Shown piece by piece: positions 1-64,000 of a DNA stretch of 64,000 nt. How positions within the stretch are numbered: position 1 is the first letter of the stretch; each line of letters opens with the position of its first letter. Under the pieces are notes generated by a model, which did not search any database, was not told the origin of the DNA, and saw nothing but the letters and a program-made list of their open reading frames with translations. Source of the DNA: Siphonodentalium dalli (lineage: Eukaryota; Mollusca; Scaphopoda; Gadilida; Siphonodentaliidae). The position numbers and the translations under genes were made by a program. Where the stretch lies: the NCBI GenBank assembly GCA_032622095.1, contig CP136066.1, positions 66,782,278 to 66,846,277 of the forward strand. The letters run 5' to 3'.

Positions 1-2150
1 ATCAGTAATCGTAATCATGTAAATCAAAAGTAATTGTAATCGTAATCGATTACATTGTCATGTAATCGCCCCAACCCTGGGTCCCTAGTGTAACCAGATG
101 ATTTCGATCCACATGCTATGAACTAGTTTGGTGCGACTAGCAAAACAAACAAATATAAAAGTATTCATGCAAATCTTGTTCAACCTATAGTAAGATATTG
201 TGTTCAGTCGTAACAAGGACATGAGTCAAACCGTGCGATGAGAGCAGTGCTAGAATGATAACCAGTAGTGAATGATGCCCTATACAGAGGATTTATTTTA
301 CCCTGTGCCAATGCATTCTCTTGTATATGCGAGTCGACCATAGGTCGCCTCGCATATATAAGAGAATGCATTGGCCTAACAATTTTTTATCATGTTTTTT
401 AAATAAATGTTTCTTGGACATAAAATAAAAAACATCCATTACCCTGCAGGGAGCCCCACACATATATAGAAGCATATAGAAGAGTGTCGTCTGCTCATGT
501 TTGTCTGGGGCTCTGTATGGGTGAAATTATAAAATTGTTAAAGAATACAAGAACAAATTATTAAAATTGTTAAAAATTGTTAGGCCAATCAAACGGATTG
601 GCCCTTAGCTCGTTTAAACATCCAAATTATGTATACACAAATACGCAATTTGACAGAAGGGAAAATATAGGTCAGTAGTGAATGATGCCATATACAGAGC
701 TATCAAATATACAAAGCGAATTTCTGAAGCAGATGCACATTCACTCATTCATACCGCAGGTATATCCAGCAATGAATTTGTCATCCCTGACCATAAATCA
801 GTCTGTCGGTTCTCCCAAATTGAATGAAATGGTGTACAATACTTCAACTCGCAAACATATCATACAGTGCCATTGAAATCAAATAAATGAAAGCCACATA
901 CAAACATTTGAGACCGATGTTTTCAATGATGACAACTTTGATATAAGATGCGTAAAAACATTTTTGAGGAGATATGAATGAAGAGCTGTATATTTGAGTG
1001 AAAGCCAAAAATTCATATTGTTTATATGTTTGTTATTTTGACATTTGTCTAAGTTTTTATTTCATTAAACTGTTAGTGTTACGTTATATAATACACATTT
1101 TTAGATTCATCCATTGTTTAACCCCATGATGATGATCGTCCATTAGTGTATAATTATTCGGGAGAGAATTGTCATATCAGTGGCCCGCACTGGTTCTTCA
1201 ATCCAGTTGCCAATTTTTTTTTTATATATCTATCTATCTATGCCAAAATCCCAAAATGTAATACATGCCGCAATGATGTACATATTGCCGTGTCGCGCTC
1301 CGTAACCTTGTCGCATTGTGGTGGTAGAACTAAAGTTACGGACGCCTAATAGTTGCGATAATCGGTTATGACGGGACCTACATCGTACACACCCTTGGTC
1401 AAGTGGCCCTGCTAATGTGCTTTGATGCGGTTGGTCCTGCTGAATTGCTATGATGATGTTACGGGAAACTGATGCTGTTAACAAAAAGTACCGTTATATT
1501 TTTTATATGTCTTTTTCGCGGTGTTCCAATAATCTGAACATATCTATGAAGAGTGTTACAACGAATAACGTTGGTGTCTCAGATAACGAACAATAAAACA
1601 AATGGCAATCGGTTGTTACAAATGTGTCACTGTAATTGGCGAAAGGTCATCTGACCGCGACATGACATCAACAGTCATGATGATATGTTATAGTCAAATG
1701 ATAGAGACATATATGCGCTATACTTGCCTCCACATATGCTTGTTCTGGCTTATCGCTACATTTTTACATGTTGTACAAAACTAAAAGGTGAAGATAGTCC
1801 TGAAGATGAAACAAACTTGAGACAAATTTATTCGTGATGCTATCACATACAATAAAAAAGGACAGTGAAACAACAGGTGGTTAATATACATATCTCACGA
1901 AAATGCAAATGGAACAGCTCTATGAACTCCGCATAGAACTGAAAAGGAAACAGAAAGTTTACCTTTCTAGGAAATTCCGCTTGGAAGGTAATCGACTAGT
2001 GGAACATTTCCTTTGAAATAGTGCACTCCAGTGTACTATTGTGATGTCGAAATTGTAAATGTATATTATTATTAACGGGACTATATAAGAGTCAAACAGA
2101 CTCGATCTCAAATAAAGATGTGGATGATGTACAGTCATCTTATTTTACAG
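1..2150. other. 5' flank or intron of gene 1, no exon recognised
   Basis: This stretch precedes the first recognised exon of gene 1. That exon needs one base from an upstream exon, so this is probably intron, with the true 5' end outside the window. I see the hairpin MITE near 290-600 and, at about 1370-1560, a stretch resembling 49580-49740 (shared 'aactgatgctgtta' and 'aatctgaacatat' words), which marks an interspersed repeat. A TATA-like 'ctatataag' at 2081 is followed by an ATG at 2118, but that ATG does not splice in frame to the next exon. No convincing coding exon was seen on either strand. Confidence 0.5.
290..672. mobile_element. hairpin-containing MITE copy, right hairpin degraded
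   Basis: It starts with 'ccctgtgccaatgcattctc' (301) and forms a hairpin with arms of about 36 bp up to about 375. AT-rich spacer follows, almost the same as in the copy at 14280-14640. The expected right-hand hairpin is reduced to 'ggccaatcaaacggattggcc' near 583. A 27 bp direct repeat with one mismatch flanks the segment (263-289 and 673-699). The outer terminal repeats of the 14.2 kb copy are missing here, so this is a truncated or rearranged member. Confidence 0.6.
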
Positions 2151-2201
2151 GTGCTGAGGTCATGCCGTTTACTTCTCCTCCGCCACCAACAACACCAGTA
2201 T
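2151..2201 (+). CDS. gene 1 exon: Pro/Thr-rich linker (partial gene, 5' end outside window)
   Basis: This 51 bp exon lies between a good acceptor (ttattttacag) and a good donor (gtgagtata). Read with two leading bases it encodes AEVMPFTSPPPPTTPV, a Pro/Thr-rich spacer of the kind that separates extracellular domains and often carries O-glycans. It ends with one base that completes a Tyr codon with the next exon, so the phases match. It needs one base from an upstream exon, so signal peptide and any earlier domains should lie before the window or in an unrecognised exon in 1-2150. The exon is short and carries no domain, so support is splice sites, phase and position only. Confidence 0.55.
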
Positions 2202-2928
2202 GTGAGTATAGTGTCGCCTGATTTTTCTGGTGTATTCAATTGTGCTTATCGAGTGAATTGAAGACATAGTATTGACTTACGTCAGTGAATAAAATTCACA
2301 AGTTAGTACCCTAACACTAACTCCATTCGACGAATGTGGCAATATTGTCGAACATTCCAATGACCCCAACCGTGCCATGTCAGAGAACACAACATCTGAC
2401 CTGGAAATTCTCATTTATTCGTGACGATTATTGGCTGAAATACATAAGGCAAATAATTTCCACGAACAATATTCGTTACATTAACTTCGTTTATAACAAT
2501 GATGCTGTGTCCTGCTTATTTGTAAATTATTTTATTGAAAATAACTTATTTGGGCACGGTTTTTTTCTACTCCGTTCTGGATGATCCAGCAGAGTGTTCC
2601 ACATCACTTTACAGACTCACGTGACGATTGCGCACCACATTATTTATGTTCAAGTCGACAACTAAGTTATTATATACGTGAGCAAGCATATACATATACA
2701 TGTATATTCCGAGTGGAGGCTTGTCTCACGTCTGTGCTGAAATGAAAACATCTGATAAATGTCTTTGACTTCTGGAAGTCATTAACGCGCCATTAGCCTG
2801 GGTCACCATTGTCTGCTTATCGGGCACCGACTGCGCCTAAAACTAAACTTTAGCGGTCGAGACACCATGATGCCTTCCACATTAGTAACATATCGTTCAT
2901 TCACATCCATGTGCACTGACATTTTCAG

Positions 2929-3107
2929 ATAACCGCTACGAAGAATACACAACCAGTACAGGAAACATATACTCGCCAGGATTTCAAGAGGGTTCCAACT
3001 ACAACAACAATATCAGGAAGGAATACGTGATCACCCCGTCCGTCGATGGACTGTATGAACTGGCGATAGAGTCTTTTAACCTCGAGAGCTTCTACGACAC
3101 TGTCGAG
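2929..3107 (+). CDS. gene 1 exon: first half of CUB domain
   Basis: This exon follows 'acattttcag' and ends at gag|gtttgt. It encodes the N-terminal half of a CUB domain, an extracellular beta-sandwich used in protein and carbohydrate binding. Recognisable signatures are TGNIYSPGF, the NYNNN region before the first core strands, and the FNLESFYDTVE stretch. In CUB domains the last of these is usually the calcium-site region leading into 'V.DG'. Two leading bases join the single base of the previous exon, and the exon ends on a codon boundary, matching the next exon. The usual N-terminal cysteines are absent. Function is not inferable beyond extracellular binding. Confidence 0.82.
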
Positions 3108-5470
3108 GTTTGTCTTCCCACCTTGTGGTGATACGTCAACATTTCCTCGTTTAAAACTGAGCAAAAATAGAACGACTCATGAGTTTAAACCAAACCACAG
3201 GGAAACAAGAATGCTAATGTCGACGAGTTACATATATACGTTGCGGAAGGTTGGACAGAATATTAGGCTTGTAAGACTATAATTGACATGCGGGCAACTA
3301 CATGTGAACCATTACCGATATGTGTGACATAATTATATAGTAAGTGTCTCAATACCCATGTAATTTTGAGTGAAGAGAATAAACAAATTGAATTGAGAAA
3401 TCATGGTAAAATCATTGATGTTGAAATACTTGTAAGAAATACAGACTGAAGATGTATGAAAGCACGTCGCACTATTCACAACGCTGGACTGACAACATGA
3501 CCAAACAGTCTGAGTTAGTTAATATGTCAACACAACCCACAGCCAAGTTTTTTTTATGTTTTCTTATGAAAGTTTTCTATACGCTGTTGCGGTTTTACAA
3601 TATCAAAATAATTATTTGGATTAAATTATACACGACGTAAAGCCATCGTGATGGTGTTTAATATGCACTTGTATCTTCATTGACGATTACGATCTGAAAC
3701 TGTCATCAAATACATTTACGAAAATATTTTTATTAGTTTTGAATTCGCGCAGCTAGGTGCTACATCAAATTCGGTAGTACGCCAATTCAACGAACACGGT
3801 TTAGAATTGTTCAATTCTAGCCAACTCAATACATGTTATCTCTCACTAGAATGATCGGCCCAAATAACCCATTTCCAGTTTAAACCCCCATATATAAGAT
3901 CTAAATTGAGACATCTCATGGTCTCGAAAGTATCTTGTGATACTTACGAGACCATGACAGTTTGAGTATATATGTCTCTTCTTGTGATACCATGTACTTT
4001 TGGTACAAATTTTGGTCTGAAATGACCGTCAGTTCGAAATTTCCAACGTTAGGGGGGGGTGTGTCAGGTTGGAAAATTCCAACAGTTGAAAAGCTTGAGG
4101 TACCAGTTGGAAAGTTCCAACCGAAATGGGAGGGCGCATATAGAATTCTGTAAACCCGGTTCAAGTGAGAGTGGAGTTGTAAATTTCAAGGCGGACACCC
4201 CGAGTGGGCAACGGGGACCACATAGCCAAGTATCAGATCGTCATTTTGTTCCAACAAAAACCTTCGGACATGGACGAAAACCATTTGACTACGAGACATC
4301 TGACCACAGAACACACTGTAGTTGACTCACCGCGCTGTGTTAGAATTTGAGTGAAGGTTTGGTGGAAAATAATTGAAATAGATGATTGCCTATGAACATA
4401 CGAATAACGAGTTTTATTCTATGCTATTCTTTAGTCGATAAGACATGAGATAAGATGTTACTGGTGCGATGTGCATTATTTACAAAGTGCTAAGTTCAAT
4501 ATATATACACATTTAGATAAAAGAAGCAATTGCGATAGTCTCACCATTATTCATATTCAGTCCTCAGACATTTTCATATTCATAATAATAAATCATTTTC
4601 AGTAATATATATTTTGGATGATGTCATAATAATACTAACACATGCAACGCCAAGCGTGGCATATGCCCCGACGCTCAGTTCGGAGAGTGGGCAATACTAA
4701 TTATTTATGGATGGAGGATTGTTTTTATTTTCTGAACCCAAGAAATGGGTATCTTTCCCCCTTTCAACTCGGCTATCAATGCACCAAAGCACAACCAAAT
4801 CCAATTATCCAAGCCCATGTTACAACTGAAATGTTCACACGGATACAAAATTCAGAAAATCCCAAGCCAAACAAGGGCTTCAAACAATTTTACGTCAAGT
4901 AAGGGTCGTAAATTTGGTGAAAATGAATAGACGAAACCTCTAGTAAGTCGGTGTCCTTTCCATGAGCTGTGCTATCACCATTCCAAAGTACAACGAAATC
5001 CGATAGTTAATACCTGAGTTAAAAGTTGATATGTTCAGACGGACACAAATTTCACAAATTTCAAAGAAGGGGCTTAACTCTGGTAAAAGGTAATGGACGA
5101 AACCTGTAGTATGTGGGTATAATTTTTCCCCAACCGCTGCTATCACCATGCCAAGGGACAACACAATCGATCCTTAACACCCAAGTCAGAAGGTGATATC
5201 TTCGGACGGACACAAATTTCCAAGTCAAACAAGGACCGTAACTCTGGTAAATATTAATTGACGAAACCAGTAGTATGTGGGTATCCTTTCCTCCAATCTG
5301 TGCTATCACCATGACAAAGGACAACGAAATCTGATAATTAACACCTGAGTTACAAGGTGGTATGTTCGGACGGACATACAGACGGAGCCCTCGGCTATAT
5401 GCCCCGAAGGTTGGGGCGTAATAATAGTACCACTAACAACCTAAAACAACACCATTATGTTATTTCGCAG
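3108..5470 (+). other. gene 1 intron with degenerate tandem repeats
   Basis: Intron splitting the CUB domain. It holds an inverted repeat at about 3918-3960 made from a 'catggtctcgtaagtatc'-like word also found at the next exon's donor. It also holds a 'ttggaa..ttccaac' segment at 4020-4130 that recurs near 7780-7850. At about 4930-5400 there are three degenerate copies, roughly 166 bp each, of a unit with 'gacgaaacc', 'gctatcaccat' and 'ttcggacggacacaaattt'. No further exon was recognised. Confidence 0.55.
4930..5400. repeat. degenerate tandem repeat, unit about 166 bp, three copies
   Basis: Words such as 'gacgaaacc', 'ctatcaccat' and 'cggacacaaattt' recur at about 4933, 5098 and 5265. Copies differ by scattered substitutions. 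Open frames crossing it are incidental and do not resemble known proteins. Confidence 0.6.
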
Positions 5471-5615
5471 ATTCGAGAAGGTCGTAATGGGACGTTGCTC
5501 GGTCGGTTTTCGGGCCATGTCATGCCGCCAACTAAAGTCTCTGGGAGAGAGTTTCTGGTGACATTCAGGTCAGACTACTCCGTAAATCGCGAAGGATTCA
5601 ACATGTCATGGTCTC
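5471..5615 (+). CDS. gene 1 exon: second half of CUB domain
   Basis: Acceptor 'gttatttcgcag' and donor tctc|gtaagtatc bound 48 codons plus one base. The translation begins IREGRNGTLLGRFSG and continues with an FLVTFRSDYSVNREGFNMSW stretch. This matches the C-terminal half of CUB domains (V.DG...LLGRFCG, then L.V.F.SD.S....GF). The residue normally Cys in the GRFCG motif is Ser here, and the exon has no cysteine, so the whole CUB domain lacks its usual disulphides. The phase-0 start matches the previous exon and the trailing base matches the two leading bases of the next. Decayed copies of its 3' end and donor follow in the intron (5686-5815). Confidence 0.85.
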
Positions 5616-5685
5616 GTAAGTATCATAAAAGAGACATATTCAACATGGCGTGGTCTCTTATGCATCACCGTCATCATCATCATTT

Positions 5686-5815
5686 ACTCCGTAAATAGGG
5701 AATAATTCAACATGTCATGGTATCGTACGCATCAATATCGTCATCACTTACAACGTAAATAGGAGAGGATTCAACATATCAATCATGGTCTCGTATGTAT
5801 CATCATCATCATCTC
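5686..5815 (+). repeat. two decayed copies of the CUB exon 3' end and splice donor
   Basis: The exon's last part (5575-5622: 'actccgtaaat..gaaggattcaacatgtcatggtctcgtaag', described in pieces) recurs twice downstream. The copy at about 5686-5740 has gtaaatagg, ttcaacatgtcatggtatcg. The copy at about 5750-5805 has gtaaatagg, gaggattcaacat, catggtctcgtatg. A shorter echo is at 5634-5660. The copies have in-frame stops ('aaatag'), so they are not usable exons. Confidence 0.65.
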
Positions 5816-6689
5816 GCAAGTTTCCAACAGAAGAGAAATGTTTAACGATGAAAACCCGACTGGTAAGACGAGATTGAGGGTCTGTAGATAAATAATAAGT
5901 GGTTATCGATTGAAGCCATATTTAAAAATAGTCAAAATTTCGATGTAAAACAGATCTTCACCAAATTGCGGATTAACAGTCACATACTATGGAAATAAGC
6001 AAATATTTATGTAGACGTTATAATTTGCGGGAAGGGTGGGTTGGAAACGGAAATCTAGGAGCCTTTATTTTAAGTTGTCCTATTTACAAAAGCCTTCGAT
6101 CGCCATCTGTATATAATATATAAAGTGGGTCGCAACATCTGTAACATATGGTCCGTATCTTTTTCCACAAAAGGTGTGAAACACCAGATTCTCAGAAACA
6201 CAAATGTTAATGTTTAATGATTTCAACTATAACGTAGTTATTGTTTTAGATATGTATTTGAGTATTTGTGTGGTGACATCGGCACCGTGTGGGTGTAATT
6301 GTCAATCCGCGGATTACTATAAACAAGACCACATGCAATGTTCGGAGAAAGTATTCTAATTTCATAGTAGACACCATAGACATCTCGGGAAATGAACGTA
6401 CTGAACAAACCTATACCACAAAATATATTTATACCCCTTAACAGACCAGCAATGGATTTATTGTTTGGGGAATTGCTTGAAAGATTCGCCTGCTTTGAAG
6501 TCGGTCTCTGACCCTGGGTTTATCATCTGGTTGAATTTTCGAATCACTTTCACAAATTCTCTACGAAATTACATGTTCTACATTCCGAAAGACTGAGATG
6601 TGTTGCATGATCGTTGCGAGTCAATCCTACTGAACTGTTCTTAGATATAGTGACAATTATAATCTATTATGACTGTCATTCCGCCTTAG

Positions 6690-7005
6690 CCATTATGTGG
6701 CAGCCTGTTCTCCCGTAAATAAGCTCATGTAGAACTTATTTAAAACACAGGAAATAAGCTCATGTAGGGATTATTTGAATCTGAATTAATATAAGCCCTA
6801 TATGAACCTAAATGGGACACAATCAAAACAGTCGTATATGAGCTTATTTTAATTAGAACTACCACATGAACGCTCGTTATAGTGTTTCACTGCGGCCCGC
6901 GCCATTCAAGGAAATAACGGGCAAAGTGAGAATCAAATAAGTTCCATATGAACCTATGTCAATATTTAGGTCCCATGTGAACCTATTTGCACGAGGATGT
7001 GTTGC
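6690..7005. repeat. interspersed repeat rich in 'aagctcatgtag/atgaacctat', inverted partner at 10917-11080
   Basis: It contains repeated words such as 'ataagctcatgtag', 'atatgaacctat' and 'catgtgaacctatttgcacgag', plus a 'ggcccgcgccat' core. The reverse complement matches 10917-11080 ('cctcgcacaaataggttcat', 'ggcgcgggcc'). The two copies lie in inverted orientation around the ZP-N exon. Class is unknown. Confidence 0.55.
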
Positions 7006-7056
7006 ATGATTGTGTAAACCATTTTGACTAACCAGAACTCATTTTTATCATTTCAG

Positions 7057-7259
7057 CGATCGCTTCCCTGGATGGAGCCATAGAAACGATATGCACGCCG
7101 AGCGAGATTAACATCCGGGTTAATTTATCGGTGGTGGCCATCATATTCCCGGATACCAATGAGGAGAACATTGACGTAGGAGATTCATGCGTGGGACAGA
7201 TGGAGGGCGGCCTGTTACAGATCCACTCATGCTACGGGTGCTGCTACACCGCCGTACAG
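7057..7259 (+). CDS. gene 1 exon: ZP-N subdomain
   Basis: Acceptor 'ttatcatttcag' and donor tacag|gtagtgag. Two leading bases complete a Pro codon with the CUB exon, so CUB and ZP are joined in one protein. The translation has the ZP-N start pattern ETICTPSEINIRV with hydrophobic strands (LSVVAIIFP), then DSCVG and a cysteine cluster, SCYGCCY. ZP domains polymerise extracellular proteins such as egg-coat and mucosal filaments. CUB followed by ZP is a known architecture in secreted and egg-coat proteins. The exon ends on a codon boundary, matching the next exon. An NLS sequon is present. The family call is good; the tissue role is unknown. Confidence 0.8.
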
Positions 7260-7884
7260 GTAGTGAGATGTGTTGATTTAGACACAAAGTCGCACTGAAA
7301 TGACCACAATAGACACCCCAAACCAGCCCATTGTAACAATTTTAACTAAAATTTATCAAATAAAGGTAAATAGCACAACCACTAAAATTTTATCAATATC
7401 ATTATTATTATAGGAGATTATTTTTGACTAACCGTATGTTTGAAAGCATTCCAAGACCTCAGAAACATGAAATTCAAGCAAATTCGAATTTCCTATTCTG
7501 TTTTATTACTTGAAGTGGCAATTAAATTATACTGATTTTCCTGGTATTTAAAAAAAAGAAGTAATTGTATTACTCGATAAATAAAAAATTTAACTGTTAC
7601 AACTTACAGTTAGGTATTTTAATTAGGATAACTTATTTAAACTTGGATCAAAATTTATATGATAATGTGTTTGTGGTTATTTTTGTTTTACAGTCGGTCA
7701 AAATCTCTTCAGATCTTGTGTTTAATGTTTTTACCTCTGACTTTTAAATAAAATGTATCTTATCTATCTTATCTTATATCAGTTGGAAAATCTTAGGTGC
7801 ATCAGGTTGGACATTTCCAAAAGTTAGAAAGTTTGAGGTACCATTATGAAAGCTTGAAGAATCTTTATCCGATTAAACACACCT

Positions 7885-8095
7885 AAATTACTATTTCTTT
7901 GGCTTCGGGGATAAAAAATATTTGATTCGAGTCGAGGGACCGACTCATCAAATCTCAGAGTGATCAGATATAGATTTTTGAAATCTGTTATTTCTCGAGA
8001 TAGATACTTGTTTGCACCTGGAAAATATTCGTCACACCGACCAAATTGCGGATGAAGATGGATAACTCTAATATTAAGTCGTAATGTGGCCAAAT
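7885..8095. repeat. direct repeat, first copy (second at 8925-9125)
   Basis: Shares long identical words with 8925-9125: 'aaattactatttctttggct', 'tcagagtgatcagatat', 'accaaattgcggatgaagat'. The piggyBac-like MITE lies between the two copies and its right end sits a few bases before the second copy. The unit is non-coding as far as can be seen. Confidence 0.6.
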
Positions 8096-8443
8096 TTTGT
8101 GATAATCAAGTAATTAACGGCCACATTTCGTTGAACAACATGTTGATAAATAACATGTTTTGGGACACTTTATACTATGGTTGACAGTGGTTAGCATTAT
8201 TTTGTAGTAATTAATCGATTCTGATAACAAAAGCGTATTTTGAAGAAATGTTGTTGTTGATGTAACTTGATGATATGGGGACCGTCTGATCACATTGAGT
8301 ACATTTAAAACCAATGTGTGCAAACAGAATTTCAAATATTTGGGAATTTGGTCAGGTTCAAGGGGCTGCAGTTGGAAACCCCGTCAACGGAGATCCTCTG
8401 GCCACGTCCTTGGTAGCTCATATTTAAAGATGCATAATCCACA

Positions 8444-8914
8444 TTAACCCTTTACCCAACAAACCGGCCAAAAACGCCCAAATAAAGCTTCAACAGCCTA
8501 AAATATCTTCGGTCTGTCTCAATAACACCATACAAATATGGATATCATTGGAACCGGTTCATTGACCACATTGTGATGGTTACAGTTATGCCCTGTGCCA
8601 ATGCATTCTGTTATATATGCGAGTCGACCATAGGTCGCCTCGCATATATAAGAGAATGCATTGGCCTAAAAAAAATCTTTTTTAACACTTTTTACCATTT
8701 GTTCTTACATTCTTTAACAATTTTATAATTTTTTCTTACATTTTTTAACAATTTTTATAATATTTTTCTACATTCTTTGACAATTTTATCATTTTTAATA
8801 TGTGTTAAGGCTTAAGCCAATGCATTCTCTTATATATGCGAGGCGACCTATGATCGACTCGCATATATAAGAGAATGCATTGGCACAGGGTCGTTCTGTT
8901 GGGTAAAGGGTTAA
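8444..8914. mobile_element. piggyBac-like non-autonomous element (MITE), copy A
   Basis: TTAA (8444-8447) is followed by CCCTTTACCCAACA. The right end reads TGTTGGGTAAAGGG then TTAA (8911-8914). TTAA target duplication with termini CCC...GGG is the hallmark of the piggyBac superfamily. The 463 bp interior has no transposase. It carries two hairpins of about 75 bp (from about 8591 and from about 8815) separated by AT-rich sequence. A second, nearly identical copy in reverse orientation is at 59001-59456. Class call is strong from termini and target site; the source of transposase is unknown. Confidence 0.82.
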
Positions 8915-8924
8915 CGCTCCCAAA

Positions 8925-9125
8925 TTACTATTTCTTTGGCTTCGTGGCAAACAATAATGTATTAGAGTCGAGGAACCCACCCATCAAAGCTCAGAGTGAT
9001 CAGATATGGATTTTTGAAATTTGTTATTTTTTGAGATGTGTAGTTATTGGTGGCCTGGTAAAAAGTCGTCAAACCGACGGTCTCGGACCAAATTGCGGAT
9101 GAAGATGTATAACTCTAAAACCAAA
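8925..9125. repeat. direct repeat, second copy (first at 7885-8095)
   Basis: See the first copy; diverged by substitutions and small indels, including an extra 'ggtctcgg' near 9080. Confidence 0.6.
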
Positions 9126-9266
9126 TGGCTTCGGCGTTAGATATATTGACAATCCCGCCATATTTCGTTGAACAAAATGTTTAGCCCTTTCTATACTAAA
9201 TGGATTCTCCCACTGATTTATAAAATTATACACTGCACTAGTTTATTGTTCGTCAGTCCTATATAT

Positions 9267-9316
9267 GTTCAGATAATAAGTACACCATGGTCGTTTGGTG
9301 AACTTATTATCTGAAC
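9267..9316. repeat. 50 nt hairpin, 21 bp arms with one mismatch
   Basis: The left arm gttcagataataagtacacca pairs with tggtgaacttattatctgaac across an 8 nt loop. It resembles a small foldback element more than a gene. Its word 'gttcagat' also appears, inverted, in the repeats near 1530 and 49714. Confidence 0.6.
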
Positions 9317-9578
9317 GTTTAATAAAGAAACTACTCGTCAATGAGTATTCAGTATAAGTTAAAGCGACTAGTAATTTTGCATCATCAGCTTATAAATAGC
9401 AATTTCTTTGGTCACGTCACGATGGTCACAGTAGGTCGTTAATAAATGATTGGAAAATGTCAGGTGGCTACACTTTAAAGCTACATAATAACTTAATAAT
9501 AATCGCTTTTGAATTGTTCCCGGTATCAAAATAGGTCGACATATACTTGAACTGCATTTCTGCGGGCATTATATTATA

Positions 9579-10256
9579 CTAGCAGGTGGACCCGACTTCG
9601 TCCGGGCTGTTTCCCCTCTGCTTTTCGGCGAATTGCGCGTTTTGACCTTGAATTGTCCATTCCCCTCTGCTTTTCTGCGAATTGCGCGATTTGACCTTGA
9701 ATTGTCCATTTTGAAGGTCAAGGTCAGGTGGAGCCACGATTTGACCCGTCCAAAACACTGCCCGGACAAATTTACCCGACAAAAGTACCCGTCGAAATCA
9801 ATCCGGTTTTACCCGATTTGACATCGAATTGATCATTTTGAAGGTCAAGGTCAGGTCGGGGTCACGATTTGATCCGTCCAAAACATTCAGTGGACAAAAG
9901 TAACCCTATGTATCAAATTTCGTGGAAATCCCATCAAAATTCGCGATTTGACCTTGAATTGACCCGATTTCAAGGTCAAGGTCACGTCGCACGGGCAAAT
10001 GAATAGGCTTATGAGACTCCCCATACGAAAGAATCCCTAGACACTAATTTTCATCGAAATCACGGGCGTTTGACCTTGAAATGAACCGATTTCAAGGTCA
10101 AGGTCACGTCGCACGGGCAAGTTAATATGCCTATGCCAGTCCCCGGCCGAACATATCCCCACATACCAAGTTTCATCGAAATCGGCTCGGCCGTTTTGGA
10201 GTTCATCGTGATCACACAGACACACACACAGATCTTCCAAAATATATAATAGAAGA
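9579..10256 (-). mobile_element. short non-autonomous Helitron-like element, minus strand
   Basis: On the minus strand the 5' end reads A|TCTTCTATTATATATTTTGG, followed by a GTGTGT-rich stretch. The 3' end reads CCCGGACGAAGTCGGG (imperfect hairpin), then CTAG|T. Helitrons start with TC, end in CTRR after a short hairpin and insert between A and T; all of these are met. The interior has alternating repeats of 'ttgaccttgaattg' and 'aaggtcaaggtca'. No Rep/helicase coding sequence is present, so it is non-autonomous. Two further elements in intron 6 of gene 2 have the same end structure. Confidence 0.7.
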
Positions 10257-10916
10257 TAGATATCATATACAGCTGTCATATATATTATATAAACAGACGC
10301 ATTGAAGTCATAAAAATACAACGTTGACGTTATAGTAGAAATAAAGAGCGTTTATTTCGCTTATGTGCGAAAAACTGAACACAACTGGAAAATGGCTGTG
10401 GGCATGGCAAGTATTTTCCAGAGCATATGAAGCCAGTATATCAATATTTCGTGTATTTGTTAACATATTTTATCATCCTTCCAAATTACGTAGACACAAT
10501 TTAGAAGCTCGAATGAGCCATGTCCGTTTGAAATTATATCAGACTGTTTCTTGGTATATAATTATATGTGCACACAGGTTTATATACTTTTCTTCCACGT
10601 ACATGTACCGTGTGTGGCGCGGAATCGATGTCAGTGCGACGAGGAGATGACCACACGGGTGCATACGTACCCGTCATGGCGTCCAGTAACTATCGGATGT
10701 ACACACCACCGTGCTACAATCCAAGGGCAACCACATACATAAAGAAATGACACTCTTTAGATTAACGATTATGATTTACGCTTTTGAACATAGACAACGA
10801 ACCGAATATTTATTTATGAAATGCACGTACGAGTGCCGATGATTTACAATGTAGTCCAAATTAATAATATATCACTTAATTGAAATGTCGATACTGCGGA
10901 CTAAACGGACTCTATC

Positions 10917-11080
10917 AGAACATATCCTCGCACAAATAGGTTCATATTCGGCCTATAATACTCGTATAGGTTCATATTCGGCCTATAATACTCGTATAGG
11001 TTCATATAGGATTATTTTATTCTGAAATAAGCACATAGTGGACTTATATCCGTAATACCGTTTTATGGCGCGGGCCACAA
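10917..11080. repeat. interspersed repeat, inverted partner of 6690-7005
   Basis: It contains two perfect tandem copies of a 32 bp unit starting 'ataggttcatattcggcc' (about 10937-11000) and a 'ggcgcgggcc' core also seen inverted at 6690-7005. Confidence 0.55.
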
Positions 11081-11649
11081 TAAAAACACAAAGGGTGTAC
11101 ATCTGGTTGTGAGTTGGTTTATTCGTGTTATTGTCCACCCTCAATTAACCTATAAGTTATTATGAGTCGATAATGCATGCCACTAAAATACTCTCATTTT
11201 CAGTTCGTTATGGACTCAAAATGAGGCAATTCTACGCCGATTATGAACCTAAAACAGATCATATTATAAGTCGACAACGTGCTGATTTTCGTGAGAACAG
11301 ACTGACTATCAAGTCGATTCGATGTCAAGATCTGAACAACGACTCGGTGTTCCTGAAAGCCCATGGCGGTTTGAAACATGAAATTGTGTTAACTTTTTTT
11401 TGACATGCCGGTTACGGGGATCAAAATAGTTCGCAAGATACGTCAACTACTCATATACGAACTGTATGCCTGGATATAACGTGAACAATTCAAAAGCGAA
11501 CAATATTATTCGTATTTTGGAGCACAAACCGCCATGTGGCTTCAAGATGAATACCATGAAAACAATTCCAGTGTAAACATTAACAATTTAATAAAGAACA
11601 TGTACATTCAGTAATCTAATCTCAAATATTGTGTATATTACTTCCACAG

Positions 11650-12041
11650 GTGACAAACGATACGATGGTGTTCAGAAATTTCGTTAGTTATCATGAGGGG
11701 TCACGTGACGATGAAGTTTTGGCTGGCGATCGCTGGAGAATCCACTTTGAGTGTCAGGTTTCAACCACAGGCACAGGTTCGGCCGTCGTTAAACCTGGCG
11801 AGGTGGTCGAACACACCATAGTAAACCAAGGCCACCACTTCGGACCTTTCATCGGGTTTTATGAAGATCCCGATTACACTAATATTATATCAGGGAACCC
11901 GCTGAAAATAATAACTGGAGAACAGGTATACACAAGGCTATATATATCCAACGACACTGATGTAAAGATGGTGGTACATCGATGCTATGCTGTCCCAGAC
12001 TTCGTCCACAACGCAACACAGTACAACCTCATTATGAACGG
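11650..12041 (+). CDS. gene 1 exon: ZP-C subdomain, main part
   Basis: Acceptor 'ttacttccacag' and donor aacgg|gtgagttt. The 392 bp exon encodes VTNDTMVFRNFVSYHEG, an 'IHFECQV' strand, a long middle with 'GFYEDPDYTNII', then VHRCYAVPDF and YNLIMNG. This order matches ZP-C (N.V, I.F.C.., C.ATP..., Y.LI.NGC). The Gly codon is split and completed by the first base of the next exon, which begins with Cys, restoring the conserved NGC. N-glycosylation sequons NDT and NAT are visible. It begins on a codon boundary, matching the ZP-N exon. Confidence 0.85.
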
Positions 12042-13781
12042 GTGAGTTTGATACTATGATATTGAGAGCAACTAAATATATTCTAAACAGAGAATTATAC
12101 CACAACTGATGGGGCAGGTTTTTTTTATTACGAAACATACATACGGCGTAATCGATCCGAGGTTTCGTTGTTTAGCACGGAGGATTCGATGGGATGCCAA
12201 CGAGGGTTCGAGCATTTTTGGTGCATTTTTTGTGTGTTATTAAAATGTGGTAATTCATGAAATGAGGTTCACTGCTGGATACTAAACATGTAAATGCTAA
12301 CATTTGGTAGTTTGTCGAGTGGGGAAACCCTTATTACACATGTATATGCCGTCGACTGGGTGTAGATGGTGCCGGGTATGAAAATATCTTGTTCACTAGT
12401 CAGGTATACTGTCAACGGGAATAAAATCAGTGCACATAATAAAACCCTCGGTAGTTCTAACTCAATGTTCACAGTTTTGCATTGCCTAAGATATGCGACG
12501 ATATCTTGTCAACTCGCACTGTGATTTTCAGCTCACAACACGTTGGAATATCCGATATAATTAAGAAGTGAGGCGGGGTATAAACAAAAATGTCAACGTG
12601 ATTGTCAACGAGGGTTCGCTATGCAGACATTACAATAAATATACCAGGGATGCCCGACACTGTGGCCTGTTGGCGTCTCATGAAGGTCACTGGAGCTTTT
12701 AGCCATTGGCCATGGCTCATTGTGTGTGGAAAACAAAACACCACCGATGAATATATTTGTATTTAGTATACACAAACTGACTAACCTGGTTTGAAATAAC
12801 GAGAATGATTATATACATTGCGTTTCCAGAAGTCAATGTATATACTGACATATTATCCTTTGATTGGATGAAGCACCATCACATGTCATCACCTATCAAA
12901 GTATCGCCTGGCTAGTCTTTAAACTATTATGTTTTGTACATGTATTACCTTCCTTTGAATTAGGAGAACCCCATCATAAACGGGTCGATAAAAAATAAGT
13001 ATTGCGATATGTGCTTAAAATACTTGTTAAAATATATAGGAGCATAAACACGAGGACTTGTTAGCTTCGTGAGTTAAAGGTCAGGGTTTTTGTTTTTGTT
13101 TTGTTTTGTTATTTATTTATTATTTATTTATTTACATGACCGGTTATTGGTCTTGGAGGGCCGTACAACTCTTATACATTGCTTACGTGTATGTTAGCTA
13201 TGAGTTCAGCTGTTGTTTCAGGGTGTAAGTGCGTCGTGCGTGAACGGAATATAAGTTGTCACGCGCATACATTTCAATTCGTTTATTGATGCTGATATCA
13301 AGTGGTTTAATGATTTAAAGTTTGGTACAGTGTGTCGCTATTTGTGTCAAGAGTTCATGGTTATTGTTCAGTGTTGTTTTGTCCAGGATATCAGGATATT
13401 CATATTTTATTGATGAATCCACATCTGTGTTTGGCGAATGGCTCACATATTCATATAAAGTAAATAGGTCTTTATTGCCTGTATTGCTTATTTGACATAC
13501 TGGGTTTGTCGCTGTATATAAAACTGTCTTCATTCTATCCTTCTTTTGTACATACTGTATTTTCTCAATTTCCTGAGAATATAGCATATATATAAATCAA
13601 ATTTGATCTGAATAGTTTTCTATTCGTGTGTAGCAAGAATATGTTTGTCATGATCAATACCTTGATTATAGCCTTTTTGCAGGCGGCGGACGAGTTTTTA
13701 GTTGTGGCCCAAACGATATGAGGTATATTTGCAGTCATTTTGCAGTTTCATATTTAATTAACTTTTGTTGTTAAATAATCA

Positions 13782-13828
13782 TGCCATTCATCGGAAAGCT
13801 CTCAATGAGAGCTTTCCGATGAATGGCA
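13782..13828. repeat. 47 bp palindrome
   Basis: Arms of 23 bp (TGCCATTCATCGGAAAGCTC... and its exact complement) meet at a single unpaired central base. There is no spacer, so it would extrude as a cruciform or form a long hairpin RNA. Confidence 0.8.
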
Positions 13829-14235
13829 ACAAGCCTTATTTCCGACTAAATCCTGAACATTTACCCATAATTCTCCTGTTGTTAAGGAGTCGATTATGTA
13901 GGGCATTACTGTAGTCTAATGTACCCTAAATATAGTTAGTGTTTCTATTTTCCGCTTCGCGCTTAAGTCTGTAAGATGCATTTGGTGTTATTAATATCGT
14001 GTAAACATTCTTGCTTGATTGCACCATAATGCATAACACACCTTTACGTTGGGGAAAATAGTCAGTCAAGACTTGAATTAATGTTATTTATTGGAATACT
14101 TGAGGGACATTTAAAATGACAGAAAACATTTGTTTGATAATTTTATGACCTGTAAAAATGTGTTGACTCTGATTCTAGTGAAAATGTTCAGCGACACAAA
14201 TCTACTGGCCTTGTCAGAAATAGACATTATAAATG

Positions 14236-14678
14236 ATATGTGACCCGCCATATCAAATCCAGTCGTAAGTCGGGATGTTTTTACCCTGTGCCAATGCATT
14301 CTCTTATATATGCGAGTCGACCATAGGTCGCCTCGCATATACAAGAGAATGCATTGGCCTAACAATTTTTTATCATTTTTTAAAATAAATGTTTCTTCCT
14401 TTTTTTAGGACATAAAATAAAAAAACATCCATTACCCTGCAGAAGCATATAGAAGAGTGTCGTCTGCTCATGTTTGTCTGGGGCTCTGTATGGGTGAAAT
14501 TATAAAATTGTTAAAGAATACAAGAAAAAATTATTAAAATTGTAAAAAATTGTTAGGCCAATTCATTCTCTTATATATGCGAGGCGACATATGGTCGACT
14601 CGCATATATAAGAGAATGCATTGGTACAGGGTAAAAAATCCCGACTTACGACTGGATTTGATAAGGCGGGTCACATAT
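14236..14678. mobile_element. TIR element with two internal hairpins (second MITE family)
   Basis: Terminal inverted repeats of about 41 bp begin ATATGTGACCCGCC and continue through 'tcaaatccagtcgtaagtcg'. Inside each is a hairpin of about 75 bp that also occurs in the piggyBac-like MITEs (from about 14285 and about 14560). The spacer is AT-rich and matches the 290-600 copy. No open frame for a transposase exists. Target duplication is not clear, so the superfamily is unassigned. Confidence 0.72.
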
Positions 14679-14961
14679 TGGTGCAGTAGCTAGAGGTATC
14701 TAACCTTGATTACATCTTTAAATTCATCCGCCATCCATTATGTTTATATATCTTCACTCAGGGGCAGCAGGAAGACTACCAACCACGAGCATGCTGCTTA
14801 TGTACAAACATATCATATACTTGTCCATAATTGTGTTGTTATATATTATGTGTCATAGTACAAATAAAAAATCAATCCAAAAAAAAAACGTGTACAATTC
14901 TAACTCCGAATTAATTGAAGCCGATATATAATTATGGCGATACTGTCGTTGTCCATTTCAG

Positions 14962-15241
14962 ATGCGCCGCGGAACCCACTCTCAACATTACATATGTGTC
15001 CGACTCCGAGTTCCTGTTCCACTTCATCGGTTTTCATTTCACACATTATGCTGACTCGATATCTATCAAATGTGATGTCAACTTCTGCGAACGGAATGAT
15101 TTCGGCGGACCATGTTCCACTCGATGTCACAATTCGAATGGGTTCAATGGCGGCGAAAGGGGAAGGAGGTCAGCGAAAACGATAGACATCTCAAACAGGA
15201 AAATTAGAAGCGAATCATTGGTGATTTATGACAAGAAATAA
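14962..15241 (+). CDS. gene 1 last exon: end of ZP-C, furin site, stop
   Basis: The acceptor 'tccatttcag' is followed by one base that completes Gly and then Cys of the conserved NGC. The exon has further ZP-C cysteines (IKCDVNFCE, PCSTRCH) and a basic RGRR|S site at 15158-15169, matching the furin-type cleavage site at the end of ZP modules. About 23 residues follow and the frame ends at TAA (15239-15241). Many ZP proteins have a membrane anchor or hydrophobic propeptide after this site; none is seen. A donor-like 'ag|gtcagc' at 15169 could allow an alternative end, but no partner exon was found. Confidence 0.8.
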
Positions 15242-15296
15242 CATTTGACGTAAGTGCATCAACCTGTCTATCAAATTTATTTTACAATGGATACAT

Positions 15297-15313
15297 AATA
15301 AAAATTAAATAAA
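15297..15313 (+). promoter_or_regulatory. possible poly(A) signals of gene 1
   Basis: Two AATAAA hexamers (15297-15302 and 15308-15313) lie 56 to 72 bases after the gene 1 stop. The hexamer is common in AT-rich DNA, so support is positional. Confidence 0.45.
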
Positions 15314-18300
15314 CCTATCAACAATTTAGATAATTGAGATTGAACTTTGGATTATCTTGGATTATCTCTGAGTTGAAAGTTGGCACGTATACGTGCTATC
15401 GCATGTTTCCCAAACAATAAGCACAATCAATCGAATGGAATATTTTCAGTGTAACCTTATTTAAATATAATTATGTTTTAAATCGTTTCACTCGAACAAA
15501 CATAAATGATTTATAGAATAACAATTACGAATTGTAGAAACAAAACCATGTAAACGTATATTGCTTCAGTGTGAATATCATGCAGCATATTACAATAGTC
15601 AATATCTATAATTCATGTATAATGCACCTAATTATATATAGAACATGAAACATCATGTATTTTATCATGCTTCCTCTCGGATATACATCCATATAAATCC
15701 CTACTAAAATTAGATTGTCATGGAGATTTCAATGTCACTAGACAAATCTTTCGCTGTCAAATTTTATTATATGCAGACATTTTCTGCGTCATTGATGGGC
15801 GGGAGGGCACAAGCTTTCGAAGCTGAACTTAGAATGATAGATAAATCTACCCTCTCTCGCCACAATAATTGATCAGTCCGTGCTCAATCCATTCGACCAA
15901 TACAAATGATTATCACGCCTTATCATCCTCTGCCAAACACCGACTGCCCCATGAATACAGCAACTTATGTTAACTCCTTTTATGCCGAAATAAATTATTC
16001 GTTGAACTTCAATAAAGTAATTTAAGAGTACCGGTGAACTATATATTTTGCGACTGCCCCCTATATCCTGTGCAGCAATGTGGATAGCCTGAATTGGATT
16101 AATTTTCTGAGCCGAATCTTTTCACAGTACATCCGAGTAAAACTTGCTTCTATTTCGTCTATAAAATCCTTGCATGGAATAGTGTGTCTGACATTTACAG
16201 AAGAGGTCCCCATATGCTATCTCGTAACGTGCGCTAGCATCGACAAATTCACCCCTTGTGGACCTCATTCTGCTTATGTCTCGTCTCGGGGAAGTATCTA
16301 TAGTCTCAAATTAATTTTGTTTTTAGTTACTTTTTCCCTTCTGTTCAGTTCATATGTCCGCTAATTGGCAGAAATTAAAATGCATTAACAAGTGGCTAAT
16401 GGGTGAACATCATCAACTTCAACTGGGGAACTTCAATCTGATCCCCGGTCTTCCATAGCAGTTAAGGCCTAAGCGGAATGAGGTTCACAGAGGGTGAATT
16501 TGTTAACGCTAGCCTGCTGTGTGGGATAGGGTCACTATATTCACCATATAAGGACCCCAGTCTACAAATGTTAGACACACTATTTCAAAGCTTGCTTCTA
16601 ACTTTTTTTCAGATAGATGCAACCGCTGCTCAATGTCGGACAGAAAGATAAATATTTTCAGATTGCAATAATTACACCAATTAGAACCTACTCTGACTCG
16701 ATTCGTTCTTTCGCCCCGACCAGTTACAGGGCCGTGATAATATATAAATGTCTACCTCCAGTTCCACAAATTAGTGGACGGAGATAATAAAGAATTGAAT
16801 TGAATTGATTGGGAATCTACGTCATAAAATGCTAAAAAAAATGGCGGTAATTTCTCTCACATCGGAGTTAGTATACCTCGTTTTCTTGGCTTATAATAAA
16901 ACAAGACTCAACCAAACAAGTTAGCGAATGAGCTATGTACCAATTGTTGCTAGCTCACTTTGAATCCCCATATAAAACAGTTATTAGATATTAGTTTTCA
17001 ACATTTTTCGAGGCATGCAATTTGAACTTCAAGATCTTATTAAAAGCAAATATGATCGACATCCGGATTGTGCAGTATCCGAGATGAGTTGATAGCACAG
17101 CTCATGCGTCTAATAACTTGCTGATGTATTTTGAAAATATTGAAAAACGAATGTTGAGGTTACATGGCGTGATATTTTGTCACCATATTCGAGCAAATTA
17201 TTACGTAGATTTTCGGCCCCGTGTTAGTCCTATTCCGCCAAGTGCCAGTTTTTCACGGCGATATTTATTAGTTCAGATATCCCGTGTGCAGAAAAAACTT
17301 ACTTGACAGTTGACAACATTGAGAAATTTGAGATACTTGCCCTTAACAAGTCGCCCCAAAATGAGATAAAATCAATTGGGTCAAGGAAAACCGTGATATT
17401 GTTTTAACATATGCACCCATTTAGCTTGTCGAATGGCATGATGCGATGTGTCTAATTTGACCAGTAGCTATGTGGGATCATTGAGTATAAAGAAAGAAAG
17501 AGCAATATTTTAAGATGGCCATGATTACACCCCTTTGATTGTTTCGAACCTACTAAGATTCGAATCCCTAATTTGCCCCGACCTACATGTTAGAAGGCAC
17601 TAAATAAGTAGAATTACATCCCTTTCGTTTTTACTCGAATACGGGTTAAAAAACATTCTGGCACGCGAATGGCGTATAATATTTCAAATAAATTTAATAT
17701 ACAAATATGCATGTACAAATATGGGGTTTCCCAAGTTTGTAATGTGCTCGTGTCCAAACAAACAATGGCGGGAGATTGTAGCTGGTTATTGGTTTTCGTC
17801 AGCCTTTCAAATTTTGTCCAAAAAGTGGGGGTAGTGTGGAAAGGTATATTGACAATTTGTAAAAAGGCTTGGTTCGTCTGAATGGTTGTTCTTCACGTGC
17901 ATCGTACACGTCGAAACTCGCGAATTTAGCGTGGGCGTGGCCAAACGTTAACACTGAGGCCTGTGAAAAACATTTAGTTCCTTTCAACCCACAGCGATCC
18001 CACTTCTGAGAATATTATAACGAGAGAAAATGAAAATGAGTCATAGAACTACATCTATTTTTCTAAAGTGAATTTCTTCATGACAGTAACAACGTGGCGT
18101 CGTTTTCGTTTGTGAGTAGCAGGACAGTGTGGGCGGGTGGTCAATGTTGAAGGCACGCTACTCTTGACGATTCAATGCCTCGACTTTACGGTGTGTTTCT
18201 CGGAAATAATAATGGATGCCTTTCGCACAACGAACTGCTACTGATAATAATTAAACAAGAAATTCAATTAATTGAGGAAAAACACCCACTGTCCTGAGTG

Positions 18301-18990
18301 GTATTGATAAGCTATTGGAGGGTCATCAGGAATGGCAGTATAAATGTCAATTCAACTAAAGAATGAGTATATTTACCCCAGAAGTATAGTATAATGATAG
18401 GAACATAGTATGAATGCGATACCATCCACAAAACAGTGTGAGCTGAACATTTGTTTATATAGAGCACGTAAATCGTGAGAGATAAGCAATTTTACACCGT
18501 GGCGATTTTTTAAGAGAGTGATTCGCGGTGATCCATTCAACACCGAAATGTTGAGAGGCGAGGATTAGCAAATGATAAGAACCTTTATGTTTTAAACAAC
18601 TTGGTGGCATTTCTAACCAAAGTTCAGTTAGTGGGGGGGTTTCCTCGGTGTTGAGTGTGTTGCTTATTGCATAGTATTTCCGTAATGTTTGTTTACATAA
18701 CACACAGTACTAGTACTAACACCACAGTAACATGACAATAACATGCAATTCATGCGATATTTATAATTGGAATAAGAACAGAATTTGTCTATAAATTGAT
18801 AATATTTCTGTTTATGGCAGTTCTAACGGAATAATCTTATTGGCAATATTGCGTTTCAGCGCAATTAGTCACACTACAGTACACGTACATAAACTCCCTA
18901 CAATTCAAGTGGTGTAGTCCATCTCCATGGTACAATTATAACAAATAGGTGGAACAAATATAGGATAATTCTACTATTTGCAGAAGGGTG
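15314..18990. other. intergenic region, no gene recognised
   Basis: AT-rich sequence. At 16480-16560 there is a degenerate copy of the hairpin repeat seen intact at 61499-61590. At 16735-16805 a LINE-like 3' tail ends in repeated 'gaattgaattg'. Short open frames (such as 16080-16364) show no family resemblance. Confidence 0.45.
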
Positions 18991-19007
18991 ATATTATGAG
19001 GGAAATA

Positions 19008-19270
19008 TTAACTGCGCTTAAGTGCAATAAGGATGTCATTGCACTTTAGCGTAAGAAGGAATGTCTCATTGCGCTTAAATGCAATAAGAATATGTCTTAT
19101 TGCACAGGAATATCTTATTGTGTTTAAGCGCAATAAGTTATCTCTAATTGCGATTAAGCACAATAACTTAAGGAATATTCTTATTGCGCTTAAGCGCAAT
19201 GAGAAATATTTTTATTTCGCTTAAGAAGTTAAGTTAAGCGCAATTAGAGATTTCTTAAGTTATTGCACTT
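19008..19270. repeat. cluster of ATTGCGCTTAAG palindromic words
   Basis: About a dozen copies of 'attgcgcttaa' or its complement 'ttaagcgcaat' occur in both orientations, so the block can fold on itself in many ways. Frames through it on both strands are low-complexity artefacts. Confidence 0.65.
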
Positions 19271-19309
19271 AAGTGAAATTGTCCATTTAATGTCAATTTG
19301 GCTTACCAT

Positions 19310-20260
19310 AGAGATCATCAACAATGTCTATGCGCAACGCCAATCTTCTCTTTGGAGATTCCAACTGTTGGCTTATTATGAACTTCTATAGTGGTACAAT
19401 GCAAATTAGAATCAAATGATAAAAAATATGTATGTATTGTAACACAACTATACCGATGAAAAGAAAAATAATAATTTGGGCCGGGATTAGATGTTGGGTT
19501 GGTTATATGGAGAAAAAGTGGGTTCATACCGTTGAACTGACAAAAATTAGTAGAGCGATAGCGACCAATGTTGCCATGTAATGATGTAATGCATCGCGAC
19601 TGTACTGTAGCGGCAATGATATAAAATTGGGGGGGGGGGGTCAGAAATTTTCTGTATCTCTATAAATGGCACCAGAATTATATAGAAAGGAATAGCAATC
19701 GATATACGTATACGGTATAGTAATAGCATAGATATACATGTAAGTATCAAATGATAAAATATGTACGTAACGCGACTATACCGATGAAAAAAATTAATAA
19801 ATTGGGCTGGGATTAGAGGTTGGGTGGATTATATATGTGGATATGGGGTTCATACCGATGAACCGATATAAATTAGTAGAGCAATAAAGACCAATGTTGA
19901 CACAAAATTCAAAGCGACTCTACTGTCGCGATAAAACTATAAAATGGGGGGGGGGGTGTCTGAAACTATCTCCATTTCTATAGATGGTGCCATAATTTTA
20001 TAGTAAGGAATAGCAAATGATGTAAGTATATAGTGATATACCATAGAAATTAGTATCACATGATAACATATACACATAATGGCTAATGCGACTACACTGA
20101 TGAAAAATTAATTGGGGGGGGGGGTCTGACAGGTTATATGGAGGAAATATGGGTTGGTACCGATAGACTAAAATAAATTTGTCGAGTGATAATGACCAAT
20201 GTTGACGTATAAAGTAACGCGACTATACTGTCGCACAATTTGCCAAAACGGCGAAAGATT
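19310..20260. repeat. degenerate tandem repeat, unit about 305-325 bp, three copies
   Basis: Each copy has 'gaccaatgttg', a 'cgcgact.tactgt' word, a run of G (9 to 12), 'tctatagatgg'-like sequence and 'ggttatatgga'. The G runs are at about 19630, 19947 and 20116. No coding potential was recognised. Confidence 0.6.
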
Positions 20261-20499
20261 AATGAATATTACGAGACATGCATGTCATGTGTCAAAAGTT
20301 ACTCAAAACTGTACTATATCACGATTATACATGTTGTATTAGGCTGTGGGTCAAAAGTGAGTAGGTGACCAACTAGAAGTCCCAAAAGCAAAATATATCA
20401 GGTAGAACTGGACAGCTGGTCAAATATGGACCCTGGTGCCCAATATGGAGCAGCGCAGAAAACACCCGCAGAGCCCTAAAATTGATTAACAACAATGTC

Positions 20500-20975
20500 A
20501 ACATACATGTAGGATTTCCCATTAAAATCGATTTATGTCGATAAAACTCTTATTTTTCAAAATATTAAGCTGAGACTTCGTATGCATATCTAGAATACTT
20601 ACATAATCTTAATTTAACTAATTTTAACAAGTGATAGTCTTTTAGACTTGAGAAATAAATTTTTATTAAACATCGATTTAAAAAAAACGTTAGGTCTAAT
20701 TAAACAATTGTTAATAAAACGACTAATATCCAATTTATGAAGTTCGGACTTTGAATGCATGTGTAATATACTTATCCGATCTTAAAATAACTGGATTGTG
20801 TAAGAAATAAGCTTTCAGACTCGAGAAATTGATTTTTTTTAAACATGAAAAAAAAACCGGAAAAAGAGACATAAAATTTAACATAGGATTTCCCCATTCA
20901 AATCGATTTATGTCGATAAAACTCTTATTTTTCAAATTTTTAAGCGGAGACTTCGTGTGTCGGCGTGTAATACTT
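20500..20975. repeat. degenerate direct repeats around 'aaatcgatttatgtcgataa'
   Basis: Segments at about 20505-20585 and 20880-20960 share 'atttatgtcgataaaactct' and 'agacttcgt'. A weaker intermediate copy near 20730-20860 shares 'gactcgagaaat' and the A/T runs. Confidence 0.5.
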
Positions 20976-22090
20976 ATATTTTCTTAAAATGGTAGAGCCC
21001 AACACGTAATTATGATTTAGATGGAAGAATTTGAATTTTTTCGATGAGTCGAGAATTCGGAGAATGGCTGTCCTCGCTTGAAGTTGAACTCCGCGTCGGC
21101 GGGAATCGAGGATCTAAATTTCACTCCACTTCAACATCCGAGAATTCCTGCAAGTCGTCATAGAAGCTCGCATGTAAACACATCAGTATATGCATACATG
21201 CAACTAAGAATATTGAGAAATTTAAATCCCAGCACAAAGTAAAACTCTTCCGAGCCGAATTCACTGATCTTCAAGCGAGCCTGAGGCGTGTACGATTTAG
21301 ATTTTAGGCACCTTGTTTACGATGACGTCACGGTCATTTCGCGGTCAATCTAGTTACCCAATTGGCAGAAATACTTTAGCAGTACCTCTTAGTTTTATCA
21401 GTTAGAACTCTAATTTTATTGGCGATTTGAGATCAACATCATAGTATGAAACTGTTTATGGCGGTGTTATCCAAGTGTGTGCTTTGATAATGATTATAAT
21501 TTTATTTTGCGATCAAACGTCAGTGCAGCTCAGCAGAAATGCATGGGCACTAGTTCAGTTCAGCAGAAATGCATGAGTCCTACGATTATAGTACATCCAC
21601 TGGACGCGGCTTCGCCGCGTCGACCAGTGGGTGAAAAAAGAATACTTTGTCACTAGAATTTGTGTTCATTTCATCATGTGTCATTTTGCCATACCAGTAG
21701 TTACTATGACGGGTTTTGTGAAACCAGTCACGGGCACCCGAGCTTTGCGTGCGATCACAGAGCCTACCACTGACTATGAACTGACAACAAACTAAATAAA
21801 TACAAAATAATCACCGAAAACAAAACTATATCACTTTACTGTGAGATGCAACAAGTTTGAACGGCACTATTTTCTCACAAACGGAGCCGTATAAATGTCA
21901 ATTCTGCGAATGCTTTTGGGACTTTCCGAAACATTTGCGACTACTCCCTATCCCTGACTCAAATCCAAGATGGCCACTGGCAGCCATGTTTTAAACAAAA
22001 TTTGGAAACATTTGATGATTCCCATTTAGTAGTCACCCCACAGATCCATATGAAGTTTGGTGATCGGATGAGGAATGTGGTCTGTTGGGT
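20976..22090. other. intergenic region, no gene recognised
   Basis: Contains a strong small hairpin at 21597-21630 (GACGCGGC TTC GCCGCGTC core). No exon was seen. Confidence 0.4.
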
Positions 22091-22879
22091 GTACCGAAGG
22101 ATTTAGTCACCAAAGAGTAAGATACAAGATGGCTGCCAGCGGCTATGTTTTTCATTGAAAATTGTTAAACGTTGATAGCTCTCATCTAGAGGTGATCCTA
22201 AAAATGCCTGTAATTTTTAAAAGCAGTTCTCCAATAATTGTGGGCTATATTGATATAAAATATAAATATTAAACCTAATAGATATTCACCATACTATCAT
22301 GCTAGGGGGAGAGGATTCACAACTCTGAAAAAAAAATCAGATCGTTCACAGAATTGAAAACCCACTTGCCAAAAATCCATGCTTTCAGTCTCCATTTGGG
22401 ATAAAAAAAAGTTTAGCCAAAATTTTAGCCAAATGAAAATTTTATTAGCCAAATTCGAAAAAGATTAGCCATTGGCTAATTTGGCTACCGACAGCGCGAA
22501 CACTGGTAATACTACATTTTTTCCCAATAACTCAGAATAACTTTGATGTCACTTTTCAGCTCAAATCGCAATTCTTATCAGCGCTAGTTAATTATGCGAC
22601 ATTTGTCACATGTCTCTATTACCTGTTCCACGGTGGGGAATACCGAGTTGATGAGAATCACGCATTCAAAATGGCCGAGGCGATCGAAAACGCCACCAGA
22701 AGCGAGGAAACTGTAATAAACTAAGATATGACATATTATAAAGTTATTATACAATGTTGTGTACAGCACTGACATAGCTTTATGACGAATCGAAGGTCAA
22801 AATGGTGAGAGTTTACATGCATTAAAAAAAACCAAACAAACAACAATAAGCATTCTACTTCTGAGTAAAGTTTCAGTGT

Positions 22880-24291
22880 TTCACCAAAGAAACAAAGTCG
22901 TGAAGAGAAGCAATCACATGATAGTGGGTCGTCTGAGAGAAGATTACTGTCAGGAAAGTGCATTATCAAAGAAACTTTATTGTGGAGATAAACTATCTGA
23001 TGATATCGGGTCGTCTGAGAGAAGGTTACTGTCAGCAGAGTGCATTATCAAAGAAAGTTTGTTGTGGAGATAAACTATCTGATGATATCGGGTCGTCTGA
23101 GAGAAGGTTACTGTCAGGAAAGTGCATTATCAAAGAAACTTTGTTGTGGAGAAAAACTATCTGATGATATCGGGTCGTCTGAGAGAAATGTTCATTCAAA
23201 TGAACAGTCATCACCCAAGACAAACTTTAATTCTTCTGCTGATCCCATATATGGTGTAAGTGGTGACTATCTTCCCGACCTCGATTCACTCAGACTCAGC
23301 GACTCAAATGATTTTGAAGATCTTTTGCAGTTTTCGATCAGGGAATCATCGCGTCCTCTAAACAGCACAGTTGAATTTGGCAGAAGAGAGGGTAACGGTG
23401 ACTTAGGTGAGCTTGAGGAAACTCTACCAGTGTTGCATTTCCATCGACTTCCTCCACCTAAAAACAAATTTCCAACAGAAATATGATTGCACAGCTCACG
23501 TGTTCAACGAGACTTAATAATGCTAAGAAAATGAGATTATAAATACTAGTACAAATGATATATCTGTAACAATGGTTCTGCCAAATGGAACTGAGGAGAC
23601 AGGTCAGGATAATGGATGTGTTCTAAAGGATGCTCTGACAGTACTGGGACACTTTTTACAGCAAAGGGACAAGTGGATGACTGTCAAAGGTACCATTCAT
23701 AAGACATGACGTGAGGCAAGAGTGGCTGTGATCACGGTAGTTGGCTTCAATGTCGTTAAGTATTTTCCCGTGAGAATAGCGCCAGTATTTCTCCAACATG
23801 TTTTGGGAAATTCAATAAGTGACGAGTGAATCATCAAATGCTACAAAGACTTTATTCCTGAAAAATAAAAATAATTAATAATGAACCCAATTGAAGATTT
23901 CAACAATGAAGACTTTTTGGACTTCCTAAGCAACCATGATTTGAAATCATTAGTTAATTCTTCCAACTGGTCGAAAATTTTAATTGAAATTGCACATAAA
24001 GAATTCAGGCACCAGCATACTTGGCTGATTGTTGGTCTGTTGTATTAAAAAATTTGCCCAACAATTATCAAATGAAATTGATGATCTGATAACAGGATTG
24101 ACTCCAAAGTCGAAGCACGTACTGGCACTGTTGGTATTTGACGGTATGAATGATGACCGCAAAGTGGCTGATTATCTGAACAAAATTGTTCAAAAAGAGT
24201 AATGGTGAGAGATTGAGAAAGTTCTTGAGGTTTTGTACAGGTATGTTAAAGACATTGTGCGTCCATTAATATGTTTCAAACTGATAACTGA
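22880..24291 (+). pseudogene. HECT-like (G2E3-type) ubiquitin ligase pseudogene, copy 1
   Basis: Frames 1-2-3 together show pieces of a HECT-domain protein of the kind expanded in fish and invertebrates. In order: an acidic Ser-rich stretch (DYLPDLDSLRLSDSNDFEDL), VLPNGTEETGQDNG (23575 on), IRHDV..EW, KYFPVRIAPVFLQH, then DFLSNHD, EIAHKE, and near the end LRKFLRFCTG. RFCTG is a HECT C-lobe-like landmark. Stops and frameshifts break it (for example after 'cataagacatga' and 'gacgagtga'), and the catalytic Cys region was not found. The 82 bp repeats at 22920-23190 lie at its 5' end. The family call is from memory of motif order and needs a profile search. Confidence 0.58.
22924..23190 (+). repeat. 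82 bp tandem repeats, copy 1 of duplication
   Basis: The word 'gggtcgtctgagagaa' occurs at 22926, 23008, 23090 and 23172, an 82 bp period. Since 82 is not a multiple of 3, each unit is read in the next frame, and three overlapping open frames result. The matching block in unit 2 is at about 25088-25340. Confidence 0.8.
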
Positions 24292-25039
24292 ATATTCATG
24301 TAGTATGATGGTTCCTAGAAGAATTAAATGAACAATATTCATTCAGAAAAATTTAGTCATATCAGATTCAGTTGTATCGTTTCAAAAATGCAGGTTATCA
24401 CTTTTCTGTCAAACCGAAGGATGTAGTCATGCAAAGCGTAAGATACAAGATGGCTGCCAGCGGCTATGTTTTTCATTGAAATTGTTAAACTTTGATAGCT
24501 CTCATCTAGAGGTGATCCTAAAAATGCCTGTAATTTTGGAAAGCAATTCTCCAATAATTGTGGGCTATATTGATATAAAATATAAATATTAACCTAATAG
24601 ATATTCACCATACTATCATGCTAGGGGAAAGGGGATTCACAACTCTGAAAAAAATATTACTCCCATCCATACAAATGACACAATTTCATAAAACAAGAGC
24701 CACCATGAAAATTAGTAATACTACATTTTTTTCCAATAACTTTGATGTCACTTTTCAGCTCAAATCGCAATTCTTATCAGTGTTAGTCAATTATGCGAAA
24801 CGTGTCGTCACATGTCCTCTATTACCTGTTCCACGGTGGGGAGTCACGAGTTGGTGAGTATCACGCATTCAAAATTGTAATAAACTAAGATATGACAGAT
24901 TATAAAGTTATTATACAATTTTGTGTACAGCACTGACATAGCTTTATGACGAATCGAAGGTCAAAATGGTGAGAGTTTACATGCATTAAAAAAAACCAAA
25001 CAAACAACAATAAGCATTCTACTTCTGAGTAAAGTTTCA

Positions 25040-26241
25040 GTGTTTCACCAAAGAAACAAAGTCGTGAAGAGAAGCAATCACATGATAGTGGGTCGTCTGA
25101 GAGAAGATTACTGTCAGGAAAGTGCATTATCAAAGAAACTTATTGTGGAGATAAACTATCTGATGATATCGGGTCGTCTGAGAGAAGGTTACTGTCAGCC
25201 GAGTGCATTATCAAAGAAAGTTTGTTGTGGAGATAAACTATCTGATGATATCGGGTCGTCTGAGAGAAGGTTACTGTCAGGAAAGTGCATTATCAAAGAA
25301 ACTTTGTTGTGGAGATAAACTATCTGATGATATCGGATCTTCTAAGAGAAATGTTCATTCAAATGAACAGTCATCACCCAAGACAAACTTTAATTCCTCT
25401 GCTGATCCCATATCTGGTGTAAGTGGTGACTATATTCCCGACCTCGATTCACTCAGACTCAGTGACTCAAATGATTTTAAAGATCTTTTGCAGTTCGCGA
25501 TCAGGGAATCATCGCTTCCTCTAAACAGCACAGTTGAATTTGGCAGAAGTGAGGGTGAATATGACTTAGGTGAGCTTGAGGAAACTCTACCAGTGTTGCA
25601 TTTCCATCGACTTCCTCCACTTAATAACAAATTTCCAACAGAAATATGATTGCACAGCTCACGTGTTCAACGAGACTTAATAATGCTGTGAAAATGAGAT
25701 TATAAATACAAGTACAAATGATATATCTGTAACAATCGTTCTGCCAAATGGAACTGATGAGACGGGCCAGGATAATGGATGTGTTCTAAAGGATGCGTTG
25801 ACAGTACTGGGACACATTTTACAGCAAATGGACGATTGTCAAAGGTTTCAACGATGAAGACTTTTTGGGCTTCCTGAGCAACCATGATGTGAACTCATTA
25901 GTTAATTCTTCCAACTGGTCGAAATTTTAATTGAAATTGCACATAAAGAACTCAGGAACCAGCATACTTGGCCGATTGTTGGTCTGTTGTATTAAAAAAT
26001 TTGCCCAACAATTACCTATGAAATTGATTATCTGATAACAGGATTGACTCCAAAGCCGAAGCACGTACTGGCACTGTTGGTATTTGATGGTATGAATGAT
26101 GATGACCGCAAAGTGGCTGATTATCTGAACAAAATTGTCAAAAAGAGTGATGGTGAGGGATTGAGAAAGTTCTTGAGGTTTTGTACAGGTATGTTAAAGA
26201 CATATTGTGCGCTCATTAATATGTTTCAACCTGACAACTGA
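25040..26241 (+). pseudogene. HECT-like pseudogene, copy 2
   Basis: Same order of pieces as copy 1: 82 bp repeats, an acidic Ser-rich frame (to 25649), VLPNGTDETGQDNG (25736 on), DFLGFLSNHD-like, EIAHKE, and a final open frame with LRKFLRFCTG (26044-26241). About 150 bp covering the IRHDV and FPVRIAPVF parts is deleted ('gattgtcaaagg' joins directly to 'tttcaacgatgaagac'). Stops and frameshifts remain, so it cannot encode the full domain. Family call as for copy 1. Confidence 0.58.
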
Positions 26242-26345
26242 ATGTTCATGTAGTATGATGGTTCCTAGAAGAATTAAATGAACAATATTCATTCAGAAAA
26301 ATTTAGTCACATCAGATTCAGTTGTATCGTTTCAGAAAATGCAAG

Positions 26346-27837
26346 TTATCACTTTTCTGTCAATCCAATGCAACTAAAATATACGTGTATTCAAGAAGAC
26401 ATATAGTTCAAGTTAGAGTCAAAGTTTTATGATTTATTATTATCCATCCCTTAACTAACACTATTTCTGATTGGACAAAAGCCGTTACATGATAATCCGG
26501 GAAAAAGTCACATTGGACTCCCGTAAGTTTGTGACATCATGGAGTCCCGATAAAAACATTTTTATCGAGACCCCGTGACGTCACGAATTTGACACACACT
26601 TACCAAAAAATATGCAAAAATCTGACCTCTTCGCCGTGTAACATAGTCAGATGCATGGTGACGTCTCTGGATATAACCAATTTAAAGACCACCTTTGATA
26701 AATCGATTATCGATTCGTATTTGATGTAGGAATTACTCCCAAGTGCATCAATAATACAATAGTCCATCTCATTTCTAAATGAATACAAGGACGTACACTT
26801 CCTATTTGGCTTATCAATTTGACAATCGTGAGATACATGGTCCTGTCTTCTTTTTAATTTTCATAGGCGCCAAACAAAGCCATACATAATGCTGTGTGTA
26901 TTATATTGAAGAGTGAAAAACTGAATTTGTTCTTGATTTCCATGCATCACCGTGTGATGTTTCCATGTGTTTTTGTCCGGAAAGAAGACTGACAAATTGG
27001 TAAAGGTAATTCGGTAAGTTATATTGTTCAAGTAATTGCATTATGTTACAAACATAGTTTTTGGAACAAGATGAACTAGTGCGTGTATTCATACATTCCG
27101 TGAAGGAAAACTTGCGTAATAGTGGTGTTGTTACATTCGACATTGCACAAGGCTGGTGATAGTGACATTTTATTTTTATTTATGTAGAATTCTAATGAAT
27201 TCTAAGTAAGCCAAGAGCGATATCGGCCCGGGTCCTGAATTCGAATGCCTGTATCGTTTTTAGACAAAATTTATGAGGCCTCTCTAATTTAAGAATTTAA
27301 TTTTAGGTTAAATTCCATAATAGCTCCGTGCCGAACACTGCTTTGTCAAAACGACTGATTTATATATGAATGAGGAACTAAGAGGAGTTATACCTTCAGC
27401 ACATAAGCCATAATTTGACAGCATAAGAAAATTGCTTCTCAGTGCGATAAAATGGTTTATTTTTTATACTTAGCAATTGGTATTCCCAAACGAACTCTAC
27501 TGTCCACTTCTTAAAGGTGTTCATAGTTTATACCCCTTGATCCATTGGCGTTTACAGTTATCAGCTTATCTCTTTGTCTCATTATTGTTATCAGTTCGTA
27601 TATATGAATTCGATCGCGAAGTTAAATCTTTGTTCACTTCGAAGACTTGTTACTAATTCAGGTTTGTCATGGGCAGATTGTGTTTAATTTAATCGAAGCT
27701 TTACATCTTTAGAGCATTTAAGAAAAGATCGAAAAGTTTCAATCGATGCCGGGGGGACGGGACCACAACAAATAAACTCACCATTTGCGTAGTCATTTAA
27801 GTCAATAGTAATACTACTAGCTGAGACGCGACAGAAC
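26346..27837. other. region upstream of gene 2
   Basis: No exon recognised. A self-complementary patch at about 26510-26580 contains 'ggagtcccgataaaaacattt' and 'gtgacgtcac'. The gene 2 promoter should lie in the last few hundred bases, but no convincing core promoter element is visible; 'cgtatatatgaattcg' at 27598 is a weak TATA-like candidate. Confidence 0.4.
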
Positions 27838-28164
27838 ATGGCCGCATTATGTGGGTTTCTAGCTCTGGTTCTCCTGGCTGCTTACCAGAACGTTCAAGTT
27901 AGTTCGAGTCACCTCGGTTCTTGTACGGGTAGAGGAAAATCTTTTAATCGTTGTACGAACTGTGATGAAATTCGGAGGGTGTGGGCCCGTTCGAAGATTG
28001 AATGCGCTTCTAAATGCCTGCAGGACGAGGATTGCAGATCGGTGAATTTTGACAAAAGCAGCGGCGTGCAGCTTCCATGCGCACTGCTCGCATGCAGTGT
28101 GGCTTATTTAGACGGCAATGCCTTGCAGGATGACAGCAGCTTCTTATTCATTGACATGATACAG
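27838..28164 (+). CDS. gene 2 exon 1: signal peptide and PAN/Apple-like domain
   Basis: The ATG follows 'gacagaac', a reasonable Kozak context. It is followed by a signal peptide (MAALCGFLALVLLAAYQNVQ, roughly residues 1-23). Residues about 27-109 form a PAN/Apple-like module, with GSCTGRG, ECASKCLQDEDCRSVNFD and PCALLACSV. The pattern 'C...CL.....C....F' is typical of PAN. PAN modules bind proteins or sugars outside the cell. The exon ends in a complete codon at cag|gtgagg. This phase and the downstream phase-1 exons give one continuous frame of 429 codons with the six exons listed below. The product should be secreted. Confidence 0.82.
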
Positions 28165-29606
28165 GTGAGGATTGATACGCACCTAATGCGCGCACGATCA
28201 GATAGCGCAAAAATACTTAAAGTGATGTGAAACACTCCGGCAGAGTGATAAAATAGAAATGGAGAATAATTTAGCTCAAAGTCAGTCAAAGTAGTTATAT
28301 TTACAAATATTATATCCAAATATCGATGGCCAAATAGTTTTCGTTAGTTCATCTCCGACAGTTGTGTCCCGAATCGAGAAGTAAATATTTACACTTGAGT
28401 GTAGTTCGGACGGTGTTTTCTATGACGTGGTACGATTGATTTGCTTGAGATTTTCGGCGCTGTTAGTAGAATCCTGAATTGGCATAGCGCCTGACAACTA
28501 ACTTATCAGTTTCACGCACCCGAACAAGTCCATAATATGTCTTTAATCTGGGATCACGGTTAAATAGGGATTGATTTTCAAACGCAGAAACAGTTGCCGA
28601 GGTTAGGATTATATTTCTAAACAAGTATCCTTAATTAATTGGAAGGGTGATAACTCTAAATAGAACGTACTTTGACGAAGTAACTGAAATTTATATGCAA
28701 GAATTTACAACACCACAATTGATCAACTTTGGTAAAATATAAGTCAAATTCTCCTATTTGGCTTTGAGCCTGTTTTATATTACGAGAACTTTCTTGAAAG
28801 GGACTTCTTATATTGTCTCCGCAATTTCGTCAATAATCTCAGTCTCAATCCTAACATCGCGTGCCACGTGTTATTGCGATTTAATACCAATCCCTATCTA
28901 ATCATGAACCCCGATTAAGTATTTCTCTCTATCCAATCGTGCGCGTATTGGCTGGTTCGCTCGTATGTTCGGTGTGCAGTCAAGTCTGGACATAGTGTGT
29001 GTGACATATGGGGATGATTTTAGTGACGCTATTCCACATGTCGGGCTAGAATAACAAAATTCACCCTATCAGGGACCTCATTTTGCTTATGCCTCATCTT
29101 CTGGGAACTTTTTATATATAGGTCGATAAATAAACGTAATATTTTCTGAAATATTACGGCTGCATATTTTCTGAAAAACACTTTCCAAAGTCACAGCCAT
29201 TTTCCATTTATCGCCAGAAGTCACATAAACGCTCTTTATTTCTACCATATCAGGAATAAACTAATACGGAACGCTCTTTTCTGCTCCATGTCGTGCAAAT
29301 GGCTGTTCTTTTGATTTGCGACCAAAACACCGTGTTCATAGTTGTATTTTGCATTACCCGAATGCGTCTCTTCGGGTTGTAGAATGCTCATGGAATGGTA
29401 GTTGAGATAGACATCGACCTATATCGATAGCGGGAAACATTCAAAAGTTAATAATATGTGTAATTTGGAACGTAAACCGCCATGTGGTTTTAAATTGTCA
29501 TTTCTGATTTGAGATTGCATAATTTATCGTACTCGTTTTCCATTGCTCGCGACTGACGCTCTTTAATTTCGGTAAATTAGTCCAAAGCGGATATAATCGT
29601 ACAATA

Positions 29607-30055
29607 ATGAGAGCACACTTTCAAGATTCAAGCTCTCACGGGATATTAACCATTTTTTATTCTAATGGAATCTCCAATTTAATTATAAAAATATATAATC
29701 GCCTGCCAATGAACATCAGGCGCTGTCACTATGTAGAAAGTTTTAAAAAGTTGCTGAAAACATATCTGATTCGTCAATGTTTTCAGTTGCTCAATTGACA
29801 TTATTCGCACTTATTTTGGATTCACTGATATTTCATATTTTCTCGATTCGTGATTTGTTACTTTTTAGCTGTGTACGTAGCTGTTTTTAGGTAGTATTTT
29901 AATGCTCCCAGGCCTCTTTTAAACTCACATATCTTTTAGTATCCATATTGTGTTATCTCTTTGTTTTAAACTGTATTTCTATTGTAAAGCGCATTGAAAC
30001 TAATTTACTGTCTAATGCGTTTTTAAATGTAAATATAATAATATGTTCAGGCAGG
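29607..30055 (+). mobile_element. LINE 3' terminus, unit 1
   Basis: A 63-codon frame contains IYNRLPMNIRR and SFKKLLKTYLI, resembling the C-terminus of non-LTR retrotransposon ORF2 ('WN.LP..IR...S...FK..LK'). AT-rich sequence and an 'aaagcgcattgaaacta' word follow, typical of LINE 3' tails. The equivalent in unit 2 is 32391-32835. Confidence 0.55.
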
Positions 30056-30847
30056 GCGTGGTGACTGGGTTGTCTAACCCCACACAGTTTGGTAAACAGT
30101 TGGAATTGTTCTCATTGTTTGATTTTCCAACCAGTAATTGGTGGGACCTTTGATGTTTTTAGACAAACAGTAGCATATTTTTCTACTTTGGGTCAATTTG
30201 CAGTTGGTGAGGAATTTGTTGCTTTTAGACCAACAGGATAGAACTGTTTACATCAACGCTAAAATGTATAGTAATACAATACCGTTGTACATATTAGTGT
30301 TCATTCCAAACAGTTTGAGTGCACATGTCCCGGGCATATAATCGATCATAACACGAAAGTACCCAATATATATATATATGTATGTTTAGTGTTATGAACC
30401 ACAGGTATTAGGCACAATTTTTTTTAATTTGATGAAAAATATATATTTTTATTTTTGGCCAAATTTGTTTTTGGCCGAATACCTGTGTTATGAACAAATT
30501 TGTGTCAGGGATCTGTGCTTGAGTGTAATTCGGGTTTACACATTTATTGCTTGGGCAAGAAATCTCTCACAGATGTCAGTATCCGTAAACACTAACATGG
30601 CGGTTTGCATTCCAAAATACAAATAATATTATTAGATACTAGTAGTTGATTTTTTCCCGGTATCGAAATAGGTCGATAATATCTGAAATACCTTTCTACG
30701 AACATTATGTAACCCAAAAAGATCGGATAAGTTACCGCCGGTTATTCTGGTGGTTGTGGTGGTGGTGGTGTGGGGGGGGGGGTGTATTTGTGGATGGTAA
30801 TGTAGCGATCAATAATTTATAACCGCATATCTATAAGATGGTGCCGT

Positions 30848-31284
30848 GGAGACAGAAATTGCATACCATCTAACATCTCTAAACATATGGGGGAAAATAA
30901 GACCCTCTCTGATCTGCAGCATGTCTTTTGTCAACGAAACTCATTTGAAACACAACTCGTTATATTAGCTGGTGATCTCGTAAGACGCATTGCTGCAGGC
31001 CAGCATACCGATACTATTCTATTATATTTCAGTAAGGCCTTCGACGAGGTCGATCGTGGCAAATAGCTATATACACTTGAACATTATGGCATTGTTGGAA
31101 CATAAGTTAATTGGATCAGAGCCTTTCTTAATAACAGAACCCAAGTCGTAGTCCTGGAAGGGGGTGCCTCTTCAGAAATCTCAGTCACTTCAGCTTTGTC
31201 CTGGGGCCCATGTTTTTCTTCTCTACATCAACGATTTACCAAAGCACATTACCACTCAAACACGCCTATTTGCCGATGACACTG
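30848..31284 (+). mobile_element. truncated LINE reverse transcriptase, unit 1
   Basis: The frame contains NKTLSDLQHVFCQRNSFETQ, then FSKAFDEVDRG, and IRAFLNNRTQVVV. This is the start of a non-LTR reverse transcriptase domain (the 'QHGF...S.ETQL' and 'D.SKAFD.V.H' boxes). A TAG replaces Leu after the KAFDEVDRGK box and a frameshift follows. The copy ends just at the catalytic FADD box, where the duplication junction lies. It is inactive. Confidence 0.8.
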
Positions 31285-32390
31285 ACAACTGACAACTAAC
31301 TTATCAGTTTCACGCACCCGAACAAGTCCATAATATGTCTTTAATCTGGGTTCACGGTTAAATAGGGATTGATTTTCAAACGCAGAAACAGTTGCCGAGG
31401 TTAGGATTACATTTCGAAACAAGTATCCTTAATTAATTGGAAGGGTGATAACTCTAAATAGAACGTACTTTGACGAAGTAACTGAAATTTATATGGAAGA
31501 ATTTACAACACCACAATTGATCAACTTTGGTAAAATATAAGTCAAATTCTCCTATTTGGCTTTGAGCCTGTTTTATATTACGAGAACTTTCTTGAAAAGG
31601 ACTTCTTAAAATGTCTCCGCAATTTCGTCAATAATCTCAGTCTCAATCCTAACATCGCGTGCCACGTGTTATTGCGATTTAATACCAATCACTATCTAAT
31701 CATGAACCCCGATTAAGTATTTCTCTCTATCCAATCGTGTGTGTATTGGCTGGTTCGCTCGTATGTTCGGTGTGCAGTCAAGTCTGGACATAGTGTGTCT
31801 GACATATGGGGATGATTTTAGGGACGCTATTCCACATGGCGGGCTGGAATAACAAAATTCACCCTATCAGGGACCTCATTTTGCTTATGCCTCATCTTCT
31901 GGGAAGTATCTGAGGTATCAAATTAACATTGTTTTAGTTACTTTTTATATATAGGTCGATAAATAAACGAAATATTGATATACCGGTTGCATATGTTCTG
32001 AAAAACACTTTCCAAAGTCACAGCCATTTCCATTTATCGCCAGTCACATAAACGCTCTTTATTTCTACCATATCAGGAATAAACTAACACGGAACGCTCT
32101 TTTCTGCTCCATGTCGTGCAAATGGCTGTTCTTTTGAATTGCGACACATAGTTGAATGCGTCTAGTCGGGTTGTAGAATGCTCATGGAATGGTAGTTGAG
32201 ATAGACATCGACCTATATCGATACCGTGAAACATTCAAAAGTTAATAATATATGTAATTTGGAACGCAAACAGCCATGTGGTTTTAAATTGTCATTTCTG
32301 ATTTGAGATTGCATAATTTATCGTACTGACGCTCTTTAATTTCGGTAAATTAGTCCAAAGCGGATATAATCAGAGTTATTCGTAAAATAA

Positions 32391-32835
32391 TGAGATCACA
32401 CTTTCAAGATTCAAGCTCTCACGGGATATTAACGATTTTTATTCTAATGGAATCTCCAATTTAATTATAAAAATATATAATCGCCTGCCAATGAACATCA
32501 GGCGCTGTCACTCTGTAGAAAGTTTTTAAAAGTTGCTGAAGACATATCTGATTCGTCAATGTTTTCAGTTGCTCAATTGACATTATTCGCACTTATTTTG
32601 GATTCACTGATATTTCATATATTCTCGATTCGTGATTTGTTAATTTTTAGCTGTGTACGTAGCTGTTTTTAGGTAGTATTTTAATGCTCCCAGGCCTCTT
32701 TTAAACTCACATATCTTTTAGTATCCATATTGTGTTATCTCTTTGTTTTAAACTGTATTTCTATTGTAAAACGCATTGAAACTAATTTACTGTCTAATGC
32801 GTTTTTAAATGTAAATATAATAATATGTTCAGGCA
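32391..32835 (+). mobile_element. LINE 3' terminus, unit 2
   Basis: Copy of 29607-30055 in unit 2; the open frame is broken by a small deletion in a T run near 32431. Confidence 0.5.
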
Positions 32836-33539
32836 GGGCGTGGTGACTGTGTTGTCTAACCCCACACAGTTTGGTAAACAGTTGGAATTGTTCTCATTGT
32901 TTGATTTTCCAACCAGTAATTGGTGGGACCTTTGATGTTTTTAGACAAACAGTAGCATATTTTTCTACTTTGGGTCAATTTGCAGTTGGTGAGGAATTTG
33001 TTGCTTTTAGACCAACAGGATAGAACTGTTTACATCAACGCTAAAATGTATAGTAATACAATACTGTTGTACATATTAGTGTTCATTCCAAACAGTTTGA
33101 GTGCACATGTCCCGGGCATATAATCGATCATAACACGAAAGTACCCAATATATGTATGTTTAGTGGTATGAACAAATTTGTGTCCGGGATCTGTGCTTGA
33201 GTGTAATTCGGTGTTACACATTTAGTGCTTGGGCAAGAAATCTCTCACATATGTCAGTATCCGTAAACACTAACATGTTAAAGCCACATGGCGGTTTGCG
33301 CTCCAAAATACAAATAATATTATTAGATGGTTGATTTTTTTCCGGTATCGAAATAGGTCGATAATATCTGAAATACCTTTCTACGAACATTATGTAACCC
33401 AAAAAGATCGGATAAGTTACCGCCGGTTATTCTGGTGGTTGTGGTGGTGGTGTGGGGGGATGTATTTGTGCATGGTAATGTAGCGATCAATAATTTATAA
33501 CCGCATATCTATAAGATGGTGCCGTGGAGACAGAAATTG

Positions 33540-34490
33540 CATACCATCTAACATATCTAAACATATTGAGGAAAATAAGACCCTCTCTGATCTGCAGAAT
33601 GTCTTTTGTCAACGAAACTCATTTGAAACACAACTCGTTATATTAGCTGGTGATCTCGTAAGACGCATTGCTGCAGGCCAGCATACCGATACTATTCTAT
33701 TAGATTTCAGTAAGGCCTTCGACGAGGTCGATCATGGCAAATTGCTATATACACTTGAACATTATGGCATTGTTGGAACATTTGATCAGAGCCTTTCTCA
33801 ATAACAGAACCCAAGTCGTAGTCCTGGAAGGGGGTGCCTCTTCAGAAATCTCTGTCACTTCAGCCCATGTTTTTCTTCTCTACATCAACGATTTACCAAA
33901 GCACATTACCACTCAAACACGCCTATTTGCCGATGACACTGCTTTAAGCATGACAATAAATAACTCAAAGGATTCTATAACAGAGCTAAACAAAATATAG
34001 ACATTGCAGAATTGGGATATGGCCTTTAACCCGCCAAAATGTCAAGTCCTCACAGTCACCCGCAAAAAATCCATTATTTTGTATTACACCGTTCACTCTC
34101 AAGTCTTGACCACGTTTGTAATGCACGATATTTGAGAAACGAATTCACAAGCAATATTTCATTCTTTCACCACATACAACGAACAACTACAATTGTAAAT
34201 CAGGTCCTGGGTTTCCTAAAATGGAATGTTAAAACACAAACTAAGGCACGCAAGAAAGCAGCTTATCAGGCCATGGTTAGAGAAAAGCTGGAATATGCAG
34301 AAACCACTCAGGCATAGCATATACAGCAACGCTGACGTGTACATGTATCGTCGAATTCACACTGGTGCAAACTACTTTATATATTCATTCTTCCTAAGCA
34401 TAGCTATACTTTGGAACCAACTCCTGTCTGATCTGATCAGGCCCTCTGATCCTGACAGGCTCAGGCGGAGTTCCTATCAGCTTCAACCAT
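33540..34490 (+). mobile_element. longer LINE reverse transcriptase remnant, unit 2 and beyond
   Basis: Starts like unit 1 (NKTLSDLQNVFCQRNSFETQ) and keeps the DFSKAFDEVDHGKLLY box, LLYINDLP and the catalytic FADDTALS (33920-33950). It continues past the duplication end with WDMAFNPPKCQVL, LGFLKWNVKTQTKARKKAAY and a LEYA box, order as in CR1/Jockey-like elements. Missing bases near 33780 and 33865 remove the conserved 'GVPQGS..GP' box, and stops break it later. It is a dead copy in intron 1 of gene 2, in the same orientation as the gene. Confidence 0.82.
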
Positions 34491-34744
34491 AAACCCAACA
34501 GCAACCTATGTTTTTAACTTGCTTTTATGCTGTGCATGTTCTTTTAACTTGACAAATTTGTCAAGTCTCCACTTAGTTTTCCTCATCACATGCGCTGACG
34601 CGCCTGGTGATAATACACAAATAGGGGTCAACCAGTGTAAAAATGTAGATACGAAACGATTGGGGTATGTTGTATGTGCCGTTTTTATCTGTTTTAGTAT
34701 ATCGCGGTTGTATATATTCTGTTATGTATCATGGCGCTTGCGCG

Positions 34745-34785
34745 CTTCGTGTATTGTATGTATGTATGTATGTATGTATGTATGC
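34745..34785 (+). repeat. (GTAT)n microsatellite
   Basis: About eight tandem copies of a tatg/gtat tetranucleotide, with 'gcgcgcgag' on its right. Confidence 0.9.
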
Positions 34786-34856
34786 GCGCGAGAGCATGAA
34801 CGATAATGTCACCGTGCAAGCTGATTAGCATTCACCCTAAGTTACTGTTATCAGTC

Positions 34857-35417
34857 AGGGGGGGGGGTGAAAAAAAAAATCCGGCACATATGCCGGGTTG
34901 GGTGGGTGGTCAAAGCCACCAACAAGCAATTTTTTGCGCAACTAAACAAAAAATTTCCTGCTTGTTTTTTAGTGTTTTGGCAATGAGTTTTGGCAAAACC
35001 ACTTTGAATGAGAGAAATAATGTAATTCTAACTGGTAAACTGACTGCAGGCAGTTATCGTGTTGTATTTTGTTGCACATTTTGAAATCCAAGATGGCCGC
35101 TGGCAGCCATGTTTTTTTTGGCCGAATGACCTCAAAATGACTCATTCCTATTTACATTTCCATGTTAACATCCATGATAAATAGTATGCACAGAAATTCA
35201 TATACAGCTGTTTACAGTGAATTTCCCCCCGCAAATCTCTGTTTTAGTGTTAAAAGGGGGGGGGGGGGGGTGGGTATAAAAAAATGGTCGGAAAAAACTG
35301 CCGAAAACGGAAACAAATTTGGCGGTGGGGGTGGGTGGGTACAAAATATGATCGAAAGGGAAAAAATGCCATTCGTGCCTGAATTTTTTTTCCGACCCCC
35401 CCCCCCCCCCCCCCCCC
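34857..35417. repeat. poly-G and poly-C tracts flanked by 'ctgttatcagtcag'
   Basis: Runs of G at about 34857 and 35257 and a run of more than 20 C ending at 35416. The words 'tgttatcagtcag' before the first G run (34847) and after the C run (35417) are in direct orientation. Frames through this block are low-complexity artefacts. Confidence 0.8.
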
Positions 35418-37085
35418 TGTTATCAGTCAGTAATTGTTCTCCGAAATGGTCAGACGCCTTATTATAAATATCCATTGAAAGAGATCATTTTGAAATGCAG
35501 ATTTCATTATACAACACAAGGGCCGGTCCGAAGGGTGTTCGGTTTAGAGAGGTTTTACTGTACTGAATATCGTTTCATATTAGCTGTGCTGTGATAGCAT
35601 GTTGATGCCTGTTAATATGATCTTAAATACACTTTGTTGACACGATTTCATTTGTTGTTGGACTTACTTTATAGGTTAAATCCAGCGGTTCAACAGATAT
35701 ATATATATCACGTCACTGCATATCTACATTGAAACCATCAGCAAGTTGTCTACCAGAAAATAAATATGTCGTACCAATTAATAGCAGGTTCTGGCGGTCA
35801 AGTACCAAAGCAATCCAATGATCGTTTCTCATAAAGAGCGTCTATGCTTTCGTTTCCCAAAACCGGTTGACAATATTCAGTTGTCGCCCTTCTTCTCGGG
35901 AGATATTGATATTTGTCCACTCGAACGGAATGTTTCGCGATGAGCACAGCTTCGATGGAGACATTCCATTCTCGACCGGGTGAAAAATCTCAACATCACC
36001 CGCACGATGTTGCACTGAGTAATCGTATCGGACGAGTGTCTTGCCTTCTCTCGCGATTATAGTTTCAGTAACTTCGTATCGTCGTAGGATGTCTATTCAT
36101 ATATAAGTTAGTCAAGATGTTATGATTTTGATAACCGCCGTGCATTTAAAATCATGTCGGTGGTTAAATCGTCAAAATTGGTCAATGCAATAAACCAATG
36201 AAATGATGTTCTTCTGCAATTGGCATATCTATGGACGGCGAAGCCACAGTGACGCACAGCTACGGGCATAGTCCTTTCATTCCGACGCAAACCAGCTTGT
36301 GAAATCGGTAGGAATAATACTGATTTACGTCGAAACACGATCGCCTTATTCTTCTATAGCGGACTTTAAGCGTAAATCACCGCTCATATAAAATCACCAA
36401 TACCGGTGTATTCCATGCAAAATACTTATGCTATTTGTTCTGAACTCCACAAGAGTTGGCAACTGAAAGTATTAAATTTAATATGGAAATATAGTTTCAT
36501 CACAATGTTTACACAATTTCAAAAGAAAACGAACTCATTTGACCTCGCGAACTTCGTAACAGTTCGGGTCTTCTCAAGACGTAATCATACAAATCAAATG
36601 TGAGATTATTCGAATGTATACGGCATATTCTGTTCTAAGTTTAACACCAGTTAGATTATAATACATAAACACTAATAACTGTTCTCAGGAGCATACGGTT
36701 TTTTTCGTCGAGTGAGATGCGCAGGATTATTTTTACGAGGCGCCAGCCGAGTGAAAATAATCCGCGCAACTCACGAGAGGCGCCACTACGCATAAAAGTT
36801 TACTTTTGTGTTTATGATATTTGCTATGCCAGTTTGTAATATCCAAGCCACAACGAAACACATGGTTAGACCCAATATGTTCTTATTAAAGCTACAACAA
36901 CATCAGTCATTTGTGTTATAATAACGCGCAAGGAACACCGAATGATCTTGAGTGTAGGATAACACGTTCGGTCTTCTGGAAGTGGATATATGATTTATAT
37001 TTTGATGTACAAAGTTGGTGAAGACATAAGAAATCATTATGACCCAATAATAACTCAATATTTTCGACTCATGTAACAATATAAA

Positions 37086-37208
37086 AATGGTGACCTGGCT
37101 CGAGGGCAACATTGCGGATTGTCTCCCCGAGGAACCAATGTCTCCCGATGCCACATTGGTTCCAAGGGGAGACTATCGGCAATGTTGCCCTCGAGCCAGG
37201 TCACCATT
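37086..37208. repeat. 123 bp inverted repeat (long hairpin)
   Basis: The left arm 'aatggtgacctggctcgagg...' pairs with '...cctcgagccaggtcaccatt', with arms of about 55 bp and few mismatches, and about 13 bases between. Both strands have spurious open frames across it. Confidence 0.85.
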
Positions 37209-37672
37209 GTTTTTATTATACCGAATAACCATGTCAGCAGTTCTGAAAATTTAACCGGTATCCAAGATGTTAATTTTGAAGAATGCGGAAGTCGTCTGAA
37301 TCGTGACGATTTGGGGTTTCCGGTTTGAATGTCACGGTCAAAATACGTCATAAATTTTCGTTCGGGTGCCTCCGTGAACATGTTCGGGCTCTTTCTGTCG
37401 GAGCGGTAAACATTGCAAAAAATGGTGACCGGCAATGTTTCATGGGCGGGAAACATTGCAAATTGTAAAATCACACCCTATGGGAAATTAACATAGGCTT
37501 TTAATATGAGGTATAATAATTTGTATTGATTTGTATGATAAAGTCGATTAAAATTGCGAAAACGTCCGCTGTAGAAGAGTAAGGCAACAGTGCTTCGGTG
37601 TAAACCATCACCAGGTTATCACTACCGATTTCACTCTCTTGTTTATGTCGAATGAAACCAGGACTAATGCAG

Positions 37673-37835
37673 GGACCACTGGGTTTGTGGGACCGCGCTC
37701 AATATAACACATATAATGTCAAATATGTTGTTTACCAGGATGGGGACTACTGCTGGAACAGTCAGCCACAAGGACCACACACGTGCTCGTGTGGTCCTGG
37801 ATTCGTGGGAGCATGCTGCCAACAACCCCCTGCAG
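37673..37835 (+). CDS. gene 2 exon 2: short EGF-like/Cys-rich segment
   Basis: The acceptor 'gactaatgcag' gives a codon-phase start matching exon 1; the alternative acceptor 11 bases upstream would be out of frame. The donor is ctgcag|gtgagg, leaving one base. The translation begins GPLGLWDRAQYNTYN and then has GDYCWN, TCSCGPGFVGACCQQ. The C.C.PGF.G.CC pattern resembles the end of an EGF domain. The first half is not assigned to a family. It links the PAN exon to the three Cys-rich modules. The pyrimidine tract before the acceptor is modest, so the exact start is less sure than the coding call. Confidence 0.68.
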
Positions 37836-39004
37836 GTGAGGGTGATACATATATGGAGTTAGAAATCGGAGATGACATACGTTTTTATTAATTACGAGAT
37901 ATAGGTTAATTTATATGCAGCCCATTTTACTTATTAGTATTCAAGTGTATAACAAAACGCTTTGAACGAGATCTCAGACGTGCCAAATGGAATATACAGA
38001 CATATATCGTGTTTGATATTGCATTTTATCATATGACTTGCCGAGACTTGCGTCTTTTATTGGGCTTCATGCATTTCATAATAATCAGGTGTTATTAGTT
38101 ATTAACACCGTCCATTTATTTGATTGGTCAATTGTTCGAAGCGTCTTTGCGATTGGCTGTCACCTAAAAGTTCTAGGTCAAATTCATGTGTGTTTAAATA
38201 TAACTATTTCAAAATAAGCCCGCGCTTGGTGACACAGACTATGATAAATCATACCAAGGCTACACTGTTCCCAACACTCATAACTGGATAGTCTGACTAT
38301 TAACGATACATGTAGGTCAGACACTTTAAGGATAATACAATCGCTTACCAGCTAAAGTTTCAATAATTTCAATGAAAACGTTCGAACAAGATAGACAATT
38401 CGATGTTCACAAGAATGCATTGGAAATGAACCATACAGTAAAAAAAGCCCTCTACGTTCAAACGGATTTGTTTTAAAATATTTGGAATAATAAAATACTA
38501 TGTAAATTATATAGATTTTGGATGTGTAACTGGAGGTCATACATCCCAAATACTTCTCTAAAGACCCACATAATTCTCAAGTCACAATATAAACTTATTT
38601 AATGATAGCTTTTGGAATTCCGGTGGTTACAATTGCCATGCTTGCTACTCTGAGACTGTATATGCCATGCAGACCTACATATCGCATCCACTGACATGCA
38701 TATTGAGATGTACGGCAAACGTCATTTGTATTTATCGTCACAAGATCAGCGAATACTAACAAAGAATTGTCACATTCACTGATAAATTTTGATTAACTGA
38801 GGATATGTTCAACGATTTTCTGTCGGTAATGATTATTGGTCCAACACATTTATTGTTTGTTAATGTTTGGCCTTTCCACTGTTCGTGAACTGTTCAACAC
38901 ATTTTCCATTTTTTTTAATTTGTTGTTAAACTGCCAGTAATGGATAACGGTCTTCAGCACCTCCCATATACCCCTGCTAACGAATAATCGTTCAAACACT
39001 GCAG
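37836..39004 (+). other. gene 2 intron 2
   Basis: AT-rich, no repeat or exon recognised. Confidence 0.5.
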
Positions 39005-39127
39005 GTTTACAGTACGGAGATTGGTGTTGGCTGACCTGTCAATCTGCGAATACTTACTGCAATGATGTAACAGACATGTGCGATTGCATCGCGCATCACC
39101 ACGATGTTTCAGGGAACTGCGAAGCGA
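39005..39127 (+). CDS. gene 2 exon 3: first six-Cys module (EB-like)
   Basis: Acceptor 'cactgcag' and donor gcga|gtaagtg. Two leading bases complete Gly with exon 2. The translation has LQYGDWCWLTC, ANTYC, DMCDC and SGNC, six cysteines spaced GD.C...C......C......C.C.........C. Exons 4 and 5 carry the same pattern; exon 5 has the same 123 bp length, and all three are symmetric phase 1-1. This points to exon duplication. The spacing is like EB or EGF-type disulphide modules in invertebrate secreted proteins. A shorter alternative acceptor (tttacag, 39012) is out of phase. Confidence 0.75.
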
Positions 39128-40333
39128 GTAAGTGTGTCAACTCATTGACTCTTTCCGCGATTTGATTTACTACAATTGCATGGTATAGTCTTCATCGGTA
39201 GGGATGCGTGATAATGTAAGTAGACGTGGACAGAGGCACACCATTATCAGGTCAGACACACCCTGAATTCCACTATTATAGTGGTATATGACCATAACAT
39301 ATTCACGTTTCCTTTATTTGCATCTGGAATAGAAGACGGCCCATACCAGTGCACATCCCATTTTACTCTTAACAATATCGCAGCGAATGAACAGTCTTCC
39401 GACAAAATACGTTGTGCAAAATCTTTTGCGTCAGCTTTGTTATTCAATAATATTACTAATATATGCAGTTCTAAATGACAATAACAGGATGACACAATCG
39501 CTCCTTCATAACAACATTTTGACTAATTGAATGCTATTTGAGTTGCTTATCGTGTGCCGTCATGATTAATCATTCTCTTGGACAAAATATATGTATGATA
39601 CCGATTTAGTGCGACACTAATTTTGAATAATTTGTGTGAAATATGATTTTGGATTATACCTCTTTGATCAAATTCACAGAACGGTAATGGTCATATACAC
39701 TATAATAGTGGAAATCAGGATATGCCTAACCTGATTATGGGTTCTCATCAAATCATATGTATTTTTAGATAATGAGTGCAAGACAGCATTGATGAACTTA
39801 ATAACACGTAAATGTGGTATACACTTTATCAATAGAACACAGAACAGCGTGGCATGGTCGCTAACCAACGTAAACCACCCTGATTCTCGTCGTTGGTCAG
39901 AGGGACATCCGTTCCATCCCTGTTGTGTCCATACCAAGAGAATCAAAGGCGATACTGATATCATCAATGGCGATGATAATAAATATCAGCGCTGATCAGC
40001 ATTATGTCTTTATTATTATAATCATTATCAACGTCACCACCCAACAGCAATATCAACATCATCGCCGCAGCCACCACCACTATAATCATCATCACCATCA
40101 TCACCGGCGGCATCGTGATAATCATCAGTACCACCATCATCGCCATCAGTATTGACATGATCATCATCACCACCGTCGGAATCATGATGAAGATGATGAC
40201 CATCATCATCACCGTCTGCATGATCATCAGTACCACCAATACCATCAGTGCTGACCAGCATTATGGCTTTATTATTATTATTAACACAAGTATCCTCACC
40301 ACCAGCAATACCAACATCATCGCCGCAACCACC

Positions 40334-40367
<34 letters not shown>

Positions 40368-40584
40368 CCGTCGTCATCATCACCGTCGTCATAATGATGA
40401 TCATCAGTACCACCATTATCATCATTATCACCGTCGTCATCATGATGATCCACCATCAGTATTGTCTACATCATCACCATCATCATCGTCGTCGACCACA
40501 TCATTCACCAATACAACTGACATCGTCTACTGAAATAAGAGTCAGACCTTTTCATATTGATATTCCCTCACGATTTTTGTGCAG
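39128..40584 (+). other. gene 2 intron 3 with ATC/ATG trinucleotide block
   Basis: The 3' half (39985-40505) is almost wholly CAT/ATC trinucleotides. The rest has no recognised content. Confidence 0.5.
39985..40505. repeat. imperfect (ATC)n/(CAT)n tract with a roughly 250 bp internal duplication
   Basis: Dominated by atc, cat and acc triplets. The phrase 'gctgatcagcattatgtctt' near 39990 recurs as 'gctgaccagcattatggctt' near 40252, each followed by similar 'aacatcatcgccgca.ccaccacc' text. Long frames on both strands (poly-His/Ile or poly-Asp/Met) are artefacts of the triplet repeat. Confidence 0.85.
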
Positions 40585-40722
40585 TGGTCGGCTCGGTGTT
40601 GGGAGACGAATGCTATCTACAGTGCCAGGCAGCTAACACGGAATGCGACCAAGTGACGTACGAATGTGAATGTCAGCAGTACTACCAGGTCTCTCTGATC
40701 AGCCCAGGGTCCTGCGATCAAG
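40585..40722 (+). CDS. gene 2 exon 4: second six-Cys module
   Basis: The acceptor 'atttttgtgcag' leaves two bases that complete Met with exon 3. The translation has LGDECYLQC, ANTECDQVTYECEC and PGSC, aligning cysteine for cysteine with exons 3 and 5, with a longer loop before the last Cys. No GT donor exists where phase and homology require it. The exon would end at caag|gctagt, a GC donor, leaving one base in the expected phase. If that donor is not used, the frame meets TAG four bases later and makes a truncated protein without the lectin domain. Confidence 0.7.
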
Positions 40723-40728
40723 GCTAGT
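40723..40728 (+). other. putative GC-AG splice donor of exon 4
   Basis: The sequence aag|gctagt takes the place of a GT donor. GC donors are a known minor class and usually have strong consensus around them. Here +4, +5 and +6 fit (a, g, t) and +3 (t) does not. Phase 1, as at the ends of exons 2, 3 and 5, supports use of this position. Confidence 0.5.
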
Positions 40729-42462
40729 AGCAATCAATGCACATTATTTCTCCAGTGAATTGACCTGGTTGTAGTATGATGTCGCGTTGAATAGGTCCGA
40801 TAGTTGGGTGAAACCAATCGCACCGGGGGGCGAGTTTGGTCCAGCAATCTGACCACTTCAACACATGATGAGGCGACCACATATTTCAATCGCTATATGT
40901 ATTATATTGTTCTTCCAATCCGTCCCGCAACGTACTACCCAGCTAACACGTATCGGTGAACTTGTGTGTAATGGTAGCTTTACCACGGATTGTGTATAAT
41001 TTTAGTTCTGCTAGTGCCGGGGGGTGGTGACGCAATGTGTCACTCAACTAATACGCAATGATATGTAGCAGTTGAAGTCAAAATATATTGTGGCAATCGG
41101 CTGAGTTATATCGGGTTATAAATTCGAAGGATCAATCACCATAGTTTATTCTATTATAACCAACCCTGAGCTAGCATCCAAACAAAATAAACCATGTTTA
41201 TGATTGGACATTTTTCTAAAATGGCGGTTTAATGTCCACAAGTTAAACGCCATAACCGACAAGCGGAATCTCTCTTATTCAGTTGAAGTAATGCAGATAT
41301 TTGTAGTTATGTCAACTTATGATTTGTGTAAAATTGTTTTATGTGGAGGCAAGTATCAAACAATAGAGGGATTCACAGTTCACATCGGTATTGGATAGAA
41401 ATAGTTTATTTAGTATTCATGTCCAGGACGTATTTAACAAAATAGTTATTTGAGTTTCATATTCAAGAAATACACTAAATATGGACAATGAACCGAATCC
41501 AGACTGCTGGTAATGATTACAGTACCCATAGTGATAGCAAATTCGCAAACAAAGTTGATACAGTATTACTCACGATGATATGGAAACGTTATCTCTAAAA
41601 AAAATTAAAAACCCACCTTGTCGATGATAACTTTCCATCAAACTTTATGCAACATAGTTAGTCTTGAATTGGAATATAAAACAATGGTTTGTCAAACGAT
41701 AATGTGTATTGATATACATATGGCATTGTTACTGTTACATCTTGAGTGTTGTCAACTGTTGCCGCGAATGATTCTGTCAGACGAACTGGGATAGGCATTA
41801 TTTATTTATGACAGGTCATAGGAAATTTGTTGATCGAATGTGCAGCTGCAATTGCAATTGAACCGCAAGGTGAAACACTGTATAATCCAGCCAAAATATG
41901 GTTTTACATATTCAAAGTGTGCACAGAAATGATTTTAAATTGGGTCGAAGCAGCGCATAATTGCATTAAACATATTGAAATTTCGCTTCGAGATATGTGT
42001 GTAAATTTCTTAATTTGGTATTTTTGCGGGTTGACCAAATTTCGCGATAGGCTTGAATGGGTGGGGTCAAGAATCGGGGGCATATTTTGCAACACTTATA
42101 AGAACTAATATGGCCATGTGGCATATAAAAATAACCACACGTGACCCCCACTTGTCGGCTGTATGAACATAAAGTGAATAATATGTTACTATAATTAGGA
42201 TAGCGTCCAAAATGGCCGATAACAACGCGAATCAGCAGGTGATTTTTCGACATGCAATATTTATTAACAAAGTGATATATTCTCTGTTTGTTCCATAATA
42301 GAAAGTACCTATCAGAACATCAAATGTTTTGATCTGGTGGAGTATTATCTCTACGGGCGGAGCCAGAGAAGGAGATCGATAGCGTGATCTATTTGGAGGC
42401 TGATTGTGAAGGATGTTCAATGCAAGCATTCTTCATTAATCCTCATCGTTCGAATTTTTCAG
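40729..42462 (+). other. gene 2 intron 4
   Basis: No exon or clear repeat was recognised. An open frame at 41827-42108 resembles no family known to me. Confidence 0.45.
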
Positions 42463-42585
42463 GGGTCCGAGCTGGTGATGTATGCGGCGCCACATGCTAT
42501 TCCTCCAACACAAAGTGTACAAGTCATGTATGTGTGTGTTACCCGTACACATACTCTGCAATGGGCTCTGGTGACTGTGCTTACG
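42463..42585 (+). CDS. gene 2 exon 5: third six-Cys module
   Basis: Acceptor 'cgaatttttcag' and donor tacg|gtgagt. Two leading bases complete Gly with exon 4. The translation has AGDVCGATC, SNTKC, HVCVC and GSGDC, the same six-Cys spacing as exons 3 and 4, with the shared GD.C and NT.C positions. Its 123 bp length equals exon 3. The last base joins 'at' of exon 6 to make Asp, followed at once by the first CTLD cysteine. This fits a stalk of three disulphide modules carrying the lectin domain. Confidence 0.78.
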
Positions 42586-43919
42586 GTGAGTAGATGCGGG
42601 CATTTACTATATTTGGTGTGAACAATATTTATTCCAAACAAATAAAATGGTTTAAAGTGATGTGAAACACTCCACTGAGGTGTTTTGAACGAAATAACAA
42701 CGAATCATGCCAAAATAAGTTATTTTAATAAATTTGATATCAAAATAGGCAGAAAACAGCTTCATCGTAATAAACTAATCACGTGCAGTGACTATTTTTA
42801 GCGGAATCATTACCGTAAAGTTTATGCTCAATAATGCGTCCCGAATAAAGTAGTAAATATTTACATTCGTGCGTAGTTATAACGTTTTGTTCTCTGAAAT
42901 GGTACTGTCGGTGTGGTTGGAATATTCGAATATCTTGGTTGATTGCTATGTTCTTTCAATGGATATAGTGTTTGGATACTAACTTATCAATTTTATTTAC
43001 TGAAATAAGTCCATAATATGTCTTTAACAAACTTTAAGTGATTGGCTGATTGGAATGGGATGATACAAAAACCTGTTGTAACTTTTTTGAAAGTACATAT
43101 ACTCTCCATTACTGTATTTATAACGGTCTACCGTAACAACTAGGATATTTACAGACGAACGTTTCAGGATTGGCGATTTCATACGCGTGGCAACATTTTG
43201 GGAATGTGAGGCTGAAAGACAGATTTTTCGGATAATTTGATTTGTTTAGTGTAATTATGATATTTTCCGATGTTTGTCGTCATAATTGGATGCTATTTAG
43301 TATAAATTGTGTTCTTTTTGATCTATGAGTATGGAATTTTCAGTCTGATTTTCGACTCAAATGATAATCTGTCGAAATGATCATGTTTTCCAGTTGGAAT
43401 ATTGTAGCCTATTAATATTCCCATAGCTGGGAGTTAGTAGAGTTAACAGAGCTATATTTGAATGGAAATTTGTGACATGACCCTTGAAACCGAAACACTC
43501 TAACCATACTCACTGAACGGGTAATTGTTAAATCTGAATAATCCTTAAAAAGAACTACTGACTAATGAGTATTTTGTAAATAAAGGATTCATACTACATT
43601 GACTAGCGGAATACGAGACATTAAAGTCAATTGGTTTGAGCAAGATTTGTATGCATGTATAAGCAGTGTATGGATATGCTCAATACGTATTTTAATGTCC
43701 AACGATTTCCCATTAAAGCGAATGACAACTTAATTCACGTTTATGCAACATGATGTCGTTTTACGACAATAATATTGGATTCACTTTTTATACCTCAACT
43801 TTTTCGAAAAGTAAAGGGGGATATTTTTGGATTGATTTTGTCCATCTATCCGTTTTGGTCGTTTGATTGTTGCCTCTCACCTAATACCTGTATTTTATTA
43901 ATTAGCTATAGGTTATCGG

Positions 43920-44036
43920 CCGCAATAAGTAGAACGCTGCCCGCGTCATAAGTAACAAATGTCGGCCAATAAGTAGAAAACGCGGCCAATAAGTAACAAA
44001 AAGTCGGCCAATAAGTAGAACACGCGGCCTGTAAGT
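43920..44036. repeat. short tandem repeat 'cggccaataagtagaac'
   Basis: About five imperfect copies of a roughly 23 bp unit: cggc, c-aataagtag or -aac, then a variable 'acgcgg' or 'aaagt'. Confidence 0.7.
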
Positions 44037-45424
44037 CAAGGTGACGTAAATGACGTCATACGTAATTAGCTCGATCGGCAAAGAATATTGGGTCGACGGA
44101 AGATAGATTGCAGTTGATTTCGGATGAATTACGGACAGTCACTTTTTTTTGGAGTAAATATACATGTACGTGGATGAACTACATTACATGTATTCGTATC
44201 AATATCATTCCCATGCAGTGGAAACTGACAGTACTGTGAAATCGCTGCAAGTTCTTCACAAAGTTCACAAGAATAAAAATTGCTGGAATAATTGTTAATT
44301 TAATAAAACACACAATGGTATATCTATGTTAATATATTTTATCTCACGTGACTATCTAAGTCTTATCCACGCTTGTGATTGGTTGATTTACATTCACTAT
44401 TATCAATAGTGTAGTCGAAGCCATAGTGGGCCTCCTAATTTTAGCACACCCACTATCGTTTGGAAAATCCAGAAATCTATTTTTAGCATGCCCACTATTC
44501 CGGGGAGGTAATTTGAAAGTCATCTCCGATTCGCTGCAAAAGTTCAACGTGTTTTTGTCCGAAATGTCTTTGTAATCGACAACTAGAGCATAATAACTGA
44601 TCGTAAGCAAATTCTTTATGTTATTACTTGCGCCAGTCCATGCTGGACGCAAGTAATGTTTTCGATCCGGATCTTTGTCTGTTTATTTGTCTGTCCTTCC
44701 GCGAATATGTTACATCATACCGGAAGTACATACTGTAAATAATGCACACGCTAATATGAGATGGTTGCATCAATTGTAATTTAAATCCACATATATTCTT
44801 AATTTGCATCGTTATCTGGTTTTATTTTGATAATAAATCGTTCATAAATGAACAATTTTGAATGATTTATTCCTGGAAACCGATCAAGACGCCATGACGT
44901 CACGGCGCACATCAGGACGTCACGAGCTACATGGGCGCGCAAAACACCAGACATGACTGCGTCGATGTCCAGACAGCTGAGACTCGTATTGCACGAACTG
45001 GCTAAACCATTCCATCTGCCAACAACTTCGTGTTTAATTATTAGAAATATATATATATATATACTGCATGAAAACAAAAGTGGGCAATAGTACTGCCCAT
45101 TAGAAGTCTATTTTATGTAACTTGAAACTCGAGGAAATGAGTTAAGATCAAGTCTAAAAAATACGTGCGGAATAGTTCTTTAGTTTTATAAATTGAGTAA
45201 AAGTTATACTTAAAACCCTTGTTAAATTCATGGACAGTTCCACTGTTTGTGGATTGCTGTCGTGGTGATGTATATTCGTATTTGATTTTTCCTCCTTCCT
45301 ATATCTACTTTTATCAGTCAAAATGTTCGTAAATCAGGATATTCTATGTTTGTGGTAAAAACCTAGCTATACATTTACGAAAGCGCATTAGGGCCACCGA
45401 AACACCACCACACTCCAAAATATA

Positions 45425-46075
45425 CAACGACTCGTGAAAATTGTTATAACGACTGACACCGTTATAACGACTTACAACGACTAGCAATTCGTTATAACGA
45501 GTTGTACTGTAAGTCGTTATTGCGACTTGCAAGTCGTTATAACGACTTGTTGGATGTCTTGGACCTGGCTACTATGAAAATTTGCAAGTCGTTATAACGA
45601 GTTGTAAGTCGCTTGAGTACGATGGGTCCTGCTACCTGGTCAACATGGTTCTCTCGTTGTAGATTGTGTAGTACGATGGGTCCTGTAAATGGATTGACAG
45701 TTCCACTATTTGTGGATATTCTATTTGTTTGGCATAAACCTAGCTATACATTTACGAAAGCACATTAGGACAACCCGAAACACCACTCCCAAATATACAA
45801 CTCGTTATAACGACGTGCAAGTCGTTATAACGTCTTCCAACAACTCCTTATAACGACTTACAACTCATTATAACTACTAGCAAGTCGTTATAACGACTTC
45901 CAACAACGATTTGTGAAAATCGTTATACGACATATAACTCATTATATCGACCAGCAATTCGTTATAGCGAGTTGTTACGATTTTCACAGCTCGTAGCGAG
46001 TAGTAAGTCGCTATTGCGACTTGCAAGTCGTCATAACGACTTGTTGGATGTCTTGAACCTTGAAAGTGGTTATAC
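45425..46075. repeat. cluster of CGTTATAACG palindromes with stray minisatellite fragments
   Basis: More than a dozen full or partial copies of 'aagtcgttataacgacttg' appear at 45425-45620 and 45790-46050. The block 45530-45549 is a perfect 20 bp palindrome (CAAGTCGTTATAACGACTTG). Pieces of the minisatellite ('gagtacgatgggtcctg', 'ctctcgttgtagattgtg') sit between the clusters at 45612-45690. The phrase 'ggacagttccactgtttgtggat' (45231) and 'ttgacagttccactatttgtggat' (45695) shows a degenerate duplication of about 465 bp. Confidence 0.75.
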
Positions 46076-46076
46076 C

Positions 46077-49000
46077 TGGTCGACATGATTATCTTGTTAT
46101 ATATCGCGTAAATCATGGTTAATCTTGAGTACGATGGTCCTGTTACCTGGTCGACATGATTCTCTTGTTATATATCGCGTAAATCATGGTGACCATCTTG
46201 AGTACGATTGGTCTTGTTGCCTGGTCGACATGATTCTCTTGTTATATATCGCGTGGATGATGGTTACCATCTTGAGTACGATTGGTCTTGTTGCCTGGTC
46301 GACATGATTCTCTCGTTGTATATGGCGTGGATGATGGTTACCACCTTGAGTACGATTGGTCCTGTTACCTGGTCGACATGATTATCTCGTTGTATATGGC
46401 GTGGATGATGGTTACCATCTTGAGTACGATGGGTTTGTTATCTGGTCGACATGATTATCTCGTTGTATATGGCGTAGATGATGGTTACCATATTGAGTAC
46501 GATGGGTCCAGCTACCTGGTCGACATGATTCTCTTGTTATATATCGCGTAGATGATGGTTACCATCTTGAGTACGATGGGTCTTGTTATCTGGTCGACAT
46601 GATTCTCTTGTTATATATCGCGTAAATCATGGTTACCATCTTGAGTACGATGGGTCCTGTTACCTGGTCGACATGATTCTCTTGTTATATATCGCGTAGA
46701 TGATGGTTACCATATTGAGTACGATGGGTCCTGTTACCTGGTCGACATGATTCTCTTGTTATGGTGACACTCCACAGTTTCAACAGGTATGGGCCCAGAA
46801 ATAGAGGGCCCATAGATTCATTGAAATTTATCTGAAATTAATACAGAATAGGCATTCAGAATTTGATACATAAATTCCATAATATATGGGCTATCAAGAG
46901 TTATGGCCCTTGATATTTTGATCGAATATGTGATTTTTATTCAAAAAATGACCAAAATATTGCATTTTCATACCCAAGAGGCACGAATACCAGATTTTTT
47001 CAAGCATGGTCACCTTTGTTGGTTTAAAGGCCTCTGGCTTCCAACATCAATGTGAACAAATTTCAAACTTTCGCCGTTGAATTTTCCAGAAAATCAATTT
47101 TTAATGCAGATGACAAATTTTGAGTGCTAAAAAATTGACCCAGTATCTAGAGCCACTGTTTCGCAGAAAACGCTACTGCTGTCTATGGGTGGGGTCAAGG
47201 TCACTTGCACTTAATTTTTTCATCAGTCTAGAACACCTTCTAAAATTACACAAATTCATATCCCACATTGTCTCAATATACATACCACATGAATGGTGCC
47301 AGAAACCACTAGCACTTTATATATCTATAAAATCACCCCTACTGATCATTCGAAACTGTGGAGTGTCACCTATATATCGCGTTGATGATGGTTACCATAT
47401 TGAGTACGATGGGTCCTGTTACCTGGTCGACATGATTCTCTTGTTATATATCGCGTAGATGATGGTTACCATATTGAGTACGATGGGTCCTGTTACCTGG
47501 TCGACATGATTCTCTCGTTGTATATCGCGTAGATGATGATTACCATCTTGAGTACGATGGGTCCTGTTACCTGGTCGACATGATTATCTCGTTATATATC
47601 GCGTAGATGATTATTACCATCTTGAGTACGATGGGTCCTGTTACCTGGTCGACATGATTCTCTTGTGATATATCGCGTAAATCATGGTTAATCTTGAGTA
47701 CGATGGGTCCTGTTACCTGGTCGACATGAATCTCTTGTTATATATCGCGTAAATCATGGTTACTATCTTGAGTACGATGGTCCTGTTACCTGGTCAACAT
47801 GATTCTCTTGTTATATATCGCGTAGATGATGATTACATCTTGAGTACGATGGGTCCTGTTACCTGGTCGACATGATTCTCTCGTTGTATATCGCGTAAAT
47901 CATGGTTACTATCTTGAGTACGATGGGTCCTGTTACCTGGTCGGCATGATTCTCTTGTTATATATCGCGTAAATCATGGTTACCATCTTGAGTACGATGG
48001 GTCCAGCTACCTGGTCGGCATGATTATCTCGTTGTATATGGCGTAGATGGTGGTTACCATCTTGAGTACGATTGGTCCTGTTACCTGGTCGACATGATTA
48101 TCTCGTTGTATATGGCGTAGATGATGGTTACCATCTTGAGTACGATGGGTCCTGTTACCTGGTCGACATGATTCTCTCGTTGTATATCGCGTAAATCATG
48201 GTTACTATCTTGAGTACGATGGGTCCTGTTACCTGGTCGGCATGATTCTCTTGTTATATATCGCGTAAATCATGGTTACCATCTTGAGTACGGTGGGTCC
48301 AGCTACCTGGTCGACATGATTCTCTTGTGATATATCGCGTAGATGATGGTTACCATCTTGAGTACGATGGGTCCTACTACCTGGTCGACATGATTCTCTT
48401 GTTATATATCGCGTAGATGATTATTACCATCTTCAGTACGATGGGTCCTGTCACCTGGTCGACATGATTCTCTTGTGATATATCGCGTAAATCATGGTTA
48501 CCATCTTCAGTACGATGGGTCCTGTTACCTGGTCGACATGATTCTCTTGTGATATATCGCGTAAATCATGGTTACCATCTTCAGTACGATGGGTCCTGTT
48601 ACCTGGTCAACATGATTCTCTTGTTATAGATCGCGTAGATGATGATTACCATCTTGAGTACGATGGGTCCAGCTACCTGGTCGACATGATTCTCTTGTTA
48701 TATATCGCGTAGATGATGGTTACCATATTGAGTACGACGGGTCCTGTTACCTGGTCGACATGATTCTCTTGTGATATATCACGGAAATCATGGTTACCAT
48801 CTTCAGTACGATGGGTCCTGTTACCTGGTCGACATGATTCTCTTGTGATATATCGCGTAAATCATGGTTACCATCTTCAGTACGATGGGTCCTGTTACCT
48901 GGTCGACATGATTCTCTTGTGATATATCGCGTAAATCATGGTTACCATCTTCAGTACGATGGGTCCTGTTACCTGGTCGACATGATTATCTCGTTGTATA

Positions 49001-49280
49001 TGGCGTTGATGATGGTTATGATCTTGAGTACGATGGCTCATGTTACCTGGTCGACATGATTCTCTCGTTGTAGATTGTGTGGATGATGGTTACCATCTTG
49101 AGTACGATGTGTCTTGTTACCTGGTCGACATGATTCTATCCTTGTATATGGCGTGGATGATGGTTATCATCTTGAGTACGATGGCTCTTGTTACCTTGTC
49201 GACTTGATTCTCTTGTTGTAGATTGTGTGGATGATGGTTACCATCTTGAGTACGATGGGTCCTGTTACCTGGTCGACATG
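46077..49280 (+). repeat. 74 bp minisatellite derived from the CTLD exon acceptor region, about 36 units
   Basis: The unit contains, in order, 'gatgatggttaccatcttga', 'gtacgatgggtcctgttacc', 'tggtcgacatg' and 'attctcttgttatatatcgc'. The first 54 bp equal the start of exon 6 (VDDGYHLEYDGSCYLVDM); the last 20 bp equal the pyrimidine tract and acceptor region before it. Copies follow each other from about 46077, broken only by a 608 bp insertion (46763-47370), and merge into the real exon at 49222. Since 74 is not a multiple of 3, the units cycle through frames. Units vary at a few positions (for example 'gttgtatatggcgtgg' against 'gttatatatcgcgta'). Confidence 0.92.
46763..47370. mobile_element. 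608 bp TIR element inserted in the minisatellite
   Basis: It starts GGTGACACTCCACAGTTTC and ends with the exact reverse complement, GAAACTGTGGAGTGTCACC (19 bp TIRs). TAT on both sides is a 3 bp target duplication: removing the element and one TAT restores the repeat text 'cttgttatatatcgcg'. The interior has an open frame without family resemblance (47120 on) and no recognisable transposase. Confidence 0.85.
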
Positions 49281-49398
49281 GTTGTCGACACGTGGATCAA
49301 CAGTAGAGACAGGTGTGACCAGCTCGGAGGAAAACTAGCGCTGGTCGATTCTCAGATCAAATGGGAAATTCTGAAGGATTTTCTCTTTTCAGTGGAAG
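49222..49398 (+). CDS. gene 2 exon 6: N-terminal half of C-type lectin domain
   Basis: Acceptor 'ctcttgttgtag' and donor gaag|gtacgt. Two leading bases complete Asp with exon 5. The translation gives CVDDGYHLEYDGSCYLV, then W.NSRDRCDQLGGKLALVDS. This is the start of a long-form CTLD: an extra N-terminal Cys pair (residues 293 and 306), then 'W..A...C...GG.LA.V' with Cys 323. The first 54 coding bases are the source or last unit of the adjacent minisatellite. Phase 1 at both ends agrees with neighbours. CTLDs bind sugars or proteins outside cells. Confidence 0.88.
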
Positions 49399-49713
49399 GT
49401 ACGTATTCGATTTGATGCACATGTAGCAAATTATAATAACTTACGCTGCCAATCACACATAATACACATTCTTAATGGAAACTAACATATGGCACGCAGT
49501 GCATATGCTACAACTCACAGGCCATGCTACAACATAAAATATGTTGAACTTGTACCAATAAACACGTCGAGGAAGTCTGATGGTCACCGTATACACCCCT
49601 GATTAAGTGGCCCTGGTTAAGTAGTCGTGTTTACTTGCCATGATGATAGGACAAACTGATGCTGTTAATAAAAAGTAACGTTATTTGTTTAAATTGTTAT
49701 ATTCGCGATGTTC

Positions 49714-49862
49714 GGATAATCTGAACATATCGAGGAAAAGCCATTATATGTATACAAATTAATGATAATCTGAACATATCGAGGAAAAGCCATTATATGT
49801 ATACAAATTAATGATAATCTGAACATATCGAGGAAAAGCCATTATATGTATACAAATTAAAA
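49714..49862. repeat. three tandem copies of a 50 bp unit
   Basis: 'gataatctgaacatatcgag' followed by 'gaaaagccattatatgtata' begins at 49714, 49764 and 49813, nearly without differences, so the expansion is recent. The unit comes from the repeat family also seen at 1370-1560. Confidence 0.88.
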
Positions 49863-50508
49863 CAAAATCAATAATGACTGTAATAATAACAGAGACAAAT
49901 AAAATCAAATATTCTGACGTTATTTGTATTTTTATTAAGATTAAAACAAATTTCGAAGTTAGCCGAAGATTTTATGATGTGTATGTATACGATGTCAATT
50001 GATTTGCGCGTTCACCTATTGACCACGCATAAATACGCTACGATAGCATAAACATTGCACGCGCAAAACGATAATCAATTCAAACGCGGCCAGGTAGGTA
50101 CGTGTAACTTGTAACGTCTGTTTCTATTGCTTACGAAAGTCACATGCAGTTACGGCCCATCCCGCTTGCACGTACACGGTCAGACCATTTAGTATTTTTG
50201 TGTCAAACGTGTAGCATTACGAACCGTGTAGCATCGAGGAGTAATACATTCTTCTGATTATATCTTCTACGACGTGAAACCAACGCTATTCAGACAGTAG
50301 AATAGAGGAGAATATAATGTGTCCGCGCGCGAAGATTAAGTTTTTTTTATTGAAGCCACTAAGAATTTCGGTGGTCGCACTGTGGACATGTCGCTTGTCT
50401 CTGTAAACCACCCGATTATTGTTTACACGTTCTGCTACAAGTTGGGCCGATATATAATCAGTGTAAAATCACATGACTTTCCCACACCAACTGCACACCC
50501 ATAGTAAT

Positions 50509-50833
50509 GCTGAAGGGGTCACTCTCACCAAAAAAAGTGCTGAAGGGTACACAGGATTTTCAAAATGTGCTGAAGAGTACACAGGGTTTGAAATGCCGTT
50601 CTAAAGGACATTCAGTTTTCGTATCTGCCATGATATCTGTTGGAGAATAATTTTAAACGTTCCAATGAATATTAAAATGTACTGAAAACAAACTGCTAAT
50701 GGGCGCCAGACTTTCATAAACACAATTTAAGTAACGGTGTTCGTGCCGAGTACACACCCTGTGTACCCTTCAGCACATTGTCAAACCCTGTGTACCCTTC
50801 AGCACTTTTTTTGGTGAGAGTGACCCCTTCAGC
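50509..50833. mobile_element. Mutator-like MITE, 325 bp
   Basis: Terminal inverted repeats GCTGAAGGGGTCACTCTCAC (left) and its complement (right) continue inward through 'gtgctgaagggtacacag', so each end holds repeated 'ctgaaggg' motifs. CATAGTAAT flanks both sides (50500-50508 and 50834-50842), a 9 bp target duplication as in the Mutator superfamily. No transposase is present. Confidence 0.78.
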
Positions 50834-51169
50834 CATAGTAATACCACAGTAACACAAGTTACACGTACGTGTGGCTGAACGTGCCTATTAGAACGTCTGT
50901 AGCTTGTTATTTTATGTATGGTGAGGTGTTATATAAAAACCAAGCTAGTATTTTACGTAAGTGTTCTCGTAAACTTTATCAGACATCAACTTATGATGCC
51001 TTTGAGATATTAAGTATAGTGTATTAGTGTAGTACAATTGTACTACGGTGCATTAATAAATTATCGTACATTATTTCGGTTTTACGAACAATTATCTGCA
51101 TGTGCATAAACAAATGGTTGTGTTTCTGTCTATTCTTTATCGTAGCATATATATATATATAGAGGATCT

Positions 51170-51310
51170 CACATGAGTTTCTATTTTATACGGAATTTAT
51201 CAACCGAGTTAACTAAATTCGATTTGAGCCGAGGTTTACCGAGGCTCAAATAGAATTTAGAGGACGAGGTTGATAAATTACGTATAAAATAGGACGAGTG
51301 TGAGATACCT
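51170..51310. repeat. imperfect inverted repeat of about 140 bp
   Basis: 'atctcacatgag' with 'ctattttata..gaatttatcaacc' on the left pairs with 'ggttgataaatt..gtataaaatag' and 'gtgtgagat' on the right. The centre is 'tttgagccgaggtttaccga' and 'ggctcaaa'. A similar foldback lies at 36705-36790. Confidence 0.6.
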
Positions 51311-51692
51311 TTTATCACATGATTAAATAAACCCGGAGCAACGCGAAATATTCATCGAAAACAACAATCATAAACTACAGCGATCGCAAGTTATTTGAAG
51401 AACGCCGTGACGTCATCGCACGCGCTGATATTAAACGTGTCTATTACCGATAATTATGAAACTGCTTTTATGGCCAAATTATGTGATAAAATATATTAAT
51501 ATACACATTGCATACGATTAGTTGCAAAGTTATATAGTAGTGTTTTGACGTTCATTATCTCGAAAACATGCCACAGTTTTCAGGTGCTCTTAGTCTGTAG
51601 TAATAAAGAGCTTTTAGTTTAAATTTATCGATATGCGGTATAACACATAACTCGGGTTACTGCCTCGGCATTTAATAAGTTATGTTACTCCA

Positions 51693-54600
51693 TCTATATC
51701 TATATTTGCGAATGTCTGTCTGTCTTCTATAGAAATTCACAGGGGACCATCTAGATGATGCCAAGGGGTCTACTAGGAGTAGCTTTTTACGAGAAAGATA
51801 ATGGTCGGGGTTAGAATTTTCTAAAGTGACGCCGTTGTTGTCAGGGGCAGAAAAGGGGGAGGGGCAGAAGAAAAAAATTGTCGCCGATGGCCACTAAACT
51901 TATATATAATAATCCCCATGATATGAGGAATCTAATGGTGTGGTTTAAATATGGCAAAAGTCGCACCGTTCGCTTCAGGGGTGCCCGGAAGGGGGAGGGG
52001 CAGATTTTTTTTCTGTCGCCGATTTCCACCAAACTTATATATAATCATCCCCATGATATGAAAAAACCAACAGTGTGGTTTAAAAGTGGCGTCGTTCGAG
52101 TCAGGGATGCACGGAAGGGGAGAGGGGCACCAAAATTGAAAAACTAATTTTAGCGCCGATCTCCACCAAATTGATATATATTCTTCTTCATGATATAAGG
52201 AATCTAATTGTGCGATTTAACAACGCCAAACCCATGATATGAAAAAACCAACGGTGTGGTTTAAAAGTGGCGTCGTTCGAGTCAGGGATGCACGGAAGTG
52301 GAGAGGGGCACCAAAATTGAAAAACTAATTTTAGCGCAGATCTCCACCAAATTCAGTGATATATATTCTTCTGCATTATACAATGAATCAAATTGTGCGC
52401 TTTAACAACGCCAAATTGTTGTCTTTTGGTTGAGAGATTGGGAGGGGTGGGCACTAAATTTGATAATAATTGGTTTAGTCGCCGATTGCCACCACACTTA
52501 TACAAAATCATCCCCATGGTATGAGGAGTCTAATGGTGTTGCTTATATCTGGCAAATGTGGCCTCATTCGAGTCAGGGTTGCATTGAAGGGACAGGGGCA
52601 CCAAAATTGATGCACAATTTTTTTGCGCCAATTTCCACCAAATTGATACACGTTCTTATCCAAGATACGAGGAATCTAATCGTGTGATTTAAAGACGCCT
52701 TAGTGGTGCTGGTTGTTTGAGAGATGGGGGTGTCGATTGGCACCAAATATGATAAACAACAATTGTTTAGTCGCCGATAAACAATCATCTCCATGATATC
52801 AGGAGTATAATCGTGTGGTTTAAGGATGTCATAAGTTGGGCCATTCGAGTCAGTGGTGTATAGAGATGAGAGGGACACAACAAATTATATCTATATGTTT
52901 AGTGCCGATTTCCACCAAATTGATACATATTCTTCTCTGTGATACACCAAATTTGTGCCCTATGGGTGAGAGATATGGGGACCTTAAATTTGATACGAAT
53001 TTGTATACTCGCCAATTTTCACCAATTTCATATATATTCATCTCTAATCTCTAATGAGTCTTAGTGTGTGCAGTTTGAGACTGGAATAGGGACGGGAGGG
53101 TCACCAAGACTGATACAAAATATATTTAGTACTAATTACCATCAAATTCAGACACGTTCTTCTCAAATGATACAAGAAATCAAATCGTGCTGTCTGTCTG
53201 TCTGTCTTTCTGTCTGTGTGCGTTCTATATATAACTTCACGCGGTACAATAGAGATGGCACCAAGGCGTTCTAAGATGGGTAACTGTTTACAAGGAAGAT
53301 AACGGTGCGGGTAATTTTTTTCTAAAATGACGCTGTTGGTGTCAGGGGAAGAAAAGGGGGAGGTCGGCAAAATTAAAACTATATCGTGAAATAGTTTTGT
53401 CGCCGATTTCCACCAAACGAATACATAATCACTTTCGCAATATGGCGTTGTGCGAGTCAGCGTTGCATCAACAATTGATTTAATAAACTATTTTAGCCCA
53501 GATTTCCACCAAATTGATATATTATTCTTCTCTATGATACGAGGGATATCATCGTGTGATTTAAAGACGTCAAATTGGTGTCGGTTGGGTGAGAGATATG
53601 GGTCATAACTATTCTCAGAATTTGTTTAGTTGCTGATAACCACCAAACATATATATAATCATCGCCAGTATATCATGCATCCATGAGTCTAATGGGAGTG
53701 GTTTAAATATGTCAAAAGAGGCAAACGCTGGTACAAATTTATTTGGCACCAATTTCCACCGAATTCATACACGTTTTTCTCTAATGATATACCATGAATT
53801 AAATCACATTTGGTGTCGTTTGCGTCGCGGATGGCGAGCGGATATGCACTTTCATTGATAAGATTGCTATTCGCCTTTATCCACATATAAGTTATATACA
53901 GTCACCCAGGCCACCTCCATATCATTTTAAGTAGTGTTGGACGTTCACATTTCACAATCACGACATATGGTGACCCACTTAAGTCACTTGAACAATTATA
54001 TCTTCTTAACTGTTATATGTATATGGGAATAGCAATCAGGGCATTCACAAAATGAGCTAGCAAAAAGAGATACATAGAAGAAGCATTAAACGTATATTTA
54101 TCATTCTATTGAAGAGATACATATATTCGTGCAAACTGAGAGACCCCGAACCGTCAGAGGATTGCATATATATTATAACAAAATTGAGTCTGTTCCATGC
54201 AATACAGTTTCCACAAAAAAGTTACAATTTGTCAAGAGATATGGAAGGCCTGTTCAAAAATAATGGTCACCGTGTGCAGTCAAATATAGTTTCTTCTGAT
54301 ATACAAGAAAATGCAGTTAGTAGCACTACACTGTTCATGATCCTCCCAATACTGCACATCTGACAAGGGTTTTATAACAGACTCATCGACTGACATAAAC
54401 AACTCAAAATCTCGCTCTGTGCCTGGCACATGTAGCTAATATTTATGCGCATCAAACTGTCGTTTAAACAGAGAACATTTAGCCAATATATAGCACCATG
54501 AACAGAGGAGCACCTGGAAATTTCTTTGAAACATCTGTATCTTCATGGAGATAGATGGGTGTCCTCGAGAACTTAGTCCAACCCACTAAATTGATTGATA

Positions 54601-54955
54601 CATCTTAATATTTAAAACCCAATTATCATCTTTTATCGAACTAATGTGTTTGTGATGTTCATGTATCATATTATAACGTCTAATGTATACGCAGTTGTAA
54701 ATAAATACATACTTCATTATTGTTGGAACAGATTAATCGCGACAAACAGAATGACAATTGACAAGGTGAGCCACTACTTACATGTATATCCCATGGCTGT
54801 AATAATCATGTTTTATGATGCTATTTGAATATACAATTTATGAGAAAACGTATAACACTTTTAAGCAAGAGCATTCTCTATCCCCAACGAATATTCACAT
54901 CATACATAGGGTTTCTCATCGCATTAACCTGGGCAACGCCGGGTAACCCTGCTAG
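51693..54955 (+). mobile_element. Helitron-like non-autonomous element with internal tandem repeats
   Basis: The 5' end A|TCTATATCTATATTTGCG is followed by 'aatgtctgtctgtctt'. The 3' end is cctgggcaacgccgggt (short hairpin), then CTAG|T at 54952-54956. The TC start, CTAG end and A/T flanks fit Helitrons. Much of the inside (51830-53900) is degenerate repeats with 'gccgatttccaccaaa', 'catgatatgagg' and 'cgagtcagggatgcacggaa'. A larger copy begins at 53185, where the 'gtctgtctgtctg...atggcaccaaggcgt' opening recurs after about 1.46 kb. The part 54000-54900 is unlike the rest and has no recognised gene. No Rep/helicase seen. Confidence 0.62.
51830..53900. repeat. degenerate tandem array inside the Helitron-like element
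   Basis: Alternating blocks of about 110-130 bp with 'cgccgatttccaccaaact', 'ataatcatccccatgatatg', 'gtggtttaaa' and 'gaaggggagaggggca'. About fifteen blocks, more diverged towards the right. Short frames across them are artefacts. Confidence 0.7.
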
Positions 54956-56608
54956 TTATCAATATGATAAGTATATTTTCGTACTATATGAATCCGGAAT
55001 ATTAGCGCAATATATATATAAAAATATATCAGCTGAAATTTATTCTCAGATTACTGCGACATATGGCGACTGAAGGTCAATGTCCGGAAAACAAAATTGA
55101 TTTGTTTTTTCTAAACGTAACCCCAAGAAGTATCCGAATGTTTTTTATGAAGCAAATCCTTTAGAATTTGTTGATGGAATTAATTATTTGGGTGTTTTTG
55201 TTTTCTAGATCTGGGTCTTTCGTAACGGCAAAAACATGTGTGTTCCAGTAGGTTGAGTAGTTTGACTAAGTCGGTTGAATACTTTGTCTATAGAATGCGC
55301 ATTTGACCTGGTTGATAGAATGGTTGTATCGTCAGTGATCTTGGGTTGTGAGGTTTGGCGACCAGCAACCGTAAAGTTTCATGAAGAGATTTATCTATTT
55401 TTTTAAAACTTGTTAATGCAGTTGAAATCATCAACACCAAATTACACGTCTACGGTGAGCCTGGCAGGTATCCAATGGAAACAGTAATTGAAACAGATAT
55501 AATTCGGACCAATAATTCGATGCTGGTCATCTCTAGTATCCACTGAAATTGTTTAACTCTTGTATTAATATATTGTTTATTACATAAATTTAATTTGTGT
55601 ATGCTGTCCCTCTTGGCTATCAAACGTATGGAAACGTCAATTGTATTTGAATTTGAACAAAATACATTCACATATAAAAATGTGCTGAAAAATAATTTTA
55701 TTCAGAAATGGCATACCGGTATTCTGAACTCAACAAAAGGCTAATTGTATTCCATAATCAGGACTAATTTTAAATTTGAACAGTATCTATCGTCTGAAAA
55801 TCAATCGTTTGTCTTCATATTAGCTCGATTCAGAACCCGAAATCACACTCTTCCGGTTGAGAGCGGAACTTGGCTCAATGTCCGTAAAGATAGACTATGT
55901 ACCAGTGTTAACGCTACGTCCATACCTTCAGATAGCGTGTCCAGTTTTATTTAATCCCACCATTGTTACTTGACAATATGCAACTAACCACCATCCAGCC
56001 ATACATACACATAAGGGAGCTGACAGCTAGGTTTGTCTGTGGACCGACCTCTGAACTAAACGTTCGATACGGTTGATTGATTTCACAAATCATCCATCGA
56101 TGCCACGATCAGTCCTCTGAGATACATTCCGGAAGCAAAAAGAATCTCAGACAAAATTTGAAAAGTACCAAATCGCGAAACTCGTACCTTCGTTCCTCTC
56201 GCCACGGGTGACACTGCACTTGCCACACCGGCGGATAGGGAGCCGACGATAATGGCTGTCCATTGTGAAACAATGTGCGCACGTTCAATATCGCTACCGT
56301 TGCGAAGTCACGGATTCGGTAGGCAATCCTGGACAAAATGGGCAAATTGGGATCAACTCGGTCCTTTCACAAGCGTCTTCAGTCTAATGAAGTTGTCGAA
56401 GTATTCGAAGATCGATAGACATATATTCGGAATATTGGGCCTCCAAAACAACGGCGTGGTCTATTGAATATCCCAGCAATAAAACGTCCTCGATCGCAAT
56501 GTATATGTTTAGTTATTTAAAAAAAAGTTGAAGTGAAAACTAACTTTATTCACAACTTTATTCAGAAATGTTATGTATACATCTCATATATATTTTGAAG
56601 ACCTCTGT

Positions 56609-58418
56609 GGCCGGATTCGTCATCTCAGGTTTAAACCTGGTCTACGTAAACCTCTAGGTTTAAACCGCTGTGAGTCAGCAAAATTCGAGGTTTAAACCCC
56701 AGACCGCAGGTCTAAGTGACGCATTCATCATCTCTGGTTTAAACCTGGTTCAGCCAGACCAGTGGTTTAGCAGTAGTGTCTCTGTATCGTCGAGATAATT
56801 AAATGTACTTTCCTAATGCGGACCGCCTCGTTTTATTGATTGCGAAAATAAATAATTACGACAGCGGTCATATTTATAAGCGAGAAGCAGTCACACATAT
56901 AAAGCGTGTGGAGATAAGTTTTTGTCAATTTCAATATTGTTTTTGCATTTTATAAGCTTAAACCGGCAACTAAACCATCTAATTCGGCGGTCCAGCTAAA
57001 CCAGCTTTATCGAGGCTAAATTTGAGATGACGAATCCGTCTTTTCTTCATCGCGGTTTAGAATTGTCAAACAATCAATCAAAGGGTGGAGCTGTAAATAA
57101 TCTCGAGTGAGGGTGTGTCTAAGTGGCGACTGCCGACTGGCGTGATCGTGTCACAGTTGATTCATTCGCACGCGAGCTTTGCTCAGATATGGGACATGTT
57201 CTTTGGTGTTTGGCTTGTGGCAATCACAAATACTGGTGTTTTCTACGAATTCATTTCAAGGCTTCAGCGTTTTAATTTTGACACCAAAAACGATGCTACT
57301 GCATGACCAGATATGCTATACACATAGTTTTCAATCCTAAACTTATATTGCTATATGAGTCAAATTTGATAACGTATTTTGATGTAGATCATGCCACAAA
57401 TCTCTACTCTGGCTTCGCCCATAAATTCTCATAATATTCTACCAGTTCAAAACTTGGGAACCTTTTTGATTTTCTGCATGACTGGAAATTTATGACATTG
57501 AAAAAAAATCAACGCATGTAATTTATTTCTTGATTAAAAGCTGTCCCTCTGCATGGTTGCCCACTTACAACAGTTCAGATTCCGCTTATGGTGTGCACTC
57601 ATACGCAAATTTCCTTTACTTGACTGGCCTCTTGGTCCAGGATTGACTCGATTGTGGTGAATTTATTCAGCGCCAGAGGGGCTTTGTCCACATTTTGATC
57701 ATTTGAACATTTTAATTTTTTTTAAATTTACTCAAATTTAAAACAAACAAATGTTACTTTAATTTTAAAGTTTTGTTTCGTTTTAGATTCAACTCCTTAC
57801 TCAATATAACACAATTTTTAAATTCGTTTTAAATTATATTTTACTTATTTTTAAATAATTTTTTTTTAAACCTAACGCCGTTATACCACACGAATCACCA
57901 CACCCCTAATTTTATTGAAATCGGTCCAGGGATATTGGAGAACAGTTGCGAACAGACAAACGGACATACAGATAGACAGCTCCTATACCCTTTAAAATAT
58001 ACAGATATACATGTAAATACACCACATTTTGTCTTTGCGGGTGAAGCATCTCGCATAAATCTATCACAAACAAAGTGATGAACGTAGCGTGAAACTCGTG
58101 TTAAATTGATTTCAACACAGAATGAGATCGGATTAATAGTCAATGAGCGATACGTGTTTCTCAATGAATAAATCCATTTAGCGTGCACACGGTCACGATA
58201 ATTTATGACTTGCCAATAACCATTATATCGGCCTGTCTTTTGGTCCGATTGGTAAGAGTCTAGTTTGATTGCATAAACATATCACCGAATCGAGTTGTCA
58301 ATTAGCTGGATACTGAACGACAAAAACGCCCCCTTAGACCAGGTTTGGTTGGACCACCAATGTAGGTTTAAACCAGGTTTAAACTCTGAGGTTTAAACCG
58401 GAGATGACGAATCCGGCC
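56609..58418. mobile_element. 1.81 kb TIR element nested in the Helitron-like element
   Basis: Ends GGCCGGATTCGTCATCTC and the reverse complement GAGATGACGAATCCGGCC, followed inward on both sides by several 'ggtttaaacc' palindromic words. TGT on both sides (56606-56608 and 58419-58421) is a 3 bp target duplication. A third, internal terminus-like 'gagatgacgaatccg' at 57026 suggests a shorter deletion form or a nested copy. No transposase was recognised. Confidence 0.75.
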
Positions 58419-58562
58419 TGTATGTTTGTCTGTATGTATGTCTGTATGTCATTTATACAAATCTACGATTCTCGACCGATCGGGACGAAACTTGGTACGT
58501 GTGTGTAGTTTGACCAGGCGGTCGACGTTGTCGTATTGGCGAGCCCGTGCGGCGCCCGCTTC

Positions 58563-58915
58563 GCGCATGCGCAGACGAGATCTCGGAAACGGGTGGAGCT
58601 ATCGACTTGAAATTTGCTATGTGAATGTATCTTGCCCCGGATACGAATTTTATCGGGTAGCCCAGCCTGTGCGACGCCAGCTTCGCGCATGCGCAGACGA
58701 GATCTCGGAAACGGGTGGAGCTATCGACTTGAAATTTGGTATGTGAATGTATCTTGCCCCGGATACGAATTTTATCGGGTCGCCGAGCCCGTGCGACGCC
58801 AGCTTCGCGCATGCGCAGACTAGATCTCGGAAACGGGTTGAGATATCGACTTGAAATTTGGTATGTGATTGTATCTTGCCCCGGATACGAGTGGAGCTAT
58901 CGACTTGAAATTTGG
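58563..58915 (+). repeat. three 122 bp tandem repeats
   Basis: 'gcgcatgcgcagac' at 58563, 58685 and 58807. Each unit runs through 'gatctcggaaacgggtggag' and 'cttgccccggatacga', the last truncated. They are inside the Helitron-like element. The period of 122 shifts the frame, giving overlapping Arg-rich open frames that are not genes. Confidence 0.9.
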
Positions 58916-59000
58916 TTTTTGAATAGCCCGGACGTCGGGCTCATCGGCTAGTTATTATATATAAATCTTAACCCAGCCACAATTACACCACATACGTGAC

Positions 59001-59456
59001 TTAACCCTTTACCCAACAGAACTGCCCTGTGCCAATGCATTCTCTTATATATGCGAGTCGACCATAGGTCGCCTCGCATATATAAGAGAATGCATTGGCT
59101 TAACACATATTAAAAATGATAAAATTGTCAAAGAATGTAGAAAAATATTATAAAAAATGTAAGAACAAATTATAAAATTGTTAAAGAATGTAAGAAAAAA
59201 TGGTAAAAAGTGTTAAAAAAGATTTTTTTTTTAAGCCAATGCATTCTCTTATATATGCGAGGCGACCTATGGTCGACTCGCATATATAAGAGAATGCATT
59301 GGCACAGGGCATAACTGTAACCATCACAATGTGGTCAATGAACCGGTTCCAATGATATCCATATTTGTATGGTGTTATTGAGACAGACCGAAGATATTTT
59401 AGGCTGTTGAAGCTTTATTTGGGCGTTTTTGGCCGGTTTGTTGGGTAAAGGGTTAA
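59001..59456. mobile_element. piggyBac-like MITE, copy B (reverse orientation to copy A)
   Basis: TTAACCCTTTACCCAACA at 59001 and TGTTGGGTAAAGGGTTAA ending 59456. The interior is the reverse complement of 8444-8914 with very few differences, including both hairpins. It ends 50 bp before the last exon of gene 2, so the branch point and pyrimidine tract of intron 6 must lie in 59457-59506, which contains 'cgaactaatttttgtcaccgcag'. Confidence 0.85.
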
Positions 59457-59506
59457 TCTCAATTCAGCCCCAAAGTTGTCAAACGAACTAATTTTTGTCA
59501 CCGCAG

Positions 59507-59745
59507 GAGTCGAGCTGTACACCGCCGTCTACATAGATGGGTCTGACCAAGGATCAGAAGGAACATGGCGCACAATCTCAGGTGACCCATCACCCTTTCT
59601 AAAATGGTGGAACACACAGCCGAATGGAGGGACCGGTCAGAACTGCTTGGGCATGTACCTTGCCATGAACGGATACGAGATGGGAGACGCACCGTGCTCC
59701 CCGGAGACAAGGTTGGCCATGTGTCAGTTTCAAACAATTGCATAG
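59507..59745 (+). CDS. gene 2 exon 7: C-terminal half of C-type lectin domain, stop
   Basis: The acceptor 'ttgtcaccgcag' leaves two bases completing Gly with exon 6. The translation (residues 352-429) has YIDGSDQGSEGTWRTISG, then WWNTQPNGGTGQNC, MGDAPC and MCQF, ending TAG. These match the CTLD 'W.DGSD..EG.W', the '.P.' calcium loop, NC and the two last cysteines. The calcium-loop motif is QPN, neither the EPN of mannose binders nor the QPD of galactose binders, and the usual WND is MGD (409-411). Calcium-dependent sugar binding is therefore uncertain. No anchor follows, so the product is soluble. Confidence 0.9.
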
Positions 59746-59896
59746 GGTGTCAGCCAAAGAAGAAAACGAAGAAATTCATTTCGAACAAGAACAGGGCATG
59801 GAACCTACATCATCAGTTCAGTCTCTAATCCAAAGTTTGTTTAGACACATAAGCGTTTTACAGTAGTGCATATTCAAAAATCCATAATCTTTAAAA

Positions 59897-59902
59897 AATA
59901 AA
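59897..59902 (+). promoter_or_regulatory. possible poly(A) signal of gene 2
   Basis: AATAAA about 150 bases after the stop. Support is positional. Confidence 0.45.
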
Positions 59903-60849
59903 AAAAACAGCTAAAGTTTGTAACCGGTTTCCAATCGCATAATTTGTTCTCGGAGTTATAGCCCTCCCAAAGATCGACAGGGAATTTCCAATGCAGTTTT
60001 CTGGTTTCCGGATTATTAACGTTAGAAAGTTTTAACCAATTTCAACCAAACTTGGTATCGAAGTCAGCTATTCCACCAACATACAGGTAAAGTTCATAAC
60101 CGGGTGTTGCTCCGATAGTTTTGTCCGGAGTTATGGGCCTTTCGTCAACTTAGTGAATGTTCAAATCAGTTTTCTACTTTCTTGATAACTTTAGAAAGCT
60201 TCGAACGATTTTCAATCAAACAACTTTGTATGGTATTCTGACACGGGTTCAGTTCTCTTGTTTAATTTGGCCTAACTGTACTAGGCTGTTTGGCTGGTAA
60301 AATAGTGTTGACACAAAATTCCTGAAAGTAGCCCATTTACCGTATACACACATTTTAAAGGGGGTTGTACCCTGGATCCGGCCATTAGTGGGGCGGTCTC
60401 CCTTTATGCTCGGCAGTATTTATGCAGTAGATGGGTGGGTTTGTCCCGTGGATGGTCGAGGAATGCACTCGTGTGCTCCATGAGAGATGCGGGCAGCATG
60501 GTGATTTTAATGATTATGGATTTGTGACTGGACTCAAATTAATTTTCATTATAGCTGCAGTGTTGTTAGTATTGTTCATAGAGCGTTACTTCATATTAAA
60601 TCTAAAGGTCTAAATCGACAAACCTTAATGCATCTTCATTCAATCATGAGTAAACGAGAGAAAATTATATCAATCATTCCAACCAACCACAATTACAACT
60701 ATAATGCGTATTATTTACTAACCACATTTATTATCTACCATGGAGTATCGAGTGCTTTCCTCTTAACCTGGAAATTATATGTGAGATACAATAAGAGACT
60801 GAACTCTATAACTGGAAAAATTGAGACTGCAAAAATCAAATACAACTTA
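59903..60849. other. 3' flank of gene 2, no gene recognised
   Basis: The segments at about 60010-60060 and 60180-60240 both read 'ttagaaag.tt...cgattt.caa.caaac', a degenerate duplication of an interspersed repeat. Open frames at 60431-60613 and 60628-60852 resemble no family known to me; the second may belong to the LINE remnant that follows. Confidence 0.4.
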
Positions 60850-61260
60850 TAAAACATTTTATCCACTCACCAGAGACAAATATTCAATGAGATCAGAAAC
60901 TAATGAGAAATGTTACTGAAACTTTGTCAAATAGCTGATGACACAAGTATTCCATCTTTTCAATATAACATTATTCAAAATATAATCTAGACCAACACAA
61001 AACAATTTAAGTGCAAACTTTCAGAAACTGAATTGTGTACATTTTGTGGGAATACGAAGGAGAACATTTTACACGAAGTCTCAAAATCAATACTGCTTGA
61101 ATTTCAAGATCGTTTAAAAGATTGTAATATCTTTTTCACAATTTACACCGGAATTTGTAATATTAGGTTTAGGGAAAAAGACAGCATCTGCAATGCAGCA
61201 GCAATTCTTAATATGTCTTATTTTATATAAGAGGTATATATCTTCATGTAAAATGAAGCC
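60850..61260 (+). mobile_element. LINE ORF2 C-terminal remnant
   Basis: Broken frames contain IPSFQYNIIQNII, then FKCKLSETELCTFCGNTKEN with ILHEVSKSILLEFQDRLKD. This resembles the region after reverse transcriptase in many non-LTR elements ('FQY.I.HRIL.TN', 'C.FC....E.I.HLF..C..V..FW'). A stop follows the first piece and the frame shifts, so it is inactive. The LINE type differs from that in intron 1. Confidence 0.6.
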
Positions 61261-61498
61261 TATTAACACCTCGCTCCAATGATCGAATCAGGAATTACAA
61301 AACATAGAACTTACTTCTATGCCAATCCAGAATCAAAGAACAAAATTTGTTTTCGTGAAAGATGAAAATTTATAGAAAATCGTTTTGAACGACCAACACT
61401 TTAATTGTGTTGACAATAAAAGAGTTTATTACCTCAAAAGTTAAACCCAGGGGCAGCAGGAAGACGGCCAGTAGGAACCTCATTCTGCTGAGGTGTAA

Positions 61499-61590
61499 GC
61501 AGAATGAGGTCACAGAGGGTGAATTTGGTGATGCTAGCCCGCTATGCGGGTTAGCATCACTAAATTCACCCTCTGGGGACCTCAATCTGC
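61499..61590. repeat. 92 bp hairpin element, dispersed family
   Basis: 'gcagaatgaggtcacagagg...gctagcccgc' pairs with 'gcgggttagc...cctctggggacctc'. Degenerate copies are at about 16480-16560, and half-copies ('gggacctcattttgcttatg') at about 16255, 29078 and 31868. The preceding 'ccaggggcagcaggaagac' (61447) also occurs at 14760. Confidence 0.75.
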
Positions 61591-61664
61591 AAAAGACAGA
61601 CACCCTATTTAAAGGCTTGTTCCTGCACAATAATACTGATTCGCCTTCACCGCTTTGTTATTAA

Positions 61665-62160
61665 TTCTTACATATTGTAAACTAAACATCTACATCAACA
61701 CTGAATGGTGATTGATAGAGCAAATAGAGTAACTGAATTATACATGATATATCCCAGCGAAGGTGCATGGAAAGGTGTCTGGAGGCCACTCAATGTTCCT
61801 TCTTACCTCCCTCCTAGGATACCACGGTTACAAATATTTTGATTTTGATCCCAGGCATCCCAAAATGAGACAAACCCAGACATGAAATACCATTTTTAGA
61901 TTCTACCCCACCAATACTATTTAACAAATACTATACAAACAAATTGACAAATCACTGACTATATCATTTATTTGTTCATGTAGTTGAGATGTTATATATT
62001 GAGATCTGAATAAAAAATATAAAAAAAATACTTTGATACATATCTAGCTCACTCACTGAATGAATTCCAGATAGTAGTCTGGTCGTTGAAGCATTGTCCC
62101 TCTAGAGATCGGAAGTCACAAAAATATAGAATATAATTTGATGAGTGTCCAAAGCAACCA
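61665..62160. other. no gene recognised
   Basis: AT-rich, nothing recognised. Confidence 0.4.
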
Positions 62161-62189
62161 AACTAGTATCGAAATACATCATATGATGT

Positions 62190-63350
62190 CCAAAACCATT
62201 TAGCGAGTGTCCCAAACCATCTAAGAAGCGTGAAACCACGCAACGGGTGTCCCAGCCACCTTAATAATATACCAAATAAATCGGTGAGTGACCAAGTCCA
62301 TAGAACGGGCGTCCCAATTAAGCCAACTGGTGTCCCAAAACAACATATGTAACACAGTCCACACACCATCCAAATAGTGCCCAAACCAGTCAAATGTGTG
62401 TTCCATACCATCCACCGATTGCCATGTCACCCACCGAGTGTCCCAATTCATGCACGGGTGTCCCAAACCACACAAATGGGTGTCTCAAACCATCAAGTGT
62501 GTTCCAAAACCATTCAATGGGTGTCCCAAACCAACATATGAGTGTCCATAATCATCAAATGAGTGTCCCAAGCCACACGGTAATTGTCTCATACCACCAG
62601 GAGTGTCTAAAACATACAACTGGTGTATCAAACCACCCACTGAATGTCCCACATCATCTAATGATTGTCCCAAACTAGTGTACAAAAAACCATACATCAA
62701 ATATATCAAACCAATGTTTTTGGTGAACTCACTTGATCGTCTGAAATACTCGTCGGAGGGTTTTGTAGGTGTATTGAGATGACAGTTGATAGTTGGTTTG
62801 TAACACCTGTCCAGTTGGATGGATATGGAACTCATAGAATGGATTGTGATGCTAGTTTTATGGTGTGGGTCAACCGCTGGGTGATTTGTGACTTCATTTG
62901 GATGGTTTTGTGGCACCAATTGGGTAGTTTGTTCACAAGGCGTGGTTTGGGACACTCGCTATATATTTTAGACACTAGCTATGTGCATTGGGACACTGTG
63001 TGGCATGACACTCCCAAATGTCTGGGGGATACTAGTTATGTGGCATGTTGTAAATACTGGATGCCTGCCACTCGTGTGGTTTCGGACACCCGATGGATGG
63101 TTTGGCTACCTTTGTACACACATTGTGTGGTTTGGGGCGCTGAGTGAGTGGTTTGACACAATCGATGGGTGCTCATTGTATGGTTTGTTTTACTCATTTG
63201 ATCGTTATGGACACTCACTGGATGGTTTGGGACACACCTGTGGTTTCGAAGATCGGTTGCAAAGTCTGGAACACTACCGGTGTGGTTTGGAAACATTCGT
63301 TGTATGGATTGGGTCCCTAACCAGGTCGATTGAGACACTCACTTGGTAGT
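62190..63350. repeat. short-unit repeat arrays in opposite orientations
   Basis: From 62190 to about 62680 the sequence is degenerate copies of a roughly 30 bp unit with 'gtgtcccaaaccat'. From about 62835 to 63350 the complement appears: 'atggtttgggacactc'. The join region (62685-62835) lacks the unit. Open frames on both strands are read-throughs of the repeat. Confidence 0.82.
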
Positions 63351-63539
63351 TTGGGAGACTCATTTTGGGTGTGTTGGAATACCAGATGCATCGTTTGGGG
63401 GTTTCTTACATATTTTATTAATTTGTATCAGAAATTAACGACTTTCCCTTCATGATACGCATGGAAAAATTGGATATGTTATTATTTGGTCACATTTTTA
63501 CAGTCCGGGAACTCGACTGAGCGTGTATGGTTGGCAGAT

Positions 63540-63790
63540 TAAAAACAATTCTAATTTTCAATTTTTTTTTACATATTCCATTCTTTTGACCCACAAATGA
63601 CGACTTTCGCTTTCTGGAATTCATGGGGATGTTTTATGTTATTATATTTTTTATTAACAAAATTCAAGTTTTCACCATTTCTTTTTTTACATATTCTAGT
63701 GTTTTGACCCAAAAATGACGAATTTCTGGAATTCATGGGAATTTTGGATATGTTATTATAAGTATAGTAACACTCAAAAACACCAAAAGT
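63540..63790. repeat. two tandem copies of a roughly 130 bp unit
   Basis: 'tttttttacatattc', 'ttttgaccca.aaatgacga' and 'tctggaattcatggg' occur near 63565-63640 and again near 63683-63750; a weaker first copy is near 63410-63480. No gene seen to the end of the window. Confidence 0.65.
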
Positions 63791-64000
63791 CATTTCATAG
63801 CAATTTTGTTCACGGTTGGGCATTTCTTTTCATTAGTTTGACTGGGCTAATAAAGAACTGCAAAATTGACAAAAAAAGGCATAAATATGACCCTATTTAA
63901 AATATATGTAGAAAAATTTCCTCAAAGCAAATTTTGGATATATCGTTCCACATATTCTGCCCGACAAAATAACACCAAAAACAGCTTGTTACCCATTTAA

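Follow-up and report, generated by a model that had tools for sequence, protein, structure and literature searches.

Tandem repeats of exon-intron boundaries, known as mirages, have been described in amphioxus in the Adh3 gene and in the globin genes BflGb6 and BflGb9 (PMC3087553), and additionally in PGBD5 and troponin C (PMC3902484). Mirages are said in these papers to vary in length and not to disturb splicing, and cephalochordates are the only taxon named for them in the available portions of both texts (PMC3087553, PMC3902484). An array of the same kind lies within the 64-kb window analysed here (the window being the whole stretch of DNA that was studied), in intron 5 of a predicted C-type lectin gene and directly before a lectin exon. 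The first-pass annotation knew of no described system of this exact form; however, the amphioxus mirages include one, BflGb6, in which the repeated segment likewise joins the 3' end of an intron to the 5' part of an exon (PMC3087553). Structurally, the present array can be classed as a mirage.

Extent and regularity of the array

The array before the lectin exon is real, and its position was defined on a gene model built from sequence alone. Units are numbered u01 to u35, and the features of the locus are as follows.

42463–42585, + strand: exon 5, with a phase-1 donor that fixes the frame of the exon 6 acceptor
45612–45686, + strand: degenerate unit piece that precedes the array and carries TAG in the acceptor position
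46088–46762, + strand: 5' array block, consisting of u01–u09 and the first 13 bp of u10
46763–47370, no strand assigned: transposon-like insert of 608 bp that splits u10, ending in perfect inverted repeats of 19 bp and accompanied by a target duplication (TAT)
47371–49206, + strand: 3' array block, consisting of the target duplication, the remainder of u10 and u11–u34
49207–49280, + strand: u35, the real boundary, comprising the intron end (49207–49221, 15 nt) and the initial 59 nt of exon 6
49222–49398, + strand: exon 6, the first half of the C-type lectin domain, with phase-1 acceptor and donor
59507–59745, + strand: exon 7, the second half of the lectin domain and the stop codon

A period of 74 was found by Tandem Repeats Finder over 46073–46762 and 47371–49280, and a decomposition anchored on the unit end gave 35 full 74-bp units (46088–49280), preceded by a 15-bp stub at 46073–46087. 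Spacing between units was exactly 74 in 29 of 35 cases and 71–73 in five, with a single spacing of 685 that is due to the insert in u10 and returns to 74 once the insert is removed. The earlier description of a 3.2 kb minisatellite of about 36 copies of 74 bp is thus retained as to the array and its period, but the count is 35 full units plus the stub, and 608 bp of the 3.2 kb belong to the transposon-like insert, of which no second copy was found within the 64-kb window. Pairwise identity of the aligned units averaged 0.895 (range 0.77–1.0), and 5 of the 595 unit pairs were identical. The array runs without a gap into exon 6, as had been proposed, with u35 (49207–49280) itself forming the genuine intron end and exon start of the gene to which the array belongs. 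Upstream, between 45230 and 46070, the degenerate unit piece is flanked by sequence that is palindromic and imperfectly duplicated and contains a 20-bp motif resembling TTATAACGACTTGCAAGTCG.

The lectin exon behind the array

Translation of the exon behind the array gives CVDDGYHLEYDGSCYLVD..., and the remainder of the C-type lectin domain lies 10 kb further on. When joined, exons 6 and 7 scored 33.5 bits against the Pfam profile Lectin_C (PF00059; E 7.3e-08), above the curated cut-off of 22.6, whereas each exon singly fell below it (14.9 and 15.8 bits). Lectin_C was not listed for the tentative 429-aa join of the whole gene, perhaps through HMMER's filters. The joined domain also matched solved C-type lectins, with a best E of 3.5e-07. 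The first-pass annotation's view that a real lectin exon follows the array agrees with the profile score of the joined exons, and these predictions support the reading that exon 6 truly belongs to a lectin domain and did not arise from the satellite. In the structure matches listed (60 of 69), the alignment began at residue 9 at the earliest, and the residues encoded by the unit therefore form the N-terminal edge of the domain; the usual ligand-binding loop is presumably located in exon 7. Elsewhere in the gene, a PAN-like match in the first exon fell just below the cut-off (21.1 versus 21.4 bits), and Cys-rich exons were read by eye between this one and the lectin exons.

Unit anatomy and differences between exon and array

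The exon 5 donor at 42585/42586 is in phase 1 and reads GTGAGT, and that of exon 6 then reads GTACGT. Because the phase-1 acceptor at 49221/49222 fits the exon 5 donor, the unit is divided into 15 nt of intron end and 59 nt of exon, which replaces the split of 20 bp and 54 bp given previously. All 35 units span the boundary in this 15 + 59 nt register, in line with the earlier claim that an exon boundary had been amplified in tandem inside the intron. The upstream piece at 45648 has GTT as its first three bases, identical to those with which the exon itself continues at 49281, and perhaps only 12 nt of the unit are therefore truly intronic.

At the real boundary the sequence is TTGTTGTAG/ATTGTGTGG, and the array consensus is TTGTTATATATCGCGTAG. 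Exon and consensus differ at five sites, all five within the 12 bp of unit positions 12–23, and are equal at the other 62 of 62 sites, whereas the columns that vary among units are spread along the unit (7 of 12 inside positions 12–23 and 33 of 62 outside). This clustering at the boundary gave P values of 0.0006 (Fisher) and 0.0013 (span test), which serve as guides only, the cluster having been noticed after looking. Death of the acceptor requires only the change at position 15, and not those at positions 18, 20 and 23. Confinement of the differences to the splice boundary is not predicted by purely neutral drift of the founder unit; it could reflect a complex mutation in the founder unit, selection against copies with a live acceptor, or exchange of the exon body with a sheltered boundary.

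Acceptor and branch-point signals

An AG at the acceptor position is present in 3 of the 35 units (u27, u33 and u35) and missing in 32 of the 34 upstream units. The two upstream units that retain it are given below, with splice scores that, like all those in this section, come from a splice matrix that was not derived from the host species.

48615–48688, + strand: u27, with AG in the acceptor position and a potential exon start at 48630, scoring 6.8 and lacking a preceding yUnAy
49059–49132, + strand: u33, with AG in the acceptor position and a potential exon start at 49074, scoring 7.3 and preceded by a yUnAy at -34

On this matrix the u33 acceptor, 148 nt upstream of the real one, equals the real site (7.3 versus 7.28), and the next best acceptor in the array after u33, the real site and u27 scores 4.9. 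A second AG, 9 nt downstream of the acceptor position, occurs in 13 of the 34 upstream units with a mean score of 2.9 on the same matrix. Acceptors scoring at least 5 by this matrix numbered 2 in the 2,511 bp of array versus 89 in 24,740 bp of other intron stretches of the gene, a control that excluded about 40.6–42.6 kb and 45.2–46.09 kb, and donors scoring at least 5 by that matrix numbered 2 versus 99 in the same lengths. These counts are lower in the array, but the units of one repeat are not independent, and a depletion of splice sites was not accepted as a result. The first-pass annotation's suggestion that the array offers many weak acceptors does not hold, given the 32 of 34 upstream units without AG and the two acceptors of at least 5 in 2,511 bp; by these predictions the array does not appear rich in acceptors, and nothing beyond this is claimed. 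Its upstream part has one live-looking acceptor, that of u33, at which splicing is predicted to add 148 nt, shift the frame and reach a stop after 44 codons; predicted splicing at u27 reaches a stop after 27 codons. Loss of the AG probably renders most copies harmless, in keeping with the undisturbed splicing ascribed to mirages. The loss is common by descent and may be a single event, and selection against live copies does not follow from it.

Branch points usually lie in the intron stretch upstream of the acceptor, beyond 12–15 nt. As the unit contains only 12–15 nt of intron, the usual branch-point region before the real acceptor consists of exon-derived sequence. A yUnAy motif within the 50 nt before the acceptor position was found in 2 of 35 units, u33 (CTCAT, A at -34) and u35 (TTGAT, A at -15), and the latter, at the u34/u35 junction (A at 49207), is the only motif of this kind that precedes the real site within that distance. 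Both of these units retain the AG, while u27 has an AG without yUnAy; the chance of both yUnAy units falling among the three AG units was calculated by hand as 3/595, a guide only, as the coincidence was noticed after looking.

Evolution of the array

Adjacent units differed at 6.1 positions versus 7.8 overall (P 0.0002; Mantel r 0.22, P 0.0014). Closest to the exon, the upstream units u32–u34 carried 9.3 changes from the consensus versus 4.3 in the other 31 upstream units, with a P of 0.0003 that is affected by these units having been singled out after inspection. Units are thus homogenised inside the array, with its exon-side edge excluded, and the likeness of neighbours and the divergence of the units next to the exon can be read as signs of slippage or unequal exchange. 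In a tree of the units, u33 paired with u35 (0.90) and u32 with u34 (0.84), and the latest event at the exon end therefore looks like a 148-bp dimer duplication, which would have copied the whole 3' splice site. The dimer u32u33 is the nearest to u34u35, at 11 differing sites (the next being at 17), and this pair ranks 125th of 561 dimer pairs. Units u09 and u11, which flank the split u10, are identical, and the insert is therefore later than that local expansion.

Among the distinct variants in exon-derived codons, 12 of 36 were synonymous (null 9.0, P 0.11) and none was a stop (null 1.3, P 0.21). Selection on the units was considered and rejected, as a raw ratio of 0.48 was lost once mutation type was controlled, and the units were treated as neutral.

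Other sequences in the window

A duplicated block of approximately 1.1 kb at 22400–25800 (91 % identity) contains an array of 82 bp x 3.3 in each copy. These arrays (22918–23187 and 25082–25350) were considered as a second exon-boundary array, and no splice boundary was seen in them; the ORF beside them shows 2 synonymous and 12 other changes between the copies, and hence no coding signal. A 49-bp unit is repeated three times with a 100 % match at 49715–49860, approximately 320 bp past exon 6, and at 50513–50840 the sequence around GTGCTGAAGGGTACACAGG has an inverted copy approximately 200 bp on, which by eye is a possible foldback element. Two block copies at 29903–34000 carry reverse-transcriptase-like fragments (at 30806 and 33484), the RVT_1 match in the second being sub-threshold (18.7 bits against a cut-off of 29.6). 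An ORF at 11620–12045 has a Zona_pellucida match above the cut-off (28.8 versus 24.6 bits), a sign of another animal gene. Across the window, Rfam at the gathering threshold gave no matches and ARAGORN no genes.

Explanations of the array

The locus is probably best explained, with considerable though incomplete confidence, as a mirage-type minisatellite that arose by tandem duplication of the boundary and expanded through the spread of copies with a dead AG, displacing the branch point. This explanation starts from what can be read in the sequence itself, namely the boundary identity, the unit structure, the loss of AG in 32 of 34 units, the local homogenisation, the diverged exon-side edge and the later insertion. 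A 74-bp segment joining the last bases of intron 5 to the first of exon 6 would have been duplicated in tandem, and slippage or unequal exchange would then have grown it to approximately 35 units. As 74 is not divisible by 3, any duplicate whose acceptor stayed live would bring in a frameshift, and the copy able to spread would therefore be one with a dead AG (TAG to TAT). Such copies would leave with the spliced intron and drift almost neutrally. The native branch-point region would now lie on the far side of the array, so that exon 6 would depend either on a remote branch point or on one within exon-derived sequence, and the 608-bp element would have inserted into the array later. As it stands, the array is most likely near-neutral. 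Against this explanation, u27 and u33 retain the AG, 13 of the 34 upstream units have an AG 9 nt downstream, and the candidate branch point at -15 lies very close to the AG.

It is improbable that the array instead acts as a donor of sequence, with gene conversion between units and exon diversifying the first 19–20 residues of the lectin domain. In favour of this role, near-copies of the exon start lie in cis, and 33 of their 62 columns outside positions 12–23 vary; the exon equals the array consensus at 62 of 62 sites there and departs from it only close to the splice boundary (Fisher P 0.0006, as a guide), but an exon that is simply ancestral and conserved yields the same identity. Moreover, the units are without a sign of selection, the copied codons belong to the N-terminal edge of the domain rather than to the presumed ligand-binding loop of exon 7, and the reading is based on a single exon 6 allele. 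Conversion into the first 18 codons of the lectin domain had been raised in the first-pass annotation; over positions 24–74, single units differ from the exon at a mean of 2.7 sites and only 1 of 34 (u20) has no difference, and exchange with this single allele is therefore not evident unit by unit. The narrower proposition that the exon body (positions 24–74) and the array still exchange sequence, with the splice boundary (positions 12–23) kept apart because conversion tracts with a dead acceptor break the gene, is likewise doubtful. If true, the array would be a reservoir of variants for the lectin exon, and would also preserve a record of selection acting on a 3' splice site that had taken its branch point from duplicated coding DNA.

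Regulation of splicing by the array, with u33 as an alternative acceptor giving a truncated lectin or lower expression tuned by array length, has a small chance of being correct. The u33 site matches the real one in score (7.3 versus 7.28, on the above matrix), has both AG and a yUnAy at -34, and its use would add 148 nt and bring a stop after 44 codons; however, u33 may be a recent functionless copy from the dimer duplication, and the Adh3 and globin mirages are reported not to disturb splicing in the text available (PMC3087553). An error of assembly, by which the length or order of the array would be wrong or the array inflated, is very improbable: the basis is a single assembled sequence, and aberrant assembly of one mirage array is reported for a draft genome (PMC3087553), but 30 of the 35 units are distinct or nearly so (5 identical pairs of 595) and the array contains a single-copy insert, whereas collapse or looping during assembly should leave a larger number of identical copies.

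Comparison with known systems

Interpreted as a mirage-type minisatellite, the locus poses the question of how a gene survives when its own acceptor is repeated dozens of times next to the real one. The general answer it suggests is that the copy that spreads has a dead AG, and that the real acceptor then finds its branch point in former coding sequence, which would make the locus a test case for splicing that survives duplication of its own signals. Should the host not be a lancelet, the taxonomic range of mirages, as given in the available text of PMC3087553 and PMC3902484, would be widened.

The 74-bp unit is of like order to those of the amphioxus mirages, at 10–72 bp in Adh3, 60 and 108 bp in PGBD5 and 150–160 bp in the globins (PMC3087553, PMC3902484), and the edges of the BflGb6 mirage are excluded from homogenisation, as in the array here (PMC3087553). 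Differences are found in the number of units, with 35 here versus 3 and 6 in two BflGb6 haplotypes, and in the acceptor AG, which is missing in 32 of 34 upstream units here whereas AG/GT signals occur in many, although not in all, of the globin repeats (PMC3087553). An inserted element also interrupts the present array, unlike the amphioxus mirages as described in the available text.

Minisatellites likewise occur at exon-intron boundaries in human segmental-duplication genes, and reach a similarly high number at the Morpheus loci, where a single repeat type can have as many as 39 copies (PMC2812944). The human boundary repeats have a mean unit of 30 bp x 4 and are exonic or becoming new introns (PMC2812944), whereas the array here is, on the gene model, wholly intronic. 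The Rogers model of intron gain by tandem duplication of AG/GT-bearing segments (cited in PMC3087553) similarly involves duplication across an exon segment, but here an existing intron was lengthened and no new intron was formed. Relative to the known mirages, as far as the consulted texts describe them, the array is unusual in its number of units, in its near-complete loss of acceptors, and in the confinement of exon-array differences to the splice boundary.
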